The translations under genes were made by a program, and so were the position numbers. Below are positions 1 through 64,000 of a stretch of DNA of 64,000 nucleotides, piece after piece. Numbering within the stretch: the stretch's first letter is position 1; each line of letters opens with the position of its first letter. The stretch is from NCBI RefSeq assembly GCF_000724545.1, contig NZ_JHBV01000046.1, forward strand, positions 1 to 64,000, in the 5' to 3' direction. A model generated the notes under the pieces. It made no database searches. It was given only the letters and a program-made list of their open reading frames with translations, and was not told where the DNA came from. The stretch is from Aureispira sp. CCB-QB1 (GTDB taxonomy: Bacteria > Bacteroidota > Bacteroidia > Chitinophagales > Saprospiraceae).

Positions 1-41
1 TTTGTATAGATATTGAACACATCTTACAAATATAGTCTTCA

Positions 42-2081
42 TTGTCTTTTTTTCTAACTTATCATACAATCTACATCACTACCCATCAATCTTCTAAATT
101 TATAGTTCCAGATGCTTTAGATATTCAATTATACTATGACAATCAAATACTAAAACTACATTCAACCGATTTCTTTTCACCTAGGGTCTTACATAATTTT
201 CAAGATAATTTGGGTTATGCTGGAAGAGGAGCAAGAAATAAAGATACGACAATCAAGAGAATAAAAGCAAAAACGCCCAACCCAAGTGCAGTGTTTACTT
301 ATCAAGCATTGTCTATTCGAGCATTTTATGACCTCCTTTTCTGTGAATATAAAGTGGATCAAAAATATTATTTAGTGGGTGCTTATTGGAATGGTAGTAA
401 TCCCCCTGATCAAACTGATCGTTTTCTTAACGAGAGTATTTGGGAAAATGGTTACGATGATAATTTTTTATCAGAAGTTAAGGCAATTCCCGAAGGTAGT
501 TTTATTGCGATTAAGACGCTTGATAGAAAAAATGACATCATGTATATCAAAGCTTTGGGAGAAGTAGTTAAAAATTACAATGATGGAAAGTTACTAGATG
601 TAGCATGGGAAGAAGAATTTGAAGAGTTTTCACTCCCATTTACAAGTGGTTATTGGTCTACTATCCACGAAATAACAAGACAAGACCACATAGATGCCAT
701 TTGGAATTATGTAAAACCTGAGGTTTCATTACCAACAAGTTCTATAGATGACAATACTTCCATTAAAAAGAAGCCTCTCAACCAAATTTTTTTTGGACCT
801 CCAGGTACAGGAAAAACCTATTATGCAATAAAAGAAGCTATCAAAATTGTCTCTCCTGAATTTAATATCCATCAAGAGTGGGATATCATAAAAACTGAAT
901 ATGATCGACTAACTCAAGAAAAGCAAGTTATTTTTACCACCTTTCATCAAAGTATGAGTTATGAAGATTTTGTGGAGGGCATAAAGCCTTTAGAACCAAC
1001 AGAAGAAGGGGGAAATGTTATTTATAAAGTAGAAGAAGGTCTATTCAAACAAATCTGTAAAAGGGCTAATCCTGTTTTAGGAAATTTTGAAGTTATTATA
1101 GAAGCCTTCAAGAAAGAAATATCCGAGGATGATGTTAATAAAAATCCTATTACCATAAAAGCATCAGGAACTACATTTGATGTTACGTATAGAGGAACTT
1201 CAGTATTCTATGTAAAACCACACGCAAGTACGAAAGAAAATGCTTGGTACCCTGTTAATATTTCTCACATAGAACAAGTATTCAGCACGAATAATTATGA
1301 TAATGTTTATAACCAAACTTATGTTCGAGAAATTATTCAGTATCTTATCAAAAACAAGGGACTCCAAAAAGGAAATCAAAAATCTATTGCTAAAAACTAT
1401 ATTCTAATTATAGATGAAATCAACAGAGGCAATGTCTCTTCTATTTTTGGAGAACTAATCACCTTATTAGAGGAAAACAAACGCCAAGGTAAAAAAGAAA
1501 GCCTAGAACTTACACTGCCCTTTAGCAAGGCTCCTTTTAGCGTTCCTGAGAACCTATACATTATAGGCACCATGAATACAGCTGACAAAAGTGTAGAGGC
1601 TTTAGATAGTGCTTTGCGTAGACGATTCAGTTTTACAGAAATGCCCCCTAAGCCACAAGTTATTAGCAACCAAGTAAACAAAGGAACATTAAGTATCGGT
1701 GAGCAAGTCATTGACCTTGCCACTATACTAGAAGCCATTAATCAACGCATTGAAGTCTTATTGGATCGAGATCACTTAATTGGTCATAGTTACTTTTTGA
1801 ATATTAATACCCCTCAAGAACTGAAGATGACCTTTGAAAAAAATATTATTCCTTTACTACAAGAGTATTTTTATGGTGATTATGGAAAAATCGCTTTGGT
1901 TTTGGGACAAGGCTTCTGTACGGAAGAAAAAATTCCTGATGTTAATACTCTTTTTGCAAATGTTCCCAGTTATGATACCTCTATGTATCAAGAACAAATC
2001 AAATATACCTTGCGAAAGATTGAAAATGATACTGATCTATTGAAAGCAATTCAATTGCTCTTAAAGACTAAAACAGAATAA
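42..2081 (+). CDS. mcrB: McrB-like AAA+ GTPase, type IV restriction motor subunit
   Basis: Predicted nucleotide-driven translocase of a modification-dependent (McrBC) restriction system. Residues about 90-220 look like an EVE/PUA-type modified-base-binding domain. The McrB AAA+ domain follows: Walker A GPPGTGKT near residue 252, Walker B IIDEINRGN near 453, the MNTADKS motif near 511 and RRRF near 526. One base separates it from mcrC, so the two are surely co-transcribed. The start is uncertain: all three frames are closed by stops within the first 35 bases, and the only near-terminal start is TTG at 42. The true N-terminus could instead be damaged. Family assignment is firm; the target modification is unknown. 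Confidence 0.9.
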   Translation: MSFFLTYHTIYITTHQSSKFIVPDALDIQLYYDNQILKLHSTDFFSPRVLHNFQDNLGYAGRGARNKDTTIKRIKAKTPNPSAVFTYQALSIRAFYDLLFCEYKVDQKYYLVGAYWNGSNPPDQTDRFLNESIWENGYDDNFLSEVKAIPEGSFIAIKTLDRKNDIMYIKALGEVVKNYNDGKLLDVAWEEEFEEFSLPFTSGYWSTIHEITRQDHIDAIWNYVKPEVSLPTSSIDDNTSIKKKPLNQIFFGPPGTGKTYYAIKEAIKIVSPEFNIHQEWDIIKTEYDRLTQEKQVIFTTFHQSMSYEDFVEGIKPLEPTEEGGNVIYKVEEGLFKQICKRANPVLGNFEVIIEAFKKEISEDDVNKNPITIKASGTTFDVTYRGTSVFYVKPHASTKENAWYPVNISHIEQVFSTNNYDNVYNQTYVREIIQYLIKNKGLQKGNQKSIAKNYILIIDEINRGNVSSIFGELITLLEENKRQGKKESLELTLPFSKAPFSVPENLYIIGTMNTADKSVEALDSALRRRFSFTEMPPKPQVISNQVNKGTLSIGEQVIDLATILEAINQRIEVLLDRDHLIGHSYFLNINTPQELKMTFEKNIIPLLQEYFYGDYGKIALVLGQGFCTEEKIPDVNTLFANVPSYDTSMYQEQIKYTLRKIENDTDLLKAIQLLLKTKTE

Positions 2082-2082
2082 A

Positions 2083-3360
2083 ATGAAGCATTTTATAATC
2101 TATGAACATCAAAAGCTTCGCATTGGAGACAAATATAAAGAGTGGACATTTGAAGATAAAGATCGACAAGCTTTGGAAACTTTTTATGGTACAGAGGGCG
2201 TTCCCTATTTCAAATTGATTCATCGAGGCGTAAGATTTATTCAATATGTAGGGGTATTACAAATTGGTAATTTAAGAATAGAAGTCCTTCCCAAAGCAGA
2301 TCGTTCCTCAGAGGAAAACAAATGGAGGGATCTACTTATTGGAATGCTCAAAGCAGTTGGTACATTCAACATACAAGCTCCTAGTTATTCAGCTTTACAA
2401 ACCAAACAAAATTTCATCTTGGACTTGTATATTTCGCTATTCATCCAAGAAGTGGAATCACTCTTACACAAAGGTTTGGTTAAAAAGTATTATCAAATAG
2501 AAAAAAACAGTTTAGCTTTAAAGGGGAGTTTATTGTTTGGCAAGCATCTTCAAAAAAACGTAGTGCATCAAGAACGGTTTTATGTTCGACAAACCACTTA
2601 CAATAAGGCTCATCTATTACATCAAATTCTATATAAAACTATCCTACTTTTAAAACAAATCAACCTCAATCAATCACTAAGCAGTCGAATTGGTAGTTTA
2701 TGCCTTCATTTTCCAGAAATGAAGCCGATAAAAGTGACAACAGCAACCTTCAAAAAAATTGTATTGAATCGAAAAACAGCAGCTTATAAAAACGCCCTTG
2801 AGATTGCCCGCCTTTTACTATTAAATTATCATCCAGATTTAAAAGGAAGTAGTGATAATGTATTGGCTTTGATGTTTGACATGAATTATTTGTGGGAAGC
2901 CTTTGTTTACAAAAGCTTGCTTAAACACGCTCCCAAAGATGTGCAGATAACCAAACAAGTACATCGTAATTTTTGGCAAAGTAAAGCTAAAAAAAACACA
3001 GGAATGCGTCCTGATATTATCCTTACATCTAGCACACAAAAAGCTGTCTTAGATACCAAGTGGAAAACTATTGGTTCTCATAATCCATCTATACATAATT
3101 TAAGGCAATTGTATGTCTATCACCGTTATTATAGTGCTCAACGAGTCGCATTAGTTTATCCTGGAGAAGGCGATATTCAAAGAGGAAGGTATTTTAAAGA
3201 TCTTGAACAAACAAATGAATTGTCCTGCAATGAATGTAGCGTTATAACAATTGAAACAAAAGATCAAATTGATGATTGGCAACAAGCAATTGCTAATCAG
3301 ATATACCATAACTGGCTAAATACAACGGAAAGCCTTTCCCTTACAAATACTCAGAAATAA
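2083..3360 (+). CDS. mcrC: McrC-like endonuclease subunit of McrBC
   Basis: Predicted nuclease partner of the McrB ring. The C-terminal half carries a PD-(D/E)XK core: RPDIIL with its Asp near residue 310, then VLDTKWK (Asp-Thr-Lys) about 14 residues later. This matches the D-x(12-13)-D-x-K pattern of McrC. The N-terminal part, with VRFIQYVGVLQIGNLRIEVLPK, matches the McrB-contacting region of the McrC family. Length (425 residues) is normal. ATG lies 1 nt after the mcrB stop. No methyltransferase or specificity subunit adjoins, as expected for type IV restriction. Confidence 0.9.
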   Translation: MKHFIIYEHQKLRIGDKYKEWTFEDKDRQALETFYGTEGVPYFKLIHRGVRFIQYVGVLQIGNLRIEVLPKADRSSEENKWRDLLIGMLKAVGTFNIQAPSYSALQTKQNFILDLYISLFIQEVESLLHKGLVKKYYQIEKNSLALKGSLLFGKHLQKNVVHQERFYVRQTTYNKAHLLHQILYKTILLLKQINLNQSLSSRIGSLCLHFPEMKPIKVTTATFKKIVLNRKTAAYKNALEIARLLLLNYHPDLKGSSDNVLALMFDMNYLWEAFVYKSLLKHAPKDVQITKQVHRNFWQSKAKKNTGMRPDIILTSSTQKAVLDTKWKTIGSHNPSIHNLRQLYVYHRYYSAQRVALVYPGEGDIQRGRYFKDLEQTNELSCNECSVITIETKDQIDDWQQAIANQIYHNWLNTTESLSLTNTQK

Positions 3361-3418
3361 CTTATTTTACGATTTGTTTAGCTAATTTAGAGGTGAATTT
3401 TTCAATGCTTCTCTTATT

Positions 3419-3781
3419 TTACTTATTTTGGTTTTGCTCAATTTTTTCATTGATCAGAAGATTTACCTCATCTCTAAGGTTATATCTAAGAATATATTCC
3501 TTGAAAGCGAACCATAATGGATAAGAAAACAAGTGTGTATTAACATGATCTACAAATTCTTTAGGCAAACAAATTTTTCCACCTTTATAAGACTCCACAA
3601 TAGAATCACTCCAAGTCCAAACGCCATCTGTTCTTACTGCACTTGTTCCTAAACCTTCAAGAGCGATTACTGGAGAGGTGTACATATATTTATACACTTT
3701 TTTTGAATACTTTTGCATTACATCTTGAGAATCGTCAATGTATTCGTGTAGTATAAATATATTTTTAAGTCTTCTTTTCAT
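3419..3781 (-). CDS. Hypothetical protein, 120 aa
   Basis: Not recognised. A soluble protein with no signal peptide. The centre contains a conserved-looking stretch, VRTDGVWTWSDSIVESY, and the C-terminus is charged. It begins with ATG, runs convergent to mcrC and ends about 60 bp from it. The RTDG-W-W-DS pattern is reminiscent of small immunity-like proteins, but that is a guess. Nothing adjacent suggests a matching toxin. Confidence 0.6.
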   Translation of the reverse strand: MKRRLKNIFILHEYIDDSQDVMQKYSKKVYKYMYTSPVIALEGLGTSAVRTDGVWTWSDSIVESYKGGKICLPKEFVDHVNTHLFSYPLWFAFKEYILRYNLRDEVNLLINEKIEQNQNK

Positions 3782-3870
3782 TATAAATATGCTATTTCAT
3801 TTTTATTTAAGCATAATCGATAGAGTTAAAAACTGCTTAAGATTCCCCATGTAAAAACAACCACAAGAAA

Positions 3871-4433
3871 CTAGTTTCTTACTACCGCATGCATTATTTT
3901 AAAGACTGTTTCAATTTTATATCCTTGATTATCTTTATTAATGCCTCTTCTAGCTTTTTTAGATAGAACAACCCTTTTGTTTACTTCGCTACCTTCTTCA
4001 TCTTTAAGTCGAAAATTATATACTCCCTTATTTATATTTTTTACATCTACAGCTAGAAAATTCCCACCAGTATTTACAGAAAATGTACAATCTGCAACCA
4101 TAACAAAACTCCCATCATCAAATATTTCAAGGGTTAATTTTTGAGCTTGATCGACTTCAATAACAAACACTAAATAATCACTTTTAATGGTATCTTTAGA
4201 CATCATGATGTTTATGTCCAAAAATTGAGCTTCTCTTATAGCCCCATCAGAGTTTCATTGATATTAAATACAGCTTGTGCATCCGATTCTTCTATAGTTG
4301 GTTGAGAAGCTATGCAAATTAGATTTGCCTTGATTTTTTGCCCTAAAAAGTCAACTTTAATATTCTTTTGAGCAAAGCCACCTAACGAAAATAACAAACA
4401 GACAATTAAGAATAGACCGTTTAGATTCCTCAT
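3871..4433 (-). pseudogene. Secreted beta-sandwich protein split by a frameshift
   Basis: Two consecutive minus-strand frames read as one gene. The first (4433-4236) starts with ATG and a clear signal peptide (LFLIVCLLFSLGGFAQ) and stops after 65 residues. The second (to 3871) has no signal and only a TTG start 14 nt downstream. It continues as IREAQFLDINIMM and a beta-rich C-terminal domain ending NKGVYNFRLKDEEG and KRVVLSK, which resembles a T9SS sorting-domain fold. The span is 563 nt (3n+2), consistent with loss of one base near 4245-4255. It could be real decay or a sequencing error. Function unknown. Confidence 0.6.
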
Positions 4434-4481
4434 TTTATAAGTTTATTATTATTGTTGTATTGTACTATTATATACAAGTTT

Positions 4482-5102
4482 CTAGTAATTCTCCTTTATT
4501 TTATTGGTTTCATATTGAAGTCTTGAATCGTAAACGATTTTAAGTGTTCCAATCCCCTTTACCTCTGATAACCATTGTACATCTAGTACTTTTTCAAATA
4601 GATATTCATCCCCTAGTAAGTTTTTATAAAGCCAGTAGTACTTTTTCAATTGTATATCCCACAATGCATCTTCTAAAACCATTTCTTTCGTTTTGGTTAA
4701 TCCATAGATATTTAGAATTGAATTAACTTTAAATGAATCTATTTCAACATTTCTTAAAATCGAATCTATTTTTAGAGCTCTGTTTATACCCCCTTTAGAA
4801 AGATCATCTTGCAAAATAAAGAGTCCTTTTTTTAATGGAATTTCTAAACCTTTCCCTTCAATTCTTATTTCATCTGGAAGACTATAAATTATATAAAAGA
4901 TATTGTATGCCCCAAAATTTTTCGAATACCTAAAAGCCATACAATCTCCTTCCATTTTGAGTGTTGTATCATTTAATATTTTTTCGACACTTAAATCAGG
5001 ATGATCTTCTATAAAAGGATTAAAATTAGGGTTTGGAGTTTCACAACTTATTAGTCCTGCAAAGAAAATAACAATATAAATTAGAACTAGATATTTCAAC
5101 AT
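4482..5102 (-). CDS. Hypothetical lipoprotein, ~206 aa
   Basis: Not assigned to a named family. The start is placed at the ATG at 5102 because it is directly followed by a lipoprotein signal (MLKYLVLIYIVIFFAGLISC) with lipobox L-I-S-C; a longer frame to 5162 would bury that signal. The mature part is acidic and mixed alpha/beta with no catalytic motif. It lies in a run of minus-strand small secreted or hypothetical genes and is probably anchored to a membrane on the periplasmic side. Confidence 0.7.
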   Translation of the reverse strand: MLKYLVLIYIVIFFAGLISCETPNPNFNPFIEDHPDLSVEKILNDTTLKMEGDCMAFRYSKNFGAYNIFYIIYSLPDEIRIEGKGLEIPLKKGLFILQDDLSKGGINRALKIDSILRNVEIDSFKVNSILNIYGLTKTKEMVLEDALWDIQLKKYYWLYKNLLGDEYLFEKVLDVQWLSEVKGIGTLKIVYDSRLQYETNKIKENY

Positions 5103-5175
5103 TCTATTTAGCTTGAATTGCCCATAACAACACGGCAAAATTAGCAAATTTTTCCTCCGCACTTACTTCTGACTA

Positions 5176-5480
5176 CTAATTATTATAAGCTATCTTTTTA
5201 AATCTTTCAAAATCACTAGGTTTTACACTAATATTTACTTGTAGGTTGTCTTCATTGAAATCAGTGATTATGCCTTTTAATTTAGTGCCTATTTTAGGAA
5301 ATAGATCAACAGTCATCCGCTCTTTATCAGTAAAACTAACTATTCTTATAAGCCCAAGAACAGGAGGAGCATTTAAATTGAGAAAAACTCCAAAGGATGC
5401 ATGGGCAATACAATAACAACTCCTTCAATAAAGTCTCCTCTTTCATATTTTTCTAACAATTTAAACCAATTTTCATTCAT
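5176..5480 (-). pseudogene. S1-domain RNA-binding protein, frameshifted
   Basis: Reading from ATG at 5480 gives MNENWFKLLEKYERGDFIEG then VVIV and an early stop. One frame over, the sequence continues IAHASFGVFLNLNAPPVLG, then a second beta-rich stretch (FPKIGTKLKGIITDF) and ends KKIAYNN at 5176. GDFIEGVV plus FGVFLNL is the typical start of an S1 OB-fold. The span is 305 nt (3n+2), so one base is missing near 5385-5400. An intact version would be about 101 residues. A second frameshift lies 1 kb away, so sequencing error should be considered. Confidence 0.65.
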
Positions 5481-5579
5481 GTCGACCCTCGTCTATTAAA
5501 AAAATACACTTTTAGATACTGTTTTCTCCACTCTTCCAGATAAATTACTCCCTTTTTCTATAAATCCTATCATCTGTTA

Positions 5580-6185
5580 CTATCTTGCCTTAAAAGTATC
5601 AACCTTAATTATTTCATCTTCACGTAGCTCCCAAAAGGTAGCTTGTATTTGCTTATATTCAAATGGGCAAGTAAAATATTCTTCTTCAAATTCCATATCA
5701 AATACTTTCTCCCAACTCTTTTCAATTTTAATTCTAATTCTAGGAGGCAACTCTGAAAATGAGTTAGTTCCAAACGTCTTTTTCAACGCTTTTTCAAAAT
5801 TTAAAAATTCAATCTCACTATCTGCAATAAAAGACTTGTAAGATAAAGGAGTATGCCATAGCTCAAAATCAGAAAATAAAACATCTTTAGAGTCTTTTTC
5901 AAATTCAATTCTATACCCTTTTACTCCTTTGGACAAATATCCAGTTTGCCTTAAATCAGGTTTCTTTTTATCCTTATCAACTGATTGATACCAAGCCCAT
6001 ATTGGATATTGATTTTCTTTATTTCGATAGTCAATTCGTCTCTTCATTTGACGCCTCATCCAATCATACCCAGATTTAAAATCAGGCTCTACAAACTCTT
6101 CTCTGGCAACTAAAACACCCTTAGATTGTAGTTCATTCCAACCTCTTTCATCCTGTATAGTCCAAAGTTTAATTTTCATATTCAT
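5580..6185 (-). CDS. DUF3841 family protein
   Basis: Matches the DUF3841 pattern: LWTIQ near the N-terminus, GYDWMRRQMKRRI, YPIWAWYQ, KPDLR, then GYRIEFE, VLFSDFELWHTPL and a C-terminal QATFWELR. It is cytoplasmic with a normal length (~200 residues). The biochemical function of the family is unknown. ATG at 6185, with a second ATG two codons on. It stands alone, separated by ~55 bp from the downstream neighbour. Confidence 0.8.
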   Translation of the reverse strand: MNMKIKLWTIQDERGWNELQSKGVLVAREEFVEPDFKSGYDWMRRQMKRRIDYRNKENQYPIWAWYQSVDKDKKKPDLRQTGYLSKGVKGYRIEFEKDSKDVLFSDFELWHTPLSYKSFIADSEIEFLNFEKALKKTFGTNSFSELPPRIRIKIEKSWEKVFDMEFEEEYFTCPFEYKQIQATFWELREDEIIKVDTFKAR

Positions 6186-6240
6186 AAACCATTTTGTGTT
6201 AACACTATCGCTTATTTCCCCCTTTAACTACTCAATAACA

Positions 6241-7242
6241 TCATTTTTTCACCCAGTCAAAAACATCTTTAATTACTTTATTAGCTTTAAAACCAAGTCC
6301 TATCTCTTCTCCTAATTTCCATTGTGTTTCCATATAAATATGGTCATAATTGGGATAGACTTTATAAGTCAGATTATTTTTGCCTTTTCTTATAAATTCG
6401 AGCATTGCATAATCTGTATTTCCAATATAAGAACCATCAATATCTCTACCTGATGCAATTAATAAAATTGGAATATCTAAGGAAAGCATATTTTCCAAAG
6501 GTGTTGTTTTGGAGTAGCTGTACCATTTGTTATAGGTTTCTCCCCAAAATTCTTTTTCAGTACTTTGGGGATTTTGATAAATTTCCTTTTGCACCCTAAA
6601 CAGACTATCAACTACATATTGAGCTTCTTCCTGTGTCATCAAATGATTTGCCGCTTTTTGACGAGCAATCAGAATTCGGTCATAAATATGGTCTAAAGCA
6701 TTAGCAGACATAACAACTACTTTGTCTACACTTTTGTTTAATACAGCCACCTTAGGTGCAACTTGTCCGCCTTGAGAATGCCCAACTACATAAATTTTAG
6801 TTGGTTTTAACGCCTTCTGCAATTTACTTATTGCATAGGAAGCTGATTCAGCTCTCCAATCTAAAGTGTTCTGCTTAATTGTAATACTATCTATTGGATA
6901 TTTGGAATTGTTATTGGGAATTGAATCGAATAAAGGGATTCCACCTTTATTAATATAAGCAATATGGTACTCTTCTTTAAATTTTGTAAATCCCCAAAAG
7001 CCAGAACAATAAACTTGCTTATCTTCAAGATTATATTTGAAAGTTGGTTCTAATCCAGAACCTCCCAAAACTAAAACCAAAGGTTTTTTGCCCTTATTTT
7101 CAGCTTTAAATACACCAACTTCGATTGCCCCTAAACTATTGTGCTCATACCGATATAAGTCCATATTGGACAAAAAATCATGTTGCCCAAAAACGAAATT
7201 ATTTATAAAAAAAAGGAAAATGATTAAGTATAAAAGTCTCAT
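6241..7242 (-). CDS. Secreted alpha/beta hydrolase
   Basis: Predicted exported serine hydrolase. The start is set at ATG 7242, where a signal peptide begins (LLYLIIFLFFINNFVFGQ); the longer frame to 7374 has no credible signal. The nucleophile elbow is GHSQGG. The acid is likely the Asp in ASGRDIDGSY and the His is in YPNYDHIYMET. LVLGGSG upstream is the probable oxyanion loop. At ~333 residues it resembles the dienelactone-hydrolase/prolyl-peptidase-like esterases. Substrate unknown. Confidence 0.8.
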   Translation of the reverse strand: MRLLYLIIFLFFINNFVFGQHDFLSNMDLYRYEHNSLGAIEVGVFKAENKGKKPLVLVLGGSGLEPTFKYNLEDKQVYCSGFWGFTKFKEEYHIAYINKGGIPLFDSIPNNNSKYPIDSITIKQNTLDWRAESASYAISKLQKALKPTKIYVVGHSQGGQVAPKVAVLNKSVDKVVVMSANALDHIYDRILIARQKAANHLMTQEEAQYVVDSLFRVQKEIYQNPQSTEKEFWGETYNKWYSYSKTTPLENMLSLDIPILLIASGRDIDGSYIGNTDYAMLEFIRKGKNNLTYKVYPNYDHIYMETQWKLGEEIGLGFKANKVIKDVFDWVKK

Positions 7243-7514
7243 TTTTTGAATATCTATTTTAATACTACACAACTTACTTGTATATACCTCTAAACTAGTA
7301 CATACAAACGTAATAACGCTCCAATATACATAATAGAAATAAAACACAGAATAAAAGCCACGATAAGAACTCACTTATCCCTCCACAAAAACCTAATAAC
7401 CAAGACGCTACTCTTGCTATATAACATCCCTTTAAAACAAACATATATAATGAAGTTTCTTCGGCTTTTTAATATAGGAGTATACAAGATAACTGTGGTA
7501 TACCTTTGGGGCAA

Positions 7515-8081
7515 TTATTTTACTTCCCAAATTGTCCAATCTTCTACATCTATATCTTCCATTGAAACTCCGTAAGTTTCCATGAGAATATCAGGATCCG
7601 TACCATTTTTTTCAAACCAAAGCGGACTTCCTACATTCACATCACCTTTTAAAGCACTTTGAGGAATAGGTTGTGGCATTAGATGTTGGTACGCTTTCAT
7701 TTCTTCAACAATAGCATCAAATCCACTAGTAAGCTCCCGAAGTAGATTTCCTTTTTCAAAGTACATAAAACTTTGGACCATTACAGTATCAGAATATTCT
7801 ATTTTTAAGACCGTAGATGTAAGTTTTTTAGAGACAAAGAGCGCTTGATTTTTAGTTAAAAAATCTGAATCAGACTTAATCACTAGATTTTCATTTATAA
7901 ATAAGAACGACAAATACACTTCATGCTGGTGTTGAGTACTCATTACATCATCAAGAGTTGCTTTTTCACTTACAACTTGACCTTTAAAACCGAGTTGTTT
8001 TTGAACTTCTAAGAAGAAAGTCAATGCATCAGGTTTAATTTCAGAACTTTTTAGATAATTGAGAGTTAAATTCAAGCCCAT
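7515..8081 (-). CDS. Hypothetical cytoplasmic protein, 188 aa
   Basis: Not recognised. It has no signal peptide or membrane segment. The C-terminus is acidic and Trp-containing (SMEDIDVEDWTIWEVK) and there is a PLWFEKNG segment near residue 155. It starts with ATG and stands alone, with ~270 bp on one side and ~300 bp on the other. Codon use looks like its neighbours. Confidence 0.6.
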   Translation of the reverse strand: MGLNLTLNYLKSSEIKPDALTFFLEVQKQLGFKGQVVSEKATLDDVMSTQHQHEVYLSFLFINENLVIKSDSDFLTKNQALFVSKKLTSTVLKIEYSDTVMVQSFMYFEKGNLLRELTSGFDAIVEEMKAYQHLMPQPIPQSALKGDVNVGSPLWFEKNGTDPDILMETYGVSMEDIDVEDWTIWEVK

Positions 8082-8379
8082 AAATTAGAGTTTAGGTTAA
8101 AAATTGAAAATCAGTATTTACTTTTATTAATTGGAATAACTAATATACATCTACAACATTATTACAAAACAATATACAACCTCTCAATAAATAAGAAAAA
8201 CAAGCACGATTATCATACATCAAAATAACTGTTAGACATCAATTTCTTACTGTTGTATCGAAAAACGATCAAATTAAGTTATAGCTACACCGAATCATCA
8301 TACATACTACCAAGAGTTTTTCCTTGTTAAGTTTAGGGGGAGAAAGTTTTAGTTTCGACATATAATAAAAATAAAAATC

Positions 8380-9099
8380 ATGTCAAGTCTAATCCATACC
8401 TTATCCTTAACAGAGCTAAAACTATACTTAGTTTTTACATACACTTTAGTTTGGTATTTTCTTTATAATGCATTTGGTTTTGTTGCTCAAAACAAAGCAC
8501 AACAGTTAAAAATAATCACTGCATTTTTCTATTGTTTAGTACCAACAACTCTTTCTATTTTGCTTTTCAGAGGAACTTTGAATGGCGAGGTCAACTTAAG
8601 CTCAGCCCACATTCATTTTCTTCTAGTCATAGTCTCTTTTTATTCTTTTTCAACTATTGAAGAATTTAGGATTAAATCTAATTATAATTGGGCTCTAATC
8701 ATTCATCATATAGCCTTTGGTTTGGTAATTTTAAAGTTTGCTATTTCTGCCGATATTCCATCGACATGGTTGTGGATAGTTGCAGTTCAGTTTTCTAGTA
8801 TTTTTGTTTCTTTGAGGAGTATTTTAAAAAGCTATCCAAAGCTTTATAAGAGATTTAATACCGTATTAGAAGAAGCAGATTTTTGGACATTTTTATTGGT
8901 TAGAATGCTGTTTCAAACTTTTATGATGCTCTCAGCAATATACGATATGTATTTAGTAGATGAATATAGATATGTTTTGATAGCAGCTTTTTTCCTTTCA
9001 ATGCTTCTAAACATAATATGGTTTAATCAAATCGTAGCAAAAAAGATTAGAAGAAATAAGAAAATTTTTGACAAAGGTCTAACTATTTCCGTTTTGTAA
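8380..9099 (+). CDS. Seven-TM membrane protein, TLC-like
   Basis: Seven hydrophobic segments at about residues 15-35, 45-65, 76-96, 104-122, 128-148, 167-187 and 197-218. Segment four begins NWALIIHHIAFG; paired His in a membrane segment preceded by a charged loop is a hallmark of TLC (TRAM-LAG1-CLN8) proteins. The final segments and basic tail (KKIRRNKK) also fit. TLC proteins act in lipid synthesis, transport or sensing. The assignment rests on motif and topology only. It is the only plus-strand gene between 3.4 and 12 kb. Confidence 0.6.
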   Translation: MSSLIHTLSLTELKLYLVFTYTLVWYFLYNAFGFVAQNKAQQLKIITAFFYCLVPTTLSILLFRGTLNGEVNLSSAHIHFLLVIVSFYSFSTIEEFRIKSNYNWALIIHHIAFGLVILKFAISADIPSTWLWIVAVQFSSIFVSLRSILKSYPKLYKRFNTVLEEADFWTFLLVRMLFQTFMMLSAIYDMYLVDEYRYVLIAAFFLSMLLNIIWFNQIVAKKIRRNKKIFDKGLTISVL

Positions 9100-9123
9100 G
9101 CTCTAATAATGCTTGACAACATT

Positions 9124-10329
9124 TTATCCACGTGCATATTCAATTCCTTCTATCCAAGCATTTATTATATCCTTATAATCCCTAGTTAACAGACTTTCAT
9201 TAATCACAAACTTCACAACTCCTTTTTCATTCGCTCTTCCTAACCAAATATTATATGTATCATACAAAAATATAGCTAGTTTCTTTAAATTGATTGCTGT
9301 ATCTAGAGTTAAGTCGTAGATATTAGTGCCATTTTTTAAACTAGATATACGAAGCCCTTCTATTTTATTCAACTCAGATATTATTGTTTTAGATCTTTGA
9401 ATAACTTGGCTCCATCTATCCTCAATTCCATTTAAATAGTACAATGCCATTGCTGTGTTGCTCCAACTTTGATACACTGTTCCTCCAAGTATTTTTATTT
9501 GATGTGCAACCTTATCAATTATATCCGCATCCCCACAAAGCATCGCCCCACCCGATGCATTTAAATACTTATATAGAGAAATATAAACCGTATCAAAATA
9601 CGATGCATATTCTAAAAGTGAAGTATTGCTAAAAGCAGATGCTAGATGAATTCTAGCACCATCTAAATGCATTTTATAATTATTCTCTTTGCAATAGTTT
9701 GAGATTTCCTTTATCTTTTCAATTGGAACAACAGTTCCATCAGCACGTCTAACAGGGTTTTCAATTACTATCGTTCCCAAACCACTTTTAAAAACCTCAT
9801 TAGTATTGGTATAGTTAATCGTATTTTTTAAATCCTCTACATCAAAATATGGCTTTCCTTTTCCTATCGGAATCAATCTTTTACTATGAACACTTTGAGC
9901 TGCATCTGCCTCATCTCTGAAAACATGCGAATTTTCGGGCACTATAACTTTCGTATTGTTTCCATTGAGTAGCTTAATAGCCAGTTGATTTGCCATTGTA
10001 CCAGTAGGGAGATAAATCGCTTTTTCTTTTCCTGTTATTTTTCTAAAAGCATCTTCAATTAGTTTAGTTGCACCTCCATTTCCATAAAAATCTGGCTCAA
10101 TTGGTTGTTTCTTATTTATTTGATCTAACTTTTCTAAATATTCCTGAGGGGTCAAAGCAAGACCATCATAAATAAAATTGACAGGCGTATTCGGTTGATT
10201 AGGGGCTCTGGACAACGCAGGCAAAGGCATCGAGTTTAAACTAGTTATAGGGAGCAGAACAGAGGCTGTAGATAATCCAATTTTTTTAAAGAAATCCCTT
10301 CTATTATTTATTCCTATTGCTTTTTTCAT
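9124..10329 (-). CDS. Threonine-aldolase-like PLP lyase with Tat signal
   Basis: A fold-type I PLP enzyme of the beta-eliminating-lyase/threonine aldolase group. The substrate-side motif is YLPTGTMANQLAI, the PLP-Asp motif MHLDGARIHLA, and the Schiff-base Lys probably lies in YISLYKYLNASGG. The first 35 residues are unusual: NRRDFFKK plus a hydrophobic stretch and small residues form a twin-arginine export signal, implying the folded holoenzyme is exported. Family members normally cleave threonine to glycine and acetaldehyde in the cytoplasm. Actual substrate unknown. It is followed 68 bp on the start side by the intradiol-like gene. Confidence 0.8.
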   Translation of the reverse strand: MKKAIGINNRRDFFKKIGLSTASVLLPITSLNSMPLPALSRAPNQPNTPVNFIYDGLALTPQEYLEKLDQINKKQPIEPDFYGNGGATKLIEDAFRKITGKEKAIYLPTGTMANQLAIKLLNGNNTKVIVPENSHVFRDEADAAQSVHSKRLIPIGKGKPYFDVEDLKNTINYTNTNEVFKSGLGTIVIENPVRRADGTVVPIEKIKEISNYCKENNYKMHLDGARIHLASAFSNTSLLEYASYFDTVYISLYKYLNASGGAMLCGDADIIDKVAHQIKILGGTVYQSWSNTAMALYYLNGIEDRWSQVIQRSKTIISELNKIEGLRISSLKNGTNIYDLTLDTAINLKKLAIFLYDTYNIWLGRANEKGVVKFVINESLLTRDYKDIINAWIEGIEYARG

Positions 10330-10397
10330 CCTATATATTTTCTAATAACAATCCTAACGATAAACGAAATTACATTTAACAGCTTTAAGTATATATT

Positions 10398-11027
10398 TTA
10401 TTCGTAATCTGGAATATTCAACCCCAAAATTAAATCTCTATTTGCTGTCCAAATTCCATTTTTCATTTCAAGTCTTACGATTCCCGAACCACCACGATTT
10501 TTAAGCGATTGTTTTTTTTCTTCCGTAAGAGTTGGATCACTCTCAAAAAGATAACTATCAATGTAGTACGGTATAGTATTCGGTTCTTTTACATAAATAT
10601 GAATGTGCTCAGGTTCTCGCGCTTCAGGATATGGAGCTGGTCGAAAAGTATAAAAAGCAAATTTTCCATTTTCTCCTGTTTTTAGCCAACTACGGTATTG
10701 TCCATGTTTTTTTTCCCAGCCAACAGGAGCATCACTTGGTTGATAAATCCCATTTCTATCCACATGATAAACATACAACAATACATTATCTGCGGGAGTT
10801 TTTCCATCCCTTTGGAATACGGTTCCAGTTATTTTTATTTGGGGCTCATTTTCCTCGAAACCAGGTAATGAATCAACTGATTTAGGATTTGGGGTTAACA
10901 ACCTAAAATCTAAAAGAGCTACACAATCTTGACAAGTACCGCCAACATTTCTTTCTGCCTTAGAATCGGGTTGACCTTTGCAAAGAAGGTTAATAAAAGC
11001 TAATAAAATTATTCCCAAATTTTTCAT
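10398..11027 (-). CDS. Exported intradiol ring-cleavage dioxygenase-like protein
   Basis: Shows the non-heme Fe(III) site pattern of the protocatechuate 3,4-dioxygenase/catechol 1,2-dioxygenase fold: Tyr in VDRNGIYQP, Tyr in RPAPYP, and the His pair in PEHIHIYV. The segment ENGKFAFYTFRPAPYP is the conserved core. A signal peptide (LGIILLAFINLLCKGQ) places it outside the cytoplasm, unlike the classical catabolic enzymes. No aromatic-degradation genes are nearby, so the physiological substrate is open. Length (209) is near that of single-domain subunits. Confidence 0.8.
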   Translation of the reverse strand: MKNLGIILLAFINLLCKGQPDSKAERNVGGTCQDCVALLDFRLLTPNPKSVDSLPGFEENEPQIKITGTVFQRDGKTPADNVLLYVYHVDRNGIYQPSDAPVGWEKKHGQYRSWLKTGENGKFAFYTFRPAPYPEAREPEHIHIYVKEPNTIPYYIDSYLFESDPTLTEEKKQSLKNRGGSGIVRLEMKNGIWTANRDLILGLNIPDYE

Positions 11028-11075
11028 CTTCTTTTTTTCAATTGCAAAATTACAAGGCGCGAAGCGTGTGCTCTG

Positions 11076-11609
11076 CTAAATAAGAGCCAACATATCCCAC
11101 ATATTATAAGCCGATGACTCCCATTCCATACCTTCTCTTAGATGATAAATCATATTGAGATCTTTGGCTTCAAAAAGCATGGTGTAATGATCACCATTTT
11201 GCTCTAAAGATTTGACTTCAAAATAATCTTTAGCATCTAGACAAAACTGCTTGTACTCAGGGCGAGTGATAAGAAGATTTTTCCCTCCGAAGTTGAAACG
11301 ATTAACAACTTTCTGTCCTTCGTATGTATCAGCATTTGCATCGCTGTCAGCTACGTAATATTTTTTACCCATTTTCATACCATACAAATTTTGATATTTT
11401 TCTTTATATGGATGCTTATCCATATGAATATCAAACCCTTTAGTATCTTCTAATAGTTCTTCATTTAGTTCAATCATAAAAGCTAAAGCCCATTGTTCTA
11501 ATCCACCATGATCAGTTATACCCTTTGCATCAGAGCTTATTTTTACAATATTTAGTAGGATCAAATTTCCTTCTACTTTAGAAGCCTTTATACGATAATA
11601 TTTGCTCAT
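11076..11609 (-). CDS. Hypothetical cytoplasmic protein, 177 aa
   Basis: Not recognised. It has no signal or membrane segments. It begins MSKYYRIKASKVEGN (beta-hairpin-like) and ends in an aromatic, Trp-rich segment (EGMEWESSAYNMWDML). It lies 48 bp upstream of the intradiol-like gene on the same strand, so co-transcription is possible but not shown. Confidence 0.6.
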   Translation of the reverse strand: MSKYYRIKASKVEGNLILLNIVKISSDAKGITDHGGLEQWALAFMIELNEELLEDTKGFDIHMDKHPYKEKYQNLYGMKMGKKYYVADSDANADTYEGQKVVNRFNFGGKNLLITRPEYKQFCLDAKDYFEVKSLEQNGDHYTMLFEAKDLNMIYHLREGMEWESSAYNMWDMLALI

Positions 11610-11974
11610 TCTATTTTAAATTTAAAACATAAAAAAATCAATATGCAACAAGTTAACAGTTTAAACCTAGACTTAGAGCAAATTTTAATTTATTTTAAGA
11701 ATATAATTATAAACCCATATAAGGTCTTTTCTCATAGACTTTCAATGCTTTAAACTTCCTTGCCAAAAGTAGCAGATTACAGCTTGTAAGAACAAAAAAA
11801 AATTATAGAAATGTTAAAGTTGAGGTATTTCAGATAGATCCTCAAATTAATATAACTTATAAGTGATTTATAGTTAAATCTTAATTTATTCATTTAAAAC
11901 AGGTTCTATTTTTTTTTGAAAAATACTGCTTTTAGTCCTTTTAAAACAAAATTTTCATACAAAAAAAATTTATA
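11610..11974. other. Intergenic region between divergent genes
   Basis: About 365 bp of very AT-rich sequence between a minus-strand hypothetical gene and the plus-strand adhesin gene. I see no open frame, RNA gene or strong hairpin. It ends at the promoter motif listed next. Confidence 0.5.
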
Positions 11975-11982
11975 ACTTTGGC
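11975..11982 (+). promoter_or_regulatory. Bacteroidota -7 promoter box (TAACTTTG)
   Basis: TAACTTTG matches the Bacteroidota housekeeping -7 consensus TAnnTTTG exactly and lies 49 bp before the adhesin start codon. The -33 region upstream is T-rich (TTTTC at ~11954-11958) but not a perfect TTTG. Predicted transcription start about 11988-11990, giving a ~43-nt leader. Confidence 0.5.
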
Positions 11983-12031
11983 AGCCCAAATGGAATCGTC
12001 CCTACTATTCATTAACTAATTCACTTTTTAC

Positions 12032-15000
12032 ATGCAAAAAAAAATATTATTATTCTTAGCCTACTTTTTGCTAAGTAACTTTTCTTATGCCCAAACGGTT
12101 TTTACAGAATCGTTTGATTCAGGAACAACCCCTGTAGGTTGGAACAACACCTCTAACAATGGAGGTCCTTGGGAATTCAGCACCAATGCGGGTTTCGACG
12201 TATCGGCAACTCTTGACCATACTGGAAATGGTGGGAATTATGCTTGGGTTGACTTCTCAGGCTCAGACGACAGTGTTATGCTAGTTACACCAACTATTGA
12301 CGTTTCTAGTTTAACAACACCTTATGTATCTTTTTATCACGAAAGTCATTACACAGGAACATTAAACCCCTTTAATTTGCTACACGTAGACGCTTGGAAT
12401 GGTAGCACTTGGGTCAATGTTGCATCGCTTCAAGGAAACACTTCTTTTGGGTGGGATTTGTATGGTTTTAATGTAACTAATTTCACCTTTGGAGGAGGAG
12501 ACAGCTTAAAAGTTCGCTTTCATGCTGAATCAGGGGGTGCCTCGGCAGATTATAACAATGATTTGTTAATTGATGATGTTGCGGTCATGCAAATGCCAAG
12601 TTGTGTTCATCCATTTAGTAGCTCATTAACTGCAAATAATATTACAGGCACTACTGCCGACTTGGGTTGGACAGAAAATGGTTCTGCTACGTCTTGGCAA
12701 ATTGAATACGGTACGCAAGGTTTTACACAAGGAACAGGTACTACTGTTCTAGCAGGAACCAACCCATACAACTTAACTGGTCTTAATCCAACTACGGATT
12801 ATAGTTTTTATGTTCGTTCAATCTGTGGCGTTGGAGATTCTAGCGCTTGGGCTGGACCTTTTGATTTCTCTACAATTTGTCCTATTGCTTTTACACCGAC
12901 TTATTCGCAAGATTTTACATCTTACCTTAATCCTTGTTGGTCAGAAGCAGAAGGTAGATTAACACCTAGTTCAACACTTACAGGAACAAGTTCTGCATGG
13001 ACATCGGATGGTTTTGCTAATAATGGTTCAAGTGGTGCTGCTAAAATAAACTTGTATGGTACCACTAGAGATGAGTGGATCATTAGCCCTAGCATTGATT
13101 TAGGAACAGCAGCGACTTCTTATCAACTTGAATTTAATATTGCATTGACAGATTGGAACAGTACTTCTGCAACTGTTTTAGGATCAGATGATACCATTGC
13201 AGTTGTCATTTCTACTGATAATGGAGCAACTTGGGAAAATACAAATATCCTACAAGAATGGGTAGCTGGTTCTGAACCAAGTCATACAGGAGATCACATT
13301 GTTATTAACTTAGCAGCCTATACAGGTGTTGTTAAATTTGGTTTCTACACAGTTTCTACTGTTTCTAACGAAGACAACGATGTCTTTATTGATAATTTCT
13401 TAGTAACCAATTTAGCAAGCTGTGCTGCTCCTAATGCACTAGCTGCCAACAACATCACTGCTACAACAGCTGATTTAGCATGGACAGAAAATGGTTCTGC
13501 TACGTCTTGGCAAATTGAGTATGGCACGCAAGGTTTTACACAAGGAACAGGTACTCCTGTCGTTACTGGAACCAATCCTCATAATCTAACTAGTCTTACA
13601 GCCAACACAGATTATAGTTTTTATGTACGAGCAATTTGTGGTGCTGGAGACTCTAGTTCATGGATTGGACCTTTTAATTTTACAACTTTGATTAGTTGCC
13701 CTGCTCCAAGTGCTTTAGCGGCTAATATACCTAGCCATACAACCGCAAATTTAGCATGGACAGAAAATGGTTCTGCTACATCTTGGCATGTTGAATATGG
13801 TGCGCAAGGATTTGCACAAGGAACGGGTACCGCTGTTGTTACTGGAACAAACCCTCATAACATAACTGGTCTTACAGCCAACACTGACTACAGTTTTTAT
13901 GTACGAGCAATTTGTGGTGCTGGAGACTCTAGTACTTGGGTTGGACCATTCAATTTCACAACACCTTGTACGCCTTTCTCGCCTACTTACTTAGAAGATT
14001 TCACCTCTTACCTTGACCCTTGTTGGTCAGAGGCAGAAGGTAGATTAACACCTAGTTCAACACTTACAGGAACAAGCTCTGCATGGACATCAGATGGTTT
14101 TGCCAACAATGGTTCAACTGGTGCTGCTAAAATAAACCTCTATGGTACCGCTAGAGATGAGTGGATCATTAGCCCTAGCATTGATTTAGGAACAGCAGCG
14201 ACTTCTTATCAACTTGAATTTGATATTGCATTGACAGATTGGAACAATAGTTCTGCAACTGTTTTAGGGTCCGACGACACCATTGCAGTTGTCATTTCTA
14301 CTGATAATGGAGTAACTTGGGAAAATGCAAATATCCTACAAGAATGGGTAGCTGGTTCTGAACCAAGTCACACAGGAGATCACATTGTTATTGACTTATC
14401 TGCTTATACAGGTATCGTTAAATTTGGTTTCTACACAGTTTCTACTGTTTCTAACGAAGACAACGATGTCTTTATTGATAATTTCTTGGTAACCAATCTA
14501 GCAAGCTGTGCTGCGCCTAGTGCACTAGCTGCCAATAACATCACTGCTGCAACAGCTGATTTAGCATGGACAGAAAATGGCTCTGCTACGTCTTGGCAGA
14601 TTGAATACGGTGCTCAAGGTTTCGTTCAAGGAACAGGTACCGCTGTTGTTACTGGAACAAACCCATACAATGCAACAAGTCTTACTGGTAACACTGATTA
14701 CAGTTTTTACGTACGTGCTATTTGTGGCGCAGGAGATTCTAGTTCATGGGCTGGACCTTTTAATTTCTCTACTCCTTGTGGCATTTATACCCCTACTTAT
14801 CTCGAAGAATTTACGACTTATGTACCTGCTTGTTGGTCAGAAGCAGAAGGTATTTTAACAAACAGTACAACATTAACAGGTACTTCTTCAGCTTGGACTT
14901 CAGATGGCTTTGCCAACAATGGTTCAACTGGTTCTGCTAAAATAAATCTTTATGGTACTTCTAGAGACGAATGGTTAATTAGTCCTAGTATTGATTTAGG

Positions 15001-16588
15001 AAATGGTACGACTACTTACCAAGTTGAATTTGATATTGCATTGACAGACTGGAACAATAGTTCTGCAACTGTTTTAGGAGTCGATGATACTATTGCCGTA
15101 GTTGTTTCTACCGATAATGGAGCAACTTGGGAAAAAGCCAATGTCTTACAAGAATGGGTAGCAGGTTCTGAGCCAACCAATACAGGAGATCGCGTTGTTA
15201 TTAATTTAGCAGCTTATACAGGAGTTGTAAAATTCGGTTTTTATGCTGTGTCTACAGTTTCCAATGAAGATAACGATGTCTTTATTGACAGTTTCTTAGT
15301 ACAACCAGCACCGATTCCAACAGATGACGTTGCACCTATCGCACTACTAAATACAGATTCTGTTTATTGTAATGCATCTGTTATTGCAGGTTCTGTTGTT
15401 GTTGCGAATATCAGAGCCAATACGGTTTACAATGTTCCTTATAACGTTGTTGTCAATGGAGTTGTAGTAGAGACCAGCACTATTGACAGTTTAATTGGAA
15501 ATCAATTGGATACTATTGCTCTTGATACAATTTTGGCAACTACAACTGGAGCAACCGTGATTCAGGTTATTACTACTTTTACAGGTGATAATAATGCTTC
15601 AAACGATACCCTTTCTGTTGATTCAATTTGGACCTCTTATACAAGTCTAAGTGCAACACTTACCAATCCTATTGGTTGTACAGGCAGTGCTAATGGTCAA
15701 ATTGAAACTACTGGTTTAGGTGGTTTTGCTCCATATACTTATCAATGGAATGCAACAGCTAATAACCAAACAACAAGCATCGCTACTGGCTTAGGAGCTG
15801 GAACATACATGGTAACAGTTACTGATTCTATTGGATGTTCTGCACTAGGAACGCTTGCCTTGGTAGATCCTCCCGTTATGTCACTAACTACAGTAGGAAC
15901 GGATTTAAATTGTAATGATAATAACAGTGGTTCTGGTATGGTAACCGTAACAGGTGGCGTACCTAGCTATTCTTACTTATGGAGCAATGGACAAACAAAT
16001 AATTCGCTAGTAAATGCTGCTGCTGGAACGCATACCGTTACTGTTACAGATGCTTTTGGTTGTGAAATGATTGATTCTGTCGTATTAACAGAACCTACTG
16101 CTATAACTGCAACAATTGACGATCATACAGACGGAACGGCTACGGTAAGTGCTAGTGGTGGAGCTGCTGGATATACCTATCAATGGAGTCCTAACACAGG
16201 AAATCAAACAGGCGCTACAGTAACAGGTTTGGTTGCTGGAGACGCCTACTATGTTGTTGTCACAGATGCTAATGGCTGCACAGAAGTTGTTTCTTTCCAA
16301 GCAGTTGTATTAAATGTGAATACGCTTAATGGTGTAGCTAACATGAGTATGTTCCCGAATCCAACACACGATAATGTATTTGTGAAAATGGATTTAATGG
16401 AACAAGCAACCGTTAACATACAAGTAGTTAATACAATAGGACAAATCGTTCTTCAAGAGACATTTGATAATATTTTAAATCAAACGGTTGAATTGAATAC
16501 GGCAAAACTTCCTTCTGGAGTATATATGGTTCAATTTAATATCGGAGAAAAATCAACGACTCAGAAATTAATTATTTCTAAGTCTTAA
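12032..16588 (+). CDS. Giant T9SS-secreted multidomain adhesin, 1518 aa
   Basis: Signal peptide at residues 1-20 (ends SNFSYAQ). An N-terminal cleaved-adhesin/choice-of-anchor J domain spans ~22-188. Fibronectin III domains lie at ~190-280, 462-552, 555-643 and 825-914, each with the near-identical core WTENGSATSWQIEYG. They alternate with three near-identical J-type jelly-roll domains (~283-460, 646-823, 916-1090; each with the CWSEAEG and DEWIISPSIDLG motifs, the last varied). Then come a CARDB-like region, SprB-like repeats (~1205-1426; TYQWN, GTYMVTVTDSIGC) and a type A T9SS sorting domain from ~1433 (MSMFPNPTHDNVFVKM to the C-terminus). Probably a surface adhesin or mucosal/polysaccharide-binding protein. 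Ligand unknown. Confidence 0.9.
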   Translation: MQKKILLFLAYFLLSNFSYAQTVFTESFDSGTTPVGWNNTSNNGGPWEFSTNAGFDVSATLDHTGNGGNYAWVDFSGSDDSVMLVTPTIDVSSLTTPYVSFYHESHYTGTLNPFNLLHVDAWNGSTWVNVASLQGNTSFGWDLYGFNVTNFTFGGGDSLKVRFHAESGGASADYNNDLLIDDVAVMQMPSCVHPFSSSLTANNITGTTADLGWTENGSATSWQIEYGTQGFTQGTGTTVLAGTNPYNLTGLNPTTDYSFYVRSICGVGDSSAWAGPFDFSTICPIAFTPTYSQDFTSYLNPCWSEAEGRLTPSSTLTGTSSAWTSDGFANNGSSGAAKINLYGTTRDEWIISPSIDLGTAATSYQLEFNIALTDWNSTSATVLGSDDTIAVVISTDNGATWENTNILQEWVAGSEPSHTGDHIVINLAAYTGVVKFGFYTVSTVSNEDNDVFIDNFLVTNLASCAAPNALAANNITATTADLAWTENGSATSWQIEYGTQGFTQGTGTPVVTGTNPHNLTSLTANTDYSFYVRAICGAGDSSSWIGPFNFTTLISCPAPSALAANIPSHTTANLAWTENGSATSWHVEYGAQGFAQGTGTAVVTGTNPHNITGLTANTDYSFYVRAICGAGDSSTWVGPFNFTTPCTPFSPTYLEDFTSYLDPCWSEAEGRLTPSSTLTGTSSAWTSDGFANNGSTGAAKINLYGTARDEWIISPSIDLGTAATSYQLEFDIALTDWNNSSATVLGSDDTIAVVISTDNGVTWENANILQEWVAGSEPSHTGDHIVIDLSAYTGIVKFGFYTVSTVSNEDNDVFIDNFLVTNLASCAAPSALAANNITAATADLAWTENGSATSWQIEYGAQGFVQGTGTAVVTGTNPYNATSLTGNTDYSFYVRAICGAGDSSSWAGPFNFSTPCGIYTPTYLEEFTTYVPACWSEAEGILTNSTTLTGTSSAWTSDGFANNGSTGSAKINLYGTSRDEWLISPSIDLGNGTTTYQVEFDIALTDWNNSSATVLGVDDTIAVVVSTDNGATWEKANVLQEWVAGSEPTNTGDRVVINLAAYTGVVKFGFYAVSTVSNEDNDVFIDSFLVQPAPIPTDDVAPIALLNTDSVYCNASVIAGSVVVANIRANTVYNVPYNVVVNGVVVETSTIDSLIGNQLDTIALDTILATTTGATVIQVITTFTGDNNASNDTLSVDSIWTSYTSLSATLTNPIGCTGSANGQIETTGLGGFAPYTYQWNATANNQTTSIATGLGAGTYMVTVTDSIGCSALGTLALVDPPVMSLTTVGTDLNCNDNNSGSGMVTVTGGVPSYSYLWSNGQTNNSLVNAAAGTHTVTVTDAFGCEMIDSVVLTEPTAITATIDDHTDGTATVSASGGAAGYTYQWSPNTGNQTGATVTGLVAGDAYYVVVTDANGCTEVVSFQAVVLNVNTLNGVANMSMFPNPTHDNVFVKMDLMEQATVNIQVVNTIGQIVLQETFDNILNQTVELNTAKLPSGVYMVQFNIGEKSTTQKLIISKS
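12600..15300 (+). repeat. Intragenic FN3 and J-domain DNA repeats
   Basis: Coding repeats within the adhesin gene. A ~530-bp J-domain cassette occurs at ~12880-13410, 13970-14500 and 14780-15300. A ~270-bp FN3 cassette occurs at ~12600, 13415, 13695 and 14505. The first two J cassettes are nearly identical over long stretches of DNA, including synonymous sites, indicating recent duplication or gene conversion. The third is more diverged. Confidence 0.85.
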
Positions 16589-16621
16589 TGACTTTAGTCG
16601 TTCGTTGATTTTTTTAATTAT

Positions 16622-16657
16622 AGAGGGGCTGTTAGATTTTCTAACAGTCTCTTTATT
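16622..16657 (+). terminator. Intrinsic terminator of the adhesin gene
   Basis: GCTGTTAGA-TTT-TCTAACAGT hairpin flanked by GAG/CTC, followed by CTTTATTTTA. It lies 34 bp after the adhesin stop and, on the other strand, beyond the stop of the FAD oxidoreductase gene, so it may act in both directions. Confidence 0.7.
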
Positions 16658-16705
16658 TTATAAAAATAAGAACAAAAAATGGGGTTATTTTTTTTGAACG
16701 ATTAC

Positions 16706-18034
16706 TTATTTACGTTCTAGTTTTGCCACTTCTCGGTCCACTCTATTATCAACCCAACCCAATACTTTGTCTATAGCCGTAGAAGCCAACCATTTGAAAG
16801 GTTCTGGTGGAATTGGCAAGGTTCTTCGAGTCAGTACATTGCCCAACGGGTGTTCCTTTCCATAAACTTTGTGCCCCAAAATTTCCCCAACCAAAAAAGT
16901 CTGTGGTACACCGTGCCCAGCATACCCCATTCCATAAAAGATATTTTTATGCTTACCTGTTACTCCAATTGTAGGCATGAAATCCAAGGGGATACCAATC
17001 CAACCACCCCAAAAAGTTGCTAATTCCAAATCTTTCAATGCTGGAAATCTCTGACGAAACACAGCAGCGATCTGATTGGCCATTTGGGGTTGAGAAATAT
17101 CTCCCAATTTAAAACCATAAGGAATTTTGATGTATTTCCCTCCAGCAATTAGTGTATTTCTCGTTGTTCTCCGATAACTTTCAAGTTTCTCATGAGCCGT
17201 GTAAATTCCCTCTTTATGATGCCATTGCAATATTTCTTGTTGATCTGGGCTTAAAGGAGCTGTTTCGAACATACCCGCCCAAATTGGAGAAAGAACACGC
17301 TTTTTCCAGCCTAAAGATGCTGTAAAGGCATTCGTAGCCAATACTACTTTTTGAGCATAGACCGTACCTTTTGGCGTATCAAGGCGAACGGGGGAACTAT
17401 TATGAACTTTGAGAACAGGCGTATTTTCATACAACTTAACACCTCTAGAAATAGCTAACTTTCGAACAAAATCGATCAATTTTCCTGGATTAACAGTCCC
17501 TCCAATAGTATCATGAATTCCTGCCAAAAATGCATTAGGAATTCCTCGTTCACGCATCGCCCCCTCCTCTAAATACTTGAAATGAAGCCCCAATTCAGCA
17601 CCAACGACTTCTAAATGTTTGAGGCGCTTAATTTGCTTTGGATGAACCGCAACATTAATATTACCGTGATCTACATAATCACAATCAATTTGGTGGCTTT
17701 TAATAAAATGTTCCAACCGCCTAACAGCTTCCACCGAAAAATTACACAGTTCTTTAGCTCGTTCTAATCTATTCATTTTAAGCAAAGAAGGAAAGTCTTT
17801 TCCAATCAAGCTGTCTACATAACCAGAGTTACGACCACTGCCAGCACTCCCTGCAAATCCCTTTTCCAAGACACTGACATCCACTCCAAATTCTCGAAGT
17901 TGTAAAGCCGTATACAATCCTGTAAAACCACCTCCGATAATAGCTACTTCTGTTGTGATATCTTGTTCTAAACAAGGTTGAAAGGATTCTGGACCATCCC
18001 ACCAATTGCTGTGTTGTTGTGTTGTATAGTTCAT
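16706..18034 (-). CDS. FAD-dependent amino/amine oxidoreductase (DAO family)
   Basis: Belongs to the glycine oxidase/D-amino-acid oxidase-like flavoproteins, closest in pattern to gamma-glutamylputrescine oxidoreductase (PuuB-like). It has an N-terminal N-W-W-dominated leader (SNWWDGP), a dinucleotide fold IIGGGFTGLYTALQLREFG with Glu in VLEKG, then GSAGSGRNSGYV, and a C-terminal FYGMGYAGHGVPQT FAD-contacting motif. Length 442 is typical. Likely oxidises an amine or amino acid in the cytoplasm; the substrate is not deducible. ATG at 18034. Confidence 0.85.
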   Translation of the reverse strand: MNYTTQQHSNWWDGPESFQPCLEQDITTEVAIIGGGFTGLYTALQLREFGVDVSVLEKGFAGSAGSGRNSGYVDSLIGKDFPSLLKMNRLERAKELCNFSVEAVRRLEHFIKSHQIDCDYVDHGNINVAVHPKQIKRLKHLEVVGAELGLHFKYLEEGAMRERGIPNAFLAGIHDTIGGTVNPGKLIDFVRKLAISRGVKLYENTPVLKVHNSSPVRLDTPKGTVYAQKVVLATNAFTASLGWKKRVLSPIWAGMFETAPLSPDQQEILQWHHKEGIYTAHEKLESYRRTTRNTLIAGGKYIKIPYGFKLGDISQPQMANQIAAVFRQRFPALKDLELATFWGGWIGIPLDFMPTIGVTGKHKNIFYGMGYAGHGVPQTFLVGEILGHKVYGKEHPLGNVLTRRTLPIPPEPFKWLASTAIDKVLGWVDNRVDREVAKLERK

Positions 18035-18207
18035 TTATATTCAAAGTTTTACTTTGACTTTGGCAGTTAATTGTGCTGCAAATTATTGTTCTATTGAAAA
18101 CATTTTTGATTAGAAATTATTATCACAATAACATCATTGCTGTTGTAACAAACTTATGTCGTCCAAAATCACTTTCTCCCCTATTTTGATTACAAAAATC
18201 AAAACTG

Positions 18208-18939
18208 TTACTTTATTTTTTTTCCATGAATACCAGAACCACAGCCGAAGAAGTATTGATCATAGTTTGTATCCAAACCAACCTCTTGAAATATTTCTGC
18301 AACCCATTTAGAATCTTTATACCTTTGAGTATATTCCCAAAGCATCTTATATTCTATAGGATCTCCTAAAAGTAATTTTGTAATTTTGGGTGTAATTTTC
18401 CCTACGTATAAATAATAGAACAAGTGTAATAAAGGATGCTTTGGTTCCGAAATCTCAACAAAGGCAAACGCTCCACCAGGTTTTAAAATTCTGTTGACTT
18501 CTATTGCTAATTTTTTTATTTGTTCTTTACTGAAAGTTTTTAACCCAAAAGCACTATAAACAATATCATAACTTTCGGATTCTAAGGAGCTCTTTAGAAT
18601 ATTTTCATTCAAAATCTTAACCTTCCCTTGGTAAGTCTTACTGTTCTTTTTCCTAGCCCTTTTTAACATTCCTTCTGAAATATCTAAGGCTGTTAATTCG
18701 GAATTGGGATACCTCTTTTTTATAGCATCCCAAGTTTCTCCCATTCCCGACATCAAGTCAATAATTTTAACTTTTTTTGTCTCCAAAATGGCGGTTTTCT
18801 TGATCATTTTTCTTCGCCAGAAATGTGTAAAACCAAATGAAAACAGGACATTTATTCTTTCATAAGAATTACTCATGTTATCAAATAAATTTTCAACAAA
18901 AGCAGGTTCATAGATATCTTTGTTCGATTCTTTTTCCAT
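18208..18939 (-). CDS. Class I SAM methyltransferase, UbiE-like
   Basis: N-terminal YERINVLFSFGFTHFWRRKM matches the start of UbiE/COQ5 methyltransferases. SAM-binding motif I is IIDLMSGMGETW, motif II ALDISEGML, then the SAFGLKTF and NRILKPGGAFAFVEISEP motifs. The family methylates menaquinone or ubiquinone precursors. This copy has M-S-G-M-G rather than the usual C-G-T-G, and its C-terminus is variant, so it may be a paralogue acting on another lipid or metabolite rather than the housekeeping enzyme. Confidence 0.75.
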   Translation of the reverse strand: MEKESNKDIYEPAFVENLFDNMSNSYERINVLFSFGFTHFWRRKMIKKTAILETKKVKIIDLMSGMGETWDAIKKRYPNSELTALDISEGMLKRARKKNSKTYQGKVKILNENILKSSLESESYDIVYSAFGLKTFSKEQIKKLAIEVNRILKPGGAFAFVEISEPKHPLLHLFYYLYVGKITPKITKLLLGDPIEYKMLWEYTQRYKDSKWVAEIFQEVGLDTNYDQYFFGCGSGIHGKKIK

Positions 18940-19009
18940 TTTGAGTATTTCTGAAAGAGTTAATATTCGAGTTAAAAGAAAAAAGCAGTTCAGATTTTCG
19001 TTTCAACCA

Positions 19010-20053
19010 CTACATCCTATCTCCAATTACCAGACATTCTTTTTTCATTAATTTCATAATCTCTGTATGTACGACAAACGTTTGCTTAAAGTCGTTCAAA
19101 TTATTTGCTGTATTTTCTAAAACAACGAGATTCATGTTAGTTTGTGGATAATGATAACAAGCCGAAACAAATCCTGGCGCATAACCTAAGGCTCCAACTT
19201 GGACACTCTGTTCACCATCTTTAAAAAGCAAACCATAACCATAAGCTACTGTTTCAAAAATTGGATGTATCCTAGTAGCGTACTTTGTAGTCATGAGTTT
19301 TAGGGTTTCTTTGGTAACCAATTGCCCTGAATATAACATTTCATTCCATTTTTTTAGATCCATTGCATTGGAAATCATACTACCAGCAGGAACATAATTG
19401 TTTAAACTAGTCGTACTATAAACTAAATCACCTTTTTCGTTTGCTTCATACCCCTTTACAAGATGTTTATATTTGGTATTGTTTGGATGAAATGTATTTT
19501 TCAAGCCACACGCCTCAAAAAATTCAGTTAATAACTTCTCAAAACTTTTGCCCGTAACATTTTCAAGTACTTGCGCTAATAGTTCGTAACCGATTTGCGA
19601 ATAACGAAATTGAGAACCTTGTTTGAATTCTAAAGGCTGATCTAAAGCAACAATTCCATGAGTATGCGTCAAGAGTTGATGGATGGTCACCTCCTTTATC
19701 CAAGCTTGGTTGATGGCTGTCAAATATTGACTGATTGTATCATCAAGCCCAATGTTACCATTCTCATATTCTCTTAAAATCAGTACAGCCGTTATTTGCT
19801 TGCTTATGGAGCCAATAATAAACTGGTCATCCAAATCCATTTTAACCTTATTTTCTAAATCTGAAAATCCAATGGCTTTAGAATATAGGACGGTTGTATC
19901 AACAGCAGCCAAAATTACGCCATTAAATTTTTGCTGACTGATAACTGAGTCAATTTTTGACAACAAAGCAGCGTGGACATCTTGTTTTTTCGGTTTGTCT
20001 ATATCACAAGAAATGAGAAGATGAAAAATTAAAATCCAAACACTAAATTTCAT
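19010..20053 (-). CDS. Beta-lactamase-fold serine hydrolase lipoprotein
   Basis: Lipoprotein signal MKFSVWILIFHLLISC (lipobox L-I-S-C). Serine beta-lactamase/class C PBP-like domain: the SxxK motif is SISK near residue 82, followed by TIHQLLTHTHGI, the characteristic helix after the active site. Tyr in FRYSQIGYELLAQVLE gives the YxN-like element, with Asn replaced by Gln. The family includes esterases and D-aminopeptidases, so resistance should not be assumed. Probably periplasmic. A similar-strand neighbour starts ~63 bp away. Confidence 0.8.
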   Translation of the reverse strand: MKFSVWILIFHLLISCDIDKPKKQDVHAALLSKIDSVISQQKFNGVILAAVDTTVLYSKAIGFSDLENKVKMDLDDQFIIGSISKQITAVLILREYENGNIGLDDTISQYLTAINQAWIKEVTIHQLLTHTHGIVALDQPLEFKQGSQFRYSQIGYELLAQVLENVTGKSFEKLLTEFFEACGLKNTFHPNNTKYKHLVKGYEANEKGDLVYSTTSLNNYVPAGSMISNAMDLKKWNEMLYSGQLVTKETLKLMTTKYATRIHPIFETVAYGYGLLFKDGEQSVQVGALGYAPGFVSACYHYPQTNMNLVVLENTANNLNDFKQTFVVHTEIMKLMKKECLVIGDRM

Positions 20054-20116
20054 AAAATATTCGTTTTATCATTCAACAGTTAGCTACGAAATAATAACAT
20101 ATCTAATCCCTTTGTT

Positions 20117-20779
20117 TCAACGCCTTTTAAGAAGTTCACCAGAGCACCCCAATTCTTTTAAATACCTAATAGCATCTATTTTCGTAGTAGAAATTGACCA
20201 ATTATCAGCAATTGCAATTACAGTATTAATATCAATATAAATATCGTCGACTTCTTCGTTGGAATTTAACGAATCAATAAAAGCATTTATATTCAGAGTT
20301 TGCTCAATTGCCGTAAGCCTTCCGATGCTAGACCACTCCCCTAGTTCCAGACAATAAGTAAAACTTCTTTCTATTGTTCCTTTAATAGCTTTCATCCAGC
20401 AATAGGTATCTCCAGTATCGTAGTTTTTAAAGAAGTAGGCTTCTTGAAATCGCACACTAAGTTTTGGCAACAACACTTGAATGCCTTCTCCTGTTGCCAA
20501 TAATCCAGCGCCCATAATAACTACCCAACCTTCAATTGGAGGTGTAATATAAATACAATTTCGTTTGGAGTATAATTGCTGAATCCCAATCGTTCCATGC
20601 ATTGGCTTGATATTATCCAACTCTAAAAAATGGGCAACTTCTTCTGTATTTTTTGATTTTAATACCAACCACTCACAATTAACACCATTAAATGCAGTGG
20701 TAGATTCAGTCATGACCTCCTTATTCTGCTTCGCAAAAAACTGCTTGATTCGTTGAAACATCCTCATATATTTTTTCAC
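20117..20779 (-). CDS. Hypothetical protein, 220 aa, in azoreductase operon
   Basis: Not recognised. A soluble protein with a basic N-terminus and a central hydrophobic segment EGWVVIMGAGLL that is too short and polar-flanked to be a clear membrane span. Its start lies 5 bp downstream of the azoreductase stop on the same strand, so the two are almost certainly co-transcribed. It may originate from the GTG/ATG cluster at the N-terminus; ATG at 20779 is used. Confidence 0.6.
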   Translation of the reverse strand: MKKYMRMFQRIKQFFAKQNKEVMTESTTAFNGVNCEWLVLKSKNTEEVAHFLELDNIKPMHGTIGIQQLYSKRNCIYITPPIEGWVVIMGAGLLATGEGIQVLLPKLSVRFQEAYFFKNYDTGDTYCWMKAIKGTIERSFTYCLELGEWSSIGRLTAIEQTLNINAFIDSLNSNEEVDDIYIDINTVIAIADNWSISTTKIDAIRYLKELGCSGELLKRR

Positions 20780-20784
20780 CCCAT

Positions 20785-21411
20785 TTACTCAATGGAATTG
20801 ATTTTTTGATAAACAGCTGCTTTTGATTCCTCAAATATTTCACCTCCAAACTCCTCATTGTCTAAAGAAATAATAGTCACGTTCTGAACGCCCATCATTC
20901 CAAATACAAATTTTAAATAGGTTGTTTGAAAATTCATGTTGGCATTTTTTTCGTTCTCCCCATATCCTGTATCTCCTCTACTCGATAAAATGAACATTTT
21001 TTTATTTTTAAGCAAGCCCATATAATCTCCATCTGGTTTTCCTGAACGAAATTTCCAAGTTTCGTTAATGCGCATAATTTGATCAATATACGCCTTTAAA
21101 CCACTTGGAATTGACCAATTATACATTGGAGTTCCAAGAACATAAACATCATTCTCTTTCAGTTCCTTTACCAATTCATTGCTAAATTTTAACGCTTTTT
21201 GATTTTCCGCTGTTCTATCCCCTAATGGTACAAATGCGCCCGCAATCCATTTTTCGTCAATTGGCGGCACATTGCTTAGTCCAACCTCTCTATAAGTGAA
21301 TAAATCCTTGGGGTACTTTTTTTGCCAATTCTGAATAAATACTTGTGTTAATTTTCTACTATGCGATCTCTCATCTCTTACACTTGCGTTAATGATTAAT
21401 ACCTTGTTCAT
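20785..21411 (-). CDS. azoR: FMN-dependent NADH-azoreductase
   Basis: Flavodoxin-fold quinone/azo reductase. N-terminal VLIINASVRDERSHSRKLT binds FMN phosphate; GTPMYNWSIPSGLKAYIDQI and SSRGDTGYG are the AzoR-type flavin-contacting loops. Length 208 fits. It reduces quinones and azo compounds with NAD(P)H, typically as thiol/electrophile stress defence. A Crp/Fnr-type regulator gene lies upstream on the same strand, separated by a mobile element, which may have altered the promoter. Confidence 0.88.
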   Translation of the reverse strand: MNKVLIINASVRDERSHSRKLTQVFIQNWQKKYPKDLFTYREVGLSNVPPIDEKWIAGAFVPLGDRTAENQKALKFSNELVKELKENDVYVLGTPMYNWSIPSGLKAYIDQIMRINETWKFRSGKPDGDYMGLLKNKKMFILSSRGDTGYGENEKNANMNFQTTYLKFVFGMMGVQNVTIISLDNEEFGGEIFEESKAAVYQKINSIE

Positions 21412-21423
21412 TCTTTTATTGTT

Positions 21424-21685
21424 TAGTAGTTAGCTACGCTGCTACTTCGTGGTCGTTGATTATTATTCGCTACGCTCATGAGAGCGCAAGGCTAGTTCCC
21501 TGCGGTCATGACCTTGGGCTTTTGTGCTACTAGCACAAGCCTACTCGGCAAGCTTAGTTGCCCAAAAGACAAAAAAGCACATTTATATCAGATTGATAAT
21601 CAAAATTTTAACACAAAATGCAATAAATTTACAACTTGTTGATTATCAACTGCGCTGCTACTGCGTGGTTTCAACGAACTATTGT
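21424..21685. mobile_element. MITE-like element, copy A (262 bp)
   Basis: Begins TAGTAGTT and ends CAACGAACTATTG, with the family core GATAATCA...GATTATCAAC. Its left end carries the ~22-bp module AGCTACGCTGCTACTTCGTGG inside the terminal repeat. It also holds an extra hairpin not seen in other copies (TTGTGCTACTAGCACAAG). This is the only copy for which I find no flanking direct repeat (ATTGTT left, TTAGAA right), so it may be a recombinant. It sits between azoR and the Crp/Fnr gene. Confidence 0.75.
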
Positions 21686-21751
21686 TAGAAAGTTAATAAA
21701 TTAAGAAAAAACAAAATTCACCAATTAAAATGTAAAAAAAATTGACCTAGT

Positions 21752-22348
21752 TCAATCAATTTTTTGTTTGCGTCGAATTCTACTCAAAAATTCCGCAGAA
21801 ATACCTAAATAAGAAGCTATTAAATATTGAGGCACTCTGTTTGCAATTTGAGGGTATCTTTCTATAAATTCTATGTATCGTTGTTCTGCACCAAGGAGAT
21901 TATTTTCGATAATTCTTCTTTGCAAACTTCCTAGGTAACTTTCCAAGATAATTCGAAAATATTTTTCAAGCTTTGGCATTTGCTCCAACATTCTATTAAA
22001 AGAATAATGGCTAATCTGAAGCAATTGAGTTTCCTCTAATGCTTGAATATTATAAATAGAAGGTGTTTGCTTTTGAAAACTATCAATATCTGTTGCCCAC
22101 CAATCTTCTATTGCAAAATACAGTACCTCTTCTCGACCTGTATTTGAGTTGATGTAAAATGCTTTTAAACATCCAGAAACGATATAATTATCCGTCCGAC
22201 AAGTTGCCCCATTTCTCAATAAATAATCCCCTTTATCCAGCTTCTTCTCTGTCCAAAAGGTTTTGAATAAGTCTATTTCTTGAACAGAGAGCCTAATGTG
22301 TTTGGAGATATTTTTAATCAATTGTTCCTTCATTGTCTGTATGTTCAT
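21752..22348 (-). CDS. Crp/Fnr-family transcriptional regulator
   Basis: N-terminal cyclic-nucleotide-binding beta-barrel: KGDYLLRNGATCRTDNYIVSGCLKAFY, then REEVLYFAIEDWWATD. A dimer helix follows, and a C-terminal region IASYLGISAEFLSRIRRKQ that is the winged-helix recognition segment. No Fnr-type Cys cluster. This class in Bacteroidota often regulates an adjacent NAD(P)H oxidoreductase; here azoR is next on the same strand. Start choice: ATG at 22348 (GTG at 22354 and ATG at 22333 are possible). Confidence 0.85.
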   Translation of the reverse strand: MNIQTMKEQLIKNISKHIRLSVQEIDLFKTFWTEKKLDKGDYLLRNGATCRTDNYIVSGCLKAFYINSNTGREEVLYFAIEDWWATDIDSFQKQTPSIYNIQALEETQLLQISHYSFNRMLEQMPKLEKYFRIILESYLGSLQRRIIENNLLGAEQRYIEFIERYPQIANRVPQYLIASYLGISAEFLSRIRRKQKID

Positions 22349-22414
22349 GAACACTTTTTAAAGTATCGCATTTTTTAGGCTGTTCTTCTAATGAAGAACA
22401 TTATACCTACTTCT

Positions 22415-24010
22415 CTAAAAAGATTGCTTTACTAACTTTTTAGAAAAAACATTTCCTTTCTGATCCTTTCCAATGAGGAAATAAACACCAATAGGAAGGT
22501 CATTAAGGTCAACAACTGTCTTTTGCCTTGGAGATTGAATACTTTTTACGATCTCCCCATTTCTTGAGACTAAATTCATGTCTTTAATCCCTATCCCACG
22601 ATTGTCTATTGTCAAAAAATGAATGGTTGGATTGGGATAAATTGAAAGAGAAACATCTGAATCGATACCTAACACAGATGTAGCAAAAGAAGGGATTCCA
22701 TACACTTCACTTGATAAAGTAGTGCCTTGTATTGCAGCTATAATTTTGTTTTGTAAGCCTCCTATCTCACTCACAAAAGCCGATGATGCATTGGGGATTG
22801 ATAAGAGTGTTGTTCCTGTCTCATTGATAATGCGACTTTCATAAACTAATCCTCCATTATTGGTAAAAAAAGTATAGCCAATCTCCACCAAATTATCCGA
22901 ATTAATCACATTGTTTGAAACATGGTTAATTCCACTAATCGTTGCTCCAGTAGTAGTAGGAAGCGTTATTGTTTTCCAAAGTGTATGATTAGCGTTGTAA
23001 AATTTAGCAGTTGCATTCGGAGCATCCAAAAAGTAATATTTTTCACCTAAATTTGCCAAATCAACTCGAAGTACATAACCATCGGTATAGGTATGTTCCA
23101 ATGCTAAAGAAGGGATGCCATAGACTTTACTTGAGGTCGTTGCTCCATGAATTGCAGCAATGATTTTATCTTGTAAGCCTCCCATTTGGCTCACAAAAAT
23201 GGAAGAAGCATTTGGTATTGATAAAAGTGTTGTTCCTGCCTCATTAATTATACGACTCTCATACACTAATCCTGTTCCATTTGTAAAAAAAGTATAGCCA
23301 ACCTCTAGCAAATTATCGGAATTAATCACATTTTCCGAAACATGGTTAATTCCATTGATTATTGCTCCAACAGGAATTGGAAGGTTGATGCTTTTCCAAA
23401 AGGTATAATCTGCATTGTAAAGTTTAGTTGCAGCATTTTGCGCGTCTAAAAGATAATATTTTTCACCTGAATTTGCCAAGTCAATGCGAGATACATAGCC
23501 GTCCGTATAAGTATGTTCTAATGCTAAAGAAGGAATTCCATAAACTTCACTTGAGATAGTAGCTCCTTGAATTGTAGCAATGATTTTATCTTGTAAGCCT
23601 CCCATTTGGCTCACAAAAATGGAAGAAGCATTTGGTATTGATAAAAGTGTTGTTCCTGCCTCGTTAATAATGCGACTTTCATAAATCAATCCCCCACTAT
23701 TAGTAAAAAAAGTATAGCCAACCTCTAACAAATTATCGGAATTAATTACATTTTCTGAAACATGATTAATTGCATTAATTGTTGCTCCTGTAGGAATAGG
23801 AAGATTGATCGTTTTCCAAAGCGTATGATTGGCATTGTAAAATTTAGCCACTGCATTTTGTGCATCCAAAAGGTAATATTTTTCACCTGAATTTGCCAAA
23901 TCAACTCGAAGTACATAACCATCGGTATAAGCATTTTCAAGATTTATTTGTGCACTTAAAGTATAATGTACCAAAACAAATAGGCAAAAGAATAACTTTT
24001 TCATAGACAT
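22415..24010 (-). CDS. T9SS-secreted protein with three 142-aa repeats
   Basis: Signal peptide (KKLFFCLFVLVHYTLSAQ). Three tandem ~142-residue units (about 27-167, 168-309, 310-445), each starting YTDGYVLRVDLAN and ending SEVYGIPSLALEHT. The pattern of repeated beta-strands suggests a propeller- or solenoid-like fold. The last ~80 residues are a T9SS type A sorting domain (SLSIYPNPTIHFLTIDN to the C-terminus). No known catalytic motif. Export to the surface or medium is predicted; function unknown. Confidence 0.85.
   Translation of the reverse strand: MSMKKLFFCLFVLVHYTLSAQINLENAYTDGYVLRVDLANSGEKYYLLDAQNAVAKFYNANHTLWKTINLPIPTGATINAINHVSENVINSDNLLEVGYTFFTNSGGLIYESRIINEAGTTLLSIPNASSIFVSQMGGLQDKIIATIQGATISSEVYGIPSLALEHTYTDGYVSRIDLANSGEKYYLLDAQNAATKLYNADYTFWKSINLPIPVGAIINGINHVSENVINSDNLLEVGYTFFTNGTGLVYESRIINEAGTTLLSIPNASSIFVSQMGGLQDKIIAAIHGATTSSKVYGIPSLALEHTYTDGYVLRVDLANLGEKYYFLDAPNATAKFYNANHTLWKTITLPTTTGATISGINHVSNNVINSDNLVEIGYTFFTNNGGLVYESRIINETGTTLLSIPNASSAFVSEIGGLQNKIIAAIQGTTLSSEVYGIPSFATSVLGIDSDVSLSIYPNPTIHFLTIDNRGIGIKDMNLVSRNGEIVKSIQSPRQKTVVDLNDLPIGVYFLIGKDQKGNVFSKKLVKQSF
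22675..23945 (-). repeat. Three tandem ~426-bp coding repeats
   Basis: Three head-to-tail units with long identical DNA stretches, for example the segment encoding VSQMGGLQDKII at ~23165-23190 and ~23590-23615. Units one and two are closest; the unit nearest the sorting domain is most diverged. Confidence 0.85.
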
Positions 24011-24020
24011 ATTTTAATAA

Positions 24021-24113
24021 AACAATTCGTTGATTCCTTAGCGTTGTCACTCCCTGCGTTCGTGAGCTGGCAAACCGATCTTACCGTTACTATATTGTTG
24101 TAATAAACGATTG
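24021..24113. mobile_element. MITE-like element, diverged copy G (93 bp)
   Basis: Begins AACAATTCGTTGATT and ends AAACGATTG, a degenerate inverted repeat of the family termini. Internally CACTCCCTGCGTTCGTGAG matches the module seen in copies B and C. It is flanked by an exact 7-bp direct repeat TTAATAA (24014-24020 and 24114-24120). It lies just upstream of the triplicated T9SS gene start and may provide or disrupt its promoter. Confidence 0.6.
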
Positions 24114-24239
24114 TTAATAAGTTGTTGTAAAGTTCAAAGATCAGCAAATATAGTCTTTTTCAATATCAACGGAGTAATATCACATAACAACTTACTAATT
24201 TTGAGAAGTAGCTAATCCAAAACACTACAACAGTAGACT

Positions 24240-25040
24240 TTAATCAACCAAACTTATTTTCATAAACGCATTTATCTGATGCCAAGTACTATCGTCTATA
24301 TATTTCATCAAATATAGAAATCTGTCATTATTTGTTTCTGCATTTGGCAATGTCCATTTATAAAGGTGATATTGATGATGAGGCTGGTTAAACAAACCAC
24401 TATCATTATTTTGTTCTACAGAAGGTTTTCCTAAAATTGAATTAAAATAATCAATCACTTTAGAGCAAACTAAATTATGTATTACAGCGTATAATTGAGC
24501 CTTGCCATTTTGTATCGCATGCTCTAACAAACCATCGTTCCCATGCATTTCTTTATAATAGAAAGTAAGTGGCGATTCAAATATTAACACAAGGCGGGTT
24601 AGTATATTTTTATTATGCTTATAATACACTCCCATTTCTTCCACTTCTCCAAATTCTTTGGTGAGCTTGTAATGAGGATCATGTCCTTCTTTTTTAGAAT
24701 AGTTTTCCTTTTGGTCGATTAGCTTATCAATTGACAAACCGAGCGGTAATTTTTTGTAGGTATTGATAATAAACGCACTAATTTCCTCAATGATTGGCGC
24801 ATAATACTCTTTTGACCATAAAAATAAATCCTCTTGAGAGAAAAGGTATGTTAGGAAAAAATCAAGTAATGTTTTTCTTGCTTCTGCTTGATTAAAGTCA
24901 AATGAAATTAGCTCGATGTAGAGTTCTTCTTCTAGTATATTCTCCAAATCGTTGTGTTGATAGATAATTTGTTCTATTTCTTGCACATTAAGTTGACCAA
25001 TCGCAAAAAGAAAAAAGTCATTTAAGGTATTTTTATTCAT
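24240..25040 (-). CDS. Hypothetical protein, 266 aa
   Basis: Not recognised. A mostly helical, acidic cytoplasmic protein with no signal. It has a His-rich turn PHHQYHLYKW near residue 222. Its ATG (25040) is only 9 bp from mobile element copy B, so transcription must start inside the element or read through it. Confidence 0.6.
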   Translation of the reverse strand: MNKNTLNDFFLFAIGQLNVQEIEQIIYQHNDLENILEEELYIELISFDFNQAEARKTLLDFFLTYLFSQEDLFLWSKEYYAPIIEEISAFIINTYKKLPLGLSIDKLIDQKENYSKKEGHDPHYKLTKEFGEVEEMGVYYKHNKNILTRLVLIFESPLTFYYKEMHGNDGLLEHAIQNGKAQLYAVIHNLVCSKVIDYFNSILGKPSVEQNNDSGLFNQPHHQYHLYKWTLPNAETNNDRFLYLMKYIDDSTWHQINAFMKISLVD

Positions 25041-25049
25041 ATTTTGTAT

Positions 25050-25253
25050 TAGTAGTTCGTTGATTAGCTCCCTGCGGTCGTGAGATCGCTATCGCTTAGT
25101 TGTTTACTTTTTTACCAAAAAGACAAAAAAGCACATTTATATTAGTTTGATAATCAGAATTTTAACACAAAACGCAACAAAGACACAACTTGCTAATTAT
25201 CAAACTAATAAAGTTTAGCTTCGCTGCTACTGTGTGGTTTCAACGAACTATTG
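25050..25253. mobile_element. MITE-like element, copy B (204 bp)
   Basis: The simplest full copy. Left end TAGTAGTTCGTTGA, right end TTTCAACGAACTATTG. An exact 6-bp direct repeat TTGTAT flanks it (25044-25049 and 25254-25259). The inner inverted repeat is perfect over 14 bp: ATTAGTTTGATAAT and ATTATCAAACTAAT. The conserved core AAAAGACAAAAAAGCAC is present. Immediately upstream of the 266-aa gene. Confidence 0.85.
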
Positions 25254-25322
25254 TTGTATATCAATTCTTCTAAAACATCAAGATTACTGCAAGAATAATG
25301 CGAAACACTAACCTCTAGTAAA

Positions 25323-25355
25323 TAGAGAGACTGTCCTTTTTGAACAGCCTCTCTC
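25323..25355 (-). terminator. Hairpin terminator after the small lipoprotein
   Basis: AGAGAGACTGTC-CTTTTT-GAACAGCCTCTCT forms a ~12-bp stem with one bulge. Read on the minus strand it follows the stop at 25375 and is followed by ATTT. T-tract weak. Confidence 0.6.
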
Positions 25356-25374
25356 AACTCATCTTGAACAAAAC

Positions 25375-25578
25375 TTATAGATCTTCTAACATCTCATCCA
25401 ATTCTTTTCTAGTAGTCTCTATATTTTGAATGGTTTCCTCCAGTTCTTCATTTTCAGATTCTAATGTTTTTGTTTCCTCGATTAGTTCTGGAGAAACTTC
25501 AGAAGTTGTTTCGACACTTTCACTCCCGCAACTAAAAAAAACAACGGCAACTAAAGTTAATGTTATCAGGTGTTTCAT
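25375..25578 (-). CDS. Small coiled-coil lipoprotein, 67 aa
   Basis: ATG at 25578 starts a short lipoprotein signal (MKHLITLTLVAVVFFSCGS). The mature part is a Glu-rich heptad-like coiled coil (ETKTLESENEELEETIQNIE), reminiscent of Lpp-type spacers, although no such homology is shown. An upstream in-frame start at 25632 is rejected because it hides the signal. It follows the LEA-like gene by 57 bp on the same strand. Confidence 0.7.
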   Translation of the reverse strand: MKHLITLTLVAVVFFSCGSESVETTSEVSPELIEETKTLESENEELEETIQNIETTRKELDEMLEDL

Positions 25579-25635
25579 AATGTATTTTTTTTCAATCGTA
25601 TTGGCATTAATATAAATGCTATTATCTGCCAACTA

Positions 25636-26280
25636 CTATTCTGATTTATGAGAAATTTCTTTGCCTTTTTTTAATTCTTTTTGAAGCTTTTCGGCTTTTT
25701 CTTCTATCAAGATAATCTTATTTTTTTTAGCAGCATACTCATCCTTCGTCAATTTTTTAGCAGCAAAATCTTTTTCTAACTGATCTTTGGCAGCTGCAAT
25801 TTTATCTTTTGCTTTGGTTACAGATTCTTGCCCCTTTTCAATCGAAGTTTTAACTTCTTTCTTTTTTGCTTGGTTGGTTGCTTTGGCTTCGGTCGCTCTA
25901 GCTTGCCCAAACTCTTTGCCTGAAAGGTTTCCCTTATTCTTGCCATAAGCATTTCCTTTGTCTTCTTTCGCCTTAACTTTACCGTTCCCTTTATCCCCCT
26001 TATCCTTATTCACTTTATCAACAACAACATCCTTTCCCTTTTGAACCAAGTCATCTCCTTTTTCCACAGCTTTATCAGCAACATCGGCACCAACGACCTT
26101 AGCCCCTTCTTTTTTAGCCTTATTTTTGCCTTTGGCTTTCATTTCAGACGCTTTGTCTTTTCCTTTTGCTTGAGCTTCGTTTGCCATATCTTTCATTCCA
26201 CCTTTTCCCTTTCCATTTTGAGCATTGGTTGTCCCTACTGTACACAACAATAGAGTTACAAGTAATAGTACATATTTCAT
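25636..26280 (-). CDS. Secreted Lys/Ala/Gly-rich LEA-like protein
   Basis: Signal peptide (MKYVLLLVTLLLCTVGTTNA) followed by ~190 residues dominated by K, A, G, E and D. N-terminal KGKDKASEMKAKGKNK-type degenerate repeats are followed by a long amphipathic helix (SIEKGQESVTKAKDKI, then LEKDFAAKKLTKDEYAAKK). Composition and repeated 11-mer-like character resemble group 3 LEA/histone-like disordered proteins. Possible roles are cell-envelope protection or polyanion binding. No enzymatic motif. It probably shares a transcript with the coiled-coil lipoprotein. Confidence 0.7.
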   Translation of the reverse strand: MKYVLLLVTLLLCTVGTTNAQNGKGKGGMKDMANEAQAKGKDKASEMKAKGKNKAKKEGAKVVGADVADKAVEKGDDLVQKGKDVVVDKVNKDKGDKGNGKVKAKEDKGNAYGKNKGNLSGKEFGQARATEAKATNQAKKKEVKTSIEKGQESVTKAKDKIAAAKDQLEKDFAAKKLTKDEYAAKKNKIILIEEKAEKLQKELKKGKEISHKSE

Positions 26281-26324
26281 TTTTCTTCGTTTTTAGTGTT
26301 TCTCTAACTCTACAACTTCACGTA

Positions 26325-26357
26325 TAAAGTTAGTGCTTAATATATTACTACTACAAA
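26325..26357 (-). promoter_or_regulatory. Candidate -33/-7 promoter of the LEA-like gene
   Basis: On the minus strand, TTTG (26357-26354) is followed after 21 nt by TAACTTTA (26332-26325), one mismatch from TAnnTTTG. This gives a ~35-nt leader to the ATG at 26280. Confidence 0.4.
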
Positions 26358-26521
26358 TTTCGAAAAATATTAATTCTATACATAGCGTTTTCTTGCCAAA
26401 AAGCTCCTTTCCCAAAACAAACTATAAAACAACCACTTACACGCCCTGCAAAATTTTAAATTGGCAAAAACGATACTAATGTGCCATTCCATACAGCCTC
26501 TTTGTTCTTCGCTGTTTTCAA

Positions 26522-26869
26522 TTATGATGTATAATGCGCAATCACTTTATTGACTTTTCCTTCTTCATTAAAAAACATTACTTCAATTGATTTTTTGTTC
26601 ATCACAGACTTATAGTAAAGTGCAATTGAATGCACACTTTCTGTTATTTCCAACAGCTCAAAATGCAAATCAGGAATTTTTTCCAATGCTTTTTTCCAGT
26701 ATGCAGCCACAGCCGTTTTACCTTTAAGAGTTCCCGTATTTATCCCCCCTGCTAGTTTTATCATTGGGGTTGTAATTTCAATATCCTCAGAATAATGATT
26801 AAGAATATCTTCTAAATCATGAGAGTTCCATGATTTTATCCATTTTAAGGCAAATTCTTTTGTGTTCAT
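26522..26869 (-). CDS. NTF2/SnoaL-like protein
   Basis: A 115-residue single-domain NTF2-like fold: KWIKSWNSHDLEDILNHYSEDIE is the classical SnoaL opening, then GKTAVAAYWKKALEKIPDLHFELLEI and a C-terminal VNKVIAHYTS strand. Such proteins are small-molecule binding or isomerase domains; the ligand is unknown. Last gene of a three-gene minus-strand run with gaps of 14 and ~33 bp. Confidence 0.8.
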   Translation of the reverse strand: MNTKEFALKWIKSWNSHDLEDILNHYSEDIEITTPMIKLAGGINTGTLKGKTAVAAYWKKALEKIPDLHFELLEITESVHSIALYYKSVMNKKSIEVMFFNEEGKVNKVIAHYTS

Positions 26870-26883
26870 ATTTTTGTTTTATT

Positions 26884-27447
26884 TTATAATATACCATCAT
26901 TAGATGGATATACAAATCCCAATTTATCCATAAAATCTATTACTTGCCACGCTTCGTTTTCAAATTCATCTTGTGGATAAGCTTTCCTAAGAGCAGAGTC
27001 ATAGTCCCAATTTGTCAGGTATTTCTTAATCTGAAATGCCTCAACTCCTGTTATTTTATCCGCTATAATCTGTGGTTTCCCTTCCCATGTTTTTCTTTCT
27101 TCACTACTTATTTTATCCCAATAATCTGGAAGAGGGTTAAATTTATCGATAAGCTGTCCTTTCTCAAAAAAGAGATACATCCATAAATCACCATCATGAA
27201 TATGAAACGAAAAAACAGGAATTTTCAGTTTTTCAGAAATATATTTAGAAGCATTATCCCACTTATAGAACCCCGAAGGATACAAGATAGTGACTTTGTA
27301 ATTTTCCTCTGATGTATTTCGAGTGCAAACCTCTATATCAGTTAATCCAATATTCTCGTTTTCTAATTGAAAAAATTCGTTCAAACATTTTGTTACCTCA
27401 TCTTCACTTTTTCCAAAAGCACAAGTCATAGAAATAAAAACACCCAT
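26884..27447 (-). CDS. Hypothetical protein, 187 aa
   Basis: Not assigned. Cytoplasmic mixed alpha/beta protein with IPVFSFHIHDGDLWMYLFFEKGQLIDKFNPLPDYW, a pattern I associate with uncharacterised proteins often found among immunity-type genes; that is a weak inference. Middle gene of the run with the SnoaL-like protein, 14 bp from it. Confidence 0.6.
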   Translation of the reverse strand: MGVFISMTCAFGKSEDEVTKCLNEFFQLENENIGLTDIEVCTRNTSEENYKVTILYPSGFYKWDNASKYISEKLKIPVFSFHIHDGDLWMYLFFEKGQLIDKFNPLPDYWDKISSEERKTWEGKPQIIADKITGVEAFQIKKYLTNWDYDSALRKAYPQDEFENEAWQVIDFMDKLGFVYPSNDGIL

Positions 27448-27480
27448 ATAGTCAATCTATTAATGATTCTTAGAATTATT

Positions 27481-28020
27481 TTATTTGAATTTACAAGAAA
27501 TGCTCAATGGAGAAAAATCATTTTTTGAAACCAATGACTCTTCCATATTTTCAAGAAGTGGTTCAGATAACACTATTTCATAGCTTACAAATGGAACTCC
27601 TTCGTTTTCTTTATAAGGATTAAAATTTTTGATTTGTCCTTTTTCCCAATTATCATTTATATCTGCTTCTATTTGCTTGACAGAAACAATAACTTGATCC
27701 ACAATATCCTCTAGTATATCGCTACCATATTCTGTTATTTCTGTGTACTTATTCAACTCGGGAATTTCTCCATACTCTTCTTCTATAAAAGGAGATAACA
27801 AGGAAAAAACATACTGATACAATTTAGAAATTTTTCCCGTTTCGCTATGGTTCGATTCCAAAAAAATCAATGTCCTAAATAATAGCACTACTTTAACCGT
27901 CTTTTCTTCTTGCTGATTTATCCAATCTAAAGAGGGTGCATCAGGATGAATGCATTCAATTTTTAGCTGATAAGTTCCTTCATTTCGTACTGAAAAAGTG
28001 ATTTTACTTAAACTAGACAT
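27481..28020 (-). CDS. Hypothetical protein, 179 aa
   Basis: Not recognised. ATG at 28020 (MSSLSKITFSVRNEGTY) is preferred to an upstream in-frame start at 28077, whose extra residues are hydrophobic and unstructured-looking. The protein is soluble and acidic, with a long helix (SDILEDIVDQVIVSVKQIEA). First gene of the three-gene run ending with the SnoaL-like protein. Confidence 0.6.
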   Translation of the reverse strand: MSSLSKITFSVRNEGTYQLKIECIHPDAPSLDWINQQEEKTVKVVLLFRTLIFLESNHSETGKISKLYQYVFSLLSPFIEEEYGEIPELNKYTEITEYGSDILEDIVDQVIVSVKQIEADINDNWEKGQIKNFNPYKENEGVPFVSYEIVLSEPLLENMEESLVSKNDFSPLSISCKFK

Positions 28021-28324
28021 GCTTACGTATTTTCTATAAAAAAATATATTGAAGTTGTTTAAAATTTTGCCATTCAACCGATTCCTTCAATACCAACAAA
28101 CTGCCCTAGAAAGATACCAAAATAGTACTGAAATACTATATCTTTTCCTAAAGTTCTACTTTTTCACATCAACCTGCTGCTTCCCAATATCCTTGCTTGT
28201 CATTTATCTATGACTTTGGATATGCACACCCTCCTTCAATTATTGCCATTCTATGGAATTATATCAACTATCAAATTGTTAAGGAGGCATTATACACATA
28301 AAACAATAAAAAATATTTATTATC
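28021..28324. other. Intergenic region between divergent genes
   Basis: About 300 bp separating the minus-strand run from the nuclease-like gene. AT-rich; no clear promoter box, RNA or repeat seen. AAGGAGG at ~28281-28287 is ~38 bp from the next start and is too far away to be its ribosome-binding site. Confidence 0.4.
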
Positions 28325-30556
28325 ATGCCCCGTAACCACCTACTACTAGAACTCTTAAAAAAGCAAGCCTATCAAGAGTGTTTACAATTACTAAAAAAGG
28401 AACCTCATGAGAATTTTGCCACCTTAGTAATCGAATCTAAAGTGTATAAAAAAGGAAAGTTAAAGAAAGCTTTTTGGGCTTCTGAATTAGTTAATTATGC
28501 TCTTCCACTATTCTTAAAATCGGATGATCGCATAGATATTTTGCACCCTTATTTTAGTTTTAAAACCCCTCCAAACACCAAATTATTGTTACAGATTTGG
28601 AAACAAGATGCTGCCTTGCTCCTCTCTTTATTCAAACGTTTTCAGCGTTTTCGCCATGATACTTGGATTGAAGCCTTAGAAAATATGTCTACCAATATTA
28701 TTCCGTCCAAACAGCTTGCTGTGGAGAATTTGATACAAGAATTCAAACAAGTCCAAACACTTGAAAATAGTATTGCCATAGAACGAGAAGCAGACTTTGT
28801 GTCTTTGCTAAAAATCCCCATAGATAAAGTTTTAATGGGGTTTTGTTTTGCGCACAGTGCTATGATGGAATCCCAAGAAATCAATGGCAACAACACCCGA
28901 AAAAAAGAGCTTGATATGGCTATTGTTACCACACTAGACCTATTCCTCAAATACGCAAAGCGACACGCACACACACACAAGATAGTTCTTAGTGACAATA
29001 CTATGTTGCAAAAAGAATGGGCGTATTTTCGTCCTAAACACAAATCAGAATATAAAAAAACGATTACTTACAAGAACGACCCTACGTATACAAAAATCCA
29101 GACAATTATTGATAAAGATATTCGCCGCCAATCCAAACGCTATTTTCTTAGTGCCTATGCTGCTGAAATGTGTACTCTCAACGGCTCTAATTATGCTTTT
29201 GCCGCCTACAACAACAAGCACAGTTCTTTCAAAAAAGATGACTCTAAGAGTGGTTACGAAGAATCCTATTTTTTTATGAACGCTCAAGCCAAAGCAGTAG
29301 GCATAAAAGAAGGACAATTCGATTTGCTTAGCATCAAGAATTTTCCCAAACTTTCCTTTATTGAGCAATCGGTTCTAACACAGGTTTCCAATTTAGAATT
29401 TTATCACGTTCCTTTAGAAATTCCTACGACCAACATAGATCTGAAACTAGTGTTGCTGCTTCTTACCGAGTTTAGCCGATACAAATCTCCTATGAGCCGA
29501 ATTTTTCATCGATCAATAGATACTTCCAAAAAAGAGAATTGGGCAATTAAACCAGGTGAACACGTGCCCATTACCATCCTCAACAAACCTCCTCTAAGTT
29601 TTTCGCAACAACTAGGGAGCAATGAAGCTATTTCTATGTATGATTACCACGACTTATTAGAAGCACTACATCTTTATTATAAAAAACCAATGGCTACGAT
29701 TAAGGAGAATTTAGATTTTTTGATTTGTGATTTGAGTCATTCTGATGATTTAAGTGCATGGTTACAACGCCCCTTTATCAAGATAAACAACAAGCTTTTT
29801 TGGTTGGGACGTTTGTTAAAAGATCGTCGTTGGGACATTATTCTACGCAACAAACTCAAAGAAGACAAAACCTATACAGAGAAATCCGTGTACGATGCAT
29901 TGGTTCAAAAAATTGATAGAAGCTTAGAAACAGCAACGAGCAAGGTATTTTTAGACAAACAATTTTCTGTTGCTGTTGGCTGGAAATTCCCTCACCCTTC
30001 TTCCCCCAAAAAAGAAGGAGGTGATATTGACGTTGTAGCTTATAAAGATCAATTTCTTTTTGTTATACAAATCAAAAATAGTAGTCACTCTAATGCCATT
30101 CGTCAAGCGAGCTATATTGAAGACAAACAACTAATGAACGAAGCAACCAGACAATTGGATAGTTCCTTGTATTTTATTAACAACAATTGGTCTGCCATTC
30201 AAGAAAAATTTAATTTCTCCCACGCTCCATCAGAAGTCACTATTTTTCCTTTAATTGTAACCAATGTCTATAATGGAGACTATAAAACCTTCAAATCTTA
30301 TGATAAAATTTCTTTGTTTGAGCTTTATATTATTATGAATAATGCTAAAAAAGGGCTGTATCATGCGCTCTCGTTACTCCTCAACAGTGATCGAAACAAC
30401 GCTAGTTTTAAACAAGAAAGCATCCGCACACTTCTTAATCGCAATTTTGACCTTTGGAACCGAGCCGCAACATTGCAACCTAGCACAATTATCAACTGCA
30501 TCCAAAACGATTGTGTTTGGAAAGATTTAGAGCAAATTCGAAATTTCAAACTATAA
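28325..30556 (+). CDS. Large protein with C-terminal Mrr/NERD-like nuclease core
   Basis: 743 residues, no signal peptide. Residues ~1-540 are unrecognised: helical, with a Lys-rich N-terminus and aromatic blocks. Residues ~550-650 contain GGDIDVVAYKDQFLFVIQIKNS. This D-x-D...(11-12)...Q-x-K spacing matches the PD-(D/E)XK fold, with Gln in place of Glu as in Mrr-type nucleases and as in some NERD relatives. It is followed by a helix (EDKQLMNEATRQLDSSLYFI) typical of that fold. Likely a DNA-cleaving effector with a large regulatory N-terminus. Isolated gene; no helicase or methylase adjoins. Confidence 0.65.
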   Translation: MPRNHLLLELLKKQAYQECLQLLKKEPHENFATLVIESKVYKKGKLKKAFWASELVNYALPLFLKSDDRIDILHPYFSFKTPPNTKLLLQIWKQDAALLLSLFKRFQRFRHDTWIEALENMSTNIIPSKQLAVENLIQEFKQVQTLENSIAIEREADFVSLLKIPIDKVLMGFCFAHSAMMESQEINGNNTRKKELDMAIVTTLDLFLKYAKRHAHTHKIVLSDNTMLQKEWAYFRPKHKSEYKKTITYKNDPTYTKIQTIIDKDIRRQSKRYFLSAYAAEMCTLNGSNYAFAAYNNKHSSFKKDDSKSGYEESYFFMNAQAKAVGIKEGQFDLLSIKNFPKLSFIEQSVLTQVSNLEFYHVPLEIPTTNIDLKLVLLLLTEFSRYKSPMSRIFHRSIDTSKKENWAIKPGEHVPITILNKPPLSFSQQLGSNEAISMYDYHDLLEALHLYYKKPMATIKENLDFLICDLSHSDDLSAWLQRPFIKINNKLFWLGRLLKDRRWDIILRNKLKEDKTYTEKSVYDALVQKIDRSLETATSKVFLDKQFSVAVGWKFPHPSSPKKEGGDIDVVAYKDQFLFVIQIKNSSHSNAIRQASYIEDKQLMNEATRQLDSSLYFINNNWSAIQEKFNFSHAPSEVTIFPLIVTNVYNGDYKTFKSYDKISLFELYIIMNNAKKGLYHALSLLLNSDRNNASFKQESIRTLLNRNFDLWNRAATLQPSTIINCIQNDCVWKDLEQIRNFKL

Positions 30557-30575
30557 CACATCCGCCCAATAAAAA

Positions 30576-30604
30576 GACCATTCCCAAAAATATTGAGAAT
30601 GGTC
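30576..30604. terminator. Bidirectional terminator between convergent genes
   Basis: GACCATTC-loop-GAATGGTC hairpin, preceded by AAAAA, lying 20 bp after the nuclease-like gene and ~50 bp after the stop of the giant Ig-repeat gene. Confidence 0.6.
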
Positions 30605-30655
30605 CACTGTTTATTGATACGTTACTTAAAACCAATTTCAAGTAACATTAATGCT

Positions 30656-33600
30656 TTATCCACCTTTTTTAAGATCAGGAGATACCTTGTTTACTTTATT
30701 AGATTTACTTTTCTTTGTGCTAGTAGCGCCCTCTGCATTTTTGTTAACGGTTGAGGTGTTCTTGTCCAGTTTCTTGGTTTTACCAATCTCCCCATCTGCA
30801 TTTTTATTAACGGATGAAGTATTCTTGTCCAATTTCTTGGTTTTACCCGTTCCACCTTTATTGTTGCTATTGCTATTGTCATTTTCTGTACCAGATCCTG
30901 TATTATTCGCTCCTCCTCCTTGTTGATTTGTATTCCCAGTTCCATTTCCATTCGGATTCCCTGTGGTATACACAACAACCGTAGATTTACTATCTTGTCC
31001 TGCTCCATTTGTTCCAGTGATCACAAAGGTATTGTTCCCTTGATTCAATGGTACATTGCTGGCTGTAAATGTTGTTCCTGCAAAGCTAAAATTCGTATTA
31101 GCCTGACCGTTAACAATAAATGTTACGTTATTTCTGCTGGCTACATCTAATATTGTAGCCGTAATATTTACCTTATTCGTTACCGTACTAAAAGGATTTT
31201 TATTAGGTGATGTGATAACCACCGTTGGCTTTTTTTGTGGCAATTGATAAATGACGATGGTAGACTTGCTATCTTGCCCTGCACTATTTCTTCCTGTAAT
31301 TACAAAGGTATTGTTGCCTACATTTAGTGGCAAATTCATCGCCATAAAATTGTTGCCATTAAATATAAACGATGTATTAGACTGACCATTAACTGTAAAT
31401 GTTACATCATTCTTACTCGCTACATTTAAAATCGTTGCTTTAACCGTTACTCTATTTTGCAAGGTTGTAAACGGACTTTGGGCTGGTGTCGTAATGGTCA
31501 CAACTGGTTTTGGAACGGGCTGAGAATAAACTACAACTGTAGACTTACTATCTTGTCCTGCTCCATTTCGTCCCGTGATTACAAACGTATTGTTTCCTTG
31601 ATTTAAAGACACATTTGTTGCAACAAAAGCAGTTCCAGAGAAACTGAAATTGGTATTTGCCTGTCCATTAACCGTAAAGGTCACATCGTTTTTAGTAGGC
31701 ACATTTAAAATCGTAGCCTTAATATTAACCTTATTCGTTTGCGTATTAAACGGATTTTGGTTGGGCGATGTGATCACAACTGTCGGTTTTTTCTGTGGCA
31801 ATTGATACACCACTACAGTCGTTTTAGAATCACGTCCAGCACTATTTTTCCCTGTAATTACAAAGGTATTATTACCTACATTTAAAGGAATATTATTAGC
31901 CGTAAAAGCAGTTCCAGAGAAACTGAAATTGGTATTTGCTTGTCCATTGACTGAGAAAGTTACATCATTCTTACTCGCTACATTCAAAATCGTTGCTTTG
32001 ATGCTTGTTGCGCTAGTTAAAACAGTGTATGGACTTTGTGCAGGATTGGTAATTGTTACAACAGGCTTAGGTATTGGTAAAGAGTAGACAACTACTGTCG
32101 ATTTGCTGTCTTGCCCTGCTCCATTTGTTCCTGTAATCACAAAAGTATTATTACCCTGATTCAAGGTTACATTGTTGGCGACAAAAGCAGTTCCTGAAAA
32201 GCTAAAGTTCGTATTAGCTTGCCCATTGACCGTAAATGTAACATTGTTTTTGCTCGCAACATTCAAAATCGTTGCTGTAATATTAACCTTATTCGTTTGT
32301 GTATTAAACGGATTTTGGTTCGGTGTTGTAATCACAACTGTCGGCTTCTTCTCTGGCAATTTATAAATTACCAACGTTGATTTGGTGTCCTGTCCAGAAC
32401 TATTTCGCCCTGTAATAGTAAACGTGTTATTCCCTACATTCAAAGCAACATTGTTCGCGGCAAAAGCAGTCCCCGAAAAGCTAAAGTTTGTATTGTTCTG
32501 ACCATTGACGGTAAACGTTACATCATTCTTGCTAGCTACGTTCAAAACCGTTGCTTGGATGCTTGTTGTATTGGTTAGAACAGTATAAGGATTTCTACCA
32601 GGAGTTGTAATGGTCACTACTGGCTTGGGTACTGGCGGAGCATAAATTACAATCGCTGATTTGCTATCCTGCCCAACTCCATTTCTACCTGTTATCACAA
32701 AACCATTATTGCCATTGCTCAACGGGATGTTGGTAGCTGTGAAGGTGTTCCCCGAAAAGCTAAAGTTCGTATTGGGACGACCGTTTATGGTAAAATTAAT
32801 ATTATTTCTCTCACTTACGTTCAAAATCGTAGCTGTAATCGTCACTCTATTTGTAGCCGTAGTAAATGGATTTTGATTTGGTGCTGTAATCGTTACAATG
32901 GGTGCTGGTTTTGGGGCTCTCATTACGACAACAGTAGATTTACTATCCTGCCCTGCCGCATTGCGTCCCGTTACTGTAAAGGTATTATTTCCTGCACTCA
33001 AGTTAATGTTGTTTGCTGTCAATACATTATTACTAAATGAAAAGTTCGTTGTTGCTTGACCATTGATCGTAAACGTTACATCACTTTTAGAACTAACATT
33101 GCTTACTGTAGCCGAAATATTCGTCGTCGAATTTGGCGTTGTCAATGGGTTTTGATTCGGTACTGTAAATGTGACTACGGGTGGTTCTATTGGTCGATAA
33201 ACGACAACGGTAGAAGCATTTGATTGCCCTGAAGCATTACGACCTGTGATTACAAATGTATTGTTTCCTGGAGTAAGCGAAACATTGCTGGCTACAAAGC
33301 TGGTTCCTGAAAACGTAAAGTTTGAATTAGAACGACCATTGATCGTAAATGTCACATCGTTTTTGCTCGCCACATTTAGAATCGTTGCATTGATGTTAAT
33401 AGGGCTATTTTGTGTTGTAAATGGGTTTTGATTCGGTGAAGTAATCACAACCGATGGCTCTTGAACAGGAGCTTGATAAATAATTACAGTTGTCTTTGTA
33501 TCTTGCCCTGCGCTATTGCGACCAGTTATCGATACAGTATTGTTACCATTTTGAAGGACTACATTATTCATAACAAAACTCGTTCCTGAGAAGGTAAAGT

Positions 33601-36316
33601 CTGCCGAAGGACGTCCATTAAAGGTAAATGTTACATTATTTCTATTAGCAACATGTTGAATAGTTGCATTAATATTAATTCGATTATTTTGCGTAGTGTA
33701 TGGATTTCTATTAGGTTGTGTAATCGTCACAATAGGTCGAGGCAATTGAACAACTGGCTCGTAAATAATAACCGTTGATTTGCTATCTTGCCCTGCTGCA
33801 TTGCGACCTGTGATCACAATTGTATTAGCTCCTTCCTGCAAGTTTAAGTTTGCTAAAGTAAAACTAGTTCCTGAAAAATTAAAATTACTATTCGCTTGAC
33901 CATTCACTGTACACGTCACATTATTGCGACCTGTTACATGATCAATGGTTGCTGAAACAGTTTCTTTAGAAGCTTGTGTAGTATAAGGATTTTGCCCAGG
34001 AGCAACAATCGTTACTACAGGAGGTCGAGGCAAAGGCTTTTCATAAACTACGACCGTACTTTTGGTATCTTGCCCTGCATTATTACGCCCTGTAATTACA
34101 ATGGTATTATTTCCTGGCGACAAAGTCAAGCCACTCAAAACAAAGCTTGTTCCAGAAAAAGAAAAGCTTGTATTTGTACGACCGTTTACGGTACAAGTTA
34201 CATTATTGCGGCTAGCTACATGTTGAATGGTAGCGCGAATTGTTTCTTGAGGTTGTTGCGTCACAAAAGGATTGGCGCGAGGTTGCGTAATTGTTACGAT
34301 TGGAGCAGGTTCTGCTACCACTCGGCGATAAATAATTACAGTACTCTTCGTATCTTGACCGTCTTGGTTGCGTCCCGTAATACTAATTGTGTTGCTTCCT
34401 TCCATCAAATTAACAGTAGAAGAAAAATTAGTTCCACCAAAAGAAAATTGGTTGCTTCTTCGTCCGTTTACAGTATAAGTTACATTGCTAGCGCCAACTA
34501 CATTTAGGATGGTAGCGTTGATTCTTGCCGTGGCATTATTGGTAGTATATGGATTTCTATTAGGATTGGTAATGGTTACCACTGGTGGATTTTGTACAAC
34601 AACAGGGCGATAAATCACCACAGTAGAAGCCACATCCTGCCCTTTAACATTACGACCTGTTACCGTCAACGTATTGCTACCTTGATTTAGGGCAATATTA
34701 TTGGCAACAAACGAGGTTCCTGAGAAAGAGAAATTGGTAGAATTTTGACCATTCACTGTAAAAGTTACATTGTTTCTTCCTCCTACATTTAGGATCGTCG
34801 CATTTAGATTGATCTGCGAAACGTCTACCGTGTATGGGTTTCTATTAGGGTTCGTAATTGTTACGACTGGCAGTGGTTCTTCTTTTTGGTAATTGATAAT
34901 AATTGTCTTACTATCGCTACCATCTTTATTCAGTCCTTTTACGGTAATGGTATTTTGTCCTTGCACCAAAGGAACATTACTTGCCGAGAAACTAGTTCCC
35001 GAAAAATTAAAGTTGTATCCTGTATTTCCATTGACAGAAAATACGACGTTGTTTTTGCTAGTAACGTGCAAAATCTGTGCAGTAATTGTTGCTGTCGAAG
35101 CCAAGGTACTAGACGGGCTAGTCGAAGGATTGGTAATCGTTACAACAGGAGGTTGTTTGGGATCTGTATTGGTATTATTATTTGGTTCGTATACCACAAT
35201 AATTGCTTGACCACTTGTTCCACAAGAGTTTTTAGCTCGCAAAACAATTCTATTTTCCCCTCTCTGTAATCGTAAGTTGTTTCTAAATTCTTTGGTTCCA
35301 GAATCGTAAGAATAATCGCTAACAGCTTGTCCATTGACCGTATATGTAATTTGATTGCGGTTGACATTGCTAACCATTGCAGAGATAAAAACACTAGATT
35401 GGTTCGTAGTATATGTCTGTCCGTTATTAACGGGCAATTGAAACTGTACATCAGGGCATGGCTGTTGGCTTCCACTACTTCCATAAACCCTCCAGTGCAA
35501 CATCAAAGAAGTATAATGATGTATAGAGCTATTAATCGCTCCCCCATTATTAATCTTCACCCCTTCGAAATTATCTTGTAGTGTAAAGGTTGTTCGATGT
35601 CCTATTCCCAATGCAAAATACGGACTAAACCAGTATCCTAACTCAATACCAACTGTAGGGGTAAACGTCAGGCGAAATAAGTTATCTCCAAATTCATCTG
35701 TTGCAGCATTCGTTTCGTAAGTATCATCTTGCAAAGCAATAATATCTCGACAAATATCGTCTTCTGACTGTGTATAATCGATGCTCTCATAATCATAATC
35801 ATTGCCAGAAGCATCTTTTTGATTAAATTTTGTACCATAAATACCCAATCCTGCACCAGCATAAAGCGAAAGCCAAATATTGGTTTCTCGACGCAATTTT
35901 TCAAAATTGAGGCGCAGTTCTAAGGACAAATCGTGAAAAGTTGTCCGATGATTGTGTGCAAAAGCCTTTGCTGCGGGACGGTAACTAAATTGAGTGCTGT
36001 CTGCTAGATTGGCGTTTCCAAACAAATTGTCTCTGTGATTTTGACCAAATGTATAGGTGTTGAGATATCGAAAACGAGCATCTGCTGAAAAAAAGCCATC
36101 CTTAGGATTATAGAAGCTATGACCAATATAAAAACCCCAACCCGCTCCCGCAAGGGCTTTGATATCACTGTCTTGCCAAGCTCCTCCAGCGTTGAGCCCA
36201 AAAATCCAATAGCCTTTGCCATTGCCCATGCGCCCTTCACCCCCTTGAGCACTACTTTGAGTAGCTCCCAATAAGCTTAGTCCTAATATTAGACATAAGT
36301 AAAGTAATGATTTCAT
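30656..36316 (-). CDS. Giant outer-membrane protein: barrel plus 16 Ig-like repeats
   Basis: 1886 residues. ATG at 36316 directly starts a signal peptide (LYLCLILGLSLLGATQSSAQ). Residues ~25-282 look like a small outer-membrane beta-barrel with alternating aromatic strands (GYWIFGLNAGG, IELGYWFSPYFALGIGHR, HYTSLMLHWRVY). Residues ~285-1780 are sixteen ~90-residue Ig-like modules. Each opens VVTITxPNxNPxTT, has TVNGQ-N-FSFSGT in the middle, and ends NNTFVITGRNxAGQDSKSTVVVY. The C-terminal ~100 residues are low-complexity, Asn/Gly-rich then Lys-rich, with a repeated KTKKLDKNTS motif. There is no T9SS sorting domain. It may work like an inverse autotransporter (barrel anchor, Ig stalk), which is inference. 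Confidence 0.85.
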   Translation of the reverse strand: MKSLLYLCLILGLSLLGATQSSAQGGEGRMGNGKGYWIFGLNAGGAWQDSDIKALAGAGWGFYIGHSFYNPKDGFFSADARFRYLNTYTFGQNHRDNLFGNANLADSTQFSYRPAAKAFAHNHRTTFHDLSLELRLNFEKLRRETNIWLSLYAGAGLGIYGTKFNQKDASGNDYDYESIDYTQSEDDICRDIIALQDDTYETNAATDEFGDNLFRLTFTPTVGIELGYWFSPYFALGIGHRTTFTLQDNFEGVKINNGGAINSSIHHYTSLMLHWRVYGSSGSQQPCPDVQFQLPVNNGQTYTTNQSSVFISAMVSNVNRNQITYTVNGQAVSDYSYDSGTKEFRNNLRLQRGENRIVLRAKNSCGTSGQAIIVVYEPNNNTNTDPKQPPVVTITNPSTSPSSTLASTATITAQILHVTSKNNVVFSVNGNTGYNFNFSGTSFSASNVPLVQGQNTITVKGLNKDGSDSKTIIINYQKEEPLPVVTITNPNRNPYTVDVSQINLNATILNVGGRNNVTFTVNGQNSTNFSFSGTSFVANNIALNQGSNTLTVTGRNVKGQDVASTVVIYRPVVVQNPPVVTITNPNRNPYTTNNATARINATILNVVGASNVTYTVNGRRSNQFSFGGTNFSSTVNLMEGSNTISITGRNQDGQDTKSTVIIYRRVVAEPAPIVTITQPRANPFVTQQPQETIRATIQHVASRNNVTCTVNGRTNTSFSFSGTSFVLSGLTLSPGNNTIVITGRNNAGQDTKSTVVVYEKPLPRPPVVTIVAPGQNPYTTQASKETVSATIDHVTGRNNVTCTVNGQANSNFNFSGTSFTLANLNLQEGANTIVITGRNAAGQDSKSTVIIYEPVVQLPRPIVTITQPNRNPYTTQNNRININATIQHVANRNNVTFTFNGRPSADFTFSGTSFVMNNVVLQNGNNTVSITGRNSAGQDTKTTVIIYQAPVQEPSVVITSPNQNPFTTQNSPININATILNVASKNDVTFTINGRSNSNFTFSGTSFVASNVSLTPGNNTFVITGRNASGQSNASTVVVYRPIEPPVVTFTVPNQNPLTTPNSTTNISATVSNVSSKSDVTFTINGQATTNFSFSNNVLTANNINLSAGNNTFTVTGRNAAGQDSKSTVVVMRAPKPAPIVTITAPNQNPFTTATNRVTITATILNVSERNNINFTINGRPNTNFSFSGNTFTATNIPLSNGNNGFVITGRNGVGQDSKSAIVIYAPPVPKPVVTITTPGRNPYTVLTNTTSIQATVLNVASKNDVTFTVNGQNNTNFSFSGTAFAANNVALNVGNNTFTITGRNSSGQDTKSTLVIYKLPEKKPTVVITTPNQNPFNTQTNKVNITATILNVASKNNVTFTVNGQANTNFSFSGTAFVANNVTLNQGNNTFVITGTNGAGQDSKSTVVVYSLPIPKPVVTITNPAQSPYTVLTSATSIKATILNVASKNDVTFSVNGQANTNFSFSGTAFTANNIPLNVGNNTFVITGKNSAGRDSKTTVVVYQLPQKKPTVVITSPNQNPFNTQTNKVNIKATILNVPTKNDVTFTVNGQANTNFSFSGTAFVATNVSLNQGNNTFVITGRNGAGQDSKSTVVVYSQPVPKPVVTITTPAQSPFTTLQNRVTVKATILNVASKNDVTFTVNGQSNTSFIFNGNNFMAMNLPLNVGNNTFVITGRNSAGQDSKSTIVIYQLPQKKPTVVITSPNKNPFSTVTNKVNITATILDVASRNNVTFIVNGQANTNFSFAGTTFTASNVPLNQGNNTFVITGTNGAGQDSKSTVVVYTTGNPNGNGTGNTNQQGGGANNTGSGTENDNSNSNNKGGTGKTKKLDKNTSSVNKNADGEIGKTKKLDKNTSTVNKNAEGATSTKKSKSNKVNKVSPDLKKGG
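30960..35460 (-). repeat. Tandem Ig-like coding repeats with two-unit higher order
   Basis: Fifteen well-conserved ~260-290 bp units plus one degenerate first unit. The six nearest the C-terminus alternate between two subtypes (linker QKKPTVVIT versus PKPVVTIT). This shows that the array grew last by duplicating a two-module block rather than single modules. Confidence 0.85.
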
Positions 36317-36847
36317 AATGTAAGTTTTGTAAGATAGATTTATTGATATTGAGGTAAGCATCAAAACAGTTGATATATCTATTTTTGGACTGCTTGGTGC
36401 CTAAATATGTTCTATTTGTTCTTTTTTAGAACAAGATACAATTCTAAATGTTTTAAGTTTTTCTTAACGTTATTTTTTATAGTAGTTAGTAGTAGCAGCG
36501 CAGCTAACTATTATTTTTAAATAGTGCTACTTAATATTCTGTACAATAATATCAAACTGCAAGTGATCTCCACAACAAATAAAATGCTCCATAAAAAATA
36601 CAAAAATTAATATTGCAGAATACTCAGGTCTAGTGGCATCAAACTAAGAAGTTGCTTCAAAAAAAACAATAAAAAGTAGGACCAACAAAAAAATGATGGT
36701 CTATATTCCTGAGTATGGTTCCAAAATCATCTTCAATAAAACACCAAACTACTGATCCAAAAGGTGTAATGGGTATCTTAGTAGACGCTTTTTAGAATAA
36801 AAAATTAAAGGAGAAATAAGTACTTTTTAGAGTTTACCGATTATATA
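36317..36847. other. Intergenic region holding a mini-element
   Basis: A 531-bp AT-rich gap. It contains the 34-bp element copy F (36480-36513), a hairpin TTGTTCTTTTTTAGAACAA at ~36417-36435, and the motif ATGTTCTATTTGTT shared with the upstream region of the gene at 38523. No convincing coding sequence. Confidence 0.5.
36480..36513. mobile_element. MITE-like mini-element, copy F (34 bp)
   Basis: TAGTAGTTAG fused to TAGTAGCAGCGCAGC and TAACTATTA: both family termini with nothing between except one 22-bp module. It is flanked by an exact 6-bp direct repeat TTTTTA (36474-36479 and 36514-36519). The flanks are AT-rich, so chance is possible, but position and length agree with the other copies. 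Confidence 0.6.
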
Positions 36848-37483
36848 CTAATGGTGGTGTACAAAGTTCTGTAGATTCAGCACACAAGCATTATTCGAAA
36901 AACAACGATATAAATAATGGTAATTTTGAGGGTCACAAGTATTTGGATAGGCACTTTGGGCAATCATCAACATACTACTTTCGTTGTTAAATGCTCCCAA
37001 TATATCGTAAATCTGATGTGTTGTCAACCAATTGTGTTCGACATAATCCAATGCCATATCCAATCGAACAGCTGAATTGCATTGGTGTTTTAAACTATGC
37101 AGCCAGCCCGAAAAAGCATCTATATGAACAGGAATGTGTACGTAATTCGTATGAGCACAACCAAATGTACAACTGTGACCATGTGAACAAGTATGCTGGT
37201 GCCCGTCGTGGTGATGCCCTCCATGATGCACATGATTGGGATTATGATGGTGCCCTCCTCCATTGTAAGTAGGCTGATTGTTCAAATTGCTATTGGGGCG
37301 CAAACCACCATTGGGATTGTTACCTCTATTCAACGTCAACATTGAGCCATACTGAGCTTGATTATTGGTAGAATGGTGGTTGTAATTATTATTGTTGTAA
37401 TATGGTGCATTTCCACCCCGCTGTGCCAACAGCCCTAAAGTCGTGCATAAAATAAAAACGAGTGTAAACGTAACTTTTTCCAT
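36848..37483 (-). CDS. Secreted DUF4476 protein with His-rich region
   Basis: ATG at 37483 begins a signal peptide (VTFTLVFILCTTLGLLAQ). The middle is Asn/Gly-rich and then strongly His-rich (HHHNPNHVHHGGHHHDGHQH, followed by Cys-His residues), a plausible metal-binding stretch. The C-terminal ~90 residues fit DUF4476: QIYDILGAFNNESSMLMIAQSAYP and DPQNYHYLYRCF. Paralogous to the proteins encoded at 37774 and 40397. Periplasmic or surface location; function unknown. Confidence 0.8.
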   Translation of the reverse strand: MEKVTFTLVFILCTTLGLLAQRGGNAPYYNNNNYNHHSTNNQAQYGSMLTLNRGNNPNGGLRPNSNLNNQPTYNGGGHHHNPNHVHHGGHHHDGHQHTCSHGHSCTFGCAHTNYVHIPVHIDAFSGWLHSLKHQCNSAVRLDMALDYVEHNWLTTHQIYDILGAFNNESSMLMIAQSAYPNTCDPQNYHYLYRCFSNNACVLNLQNFVHHH

Positions 37484-37524
37484 GTTATTGTGTGTTTTTG
37501 ATGTTTTATAATTATTATATATTG

Positions 37525-37537
37525 AAAAAGCGTGCCA
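37525..37537 (-). promoter_or_regulatory. Shared upstream motif TGGCACGCTTTTT
   Basis: On the minus strand TGGCACGCTTTTT lies ~42 bp before the DUF4476 start at 37483. The same 12-13 bases lie upstream of the paralogue at 38523. TGGCACG is the -24 half of a sigma-54 promoter, but the expected -12 GC is not clean. Reported as a shared element, not a proven promoter. Confidence 0.3.
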
Positions 37538-37687
37538 AACTTCGTGCATCGGGAACTATTTCTATAAAAAAATAGTTTTACGCATTTTGCCACAATCACC
37601 CACCCACACAATTCACTCAATTATAAGTCATTGCCACTAAAACCTCGTTTGCATAAAAAAATTATTGCCTTATTTTTAGGCAAAAAA

Positions 37688-37709
37688 AAAACCACCCAAA
37701 GGCGGTTTT
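37688..37709 (-). terminator. Intrinsic terminator of the DUF4476 gene at 37774
   Basis: AAAACCACC-CAAA-GGCGGTTTT hairpin. On the minus strand it is followed by a run of T (plus-strand A9 at 37682-37690). It lies 65 bp past the stop. Confidence 0.7.
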
Positions 37710-37773
37710 CTTTGCTTTACGCAGGGACTGTATTTTTTATTTTTTGAACGTTACATAACAAGTTATACAAGAT

Positions 37774-38523
37774 CTACCAATGGTAATCACGGATGTAACA
37801 ATCCAACTCACGGCGACTAGAATTAAAAGCCAATTGATCAAATACAATTCCATAGTTGTGAATATCACATGTTCTGTGGAAAGCATATTTTGCAAAAGCT
37901 AATCGAGTACTTTCAAAGCTGAACATCAGCATAATATCTGCAATTTGGTGCGCACTTACATAATTGCAACGTACAAAACGTTTTGCTGCTCTCAAACGAT
38001 CGTTGTCATAACCACAACCTCTAATTGAGCGACAACCTATATTAAAATCAGCAACACAAACAGGTGCCCAACCATAGTTGTGATTGGTATAGTTGCAATA
38101 ACCATTATAATAGTGCCCATGGTGATGAGAAGTTACCACCACGTTTACATTGTTGTGGTGACCATGGTGACCGTGATGCCCATTGTTATGATAAACATGA
38201 TGCGAATTATTGTGATGTCCGTGATGACCGTTGTTATGGTGACCATGATGTCCATGATTGTGATGCCCATAACCATTTGGACGATTTCCTCCTCGTCCGC
38301 TATTAGAATAACCACTGTTTGGTCGTCCTCCTCCCCGTCCATAGTTAGAACCGCCTCGGCTTGTTGTACCAAGATTTGGGTTTCTATTTAGGTTTGAGTT
38401 TCCTCTCAAGGTAGAATTAGAACTTGTATTCCCGTTGCTATTTAAAGTACCTCCTCCTCGTTGAGCAGAAAGTGCAAAAGATGTTCCTATTATAAGTGCG
38501 ATGATTAATGTTAAATTCTTCAT
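37774..38523 (-). CDS. Secreted DUF4476 protein, extreme His-rich linker
   Basis: Signal peptide (LTLIIALIIGTSFALSAQ), then an Asn/Gly/Arg-rich region. Residues ~85-145 consist largely of His, Gly and Asn (GHHNHGHHGHHNNGHHGHHN and similar), encoded by tandem degenerate DNA repeats. The C-terminal ~90 residues are DUF4476-like: RLRAAKRFVRCNYVSAHQIADIMLMFSFESTRLAFAKYAF split by small changes. It probably binds transition metals through the His tract (inference). Its own terminator follows. Confidence 0.8.
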   Translation of the reverse strand: MKNLTLIIALIIGTSFALSAQRGGGTLNSNGNTSSNSTLRGNSNLNRNPNLGTTSRGGSNYGRGGGRPNSGYSNSGRGGNRPNGYGHHNHGHHGHHNNGHHGHHNNSHHVYHNNGHHGHHGHHNNVNVVVTSHHHGHYYNGYCNYTNHNYGWAPVCVADFNIGCRSIRGCGYDNDRLRAAKRFVRCNYVSAHQIADIMLMFSFESTRLAFAKYAFHRTCDIHNYGIVFDQLAFNSSRRELDCYIRDYHW

Positions 38524-38953
38524 AGTAATTCATTTGAATGGTGTCAAAATTATTGCATAGATTAGATGTTGTGTATTGGGTTCTATGTAATCTTTAATTT
38601 GTTCTATTTATACTAATAAAAAAAGCGTGCCAACTTTTCTTTCGCATCTTAACAAAAAAAACACCCTATTACATCTACACACCTTTAAATATGGGCATTA
38701 CATACTTTTTAAGGACATCAATAAATCCTCAACTTTAACAATTGCAGCAGCTAAAAACGTACATTTTAACTAAAACATTAGTTTTTTTCACTAAAGCAAT
38801 TGATCCAATATACTTTATTTAGATAAATGAAATTTTCATCCTCTAAAAACCGTCCATATCCCCCTCTTAATCCATTCCAAAAGCTATAGAATTTGCTACT
38901 TTTTTTGTATCTTAAAGAGTACATACAAACCTCAAATAATAAAAATTTATTGC
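38524..38953. other. Divergent intergenic region with shared motifs
   Basis: A 430-bp AT-rich spacer between the DUF4476 gene and the GyrB-like gene. Holds the TGGCACGCTTTTT copy at 38621-38632 and an AAATAGAACA motif (38600-38610, minus) shared with the region upstream of the giant Ig-repeat gene. No coding sequence is supported. Confidence 0.45.
38621..38632 (-). promoter_or_regulatory. Second copy of the TGGCACGCTTTTT motif
   Basis: Minus-strand TGGCACGCTTTT, ~100 bp before the start at 38523. It matches the copy ahead of the paralogue at 37483. The downstream sequence lacks a sigma-54 -12 GC. Confidence 0.3.
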
Positions 38954-40030
38954 ATGAAAAAAGAGCAAAAAATAGAGCTAAAAGCTCCACCAACACTCTC
39001 CTATATAGAGGCTATACGACTAAGACCAGGGATGTATATTGGCAGTGTTGACATGAGGGGCTTCCTTCATTTACTAAAAGGGGTGCTCTATGATAGTATT
39101 ACCATTTTTCAGTCGTCCAATATTAACATAGAGATAATGGGAAGGCAATCCATTCGCTTTCTCATTCGAGATATTCCCCAACCGATTCAAAAATACTGGG
39201 CAAGTTGGGAACGAGACTTTAGTAAAAACCCTATTTTTGTCGGATTAGAAACCCTCAATGCTTTAAGTGCTATCTTTAATGTTCAACTATTGGATGCTTC
39301 ATCCACTGTTCTTTTGGAAGAGAAATTTGAAGCAGGGGTTGCTAGCCAAAGTACTACCAATCAATTATGGAATGGCACCACATTACAAATAGAAAGCACA
39401 TTAGACGGTAATATTTGGAAAGATATAGACCTTCAACCTACCTTTATCTCTAATAAAGTAGCCCATTTTGCTTATTTAAACAAACAAGTGCAATTTGAAG
39501 TCCAGTATAACACAAATGGTAGAGCTTGTAATGTATTCTATCATTTTAAAAATGGGCTACAAGACCAATTGCGTTTAGAAGCTTTAACAGGATTAGGGCA
39601 AAATCTTTTCGAAACGTCTATTGATCAACAGTTGGATGGAATGCATCTAGAAATAGCATTTGCATTTAGAGAATATGGTGTTGACGAGGCTATTTTAAAA
39701 TCTTATGTCAATTATCACCCAACTCATGAGGGAGGAACGCACGTAGATGCCCTTCTAAAAGGATTAACTTATGGAATTATGCGTTATTTAAAACAACAAC
39801 AAGTTACACATTACAGAATTTCTGAAAAAGGGATAAGAGAAAACTTAATCGCTTTTTTACATCTAAAAATGGATGCTCCCACTTTTGTTGGCTGTGTCAA
39901 AAACAAATTGGCGAATCCCGAGGTGCTATCTCCCATTAGCCATTTAGTCGCTGATGTTCTATTTGAACAAATGGAATCCAATTCCCAAAGTACGCAACAG
40001 TTGATTAGAAAGTTTGAGGTTTACTCTTAG
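38954..40030 (+). CDS. GyrB-derived pseudo-ATPase lacking TOPRIM
   Basis: Clearly descended from the N-terminal half of DNA gyrase B/ParE. YIEAIRLRPGMYIGSVDMRG matches the gyrase start, FVGLETLNALSAIF the helix after the ATP lid, FAYLNKQVQFEV and NYHPTHEGGTHVDALLKGLT the transducer, and KGIRENLIAFLHLK with VKNKLANPEV its end. The nucleotide site is destroyed: the E-x-x-x-N helix reads KGVLYDS, the D-x-G-x-G loop reads IRDIPQP, and the glycine lid is absent. QTK becomes CVK, with the Lys kept. It stops after the transducer, so it has no TOPRIM or cleavage function. Probably a structural or regulatory gyrase relative. Confidence 0.85.
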   Translation: MKKEQKIELKAPPTLSYIEAIRLRPGMYIGSVDMRGFLHLLKGVLYDSITIFQSSNINIEIMGRQSIRFLIRDIPQPIQKYWASWERDFSKNPIFVGLETLNALSAIFNVQLLDASSTVLLEEKFEAGVASQSTTNQLWNGTTLQIESTLDGNIWKDIDLQPTFISNKVAHFAYLNKQVQFEVQYNTNGRACNVFYHFKNGLQDQLRLEALTGLGQNLFETSIDQQLDGMHLEIAFAFREYGVDEAILKSYVNYHPTHEGGTHVDALLKGLTYGIMRYLKQQQVTHYRISEKGIRENLIAFLHLKMDAPTFVGCVKNKLANPEVLSPISHLVADVLFEQMESNSQSTQQLIRKFEVYS

Positions 40031-40058
40031 TGGCTTGACTCTTATTCCAAGAAAAAAA

Positions 40059-40092
40059 CACTTTCTAAAAGAAGATAGAAAGTGCTTTTTTT
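40059..40092 (+). terminator. Intrinsic terminator of the GyrB-like gene
   Basis: CACTTTCTA-loop-TAGAAAGTG hairpin followed by CTTTTTTT, 29 bp after the stop. A strong rho-independent signal. Confidence 0.85.
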
Positions 40093-40112
40093 CAACATTA
40101 GTTGTTGATTTT

Positions 40113-40391
40113 TAGTAGTTAGCTACGCTGCTACTACGTGGTCGTTGATTAGCTCCCTGCGGTCGTGAGATTGCTATCGCTTAGTTGTTTACTTTTTTAG
40201 CTCGCTACGCTCGTGAGATCGCAAGCTTAGTTACCAAAAAGATAAAAAAACACATTCCTATTAGTTTGATAATCAAAGTTTACTTCAGAATACGATAATC
40301 TACAACTTGTTGCTTATCAACTGCGCCGCACTCACGAAGTAAACTAATAAAGTTTTCAACGACCACGTAGTAGCAGCGCAGCTAACTATTG
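40113..40391. mobile_element. MITE-like element, copy C (279 bp, longest)
   Basis: Left end TAGTAGTT, right end TAACTATTG. Exact 7-bp flanking direct repeat TGATTTT (40106-40112 and 40392-40398). Both termini carry the ~22-bp module AGCTACGCTGCTACTACGTGG. The left arm has an additional ~35-bp module (TTAGCTCGCTACGCTCGTGA onward) that copy B lacks at the same point. Its right end abuts the stop of the triple-DUF4476 gene (40397). Confidence 0.85.
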
Positions 40392-40396
40392 TGATT

Positions 40397-41785
40397 TTAA
40401 TAATTGTCAATATAAGATTGTAAATCTCGCTGGCTTGAAGGATTGACCAAGACTCCTTGAACGACACTATAATTTTGAGGATCGTATGTTTTAGCATAAG
40501 CTTCTTTCGCAAAATCCAAGCGTACGTCTTCAAAAACAAATAGAGTCATAATTTCTTTTACTTGCTCTGCTAGTAGAAAATTATTTGGTAAAAACTCTTT
40601 TGCTTTTTTTATTCTATCGCTATCAGAAGAGTAGGCAACAATTGCTGTTTTCATTGCGTCAAAATCACGTGGAGACATGGCTTGTACCGTTCCACCTTGA
40701 TTGTTGTTGTTACTAGCTGGGTTTCCTAATGTCACATTCCCGTTTGGGCGATCATCATTCCAGTTATTACTATTGTTATTGCTGTTGCTGTTTGTATTAT
40801 TGTTGTTATTTGTATTAGCTGGAGGTCTACTGTTCCCACCATTGTTATTATTCCAGTTATTGTTTGTTGAATTGGAGTTGGAATTAGTACCACCATTATT
40901 TAAATTATTATTCCAACCGCTATTGTTGTTGTTATAATTATTGTTGTTATTATAATTAGGATTTGGGCTGTTTGGTGGTCGGTTGTTTCCTAAATTAGGA
41001 TTGTGATGTATACCTCCTCCATGAGAATGTCCCGTGTTAGGTGGACGAGCATAGTCTTTAATAGGTTGCCCATCTAACCATCTTTCCAAAGCATCCTTAC
41101 TAGAATCGAAAGTAAAGGCATCGTATACCAAATAATAATTTCTTTGATCATAAGTTTTGGCATAAGCATACTTGGCAATTTCTTCTTGGTTATTCTTAAA
41201 ATCAAATTCTTTGACTAAAGCGTTAACTTGACTAGCGTACAAATAATTTCCATCGACCAATTGCTTGGCAACTCTTAACTTTCCATTATCAAAAGACTCT
41301 GCTCTCAAATGACGCAATGCTTGCGCAAAATCGGCATCCGTAATAGGATAAGGACCATAATATCCGCCCCCTTGATAATCGTTAATTGGCTGCGTACTAA
41401 CCCAGTCACTAACTCTATCTTTGCTAGAATCGAAGGTAAAAGCGTCATATACAATATAGTATTTGTTTTGGTCGTAGGTTTTTGGGTAAGCATATAGCGC
41501 AACCTCTTCTTGATTCGCTTTAAAACTAAATTGTGCTACCATTATCTTTACTTGTTGTGATAATAAGTAGTTTCCGTTGATAATTCCCTTGGCAATACGC
41601 AATTTTCCATCATCAAAAGATTCTCTCCCCATTTGATTTAGAGCTTGATTAAATTCAATGTCCGACATTGGGATTGGATAATGGTGATGGTGACCATGAT
41701 GATTATGATGGTGATGACCTCCTGGGCGTTGTGCCTGTACTATTAGGACATAACTTAGCAGTAGTAATGTAATTATTGTTCGCAT
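40397..41785 (-). CDS. Secreted protein with three DUF4476 domains
   Basis: Signal peptide (TIITLLLLSYVLIVQAQ), a short His tract (GGHHHHNHHGHHHHYP), then DUF4476 domains at ~40-128 and ~148-240. Each has DGKLRIAK, a QV helix, YAYPKTYDQ-YY-VYDAFTFDSSKD. A ~120-residue Asn-rich linker with scattered Trp and Gly follows, then a third DUF4476 at ~370-462. The Asn tract is encoded by AAT/AAC triplet repeats prone to length change. Surface or periplasmic; function unknown. The downstream mobile element may supply its transcript end. Confidence 0.85.
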   Translation of the reverse strand: MRTIITLLLLSYVLIVQAQRPGGHHHHNHHGHHHHYPIPMSDIEFNQALNQMGRESFDDGKLRIAKGIINGNYLLSQQVKIMVAQFSFKANQEEVALYAYPKTYDQNKYYIVYDAFTFDSSKDRVSDWVSTQPINDYQGGGYYGPYPITDADFAQALRHLRAESFDNGKLRVAKQLVDGNYLYASQVNALVKEFDFKNNQEEIAKYAYAKTYDQRNYYLVYDAFTFDSSKDALERWLDGQPIKDYARPPNTGHSHGGGIHHNPNLGNNRPPNSPNPNYNNNNNYNNNNSGWNNNLNNGGTNSNSNSTNNNWNNNNGGNSRPPANTNNNNNTNSNSNNNSNNWNDDRPNGNVTLGNPASNNNNQGGTVQAMSPRDFDAMKTAIVAYSSDSDRIKKAKEFLPNNFLLAEQVKEIMTLFVFEDVRLDFAKEAYAKTYDPQNYSVVQGVLVNPSSQRDLQSYIDNY

Positions 41786-42106
41786 AATTTGATGTTTTTT
41801 AGATAGTAATTAGTACTCTGACTCTTGTCGTCACTTGTGTCTTGTATGAGCCGTCAATATTCAACCTAATGTTATTAATATCTTTGTAGCAGAGCACTTC
41901 TCCTTAGAGTAAATGTACATAATAATTATTATTAGTGCCAAAAACATACCATATCAATTCTATATAGGTCCATTATCAACTTACATCAAGCTACTAACTC
42001 AACATAACACACTACTAATCAAAACTATAAAAACAACTCACAAAACTAATTTTTCTCACTTTTTCTCTAAAAAAACATCTATTTGCCACCTTAACAAATA
42101 AAAAAG
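41786..42106. other. AT-rich intergenic region
   Basis: About 320 bp upstream of the triple-DUF4476 gene. A ~62-codon plus-strand frame (41913-42101) here has no coding character. No RNA or repeat seen. Confidence 0.4.
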
Positions 42107-42132
42107 GGCCAGAGTTTCCTCAAACTCTGGCC
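42107..42132 (-). terminator. Strong terminator of the PKD adhesin gene
   Basis: GGCCAGAGTTT-CCTC-AAACTCTGGCC, a perfect 11-bp stem. On the minus strand it is followed by CTTTTT. Located 83 bp past the stop. Confidence 0.9.
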
Positions 42133-42214
42133 GTATTCACACCCTATATCCTATTGATTAAATAATAGGTTATAATATTTGTCAAACACTTAACTATGCG
42201 TATTCATCAAAATA

Positions 42215-45200
42215 TTATTCTTTGACAAATTTCATAGTTTGTTGTGTTGTTTCACTTGTAATTCTTACTACGTATACACCTGCTGGTAACTGCTCGATAG
42301 GAAGGCTTACTTGCTCTTGTCCTGCTCCTACGTTCAAGTTATTCATGTAAGCAACTTTTCCTGTCAAATCTAAGATAGAAATGGTTCCATCTATTGCTTC
42401 TTCTGTACTAATTGCTAAATGTACTACACTGTTTGCTGGATTAGGGAACAAGTTGATTGTTGTTGCTCCTTCTTCTACTTCTTCTACTGCTGTATAGTAA
42501 TTGATTACAGGAGGCAACATATTTACAGTAAAGCCTGGCTTCGTAAAGTTACGGCTAAAGTTACCTACAGAATCTACTGTAATAGTATCACAGAAAGTAG
42601 ATACACAACCATTTACAGTATCCAAAGCCATCAAACAAACTACATAAGAGCCAAAGCTATTGTAAGTGTGTAGTGGTGCACCAGACATTGCTCCTGTACC
42701 ATCACCGAAATCCCATACAAATGTAAATCCTGCATTCGAAGCAGCACCGTTTACTACTGGTTGCATCCACAATAAGAATGGATCGTTAATACTTTGCGTA
42801 ATATGAAGATCTGTTGTCAAGTTAGCACAAGGTCCTGTTGGGTTGCCATTGTTCGTTGTTACCATGATTGAATCACAGTAAGTAAAGGTACAGTTTGCAG
42901 AATCTGCCGTCAAACATACTAAGTGGTATCCGTTTGTGAAAGTAAACGTTGGATTAGAACTATTCGAAGTATTTCCGTTACCAAAATCCCAAGTAAAGTT
43001 TAGTGGGTATTGGTTGCTTGTTAATACTGGTGTAAAGGTCACAACTCCATTCGCACCTACTGAGTAAGTAAAGGAACCATTTCCAAAGTTTCCACATGAA
43101 TTAGAAGCTCCTCCTACACAGAAGTTTGTTGTTTCTGAATAAGTGAATGAACCTCCTGACACTAATGTCATTCCTGTTGAGTCATCTACCAAAGTATAGC
43201 TTCCTTGGCCATACAAGCAGCAAATACCATCTCCATAGCTATCATAGATATTAAAGTTATAACAACCTGTTGGCAAACATAAATTGATTGGTAAGTTTTG
43301 ACCGTTCATAGCTGAGCTATAGTTTCCACCATTCGCTACTACTACACCATTCGCATCTGTTACAGTCCAAGAAGTTTCTGTTGCATAGTTATCAAACAAT
43401 AAGTTCAATGTTACAGCATTTTGTGCACATGGGTTTGGATTGCCTCCATTCACATAAATTGAATCACAGTATGTTTCTGTACAAAGTGAATCACTTACTG
43501 TCAAGCATACCAAATGCCAGCCGTTTGATAAGTTTACAGTTGGGTATTGTCCGCTTGCATACACACCATTTCCAAAATCCCATGAGTAATAAGTTCCTAT
43601 TCCGAAGCCTGATGCAGAAGAGTGGAAAGTTACACTATTTCCCATTGCCAAGGAATCAATGAACCATACCGATGTATTACATGGGTTTGGATTACCTCCA
43701 TTCACATAAATTGAATCACAGTATGTTTCTGTACAAAGTGAATCATCTACTGTCAAACATACATAGTGCCAGCCGTTTGATAAGTTTACAGTTGGATATT
43801 GTCCGCTTGCATACACACCATTTCCAAAATCCCATGAGTAATAAGCACCTGCTCCGAAGCCATACGCAGAAGAATGGAAAGTGATATTATTTCCTGTTGA
43901 CAAAGAATCAAAGAACCATACTGATGTATTACATGGGTTTGGATTACTTCCATTCACATAAATAGAATCACAGTATGTTTCTGTACAAGACGAATCACTT
44001 ACGGTCAAACATACTTGATACCAACCATTTGATAATTGTACCGTTGGGTTTGGTCCATAAGCCTGAAAGTTAGTTCCAAATGTCCACGCATAAAATGCGC
44101 CTGCTCCAAAACCAGATACTGACGAATTAAAAGTCACATTATTTCCTGATGATAACGAATCTGTAAACGAAATTGTTCCACTACATGGATTTGTATTACC
44201 GCCGTTTACATAAATTGAATCACAGTATGTTTCTGTACAAAGTGAATCATCTACTGTCAAACATACAGAATACCAGCCATTTGATGCAGGAAATGTTACA
44301 GTTGGTCCTCCTACAATGATAGAGCTACCTCCTATATTCCAAGTATAAGAAGTTCCTGCTCCAAAACCAGAAGTAGATGCTTGAAGTGTTACATGATTTC
44401 CTGTTGTTACTGAACTAGAAAATGATACAAATGTGTTACATGGGTTTGGATTCCCTCCATTCACATAAATTGAATCGCAGTATGTCTCAACGCAAATTGA
44501 ATCGTCTACTGTCAAACATACATAGTGCCAACCATTTGATAAGGTTACAGTTGGGTATTGTCCACTTGCATACACACCATTTCCAAAATCCCATGAGTAA
44601 TAAGCACCTGCTCCAAAGCCTGATGCATAAGAGTGGAAAGTTACACTATTTCCCATTGCTAAGGAATCAACAAACCATACCGATGTATTACATGGGTTGG
44701 TGTTGCCACTAATATAAACTGAATCATGGTAAGTAGCTTGACAACCTAATGTATCATAAACAGTTACATCGGCAGCATACCATCCTGGTCCAGGGTAAGT
44801 AAACGAAGGATTTGCAACTGAAGAACTTCCTAAACCATGAAAATTCCAAGCATAACTATACATTGGATTGCCTCCTACTACATTGCTAGTAAAAGAAGCT
44901 GTATTGCCGCTAACTGTATGACTGTGTGTTACAGCAAAACCTGAACATGGATTTGGATTAGTATTGCTAATAATACTATCACAATAAATTGTTGTCTGAC
45001 AATTTGTTAAACTATCATATACCGTTAAACAAGCATGATGGTAACCAAATGGAGAACCACCACTAAAGTTGTAATTAATTGTTGGGGTAACTGATGTCAC
45101 CGTGTTCGTTGTATTATTATTGTAATCATCAATAGTCCATACATAAACAGGATTCATCATCCCCGCACTCGTAGTGGCTGTAAAGTTGTAGTTGTTCCCC

Positions 45201-45301
45201 GTATTGGTATACGAAAACGTAGCACTACACTGTGCTTGCAAACTACTTGTTGCCCCTAAGAACAGTAAAATAGCTAATGTTAAATAATTAAATGCTTTCA
45301 T
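42215..45301 (-). CDS. T9SS-secreted PKD-repeat protein, 1028 aa
   Basis: Signal peptide (AILLFLGATSSLQAQ). About ten PKD-like domains follow, with the WDFGNG and (V)CLTV-D-S hallmarks and linkers CDSIYVNGGNPNPC. Five central modules (~84 residues each) are near-copies. Between ~640 and 730 is a different segment (NFNIYDSYGDGICCLYGQGS), a motif known from bacterial secreted proteins next to T9SS domains. It ends in a type A T9SS sorting domain (NLFPNPANSVVHLAI to KFVKE). Likely a surface adhesin; ligand unknown. Confidence 0.9.
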   Translation of the reverse strand: MKAFNYLTLAILLFLGATSSLQAQCSATFSYTNTGNNYNFTATTSAGMMNPVYVWTIDDYNNNTTNTVTSVTPTINYNFSGGSPFGYHHACLTVYDSLTNCQTTIYCDSIISNTNPNPCSGFAVTHSHTVSGNTASFTSNVVGGNPMYSYAWNFHGLGSSSVANPSFTYPGPGWYAADVTVYDTLGCQATYHDSVYISGNTNPCNTSVWFVDSLAMGNSVTFHSYASGFGAGAYYSWDFGNGVYASGQYPTVTLSNGWHYVCLTVDDSICVETYCDSIYVNGGNPNPCNTFVSFSSSVTTGNHVTLQASTSGFGAGTSYTWNIGGSSIIVGGPTVTFPASNGWYSVCLTVDDSLCTETYCDSIYVNGGNTNPCSGTISFTDSLSSGNNVTFNSSVSGFGAGAFYAWTFGTNFQAYGPNPTVQLSNGWYQVCLTVSDSSCTETYCDSIYVNGSNPNPCNTSVWFFDSLSTGNNITFHSSAYGFGAGAYYSWDFGNGVYASGQYPTVNLSNGWHYVCLTVDDSLCTETYCDSIYVNGGNPNPCNTSVWFIDSLAMGNSVTFHSSASGFGIGTYYSWDFGNGVYASGQYPTVNLSNGWHLVCLTVSDSLCTETYCDSIYVNGGNPNPCAQNAVTLNLLFDNYATETSWTVTDANGVVVANGGNYSSAMNGQNLPINLCLPTGCYNFNIYDSYGDGICCLYGQGSYTLVDDSTGMTLVSGGSFTYSETTNFCVGGASNSCGNFGNGSFTYSVGANGVVTFTPVLTSNQYPLNFTWDFGNGNTSNSSNPTFTFTNGYHLVCLTADSANCTFTYCDSIMVTTNNGNPTGPCANLTTDLHITQSINDPFLLWMQPVVNGAASNAGFTFVWDFGDGTGAMSGAPLHTYNSFGSYVVCLMALDTVNGCVSTFCDTITVDSVGNFSRNFTKPGFTVNMLPPVINYYTAVEEVEEGATTINLFPNPANSVVHLAISTEEAIDGTISILDLTGKVAYMNNLNVGAGQEQVSLPIEQLPAGVYVVRITSETTQQTMKFVKE
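43436..44700 (-). repeat. Five ~252-bp PKD coding repeats
   Basis: Tandem units start at ~43436, 43684, 43940, 44190 and 44440. In protein order units 1, 4 and 5 are nearly identical (NTSVWF-DSLA/STG), while units 2 and 3 differ, suggesting copying by non-neighbouring conversion rather than simple tandem growth. Confidence 0.8.
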
Positions 45302-45602
45302 AAGTTGATTTTGATTTAAACGTAATTTTTGTTTGGAGTAATACTTTTCTTTGACAGTACAATAATAAGTAGAAGCATTACTGTTTAAAAAGACATTTTT
45401 AAATAAAAATTAATCACTTTAAATAAAAAATTCTTTATAAATCATTAAACAACAATACAAAACAACACCAAAAAACACTAAAAACTTACAACAAAAACAA
45501 CAAGGTCAATCCCAAAAAAAATATTTTCCAGAAAAATTCTAGAAAATATTTTTTAAACAATCATTTTTTTTAGAAATATTATATTCCTAATAAATAATGC
45601 GA
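45302..45602. other. Very AT-rich intergenic region
   Basis: Upstream region of the PKD gene and downstream region of the VWA gene. Apart from the hairpin at 45515-45554, no feature is visible. Confidence 0.4.
45515..45554 (-). terminator. AT hairpin after the VWA-domain gene
   Basis: Perfect 13-bp inverted repeat AAAAAATATTTTC...GAAAATATTTTTT with a 14-base loop, 48 bp past the stop at 45603. On the minus strand the second arm ends in T's. Confidence 0.6.
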
Positions 45603-47102
45603 TCACAATTTTTCTTGGCGAACAAAGCGACCATTGATAAAGTCAAATTTCTGTCCTTTTATGGTAATGGATTCTCCTTCTTGCGTTTTTGCCAAGTCAA
45701 ATATGTCCTGTTTTATCAAATGAATAGAACCATTCGTTGCATGAGCCAAGTTTAAATATTCTTCATTAATAATTTTCTCTTGTTTTCCCCAAAAAGAACT
45801 CCCGCCATCTTCTACACCACATAGTATGATACGAATAGGTACTTTTAATTGGTGCATTAATTCCAAATCACGTATGGGGCTATAATTATCTGCTATCAAA
45901 AAAACTTCATCGTACTTTTTGCGTTTATCTTGTGCCGCCAATAATGCCTCCACATCATTTTCTGGATATTCTCCTCCTCCTCCGTTTCGCATCCCCTTTC
46001 TCATGGTATTAATAATAGTATTAAAATCTTTTATTTGCCCCTGACAAAAATAAAACCCACCTGTTGAACCAATCCTCTTTTGTGAAGTAGATTTGTTATC
46101 ACCGTCATTAAAAAATAAGTATTTTTTATCTTCGTTCTCCATAAAATTTAAAGCATGCCACAAGATTACTTGCTCGGTATAACCATACATAGATCCTGTA
46201 ATATCGGTTACGACAATTTTATGTTTAAACTGCTTTTTTAACCGAAACAAAGGCGCTAGAACTGCTTTATTTTTTTCTTCAAAAAAATGAGGATTTTGCT
46301 TTAATTTTTCTCTATACGTTTGCGCTTTAATTTGCAACATGGCATTCACCCACTCCACACTATCATAGTCTATTGGAATGTAAATATCTTCCTCTGCTAT
46401 TTTGTGTTTGTTGCCCGTTCTAACCAAAGAATCTAAAAAATGAATGGCATCCATATGAACAAGACGAGACAAAGAATCGGCAATGTGCGCCAATCGTTCT
46501 TTTTCTTTAGATCCCATCCAAGTAAAAACAGTTGACATAATCTTATATTCTTTGCCAACATCTAAAGGACGTATCGTTTTGACATTATCATGGTATTTTA
46601 CAGCAATTCTAAATTCAGATACAAAAGGCAGGTAAAAATGCACTTGCCCTTCAGCATTTGTTGTATCTCTAAAAACTTCCCCAGTAGTGGTATATAAAGT
46701 TACGACTTCGTTGGGCAATCGTTGATTGGCAATATTTCTATACGTAAATGTAAAGTAGATAAATCGACGCGTATAGGCTTGATAATTATACGTCACATAA
46801 GGAAACGCATTGATTGTAATCGGTCTCAGACAAGTGTGTTCGCCACAATGAACCGTATATGTCTCATCAAAAGGAACCTTGACTTTCACACGTCCATTAG
46901 AGCCTGTTGTAGTTTCTACCACATGTCCCTTTTTTCCCTTTAACACAACGGGCGCATTGGCATAGGGACTACCGTTGGGATTCATGAGATTCAAGTTGAC
47001 AAAAGAAATCGTGTCCTCTGGACTAAAATTAGGTTGATGTCCTTGTGCATGAGCTGTTGTGAGCTGTAAACACAAGTAGCATAAAAAAAAAGTGCATCGC
47101 AT
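45603..47102 (-). CDS. Exported VWA-domain protein
   Basis: Signal peptide (RCTFFLCYLCLQLTTAHAQ). Residues ~30-200 hold two beta-sandwich, carboxypeptidase-regulatory-like domains (NGSPYANAPVVLKG; NQRLPNEVVTLYTTTGEV). From ~290 a von Willebrand A domain has a MIDAS-type DITGSM, a second acidic loop FFNDGDNKS and GGGGEYPENDVEALLAA, then a strand-rich end. VWA domains mediate metal-dependent protein contacts. Likely periplasmic or on the cell surface; partner unknown. Confidence 0.8.
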   Translation of the reverse strand: MRCTFFLCYLCLQLTTAHAQGHQPNFSPEDTISFVNLNLMNPNGSPYANAPVVLKGKKGHVVETTTGSNGRVKVKVPFDETYTVHCGEHTCLRPITINAFPYVTYNYQAYTRRFIYFTFTYRNIANQRLPNEVVTLYTTTGEVFRDTTNAEGQVHFYLPFVSEFRIAVKYHDNVKTIRPLDVGKEYKIMSTVFTWMGSKEKERLAHIADSLSRLVHMDAIHFLDSLVRTGNKHKIAEEDIYIPIDYDSVEWVNAMLQIKAQTYREKLKQNPHFFEEKNKAVLAPLFRLKKQFKHKIVVTDITGSMYGYTEQVILWHALNFMENEDKKYLFFNDGDNKSTSQKRIGSTGGFYFCQGQIKDFNTIINTMRKGMRNGGGGEYPENDVEALLAAQDKRKKYDEVFLIADNYSPIRDLELMHQLKVPIRIILCGVEDGGSSFWGKQEKIINEEYLNLAHATNGSIHLIKQDIFDLAKTQEGESITIKGQKFDFINGRFVRQEKL

Positions 47103-47153
47103 AGTCGGTCATTTTTAAGAACTTTAATAGCTTTTATTAATAATCCCTAAAAA

Positions 47154-47193
47154 GTCAATTAGTTACACTTTTTCTATAAAATAGTAACTTGAC
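47154..47193 (-). terminator. Possible terminator of the hydrolase gene
   Basis: GTCAATTAGTTAC paired with GTAACTTGAC around an AT loop, with a 2-nt bulge. On the minus strand it is followed by TTTTTAG. About 20 bp past the stop at 47215. Confidence 0.45.
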
Positions 47194-47214
47194 CTGTCGA
47201 TTACTGTAGAGTAT

Positions 47215-48132
47215 CTAAAAATGTGCTGCTATAAAATCTAACGTATGATTGTAATAAGCGGCTCCTCCTGCCGTGTATAAATCCGTGTGTGCTCCTCCTT
47301 TCACAGTATAAAAAGTCTTGTCAGTACTTGCCAAAGCTTCAAACAACTGCTTGCCATATCGAATATGAATATGCTTATCGGCATCGCCATGATTCATCAA
47401 AATAGGTTGTTTTATTTTTTTACAAGCTAGTATGGGTTGAATTTGGTACGGATCAAAATTGGCAATCTGCCCAGCAAGCGTTAAAGCTCGATTAGAAGCA
47501 AAACGTAAACCAATCCCATAACAGTATCGTTTTTGGTACTGATAAACGATTTCTGATAAATCTGTGAATGTACTTTCAATCACGCCAAATTGAATTCTTG
47601 GTTCTATAGCCAATGCCTGCAATGCAACAGCCGCTCCCATAGAACTCGCCCAAATTCCAATAGACGTATTGGGGTCATAATTTAAAATTGCAGCAACGAC
47701 AGCTTGAACATCTTCTTTTTCATGATACCCAAATGTACAATATTTTCCCCCACTTTGTCCATGTGCTCTGGCATCATAAATCATACAGTTGTATCCTGAT
47801 TCGGTCAAACGCTTCGCTATCCCTAAATAATCTTCTTTACAACCTCCTATACCATGCAGCATAATGATTGTTCCTTTTGCAGAATCTTGGTCTGGCAATG
47901 CCAAATAATTGGACAAAATAACACCATCCTTTGTCTCTATCTCCAACACTTCTGTTTTTAGTTGGTAATCTTTAGGGAAGGCACCATAAGAAAATCGCTC
48001 TTGGTGTTCTTCTAAATCAATCTTTTGGGGCATTACAATAGCATAAGGAGCTATAAACTCTACAATAACAATTAGCGCAACCAATGCGACAAGCAATAAA
48101 ATAACTAGCACTTTGTATCCTATTTTTTTCAT
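47215..48132 (-). CDS. Membrane-anchored alpha/beta hydrolase
   Basis: An N-terminal hydrophobic segment (VLVILLLVALVALIVIVEFI) anchors the protein. Hydrolase core: IIMLHGIGG oxyanion loop, YDARAHGQSGG, nucleophile elbow ASSMGA, acid likely in MNHGDADKHI, and His in VKGGAHTDLY. It resembles the BAAT/BEM46-type serine hydrolases (YqkD/FrsA-like). Substrate unknown. ATG at 48132. Confidence 0.8.
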   Translation of the reverse strand: MKKIGYKVLVILLLVALVALIVIVEFIAPYAIVMPQKIDLEEHQERFSYGAFPKDYQLKTEVLEIETKDGVILSNYLALPDQDSAKGTIIMLHGIGGCKEDYLGIAKRLTESGYNCMIYDARAHGQSGGKYCTFGYHEKEDVQAVVAAILNYDPNTSIGIWASSMGAAVALQALAIEPRIQFGVIESTFTDLSEIVYQYQKRYCYGIGLRFASNRALTLAGQIANFDPYQIQPILACKKIKQPILMNHGDADKHIHIRYGKQLFEALASTDKTFYTVKGGAHTDLYTAGGAAYYNHTLDFIAAHF

Positions 48133-48218
48133 GGGAAAAATTCATTAGACAGGATGACGAATAGAGTCGTATTACCAAAAAAGCAAGATTTTTTGAAGGA
48201 CAAGGAAAAGCGCAAACT

Positions 48219-48235
48219 CATAGCTGTAAGCTATG
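48219..48235. other. Hairpin within an unexplained intergenic block
   Basis: CATAGCT-GTA-AGCTATG, a perfect 7-bp stem, in a 277-bp gap that otherwise looks structured: it contains a 59-codon plus-strand frame (48154-48333, ATG to TGA). The base composition is more balanced than in other gaps here. It may be part of a dispersed element; only one copy occurs in this window. Confidence 0.35.
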
Positions 48236-48409
48236 AAGTAGAGCATTTGACGAAGTCAATCCCCAAAAAATGGTTTTGTAGGCATACCATTTCATTCGTG
48301 ATCATGTTTATTAATGGTTTGGATTTTTTGTGATAATAATACGAAATTTTCAAGACTTTAAGTAACTTACCAGCTCTATAAAACCGTATATAAATTATAA
48401 ATTAGCATC

Positions 48410-49642
48410 ATGAAAGAGCAGATTTTAGATCGTTTTCTCCGTTATGTCAAAGTAGATACTCAGTCTGAGTTTGGAGTAGAAAAAATTCCTAGTACAGATA
48501 AACAATTCATCTTAGCCAATCAAATTGTAGAAGAATTAAAAGCCATAGGTTTGAGTGATGTTGAAATTGATGACCATTGTTACATTATGGCTACGCTTCC
48601 TGCCAATACCGACAAGAAAATACCTACAGTTGGTTTTGTTGCCCATATTGACACATCTCCAGATTTCACAGCAACAGGTTGCGCTCCAATTGTTTGGAAC
48701 AATTACGATGGTGGAGACTTGGTATTAAACGAAAAAGAAGATCTTGTTCTTAGAACTTCTGAATTCCCTGAAATGCTCCAATTTAAAGGTCAAACTTTGA
48801 TTACGACTGACGGCATGACACTTCTAGGGGCAGACGACAAAGCTGGTGTAACAGAAATTGTTTCTGCTATGGAATACCTTATTAACCACCCTGAAATCAA
48901 ACACGGGAAAATCCGTATCTGTTTTACTCCTGACGAAGAAGTAGGTCGTGGAGCAGATTTATTTGATGTGGAAAAATTTGGTGCAGAATGGGCGTACACA
49001 ATGGATGGCTCGCTTCCTGGTGAGATTGAATACGAAAATTTTAATGCGGCTTACGCGGCCATTGATATACAGGGAAAAATTGTTCATCCTGGTGCCGCAA
49101 AAGACAAGATGGTCAACTCAATGTATATTGCAGCCGAGCTTATTCAAGCTTTGCCCGCAGAGGAGGTGCCCGAAAAAACAGAAGGTTATGAAGGTTTCTT
49201 CCACCTGCTTTCTGTCAATGGAGATGTAGACAAAACAGAACTCCGTTATATCATTAGAGATCATGACAAAGAAAAATTTGAAGCAAAAAAAGCATTGATG
49301 CAACAAACAGTAGATGCTTTAAATCAAAAATATGACCATCGTCTTTCTTTGAGTTTGAGTGACCAATATTATAATATGGCAGAAAAAGTTCGTCCTGTTA
49401 TGCATATTGTCGACTTAGCAAGAGAAGCCATTAGCAATTTAGGAATGCAACCCATTACTCGTCCTATTCGAGGAGGAACAGATGGTTCCAGATTGTCATT
49501 TATGGGCTTGCCTTGTCCTAATATTTTTGCTGGCGGTCTAAACTTCCACAGTCGTTATGAATATGTTCCTTTAGAATCTATTGTAGCCGCTACAGAGACA
49601 ATTATTGAAATTGCTAAATTAATGGAAAGCCGAGATTGGTAA
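48410..49642 (+). CDS. pepT: Peptidase T (tripeptide aminopeptidase)
   Basis: M20B zinc peptidase. HIDTSPD (first His ligand, near residue 79), GADDKAG (bridging Asp, near 142), DEEVGRG (catalytic Glu and ligand, near 176), the PepT-specific AYTMDGSLPGEIEYENFNA, HPGAAKDKMVNS, and PIRGGTDGS with the final His in NFHSRYE. Length 410 is exactly typical. Releases the N-terminal residue of tripeptides in the cytoplasm. Monocistronic with its own terminator. Confidence 0.95.
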   Translation: MKEQILDRFLRYVKVDTQSEFGVEKIPSTDKQFILANQIVEELKAIGLSDVEIDDHCYIMATLPANTDKKIPTVGFVAHIDTSPDFTATGCAPIVWNNYDGGDLVLNEKEDLVLRTSEFPEMLQFKGQTLITTDGMTLLGADDKAGVTEIVSAMEYLINHPEIKHGKIRICFTPDEEVGRGADLFDVEKFGAEWAYTMDGSLPGEIEYENFNAAYAAIDIQGKIVHPGAAKDKMVNSMYIAAELIQALPAEEVPEKTEGYEGFFHLLSVNGDVDKTELRYIIRDHDKEKFEAKKALMQQTVDALNQKYDHRLSLSLSDQYYNMAEKVRPVMHIVDLAREAISNLGMQPITRPIRGGTDGSRLSFMGLPCPNIFAGGLNFHSRYEYVPLESIVAATETIIEIAKLMESRDW

Positions 49643-49666
49643 TCTTATCAACAAACTTTACTACCT

Positions 49667-49700
49667 ATAAGTCATCTTCTAATTAAAGAGGATGACTTAT
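49667..49700. terminator. Bidirectional terminator between pepT and DUF547 gene
   Basis: ATAAGTCATCTTCT-AATTA-AAGAGGATGACTTAT, a long near-perfect stem, followed on the plus strand by TTTTTTC. Both convergent genes stop within 25 bp of it. Confidence 0.85.
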
Positions 49701-49709
49701 TTTTTCTGA

Positions 49710-50441
49710 CTATTGAGCATTTAAATCCCAATTGTAAGACTTAAATTTCACAACAGCATTATTAGAAATTGTATGATCTGAATATTGTTGAATGTAATTT
49801 ACAAGTTGGCTGTTACCACCAAAATCGGTGGCATACCAATCAAAAATTTTCGAAATTTCTATGGTATCAGTTGTTATGGTGTTATAAGTAGGATTATTAA
49901 TAAAAGCTTTGGTTTGACTGGTATAATATTGTTGAATATTGGATTCTGTCCATGCCTTGTTCAATAAAGGAGGACACGAAGCAGCAGCGCAATTAACTGC
50001 AAAATGCACTTTGGGCTCTCCAAATGCAGCCAATAATTTATTTTTTTCGATTTGATCCAATGTATATGCTTGGCTTCCAACCATTATTTGACGCGTAGTC
50101 CATACCATACCACCATCAATATCTAAAATACTATTCACAGGATGTTCTACCAAAATAGTATATATCGTATAAGCATTGTATAAATTGATCCAATAAGCCA
50201 TCTGTTTGTTATCCGACCAAGTCGTTTCTGGACCATTGGATTTTAACCAGTCAATATATGCCAACAGTTTTGCTTCTTCATTTTTAAACCCCACGTAGTC
50301 AACATTTCCATTTGTATCTACATATTTTGTTAGAAGGGCATCAAATGAAGCGTGACTCTGAGGCTCATTATTTACGATATTTTTATCACAAGCGGTTATT
50401 AACACAACCAACAACAAGAAACCAATCCATAGTTTTTTCAT
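49710..50441 (-). CDS. DUF547 lipoprotein
   Basis: ATG at 50441 begins a lipoprotein signal (KLWIGFLLLVVLITAC). DUF547 pattern: WSDNKQMAYWINLYNAYTIYTIL, then GEPKVHFAVNCAAASCPPLLN and W-TESNIQQYYTSQTKAFIN. The conserved Cys-His arrangement gives the family a papain/transglutaminase-like look, but its reaction is unknown. Envelope-anchored. A TTG three codons upstream (50450) is the weaker start. Confidence 0.85.
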   Translation of the reverse strand: MKKLWIGFLLLVVLITACDKNIVNNEPQSHASFDALLTKYVDTNGNVDYVGFKNEEAKLLAYIDWLKSNGPETTWSDNKQMAYWINLYNAYTIYTILVEHPVNSILDIDGGMVWTTRQIMVGSQAYTLDQIEKNKLLAAFGEPKVHFAVNCAAASCPPLLNKAWTESNIQQYYTSQTKAFINNPTYNTITTDTIEISKIFDWYATDFGGNSQLVNYIQQYSDHTISNNAVVKFKSYNWDLNAQ

Positions 50442-50716
50442 AAACACCAAGCATCTTTATTAAAGAAATAAAAGAAAGTTCTATTGAGACCATTCTTTTT
50501 AGAACCATAGGAAGATAACAAGTTCTTTTTAAGAAAACAGGCTTCTAAGTTTTAAGCAGCTCTTTTTGACAGAAGTATTATAATTCTCAAATAGTTTTGT
50601 GTGTTGTATAAGGAATCCCCCACAAATTAAAGGTATTATACGAGTAGAAATATAAACTCCTAAGGAAAAATCTGCAATTTTTCAGGTTGTCCATAACACA
50701 GTTTTTATTACTTGAT

Positions 50717-51463
50717 TTATTCAGTAAATGATTTACATTCCCATCCATCATAATACCCATTAAAATCTTTAGCTAATTTATATAAACTAGTGGTATAAAT
50801 ATTAACTTCATCATAGTCAACTTTATCAAGCCTTGAAAAAACTATTTCATATCTTAATTTATCCTCTTTATTGAATCTCTTTCTAAGCACTTTAAAGTTA
50901 TCTTTCTTAACAGCTTTCTCAAAGGAACATTGATCTTCTTGCTTTTCAAAATACGCCCAATGACTTACTTCTCTTAATTTCTGAAGAGTATCGCCATGCT
51001 TTTCCATATTGCGCAAAACTCTCCTGTTTTGCATCAATTGATATTGTTCTTCAGATGGCATTAATACCATTAAAAATAAATCCCAATTTTTATCTTCACT
51101 AAAATGATAAGTGCTTGATGGGAAACTTCGAAAAGGTCCTGAAAGTATATTGTCTATCTGGACTTTTTCCTTGAAATAAATGAAAAAATCTCTTGTTCCT
51201 TTTGACGTAATATGTCCCACTTGGATTGCCTTAAATTTTTTCCATAATGTAGGAATAATTTCCTCTTCCAAAATACTTAGCCTGTCAAGATCATCGCTTG
51301 TAGGAAAACCATTCTCTTTTGATGTATACCTTATTGAAATGCACAAAAGGTTTAAATATTTTTTTATAGGAGCTATTTGATGCAATCCAATGTTTACAAA
51401 AATGGACATCGGACCATCTTCATCTTCTTCAAAGTAAAAGTCCCAATTTTCAGGTAATTTCAT
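50717..51463 (-). CDS. DUF695-RraB fusion protein
   Basis: N-terminal ~135 residues fit DUF695 (WDFYFEEDEDGPMSIFVNIGL). The C-terminal ~100 residues fit RraB: MEKHGDTLQKLREVSHWAYF, DQCSFEKAVKKDNFKV, and a terminal FNGYYDGWECK. RraB in gammaproteobacteria inhibits RNase E. Bacteroidota carry this fusion in various contexts, and its role there is not established. It follows the LEA-2-like gene by 44 bp on the same strand. Confidence 0.8.
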   Translation of the reverse strand: MKLPENWDFYFEEDEDGPMSIFVNIGLHQIAPIKKYLNLLCISIRYTSKENGFPTSDDLDRLSILEEEIIPTLWKKFKAIQVGHITSKGTRDFFIYFKEKVQIDNILSGPFRSFPSSTYHFSEDKNWDLFLMVLMPSEEQYQLMQNRRVLRNMEKHGDTLQKLREVSHWAYFEKQEDQCSFEKAVKKDNFKVLRKRFNKEDKLRYEIVFSRLDKVDYDEVNIYTTSLYKLAKDFNGYYDGWECKSFTE

Positions 51464-51507
51464 ATATTAAGGCTTCTTTTTTTAATCACATACAACATCT
51501 AACTATA

Positions 51508-52413
51508 TTAATTCCGTTTCCTATTTTTTTTCTTTTTCTTCTTATTTTCCATAATATCCATTCTTCCCGTATTAGATATATCTAACAAAAGCGTCGAGCC
51601 ATCTTCCTTTACTAAAAGCACATCTGCTACCAAAGTATATTTCCACTTCTTATTGGGATGAAAAATAACATTTAAGGCATCCTTAATGAGTTCCAATTTG
51701 TCAAAATCCATTCTTGTTTCGACCACTGTCGTTTTCATTGGTTCGATCACAATTTGTTTTTTATGGTTCACTTTTCCGACAAACAATTCTTCAAAATCAA
51801 TTTTTCCTTTGATTTCATCAATTACAATCTGATGCAAACTTGGATTTTTAATCGCCAACTGTACATCAAAAACTGCATGGTGCAACTTTAGCTCCCGCTT
51901 TTTCATTTTTAATATCTCAACCTTGATAATCTTCGGTGCCAACGTTTGTTCATTAATTTCCATCTCCAACTCCCGTTTTCCAAAAATAGGCAAATCCAAA
52001 TAGTTTCGAAATACGACTCGTATCGTGGCAGTATCGGTCGGATTCATTTTTGCCAAGGTAGCTTCCAATACTTTTTTATTAATATCGACGGGCACTGTCA
52101 AGACATTTTTATCTCCTTTCTTTTGATAATCTCTATCCACAAAAATAGTTCCCTTAGAAAACTCTGTCTCTCCCATATATACTTTATAAGCCATAGAATC
52201 AATAATAACATCTAAGTAATAATCTGTTGAAATTTCAACATCTAATTTCATAAATATATTGTTCTCTGTTATCTTAGTATGTGCAGTATTAATCTCTATT
52301 TGTACAGGTTGCGTAAGCTCTAACCAGTATTTAGGATTAATAAAAAAAGCAATTACAGCAATTAGCAACAGTGCCAACAACAGCAGCAGCGATTTTTTAA
52401 TAATATTTTTCAT
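51508..52413 (-). CDS. Membrane-anchored LEA-2 (WHy)-like protein
   Basis: N-terminal hydrophobic anchor (LLLLLALLLIAVIAFFINP). Two successive beta-sandwich segments follow (~35-150 and ~165-280), with the LEA-2/WHy feel: alternating hydrophobic strands, AIKNPSLHQIVIDEIKGKID, and ISTDYYLDVIIDSMAYKVYM. The C-terminus is a Lys-rich tail (NKKKKKKNRK). LEA-2 domains occur in envelope proteins of bacteria; function unclear. The assignment is by fold pattern, not a diagnostic motif. Confidence 0.6.
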   Translation of the reverse strand: MKNIIKKSLLLLLALLLIAVIAFFINPKYWLELTQPVQIEINTAHTKITENNIFMKLDVEISTDYYLDVIIDSMAYKVYMGETEFSKGTIFVDRDYQKKGDKNVLTVPVDINKKVLEATLAKMNPTDTATIRVVFRNYLDLPIFGKRELEMEINEQTLAPKIIKVEILKMKKRELKLHHAVFDVQLAIKNPSLHQIVIDEIKGKIDFEELFVGKVNHKKQIVIEPMKTTVVETRMDFDKLELIKDALNVIFHPNKKWKYTLVADVLLVKEDGSTLLLDISNTGRMDIMENKKKKKKNRKRN

Positions 52414-52726
52414 TCAGAAAGATTCGGCTAGAGTATTTTAATATTTGGTTTACATTTTTATAACAAAAAAGAAGTCCATAAAGATGTAAAAAAGTACTAT
52501 TTAATGCCTCAGTTTCTTACTCCATCGACTTTTAAGGAGATATAATGACAACCAACTCTCCCCTAGTTCTAGGAGAAAATTAAATCAATTTTTAGACAAA
52601 AAACAAGGGAACAAAGGAAATATACGATCAAAGTTGGTACTCAAAAATTTTCGATGACCGATAACTCCATACTATATGAATCGTCAAAATACCCTCTAAA
52701 AAAGGACTCAATCTGATGACTTAGAA
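52414..52726. other. Intergenic region before element copy D
   Basis: About 313 bp of AT-rich sequence with no supported gene. Contains ACCAACTCTCCCCTAGTTCTAGGAGAAAA, a small hairpin CTCCCCTAG/CTAGGAGA at ~52556-52575 that could end transcription. Confidence 0.4.
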
Positions 52727-52962
52727 CAATAGTTAGCTGCGCTGCTACTACGTGGTCGTTGAAAAACTTTATTAGTTTAGCTGCGCTGCTACTTCGTGGT
52801 ACTTCGTGAGTGCTGCGCAGTTGATAATCAGCAAGTTGCGCCCTTGTTGCGCCTTACACCAAAGCATTGATTATCAATACCAATATAAATGTATTTTTTT
52901 TATCTTTTTGGTGACTAAGCTTGCGATCTCACGAGCGTAGGGAGCTAATCAACGAACTACTA
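52727..52962. mobile_element. MITE-like element, copy D (236 bp, inverted)
   Basis: Oriented opposite to A-C: begins CAATAGTTAGCTGCGCTGC and ends CAACGAACTACTA. Exact 6-bp flanking direct repeat TTAGAA (52721-52726 and 52963-52968). It contains two copies of the 22-bp AGCTGCGCTGCTACTTCGTGG module, one in the terminus and one between TTTATTAGTTT and ACTTCGTGAG, where copy E has none. It lies 16 bp after the stop of the lipoprotein gene at 52979. Confidence 0.85.
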
Positions 52963-52978
52963 TTAGAAAAAATAAACA

Positions 52979-53875
52979 TTATTCCTTCCTGCCTCGGTAG
53001 GTATAGCGAACAGAAGATGAGTAGCCAATACTAGCATCATTAATAATCTTCGAATACTGTAAAGACAAACTATCATTATGCCAGTAGATGTTTCTAGATA
53101 CCTCACGTCTATAATAAGAGTAAATATACAAAGAAGTGTAATTTTGATAACTATCAAATAAATCTAAAGAAAACCTTTGCTGATCAAAGAAAAAAGAATT
53201 TCCCGAAGTAGTTACTACTACATTTTTGATATATTGTGTGTCTAGGTTATTTGTAAAGTCTTGTTTTCTTACCCATAGTCTATACGTTCCTGTTAAATTG
53301 GCGACATCTCCATGAGGCAAAACGGTCTCGTTTTTTGTCGTTCGAAGTCCATTAAAATCTAATTCAGAGTTAGCACAACCATTGTAAGGACCATAATAAC
53401 AGTCATAATCGTATTCTATAACAATTCGATTATAATTATTACTATACGTCAATTTTAGAATTTTAGTATTACTATAAGAGTTTGGATTGGGGATAACACT
53501 TGCGTCAAAATGAGTTTGCGACAAAGAATCGATTGGAAAGGCATAGTTCAAAACCTTAATCGTGTCATTTTCCACATATACTTTGACCACTTGATCTGCC
53601 TGATTATTAAAGTCGTCTGGTGGCAACATGATTCGACTAGTATAAATTGAACCATAAAAGTTTCCTTCGAAGTGGCTAGTGCTTGACGTAACTGAAGGGA
53701 AAACTGTAAGCGTCTTAGCATCTTGCATTGTTTCTGCAAAACGAATAGTATCTGAAGTAATTGGTGGATCAACAACAACAGTTCCCACCTCTTTGATTGT
53801 TTCTTTTTGGCAAGCAGTAAAAAACAACGTAGTTATTAGGGATAGGTAGCATACAAAATTTGTCTTAGTTAACAT
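52979..53875 (-). CDS. Hypothetical lipoprotein, 298 aa
   Basis: Lipoprotein signal (CYLSLITTLFFTAC, lipobox F-T-A-C). The mature part is Tyr-, Asn- and Ser-rich beta structure (KILKLTYSNNYNRIVIEYDY, YIYSYYRREVSRNIYWHNDS), with four Cys including YDCYYGPYNGC. No recognised family. Typical of Bacteroidota-specific envelope lipoproteins; function unknown. Confidence 0.7.
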   Translation of the reverse strand: MLTKTNFVCYLSLITTLFFTACQKETIKEVGTVVVDPPITSDTIRFAETMQDAKTLTVFPSVTSSTSHFEGNFYGSIYTSRIMLPPDDFNNQADQVVKVYVENDTIKVLNYAFPIDSLSQTHFDASVIPNPNSYSNTKILKLTYSNNYNRIVIEYDYDCYYGPYNGCANSELDFNGLRTTKNETVLPHGDVANLTGTYRLWVRKQDFTNNLDTQYIKNVVVTTSGNSFFFDQQRFSLDLFDSYQNYTSLYIYSYYRREVSRNIYWHNDSLSLQYSKIINDASIGYSSSVRYTYRGRKE

Positions 53876-53909
53876 AATCTTTTTTTTGAGGTAGTGTGGG
53901 GATAAAAAA

Positions 53910-53951
53910 CAGCGAACTACACTAAAGACGAATGCTTAGCATAGTTCGTTG
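53910..53951. other. Hairpin with element-terminus-like arms
   Basis: CAGCGAACTA and TAGTTCGTTG form a 10-bp stem with one G-T pair and a 22-base loop. The arms equal the mobile-element terminus CGTTGA-like sequence in inverted, inward orientation. It lies between the S9 peptidase stop and the lipoprotein start. Either a relic of an element or a terminator. Confidence 0.45.
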
Positions 53952-53981
53952 TAATAACTTCAGTTATTTTTTTATACCCCC

Positions 53982-55916
53982 TTATTTATCAACCGTTAAG
54001 GTTTCTTCCAACCATTTAAAAAATTCTGTTTGCCAAATTAAAGCATTTTGCACAGAAAGCACCCAGTGATTTTCTTCTGGGAAATACAGCAATTTGCTCT
54101 TAATTCCTCGCATCTGAGCAGCATTAAAAGCTTCCAAACCTTGCCCAATTGGTACTCTAAAATCCTTTCCTCCTTGGATGATTAGGATTGGAGTATCCCA
54201 TTTTTGAACATGCTCAATAGGATTGAATTCATTAAAACTACGTTGTGCCACCTTGTTGTTTTTGTCCCAATAATGACCTCCCATATCCCAATTGACAAAA
54301 AACATTTCCTCTGTTGTTCCATACATTGATTTCCAATTAAAAATACCATCGTGTGCAATAAAGGTCTTGAAACGCTTCTCATGAATACCCGCCAAATAGA
54401 AACAAGAATAGCCACCATAACTTGCCCCAACACAACCCAATCTATTTTTATCAACATAAGGTTCTTCTGCAACAGCATCAATGGCTGCCAAATAATCTTT
54501 CATATTTTGCCCGCCATAATCTCCACTAATCTGTTCGTTCCATTCAACCCCATATCCTGGCATTCCTCGGCGATTGGGTGCTACGACAATATAACCTTGT
54601 GCTGCCATAAGTTGAAAATTCCAACGAAACGAATAAAATTGGCTCAACGCTCCTTGTGGACCTCCTTGGCAATATAACAGTGTTGGATATTTTTTATTTT
54701 TATCAAAGTTTGGAGGATAAATTACCCATGTAACCATTTCTTTTCCATCCGTCGTTTTTACCATTCGTTTTACCACATTGCTCTTATTGATGCCCTCATA
54801 GATAGCATCATTCTCATGCGTCAATTGTTTCATTTCGCCAGTGGTAATATCTACGGTATACAACTCTGTCGCATGGTTCATGTCTCTACGAGCAACCACC
54901 ATTGTAGCACCATTGTGTCCAACAATTCCATGCACATCAAACTGCCCTTTTGTAATTTGCTTCGGAGCTGTTACTTTAGCTTCATAAGAAGTGGGCACCG
55001 CCAATTCGAACAAATGAACGGTTCCCCCTACGGGTGCTGTAAAATAAATTTTGTCACCTTCATTACTCCACAAAAAACTATTGACCGTACCATCCCAATC
55101 TTTTGTTAGATTGATATCGCCTTTTTTTCCCCCTTCTTTGTAACGAATAATAATATCATTTTTATCCGACTCATAACCATCTCGTTTCATTTGCAACCAA
55201 CCCAATAATCCCTTAGAAGAAAATGCAGGTGCCATATCATAACCATTATTATAACCCGTCAAATTTTCTGTCTTTTGGGTAGCTATATCATAGGCATAAA
55301 TATCGGTGTTGGTACTCTGAGTATATGCCGTTCCATGTAGTTTTTTGGTAACATACAATACTTTCTTACCATCAGGACTCCACAAATAGTCTTCCCCACC
55401 ACCAAAGGGCATGGTAGGGCAATCGTAAGGTTCTCCTTTCATAATATCCACTCGATCCATCATACGCCCTTTTATGTTCTCTACAAACAAGTGGCTGTAT
55501 TCTCCATCTTCCCAAGTGTCCCAATGGCGATACTGTAAACTTTCGTAAATACGCACATTTGAATTTTCTAGTGTTGGATAATAATCCGTTCCAGTAACAC
55601 GCTCTATTTTAACATTTTCAGTTGTAATTTTCAATTGACCATCTGGAGACACGTGTCCGTCTTTTACCAAGTTGGAGTAATCACTAATTGTTTTTTTCTC
55701 TCCACCTTTAATCGGTTGCAAATAATACTTTGTTGTTTTGGAATTACCTGCTACATTATATTGAGAAGAACGATAGACAACAGCTGTTTTGTCATTGGTC
55801 AACCCTACTGCTGACACTCTATTTAGTTCCAATAATTGTTGCGGGGTTAAGTTTTTTTGCGCTTGTATACTTCCTAAAAAAGCAGTCAAACAAAGTACTA
55901 GATATTTTTTTTTCAT
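53982..55916 (-). CDS. S9 peptidase, dipeptidyl-peptidase 5-like
   Basis: Signal peptide (KYLVLCLTAFLGSIQAQ). Residues ~30-380 form the beta-propeller typical of prolyl oligopeptidase relatives (LWSPDGKKVLYVT). The C-terminal hydrolase holds Ser in GASYGGYS (near 500), Asp in GGKDFRVP (near 584) and His in EENHW (near 614). The sequence around YCQGGPQGALSQFYSFRWN resembles DPP5 enzymes of Bacteroidota. Exported, probably periplasmic, releasing dipeptides from peptide N-termini. Confidence 0.9.
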   Translation of the reverse strand: MKKKYLVLCLTAFLGSIQAQKNLTPQQLLELNRVSAVGLTNDKTAVVYRSSQYNVAGNSKTTKYYLQPIKGGEKKTISDYSNLVKDGHVSPDGQLKITTENVKIERVTGTDYYPTLENSNVRIYESLQYRHWDTWEDGEYSHLFVENIKGRMMDRVDIMKGEPYDCPTMPFGGGEDYLWSPDGKKVLYVTKKLHGTAYTQSTNTDIYAYDIATQKTENLTGYNNGYDMAPAFSSKGLLGWLQMKRDGYESDKNDIIIRYKEGGKKGDINLTKDWDGTVNSFLWSNEGDKIYFTAPVGGTVHLFELAVPTSYEAKVTAPKQITKGQFDVHGIVGHNGATMVVARRDMNHATELYTVDITTGEMKQLTHENDAIYEGINKSNVVKRMVKTTDGKEMVTWVIYPPNFDKNKKYPTLLYCQGGPQGALSQFYSFRWNFQLMAAQGYIVVAPNRRGMPGYGVEWNEQISGDYGGQNMKDYLAAIDAVAEEPYVDKNRLGCVGASYGGYSCFYLAGIHEKRFKTFIAHDGIFNWKSMYGTTEEMFFVNWDMGGHYWDKNNKVAQRSFNEFNPIEHVQKWDTPILIIQGGKDFRVPIGQGLEAFNAAQMRGIKSKLLYFPEENHWVLSVQNALIWQTEFFKWLEETLTVDK

Positions 55917-56159
55917 AGTTGAATTAGACTACATACACGGCAAGCAATAGGTTGTTAATTGGAGTTTCGAACAGTTTTTAAATTTGTCTAACTACCACAG
56001 TTCCATCAATACCACAACTTCAAAGTTAGATCTGCGTATCTTTTATTTGATAATAATAAAAAATTAGATACTCTTAGCAGCACGATCTTTCTATTTATCA
56101 AAAATAATGCTCTGTCCTGTAAAAATTTACAAACTATTGTGCAAATGTATTATTATAAA

Positions 56160-56200
56160 AAATGCGTTTAATCACCCAATAAAGGTAATTAAACGCATTT
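56160..56200 (-). terminator. Terminator of the Hint-domain gene
   Basis: AAATGCGTTTAATCACC pairs with GGTAATTAAACGCATTT, a ~16-bp stem. On the minus strand it lies 43 bp past the stop and is followed by TTTTTTAT. The rest of the 326-bp gap (55917-56242) holds nothing else I can support. Confidence 0.8.
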
Positions 56201-56242
56201 GATTCTTCCTTATTTTAAAGAAAAATTCAACCAAACAACTTA

Positions 56243-57301
56243 TCAATATACTTTGTTGACAAACCCGTTGGCAACATAGGTTGATCCTTTGGAAATAGAA
56301 AGAATGGTATAAGTTTTAAAGTCACCCTCTATTTTTTGAATAGACTCTATACGCTCAAAACTTGTCTTGCCAGTTTTTTCATCAAAAACCATGACTTGCA
56401 CCTCTGTTTGGGACAATGCCTTCCAAGTTTGCTTATTTTTTTGGTTTCTTAATTTTGCCAACGACACAAATCCCTGTCCTTTGATATATAAAGGATGATC
56501 AGGAGTAATTGAAATTTGATAGGAAGCCGTTTTTACATCCAATAAACTCAAATGACGTTGATTGGTTGTCAATTCTACTGCAGATTCGAATGTTTGAGAT
56601 GTCTCCAAATCAATGGCCAACAATGTAGTCCCGACAGTCAATCCTTCTACCATTTTTGTTGTGTTATTTGCTAGACTAATTTGAGTAGTTGGTGCAAAAC
56701 AACAAGCAACATGATCGATATGAGAAATACAAACATCTTCCCACTTTTCTCCTTTGTATACGTCTACTATTTCAAATTTAAAATTCTCTTTTGTTTCCCA
56801 GTTGATGTGATGTGGTAATTCAAAATGCTGTGCTCCCATTTCATCGGTCAAATCCAAGTAACAAATTGGCTCACCATGTCGATACACCTTAAACCGCTTT
56901 ACCCTTGAATTATATCTCCAGTTTTGAGGACTAGACTGATAACCGTTGTAAATCACATTCACAGTAATTGCTTTGACCTCAAAAGATTCACCAATACCAT
57001 ACCCTTGTACCCCTTCTACCCAAGCTGTCATTGGATTATCGTCTGACAAGTTTCCTATGTTATAATTTTTAGAACCTTGCCCTTTTAGCGTGGATGAAGC
57101 ATGTATTGGTGTTACACCTTGCGCACAATCGTTGTAAAAGAAACCAGGATTTTTCTCATCGGCATCTTCCGCTTCTTGCACCGATCGCCAATCTATTTCT
57201 ACGCCATCTCCTCCTTTGGCTTTTACAACAGGCAGCTGCGCCTGAACATGAACAAAAAAGAAGCACCCAAGAAACGTTGTTGACAATAATTTAAAATTCA
57301 T
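56243..57301 (-). CDS. Secreted glycan-binding plus Hint-domain protein
   Basis: Signal peptide (LLSTTFLGCFFFVHVQAQ). Residues ~55-195 are an NADase-type/F5-8-like glycan-binding domain: NLSDDNPMTAWVEGVQGYGIGE, VIYNGYQSSPQNWRYNSRVKRFKVY. From ~200 a Hint module begins at Cys in CFAPTTQISLANN (block A), with Thr and His in ITPDHPLYIKG (block B), and ends GSTYVANGFVNKVY at the very C-terminus. There is no C-extein, so the layout is that of hedgehog proteins: secreted binding domain, then a self-cleaving Hint. Cleavage could release the N-part or pass it to a nucleophile (inference). Confidence 0.8.
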   Translation of the reverse strand: MNFKLLSTTFLGCFFFVHVQAQLPVVKAKGGDGVEIDWRSVQEAEDADEKNPGFFYNDCAQGVTPIHASSTLKGQGSKNYNIGNLSDDNPMTAWVEGVQGYGIGESFEVKAITVNVIYNGYQSSPQNWRYNSRVKRFKVYRHGEPICYLDLTDEMGAQHFELPHHINWETKENFKFEIVDVYKGEKWEDVCISHIDHVACCFAPTTQISLANNTTKMVEGLTVGTTLLAIDLETSQTFESAVELTTNQRHLSLLDVKTASYQISITPDHPLYIKGQGFVSLAKLRNQKNKQTWKALSQTEVQVMVFDEKTGKTSFERIESIQKIEGDFKTYTILSISKGSTYVANGFVNKVY

Positions 57302-57667
57302 TTTTTTATTTTTTGGTATTTAATTATTGGTTGTTCTTTCTATTTCTAAAGATGCATTTGAACCCAACCAATAAATCTTAAAATTGTCTCAATAATTCAA
57401 AACACAATAAAACATCTTATTTTACAAAAGACTAGCCAAAGCTGTTATTAATTTGTTAAAATAGAATTGTAAAGCCTGTTTTGGGTATCTGAAAGATTGA
57501 ATGAATGCTGGTGGATATGGTAAAATACCCAAGCTATTTTTTAAAAGTTTTAGTTGAATGCCAATATTTAAAAATATTGCAACTCTTTAATTTTTAATAA
57601 AAATTGAAATATTTATTGATTTAGTAAATGTTATTCATTATATTTATAAATAGCATTAACAAGTAAA
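57302..57667. other. AT-rich divergent intergenic region
   Basis: 366 bp between the Hint-domain gene and the GNAT-XRE pair, which start divergently. No clear -33/-7 pair, repeat or RNA gene identified. Confidence 0.4.
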
Positions 57668-58144
57668 ATGAAAATAATAAATACACATACTGGAGAAGAA
57701 TACAAAGGAGAAATAGAGCAACTTAGAAAATCTGATGTTTCTAAACTAAATGAAAATGACAATTTTGAATTTGATTGGTCGAAAGAATCTGAAAATGATG
57801 TTTACAAAATCAGACGAAAAGGAATCGATGAAACTTTAGGTTTAATCTCACTTACTGATTATCCTAAAGAAAAAAGAATTCATATAAACTTAATTGAGGC
57901 ATCTAAAGAAAATGTTGGAAAGAATAAAAAATTTAAGAATATTGCTGGAAATTTAATTGGATTTGCTTGTAAAAAAGCATTCCAGAAAGGCTATGATGGT
58001 TTTGTTTCTCTCCTACCTAAGACAGAACTAATTCCAGTTTATATTGCTTATGGCTTTAAAAAAGTTGGACTGTTTTTGGCTGTCTTCCTCAAAGCTTCCG
58101 AAAATTTAAAATCTAAATATCTTGAAGATGATGAGAGAATATGA
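57668..58144 (+). CDS. GNAT-like acetyltransferase, putative toxin
   Basis: 158 residues. The C-terminal half has a GNAT-like layout: IHINLIEASKENVGKNKKFKNIAGNLIGFACKKAFQKGYDGFVSL, with the helix after the acetyl-CoA loop, and IPVYIAYGFKKVGLFL, the family's Y-x-x-x-GF end. The acetyl-CoA loop (N-V-G-K-N-K-K) is not canonical Q/R-x-x-G-x-G/A. It overlaps the XRE gene by 17 nt, the layout of type II toxin-antitoxin pairs. The toxin role is inference. Confidence 0.6.
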   Translation: MKIINTHTGEEYKGEIEQLRKSDVSKLNENDNFEFDWSKESENDVYKIRRKGIDETLGLISLTDYPKEKRIHINLIEASKENVGKNKKFKNIAGNLIGFACKKAFQKGYDGFVSLLPKTELIPVYIAYGFKKVGLFLAVFLKASENLKSKYLEDDERI

Positions 58145-58670
58145 GAAAATATATAAAGAGCTTAGAAAAAAATTCAGTGATGAAGAAATTGCTGAATCTA
58201 TGCTTATTCCTGCTGATTTAACGGAGGAAGAAAAAGAAAAAGCAACAGAAAAGTTATTAGCTTTTCGATTTAAATTACTACAAGAGCAATCTGAAAAAGA
58301 AAGAATATATTCAGATTTACTTCGATTCAAATATCAAATGGAAGACTATATAGAAAATAGTATTTATATAGATGGAAAAAGTTTTGGTAAACATCTTGAA
58401 GAATATACTCGCATTCTAAATAGAACTAAAAAGAAATTATCTGAAGATTTGGATATTCATTACACTCGCTTAAGCCAAATCATTAATGATAAAAAAGAAC
58501 CCAATATTGAATTGACTTATCGTTTAGAAAAACATTCTGGCAATCTTATCCCTGCTGTGTATTGGTGGAAATTAATCATAAAAAAACAAGAAGCATCTAT
58601 AAAAAAAGATAATAAAACTAGAAAAATAGAAGCGTCTAAGGTTAGTAATGCTATGAAATTTAGTGCATAA
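58128..58670 (+). CDS. XRE-type HTH protein, putative antitoxin
   Basis: ATG at 58128 (TTG at 58122 and ATG at 58131 are alternatives). The N-terminal ~75 residues are charged helices (LTEEEKEKATEKLLAFRFKL). Residues ~75-155 carry a helix-turn-helix close to HigA antitoxins: FGKHLEEYTRILNRTKKKLSEDL, then HYTRLSQIINDKKEPNIELTYRLEKHSG and the YWWKL end. The start lies inside the GNAT gene. Probably represses the pair and neutralises the partner (inference). Confidence 0.75.
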   Translation: MMREYEKIYKELRKKFSDEEIAESMLIPADLTEEEKEKATEKLLAFRFKLLQEQSEKERIYSDLLRFKYQMEDYIENSIYIDGKSFGKHLEEYTRILNRTKKKLSEDLDIHYTRLSQIINDKKEPNIELTYRLEKHSGNLIPAVYWWKLIIKKQEASIKKDNKTRKIEASKVSNAMKFSA

Positions 58671-58730
58671 GTAACCACAGGTAACAAGAACGATATAGTG
58701 CTCCTATATTTAGCTAAACGTTAGCATTAT

Positions 58731-58957
58731 CAATAGTTAGCTGCGCTGCTACTTCGTGGTCGTTGAAAAACTTTATTAGTTTACTTCGTGAGTGCTGCGC
58801 AGTTGATAATCAATAAGTTGCAGATTTATTGTGCTTTGTGATAAAGCTTTGATTATCAAGCTAATATAAATTTACTTTTTTATCTTTTTTGGTGAAAAAG
58901 TAAACAACTAAGCGATAGCGATCTCATGAGCGTAGCGAACTAATCAACGAACTACTA
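58731..58957. mobile_element. MITE-like element, copy E (227 bp, inverted)
   Basis: Begins CAATAGTTAGCTGCGCTGC and ends CAACGAACTACTA, same orientation as D. Exact 6-bp flanking direct repeat CATTAT (58725-58730 and 58958-58963). Core TTTGATTATCAAGC and AACTAAGCGATAGCGATCTC shared with B and C. Inserted 61 bp after the XRE gene and 29 bp before the next start. Confidence 0.85.
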
Positions 58958-58986
58958 CATTATAGAATATCCAGTTAAGTAAGATA

Positions 58987-59541
58987 ATGAGAATAATAAA
59001 AAAAATAGTACTGGTGCTTATACTTAGCTCTATATCAAACCTTAGCAACGCTCGTGGTATAAGTGTCGATTTTATCAAACTATTAGCAGAATCTAGTAAA
59101 ATAATAAGAATTAAAGTTATAAGTATCGAAAACCAAGTATTAAAGTATATCAATTTGAATAGCCAAAAAATTGGCTCTGCATCAACTCTTGGGACTCAAC
59201 CAAACACAAACAAAGAATACTCTTTATCTGGATATCTTCCTAGACTTGGAGATACAGTTGTGATTGTTATCAATAATCTGAATGAGGTTTGCTTGTATGC
59301 TAAAAAAATAAACTCTAATTATAAATTTTGGTCCCCCTTAGTCTCAACTAGCCGTACACTTTTTTTTTATCCTCGACCAGTAAAAGTTATATCACTTGGG
59401 CATGAAGAAAGGTGGCGTATAATCAAAAAAAAACAATATTTTTATAGTTTGGACAGTTGTATTTTAGAGAGCAAATATTTTGAAAGAGGAAAGAAATTTT
59501 TTAGAAAAAAGTGGTTTAAAAAGCTTTACAAGCAAAGATAA
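58987..59541 (+). CDS. Secreted hypothetical protein, 184 aa
   Basis: Signal peptide (KIVLVLILSSISNLSNARG). The mature part is basic, especially at the C-terminus (RGKKFFRKKWFKKLYKQR). It has an OB/beta-barrel-like stretch (GYLPRLGDTVVIVINNLNEVCLYAK). No recognised family. Its promoter must lie in or beyond element copy E. Confidence 0.6.
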   Translation: MRIIKKIVLVLILSSISNLSNARGISVDFIKLLAESSKIIRIKVISIENQVLKYINLNSQKIGSASTLGTQPNTNKEYSLSGYLPRLGDTVVIVINNLNEVCLYAKKINSNYKFWSPLVSTSRTLFFYPRPVKVISLGHEERWRIIKKKQYFYSLDSCILESKYFERGKKFFRKKWFKKLYKQR

Positions 59542-59643
59542 AATAGGGAAATATTAACGATTAAATTGCAGCAAAAAAACATTTACCCAATTGCAAATCT
59601 GAATTCCAAAGATAAAATTATGGCTTAGCTCTACAAAATCAAA

Positions 59644-59676
59644 AAGCGTCTAGTAGTTTTTTACCACTAAACGCTT
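59644..59676. terminator. Hairpin between convergent genes
   Basis: AAGCGTCTAGTAG and CCACTAAACGCTT pair over ~13 bp with two mismatches. Lies between the basic secreted protein (stop 59541) and the fusion gene (stop 59709). Confidence 0.5.
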
Positions 59677-59708
59677 CTTGATTAAAAAGACTGCGAACAC
59701 AATCACTT

Positions 59709-62168
59709 TTATTTATTCTCCCCTCGTCCACTTCGATTCACATCTCTAGCAGAAGCCTGCTGTGTTCCGAACATTAGGATATCCTGAATATTCACATGAT
59801 CGGGTCTCGTGGCAACATAGTAAATTGTCTCGGCAACATCACGTGCAGAAAGAGGTTTAAAGTCCTCATAAATTTTTGCTTTTTCCTTATCCTCATAACG
59901 TACCTCTGCAAACTCTGTTGCTTCTACATGTCCAGGGCTTACACAAGTTACCTTAATATTGTGTTGATACAAATCCAAACGCATAGATTGTGTCAAAGAA
60001 TCAACAGCAGCTTTAGTCGCACAATACACACCACCACCAGGGTAAACCTGCGTTCCAGCCACAGAACCTAGATTAATAACATGCCCCTTCTTACGTGCTA
60101 CCATATTGGGAGTTACCATGCGTGTCATGTACAACAACCCTTTTATGTTTGTATTAATCATTGTTTCCCAGTGCTTCACGTTGCCTTCATGAATAGAAGC
60201 TAACCCTTTTGCCAATCCTGCATTGTTAATCAATATATCAATATTAGACCATTCTTCGGGCAAGCTATCCAAGGCATTTTTGACTGCATCCAAGTCACAA
60301 ACATCAAAATTCAAACTATGAATATGTGTTTCTTCTAAATGCTCCTCCATCAATTGCTGAAACTCATCCAAACGTTCTTTTCGGCGACCAGTAATAATCA
60401 CTTTGTAGCCAGCCATAATAAATTGACCAGCAATAGCCTGTCCAATTCCCGAACTCGCTCCTGTTACCATCACCACAGTATCTGCATTAGGACTTCTTTC
60501 CTCTTCAATTACTTCCTCTTCCTCCTCTAGTTCCTGAACAGCTTCCTCTACTTCATCCTCCAATATGCGAAGCACTCCAAAATAATTGTCATTTTCTGCG
60601 GTTTGAAATTTAGCAGCATCCAATACACAAGCCTGCAAATAGTTAGCTTTTGCTTGGTCAATCATTCCCATCTCTCTTTGACATTGCGCCAAACCTAGAT
60701 AAGCATCTTCAAACATCGAATCAATTAACAAAGCTTCTCTAAAAGAGTCGCTTGCTTTGTTATAAGACTTAAAGTATTCTTTTTGCAACAAAGCATATTC
60801 ATAGTACAAAGCAGCGTTATCATCATTGACCATAATTGCCTTGCGGTACAAATGTGCTGCCTCCATTGTCTCTCCGTCGTAATGTCTAGCCAACAAACGA
60901 GCCAACCAGATTAATGCTCGACCATTATAAGGATCCAGTTTAAGAATACGTTCGTATGTTCTTCGAGCATCCTCAAAATCTCCTTCTTCCGCATTACTTT
61001 CTGCTATATGAAATAGGATATCTACATCCTCTACCTCATCTATATTATATTGTTCCAATATAGCCTGTGCATCTACACTATCTAGATCTTTCAACCCTTC
61101 CATTGTAAATGGGAGCTCTACTTTATCCTCTTCAGATTCATCAACAATAGCAGTAGTTTCTTCTGGTTTCTCTTCTAGTTCTTCGTTGACCTCCTCTACT
61201 AACTCTGCTAGCACTTCTTCTTTGACCGTCGCCTCAGGTTCAGTCAAGATTTCCTCTATTTCCTCCTCTATTAATTCTGCTTCTGGTTGTTCTTCTGTTG
61301 CTTCATTTAAGGTAACTTCTGGCAATGGCATTGCTTCGATTGGCTCTTCAGAAACCACCTCTTCTTCTATTTCTTCTTTTGTTTCCTCTTCGTTTTCTGA
61401 AGTTGTAGGAAGTTCTTCTTCGTTTTCGTTAGAAGGTATTTCAGATGCAGATACCTCTACCGCTATGCTTTCTTCATCGCCTTTTAAGTCCAATACTTCT
61501 GTTTCCACATTTTCCTCCACAACCACTTCCTCAACAGGTATCTCAATAGTAGGAATTTCTGAGACTTCTTCCTCCTCTTCTCCCTCAACAAAAACTCTTT
61601 CAATACCAACTTTATCAAAAAGCATTTTGTAATCATCGGCACACAACTCATCCCAATCGGCAGGTTCGGTACTGTTAATTTTTCGAATAAAATTCGAAAT
61701 ACTACCCACTGACATTTTTTTAGCAATCTCTTTTTGCTCATTCAAAGCTTCCTGCTCTTCTATAGGAGCACTTTTAGATTTTTTGCGCAAAGCAATCCAT
61801 TCTTCATACCAAAAATCTCTGTAATACATGACATTATTTAGTGTCTGAATTTTGGTAGGATACACTTCCATCTGAGAAGTCCCCACTTTTAGACGGCGAC
61901 CATGCGTAATAACTGGAATTATTCGATTTTCTAGATCTTCATCTAACAAACGATCTAAGTGCGTTGTTTCTTGAATAGATTTGAGGTAATTATCGCTCAC
62001 TAAAAGAAGTCCTGTTGCGTCTTCTTTTTCTACCAATTGCGTTACCTTCTCAGCAGTTGGTGCCGCAACGATACAATTAATATTCGTGTGCTTTAAATCT
62101 TTAGCAATTTGATTGGCCTCTATTTCATTAGCCTCAGAAAAAAAGATATAAACAGTGTGCTTTTGCAT
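59709..62168 (-). CDS. TIR-like / TPR / short-chain dehydrogenase fusion, 819 aa
   Basis: Residues ~1-130 have a TIR-like alternating alpha/beta pattern (VYIFFSEANEIEANQIAKDL; GLLLVSDNYLKS; RIIPVITHG), but no clear catalytic Glu was found. Residues ~198-370 are a very Glu-rich linker. Residues ~375-545 form TPR repeats (DFEDARRTYERILKLDPYNG; AAHLYRKAIMVNDDNAALYY; ASDSFREALLIDS). Residues ~560-808 are a complete SDR of the YdfG type: VTGASSGIGQA, NNAGLA, and S-x(11)-Y-C-A-T-K. The frame is continuous with ATG at 62168. No signal; cytoplasmic. It probably couples an NAD(P)-binding enzyme to a scaffold. Substrate unknown. Confidence 0.8.
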   Translation of the reverse strand: MQKHTVYIFFSEANEIEANQIAKDLKHTNINCIVAAPTAEKVTQLVEKEDATGLLLVSDNYLKSIQETTHLDRLLDEDLENRIIPVITHGRRLKVGTSQMEVYPTKIQTLNNVMYYRDFWYEEWIALRKKSKSAPIEEQEALNEQKEIAKKMSVGSISNFIRKINSTEPADWDELCADDYKMLFDKVGIERVFVEGEEEEEVSEIPTIEIPVEEVVVEENVETEVLDLKGDEESIAVEVSASEIPSNENEEELPTTSENEEETKEEIEEEVVSEEPIEAMPLPEVTLNEATEEQPEAELIEEEIEEILTEPEATVKEEVLAELVEEVNEELEEKPEETTAIVDESEEDKVELPFTMEGLKDLDSVDAQAILEQYNIDEVEDVDILFHIAESNAEEGDFEDARRTYERILKLDPYNGRALIWLARLLARHYDGETMEAAHLYRKAIMVNDDNAALYYEYALLQKEYFKSYNKASDSFREALLIDSMFEDAYLGLAQCQREMGMIDQAKANYLQACVLDAAKFQTAENDNYFGVLRILEDEVEEAVQELEEEEEVIEEERSPNADTVVMVTGASSGIGQAIAGQFIMAGYKVIITGRRKERLDEFQQLMEEHLEETHIHSLNFDVCDLDAVKNALDSLPEEWSNIDILINNAGLAKGLASIHEGNVKHWETMINTNIKGLLYMTRMVTPNMVARKKGHVINLGSVAGTQVYPGGGVYCATKAAVDSLTQSMRLDLYQHNIKVTCVSPGHVEATEFAEVRYEDKEKAKIYEDFKPLSARDVAETIYYVATRPDHVNIQDILMFGTQQASARDVNRSGRGENK

Positions 62169-62636
62169 GAAAAAAAATTTATTGGGTGCTTAAGTTATTT
62201 ATAAATCACTAATTTGTAACACGATGTTTCCGCTCTTATGTGGGTACTCCATTTTTTGCTACATTTATTCAGTAAGATAGGACTTCTTAAATGTATGGTT
62301 TTTGTCTAAAAAAACGAAAAAGATACTAGCTAAATATTGATTTAAAGGATTATTTCTATTTTAATTCATCAATCTCTCCAAACTACCACCTTGAAAAAAC
62401 AACTACATTTCAATCGATTATAAATAGAATAACGAACCATTCCTACAAGGTAAGATACGTTGAATCTTCCACAAGAGATACCGCTTCTTTATCCTCTCTA
62501 AACTTAAATAAAAGTAAAATTAGCCCTCTACTATTTTGCATAACCTACATAAATAAACGTACCTTAGTGAACGATTTGGGCACTACTTTGTGTTAGGAGA
62601 ACATGACAGTTTTTAATTTATTATAAATCAATTGGA
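62169..62636. other. AT-rich divergent intergenic region
   Basis: 468 bp between the fusion gene and rsgA. No hairpin, repeat copy or RNA recognised. Confidence 0.4.
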
Positions 62637-63581
62637 TTGGAAGGGATTGTAACAAAATCAACAGGCAAATGGTATATCGTCAAGTTAGAAGATGGGCGAT
62701 TGATGAATTGTAGAATTAAAGGAAAATTTAGATTGGGTAAATTTAAATTGACCAACCCTATTGCTGTTGGTGACAAAGTTTGGGTAGAACAAGAAAAAGG
62801 CTTGGACACGGGAATGATTGCTAAATTATTTCCACGAGAAAATTATGTCCTAAGACAATCTACTCGACGCAAACATTATATGCATTTGATTGCGGCCAAT
62901 ATTGATCAAGCTTTTATTATTGTTACCATCCAAGATCCTATGCTCAAGCCAGGATTTATTGATCGTTTTTTGTTAACAACAGAATCTCACAACATTCCCA
63001 CTTATATTATCGTCAATAAGGCAGATATTTATACCGACGATGACATGGCTATTTTTAATGGTTTAAAGCAATTGTATGCAGAAATTGGCTATCAAACGAA
63101 ACTAGTTTCTGCCGAAACAGGTACAGGTATTGAAGATTTAAAAGAACTTTTAAAAGACAAAACGACGCTTTTATCTGGGCATTCTGGTGTTGGGAAATCT
63201 TCCATTGTCAATTGTATACAAGATAATTTAGAACTGGACACACAAGAAATTTCGGAATATTCTGGTAAAGGAATGCATACCACGACCTTTGCGCAAATGC
63301 ATGAATTAGAGTTTGGAGGTGTTATTATTGATACCCCGGGTATCAAGGAAATGGGTTTTATTAATATGGATCCCGCAGATGTAGCGCATAATTTTAGAGA
63401 AATATTTGAGATGTCTGAACATTGCAAATACGGCAATTGTATGCACATGAACGAACCACATTGTGCGGTTAAAGAAGCCGTTGAATCGGGGGCTATTAGT
63501 ATTTTGCGCTACCAAAGCTACCTTTCTATCTTAGAAGATGTTATGGGTCAAAACTCTTGGGAACGTTTGACGGATTGGTAA
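62637..63581 (+). CDS. rsgA: Ribosome small-subunit biogenesis GTPase RsgA
   Basis: N-terminal OB-fold (GIVTKSTGKWYIVKLEDG). Circularly permuted GTPase: G4 NKAD near 124, G1 GHSGVGKSS near 181, G3 DTPGIKEMG near 231. C-terminal zinc finger with C-x(4)-C-x-H-x(5)-C (EHCKYGNCMHMNEPHC). Helps mature the 30S subunit. Start is TTG at 62637, chosen because family members begin M-x-G-x-V-x-K-S-T-G and the only upstream in-frame codons back to the stop at 62604 contain no ATG. Confidence 0.93.
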   Translation: MEGIVTKSTGKWYIVKLEDGRLMNCRIKGKFRLGKFKLTNPIAVGDKVWVEQEKGLDTGMIAKLFPRENYVLRQSTRRKHYMHLIAANIDQAFIIVTIQDPMLKPGFIDRFLLTTESHNIPTYIIVNKADIYTDDDMAIFNGLKQLYAEIGYQTKLVSAETGTGIEDLKELLKDKTTLLSGHSGVGKSSIVNCIQDNLELDTQEISEYSGKGMHTTTFAQMHELEFGGVIIDTPGIKEMGFINMDPADVAHNFREIFEMSEHCKYGNCMHMNEPHCAVKEAVESGAISILRYQSYLSILEDVMGQNSWERLTDW

Positions 63582-63639
63582 CTATTTCTTTTAGTTTTGG
63601 CTATCAATTGGGGAGCATATTCCCTTTCTGATTTTTAGT

Positions 63640-64000
63640 TTAGGAACACATTCGACACACCCATATATAAAATTCTTCAAACCCTGTAACACTTTGTTCT
63701 ACTGATGTTAAGGTCTCTAGAGCTTCCTTGAATTGCTTAAACAGCATCTTCTCTTCTTTAGATTCAACAGGAATTATCAATAATTTCTTGAAATATTGGA
63801 GAGCAATTTTTTCAAAGGTGTGCATTTCAGCTTTTAGCTTCTTATTTCTATATACACTTCTGAATAGATATTCCAACACTTTATAGCTAGATAGTTTATA
63901 ATAAATTGCCATTTGTAAAATACGAGCAAATTGCTGTACGTCTTTTCGTGGTTCATATGTTCTCGCAATTGTCAAAATCTTGTTGAGCCAATCTGCAGCT
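63640..64000 (-). CDS. Hypothetical protein, 5' end beyond window
   Basis: The reading frame is open to the window edge (ADWLNKILTIARTYEP at the edge), so the start lies outside. At least 120 residues, entirely helical, rich in Lys, Phe and Leu, ending EEFYIWVCRMCS. Not recognised. Convergent with rsgA, whose stop is 58 bp away. Confidence 0.6.
   Translation of the reverse strand, partial: AADWLNKILTIARTYEPRKDVQQFARILQMAIYYKLSSYKVLEYLFRSVYRNKKLKAEMHTFEKIALQYFKKLLIIPVESKEEKMLFKQFKEALETLTSVEQSVTGFEEFYIWVCRMCS

Follow-up and report, generated by a model that had tools for sequence, protein, structure and literature searches.

TIR domains have been discussed mostly as parts of immune signalling or as NAD-cutting enzymes, whose substrate is mainly NAD+, and the adaptor TIRs of animals gave up NAD cleavage. 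Among the SDRs, those of the YdfG type are tetramers, and an arginine pair after strand 2 is a mark of the SDRs that use NADP(H). Published accounts describe TIRs canonically as scaffolds acting by multimerisation (PMC8494770), TIR and TPR domains as common in conflict systems (PMC7159879) and a conserved glutamate as required for catalysis by all the TIRs examined (PMC10022894). Here, we analysed a stretch of 64,000 nucleotides from Aureispira sp. CCB-QB1 (contig NZ_JHBV01000046.1, positions 1 to 64,000; the whole stretch is called the window below), in which a TIR-like start, a Glu-rich stretch, TPRs and an SDR lie in one gene. The family referred to throughout is that of the window, taken to be the Saprospiraceae.

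The gene is one intact frame with an ATG start and without internal stop, and its coordinates and those of its parts are collected in Table 1. An earlier note on this DNA, made from the sequence alone, had proposed this single-frame arrangement; the 819-aa ORF and its Pfam matches confirm it, with the correction that the gene lies on the minus strand. Besides the TPR_19 match (43.3 bits, cut-off 25), further TPR models hit the window protein at about residues 383-500, and the helix pairs at 382-516 of the full-length model are arranged as tandem TPR helices. The full-length AlphaFold2 model was made from a six-row alignment and reached a pLDDT of 56 and a pTM of 0.41, with poor modelling of the TIR start and of large parts of the SDR; residues 167-366 have a pLDDT below 50. 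Because this model is poor, we leave contacts between the domains unclaimed. The short helices that follow the hairpin continue to about residue 187 in a separate model of residues 1-190.

Table 1. Features of the fused gene in the window
Feature	Position in window	Strand	Basis
Whole fused gene, TIR-like / linker / TPR / SDR, 819 aa	59709..62168	-	ORF, translation and Pfam
TIR-like core, aa 1-109	61842..62168	-	Pfam TIR_2 below cut-off; MyD88 profile match; AlphaFold2 model and structural alignment
His70, at the TIR catalytic Glu column	61959..61961	-	alignment of family loci and relatives
Helical hairpin following the core, aa 110-166, with Y116 and invariant W120	61671..61841	-	AlphaFold2 model; conservation
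Disordered Glu-rich linker, aa 190-365	61074..61601	-	pLDDT below 50; composition; length differs among relatives
TPR array, about four repeats, aa 382-530	60579..61025	-	Pfam TPR models; paired helices with block pLDDT 79-92
Second short acidic linker, aa 540-558	60495..60551	-	sequence; pLDDT below 50 at 539-543 and 546-557
YdfG-type SDR, aa 559-819; N674, S702, Y715, K719, R595-R596	59709..60494	-	Pfam, NCBIfam, PDB, alignment

Two other regions of the window were also inspected. On the minus strand, positions 56243-57301 encode a possibly secreted, self-processing protein, in which Hint/Vint matches below the cut-off come after an F5/8-type 'NADase translocation' domain (PF25302, 1.5e-32). 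On the plus strand, two small frames overlap within positions 57668-58670; the first has no Pfam match and looks GNAT-like by eye, the second carries HTH_3 below the cut-off, and together they are perhaps a toxin-antitoxin-like pair.

Taken alone, the N-terminus of the window protein gives a TIR_2 match at residues 6-90 with E=4.9e-4 and 21.0-22.1 bits, which lies below the Pfam cut-off of 28. When the family was considered as a whole, TIR_2 matched 37 of 49 family N-domains at E<=0.1 (best 7.6e-7), while each other Pfam family matched at most three of the 49. In addition, a profile of these 49 N-domains searched against the PDB found the MyD88 TIR as its top match at 2.2e-6, followed by designed Rossmann-type proteins at E 0.004 or worse. 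With almost complete coverage of its length, the family profile also recovered TIR proteins from other Bacteroidota, as in the case of L126 (1.1e-15), itself a clear TIR_2 protein with 63.4 bits. Structure prediction of residues 1-190 from six sequences gave an AlphaFold2 model with a pLDDT of 90.9, and VIA-align placed TIRs first against it (Cat1 with Z 11.4, a plant TIR with 11.1, TcpB with 11.0 and PdTIR with 10.9). The fold alone would not decide, because response regulators score up to Z 10.2 and the best Foldseek match, a plant TIR, reaches an E of only 2.9e-3; the absence of ThsB from the 50 structural matches listed by VIA-align is neutral for either reading. A receiver, a flavodoxin or another Rossmann domain in place of a TIR was ruled out, since sequence comparison ranks TIR first. 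On sequence and predicted fold together, the N-terminus of the window protein is firmly assigned as a TIR domain, in agreement with the TIR-like start that the first inspection had seen.

The SDR end is the most readily recognised part of the protein. No other Pfam match comes near that of adh_short at residues 565-759 (E=8.1e-56, above cut-off). The best solved structure is 3asu (E=6.8e-65 over nearly the full SDR length), which we take to be E. coli YdfG, and the best NCBIfam model is YdfG (PRK10538) with 258.6 bits, short of its equivalog cut-off of 411. The motifs TGASSGIG, NNAG and YCATK are all found in the window SDR, and their key residues do not vary in its relatives. Indeed, the glycines, N674, S702, Y715, K719 and R595 are invariant in 94 of 94 aligned SDRs (46 fused, 2 split, 17 standalone and 29 from outside the family), so that the intact, catalytically equipped SDR of the first description is borne out. 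R595 is found in 46 of 46 fused SDRs and R596 in 45 of 46, and this arginine pair, with the YdfG grouping, suggests that the window SDR uses NADP(H). We infer from the sequence that it would be an NADP(H) reductase or dehydrogenase acting on small 3-hydroxy acids, 3-oxo acids or aldehydes.

The fusion proved to be widespread in the family. When residues 1-192 were searched in 298 genomes of the order, 44 matched, all of them Saprospiraceae, and an N-domain profile then matched 131 of 219 Saprospiraceae genomes in 74 of 112 genera, leaving 88 of the 219 without a match. Note that eight of the 131 matching genomes have weak matches only (at most 45 bits), namely six that were fetched plus G701 and G794; the matches fetched from the six are other TIR proteins with the catalytic Glu and without an SDR in the stretch. 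In a sample of 395 genomes from the phylum, 13 matched, of which three were Saprospiraceae; among the ten outside the family, four cover nearly the whole profile and have no SDR (checked with Pfam for L126). Both family-level searches combined, with one locus per genome, gave 130 loci, in 114 of which the TIR-like part and the SDR share one frame. Nine others end at or near the end of a contig or stretch, five encode the SDR next door in a frame of its own (three from genus g28, plus L285 and L296), and two, L263 and L302, have no SDR in the stretch, L302 lying near a contig end. In L285 and L296, the SDR frame has a TPR-sized start of its own, with the break ahead of it; the break may stem from faulty sequencing of draft genomes. 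Among 80 genomes sampled from the class, the 62 SDR relatives found beyond the family are all standalone, in open frames of 253-362 aa. In the genomes sampled, the fusion is thus confined to the Saprospiraceae.

This spread answers the doubt whether the fusion belongs to a single assembly. G753, another genome of this species, has the gene, with an SDR whose identity over 257 aa rounds to 100% and an N-domain that scores the same as that of the window in the family profile search, and the window fusion is therefore no assembly artefact. An assembly chimera or the oddity of one assembly was ruled out by G753, by G813 and by the 114 loci of 130 that are fused. Nor did the open-licence PMC literature contain a description of the TIR-TPR-SDR order, of a TIR from Saprospiraceae or Aureispira or of TIR with YdfG, and the view that no system of this order has been described stands within that literature. 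Several proteins depart from the usual layout. The frame at L263:1494-4016 (minus strand) encodes an 840-aa TIR-TPR protein with no SDR at its end or within 1.5 kb downstream, and that at L223:1747-3645 (plus strand) a protein of 632 aa with a TIR-like part, a Pro/Glu-rich linker and an SDR but no TPR match in Pfam. Five further Saprospiraceae TIR proteins (L211-L214 and L217) have the catalytic Glu, a membrane segment by eye and a C-terminal part without an assigned family.

The column of the catalytic glutamate is where the family departs from NADase TIRs. It is occupied by G in 36 of the 130 loci, N in 23, R in 17, Q in 14, D in 9, H in 7 and K in 7, with E in 6, S in 4, A in 3, L in 2, T in 1 and F in 1. 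The NADase Glu is thus missing in 124 of 130, including the window with His70, in line with the earlier note, which had found no obvious catalytic Glu in the TIR-like part. The loss is not universal, because six loci have the residue: G192, G760 and G817, which belong to one genus, and G768, G798 and G799. Among the non-fused TIR relatives with long matches, Glu is kept in 14 of 14; the shorter and weaker non-fused matches L090-L095 comprise three with Glu, two without and one with a gap. We built a tree of the 130 family N-domains and the 14 fetched non-fused relatives with long matches, leaving L090-L095 out. On this quick tree, a branch with an SH-aLRT of 99 separates all the family N-domains from the 14 relatives, and the state of the Glu column changes five times, on a tree with long branches.

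Other positions of the same domain are strongly kept. All 130 loci have W120, and at position 116 there is a Tyr in 128 of them and a Phe in two (window numbering; the alignment of the 130 loci runs one lower, as an inserted residue was dropped), while the five columns of S-D-N-F-L are 78-96% conserved. The Trp is visible in the sequences of all 14 non-fused relatives, and the Tyr in part of them. With Glu gone in 124 of 130 loci and W120 and position 116 kept, catalysis therefore appears lost and structure kept. It had been suggested that the fusion couples NAD consumption by the TIR to an NAD-using SDR. Shared NAD chemistry is not supported by our results, because the TIR Glu is missing in most members and the SDR groups with NADP-dependent YdfG and looks NADP(H)-type.

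The linker behaves differently from the domains. The acidic fraction of the region between TIR and SDR ranges from 0.15 to 0.31 with a median of 0.19 in 43 members, and the window protein, at 0.31, is the highest of them. The Glu-rich linker is lineage-specific and found in some members only; the earlier note was right about it for the window protein, and it does not hold as a general trait. These fractions ruled out that the acidic linker is a functional part conserved in the family.

To follow the history of the locus, 32 Saprospiraceae genomes were chosen to hold both kinds, 13 positive for the N-domain and 19 negative. The SDR was found at E<=1e-35 in 31 of them, fused in 11, split in two and standalone (251-265 aa) in 18; G284 has none, and one of the standalone genomes, G676, has a second, weak SDR match. 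The gene immediately upstream is an AhpC-TSA/redoxin gene (Pfam identification from the L053 copy) in 30 of the 46 loci with a fused or split SDR and in 16 of the 18 with a standalone one; at the latter it is on the same strand, from a 20-base overlap to a 65-base gap, and has a lipoprotein-type start by eye. Since the SDR stands behind the same redoxin gene whether fused or standalone, the TIR-TPR part was gained by or lost from an existing gene and, in many genera, lies between two genes that adjoin elsewhere. In the window and in L002 and L003, which are of the Aureispira type, the redoxin gene does not adjoin, and a gene on the opposite strand, rsgA in the window, is found there. As for the wider surroundings, a protein that has no Pfam match and is about 178 aa long is found at 10 of 18 standalone loci and at position -2 in 16 TIR-bearing loci. 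The gene order of the family (L191-L208, L039-L073) runs from this protein to the redoxin-like lipoprotein and the SDR with or without TIR-TPR, and 14 loci have nearby, mostly at position -3, a gene resembling by eye an SDF-type symporter.

Distances between N-domains and between SDRs are correlated over 46 loci (r=0.73, with 0 of 2000 permutations as high), and joint inheritance of the two parts, as read from these distances, is supported. The fused label changes seven times on the SDR tree (bootstrap 6-8; the starred branches force two). One early fusion followed by several losses is the history that appears favoured, because the fused N-domains form one group and their divergence tracks that of the SDR; the alternative would be transfer of the whole locus. 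In genus g28 (L051, L059 and L268), the TIR-TPR part and the SDR are two frames, 8-11 bases apart. This split is probably later, because both g28 SDRs placed on the tree nest among fused SDRs (96/97), on a long branch (0.81).

As to function, we give about an even chance to the reading that the TIR-TPR part is a mostly non-NADase arm for assembly or regulation on the YdfG-type SDR of the Saprospiraceae. The SDR end would act as an NADP(H)-dependent YdfG-like oxidoreductase, and the TIR-TPR part, in most members, would no longer be an NADase but an interaction arm. YdfG-type SDRs being tetrameric, each enzyme would carry four such arms, which suits multivalent assembly or partner binding. TIR-TIR contacts would be multiplied by the SDR oligomer while the TPR contacts a partner, so that both kinds of contact could assemble, place or regulate the enzyme, with the disordered linker lending the arm reach. 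A more specific scenario can be offered tentatively, although we would not call it probable: an immune TIR-TPR protein was taken from conflict biology and kept, through much of the family's past, as a non-catalytic arm for assembly or allostery of a core metabolic reductase, TIR-TIR association switching or arranging the reductase. The arrangement of the reductase by TIR-TIR association into filaments, for example, belongs to the same scenario and is equally tentative. Against an arm, the TIR-TPR part is dispensable, as 18 of the 32 genomes (a sample that holds both kinds) have the SDR without it, L223 has no TPR match, L263 has TIR-TPR with no SDR nearby and six members have the Glu.

The same facts could be read as decay. 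If the TIR-TPR part had been fused by chance early and had been drifting since, as a passenger of an SDR that is the sole working part, then the mostly missing Glu, a mean identity of 29% in the N-domain versus 62% in the SDR and the many lineages with the SDR only would be expected, as would the separation in the three g28 genomes, with two placed SDRs nested among fused ones. However, the frames stay open in divergent genera, W120 is invariant, the S-D-N-F-L columns are conserved and the g28 split keeps both halves side by side, and we regard a mere passenger as unlikely. A role in defence, domesticated or active, with TIR-TPR sensing phage or stress and the SDR as effector or target, is suggested by the frequency of TIR with TPR in the conflict systems cited above and by the longest profile matches outside the family, which by eye are TIR-TPR, TIR-NTPase-WD40 and AlbA-like-TIR proteins (L126 being the one checked with Pfam). 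Such a role fits poorly with presence in over half of the family genomes (131 of 219, of which eight weak or unfetched), mostly once per genome, with conserved locus neighbours, unlike patchy defence genes, and with the existence of the same SDR outside the family without a TIR. In addition, no PADLOC family matched the fusion protein at E<=0.01 when the protein alone was scanned, by which a known defence system was ruled out for the protein itself; defence in the broader sense seems to us quite improbable.

Finally, the TIR-like domain might bind or cleave NAD(P) through another residue and so feed or sense the cofactor pool of the SDR. The six members with Glu and the alignment of the fold with TIR structures that contain NAD or its products would agree with this, but the other 124 of 130 have no Glu, which all the enzymatic TIRs examined need according to PMC10022894. 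Moreover, the Trp that precedes the Glu in three distant TIRs is not among the six commonest family residues at that place, and the SDR looks NADP(H)-type, as opposed to a TIR substrate that is mainly NAD+. We hold this to be very improbable. The family offers a natural experiment on the reuse of an immune module, in which a TIR is kept on a metabolic enzyme, mostly without its Glu, and sister lineages have the bare enzyme; the fusion protein is also an easily assayed enzyme for probing assembly driven by a TIR.

Compared with known systems, the window protein shares its fold with the NADase TIRs of defence (Cat1 at Z 11.4, SPARTA up to 10.3, AbTir at 9.9) and differs from them in that the window and 124 of 130 family loci are without the catalytic Glu and in that PADLOC has no match for it. 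With the adaptor TIRs of the MyD88 type it has in common a similar SD-x-[FY]-L-x-S loop and the absence of Glu at the column, whereas MyD88 serves animal immunity as an adaptor and has different partner domains; the Glu is probably missing independently in the two. On the enzyme side, the window SDR shares all catalytic residues with the dehydrogenases of the YdfG type, namely 3asu, yeast YMR226C (3rku) and sulfoacetaldehyde reductase (6ixj), but these are single-domain proteins of 248-287 aa, while the SDR of the window protein comes after 558 residues that make up the TIR, linker and TPR. The TIR-TPR proteins of other Bacteroidota, such as L126 (487 aa) and L129 (553 aa, found by the family profile at 1.7e-11), have the same extended TIR and conserved Trp helix followed by TPRs, and differ in keeping the catalytic Glu and in having no SDR (judged by eye for L129). 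The TIR-TPR-SDR protein is a new combination of known parts, widespread in one family and with a TIR that is mostly degenerate.
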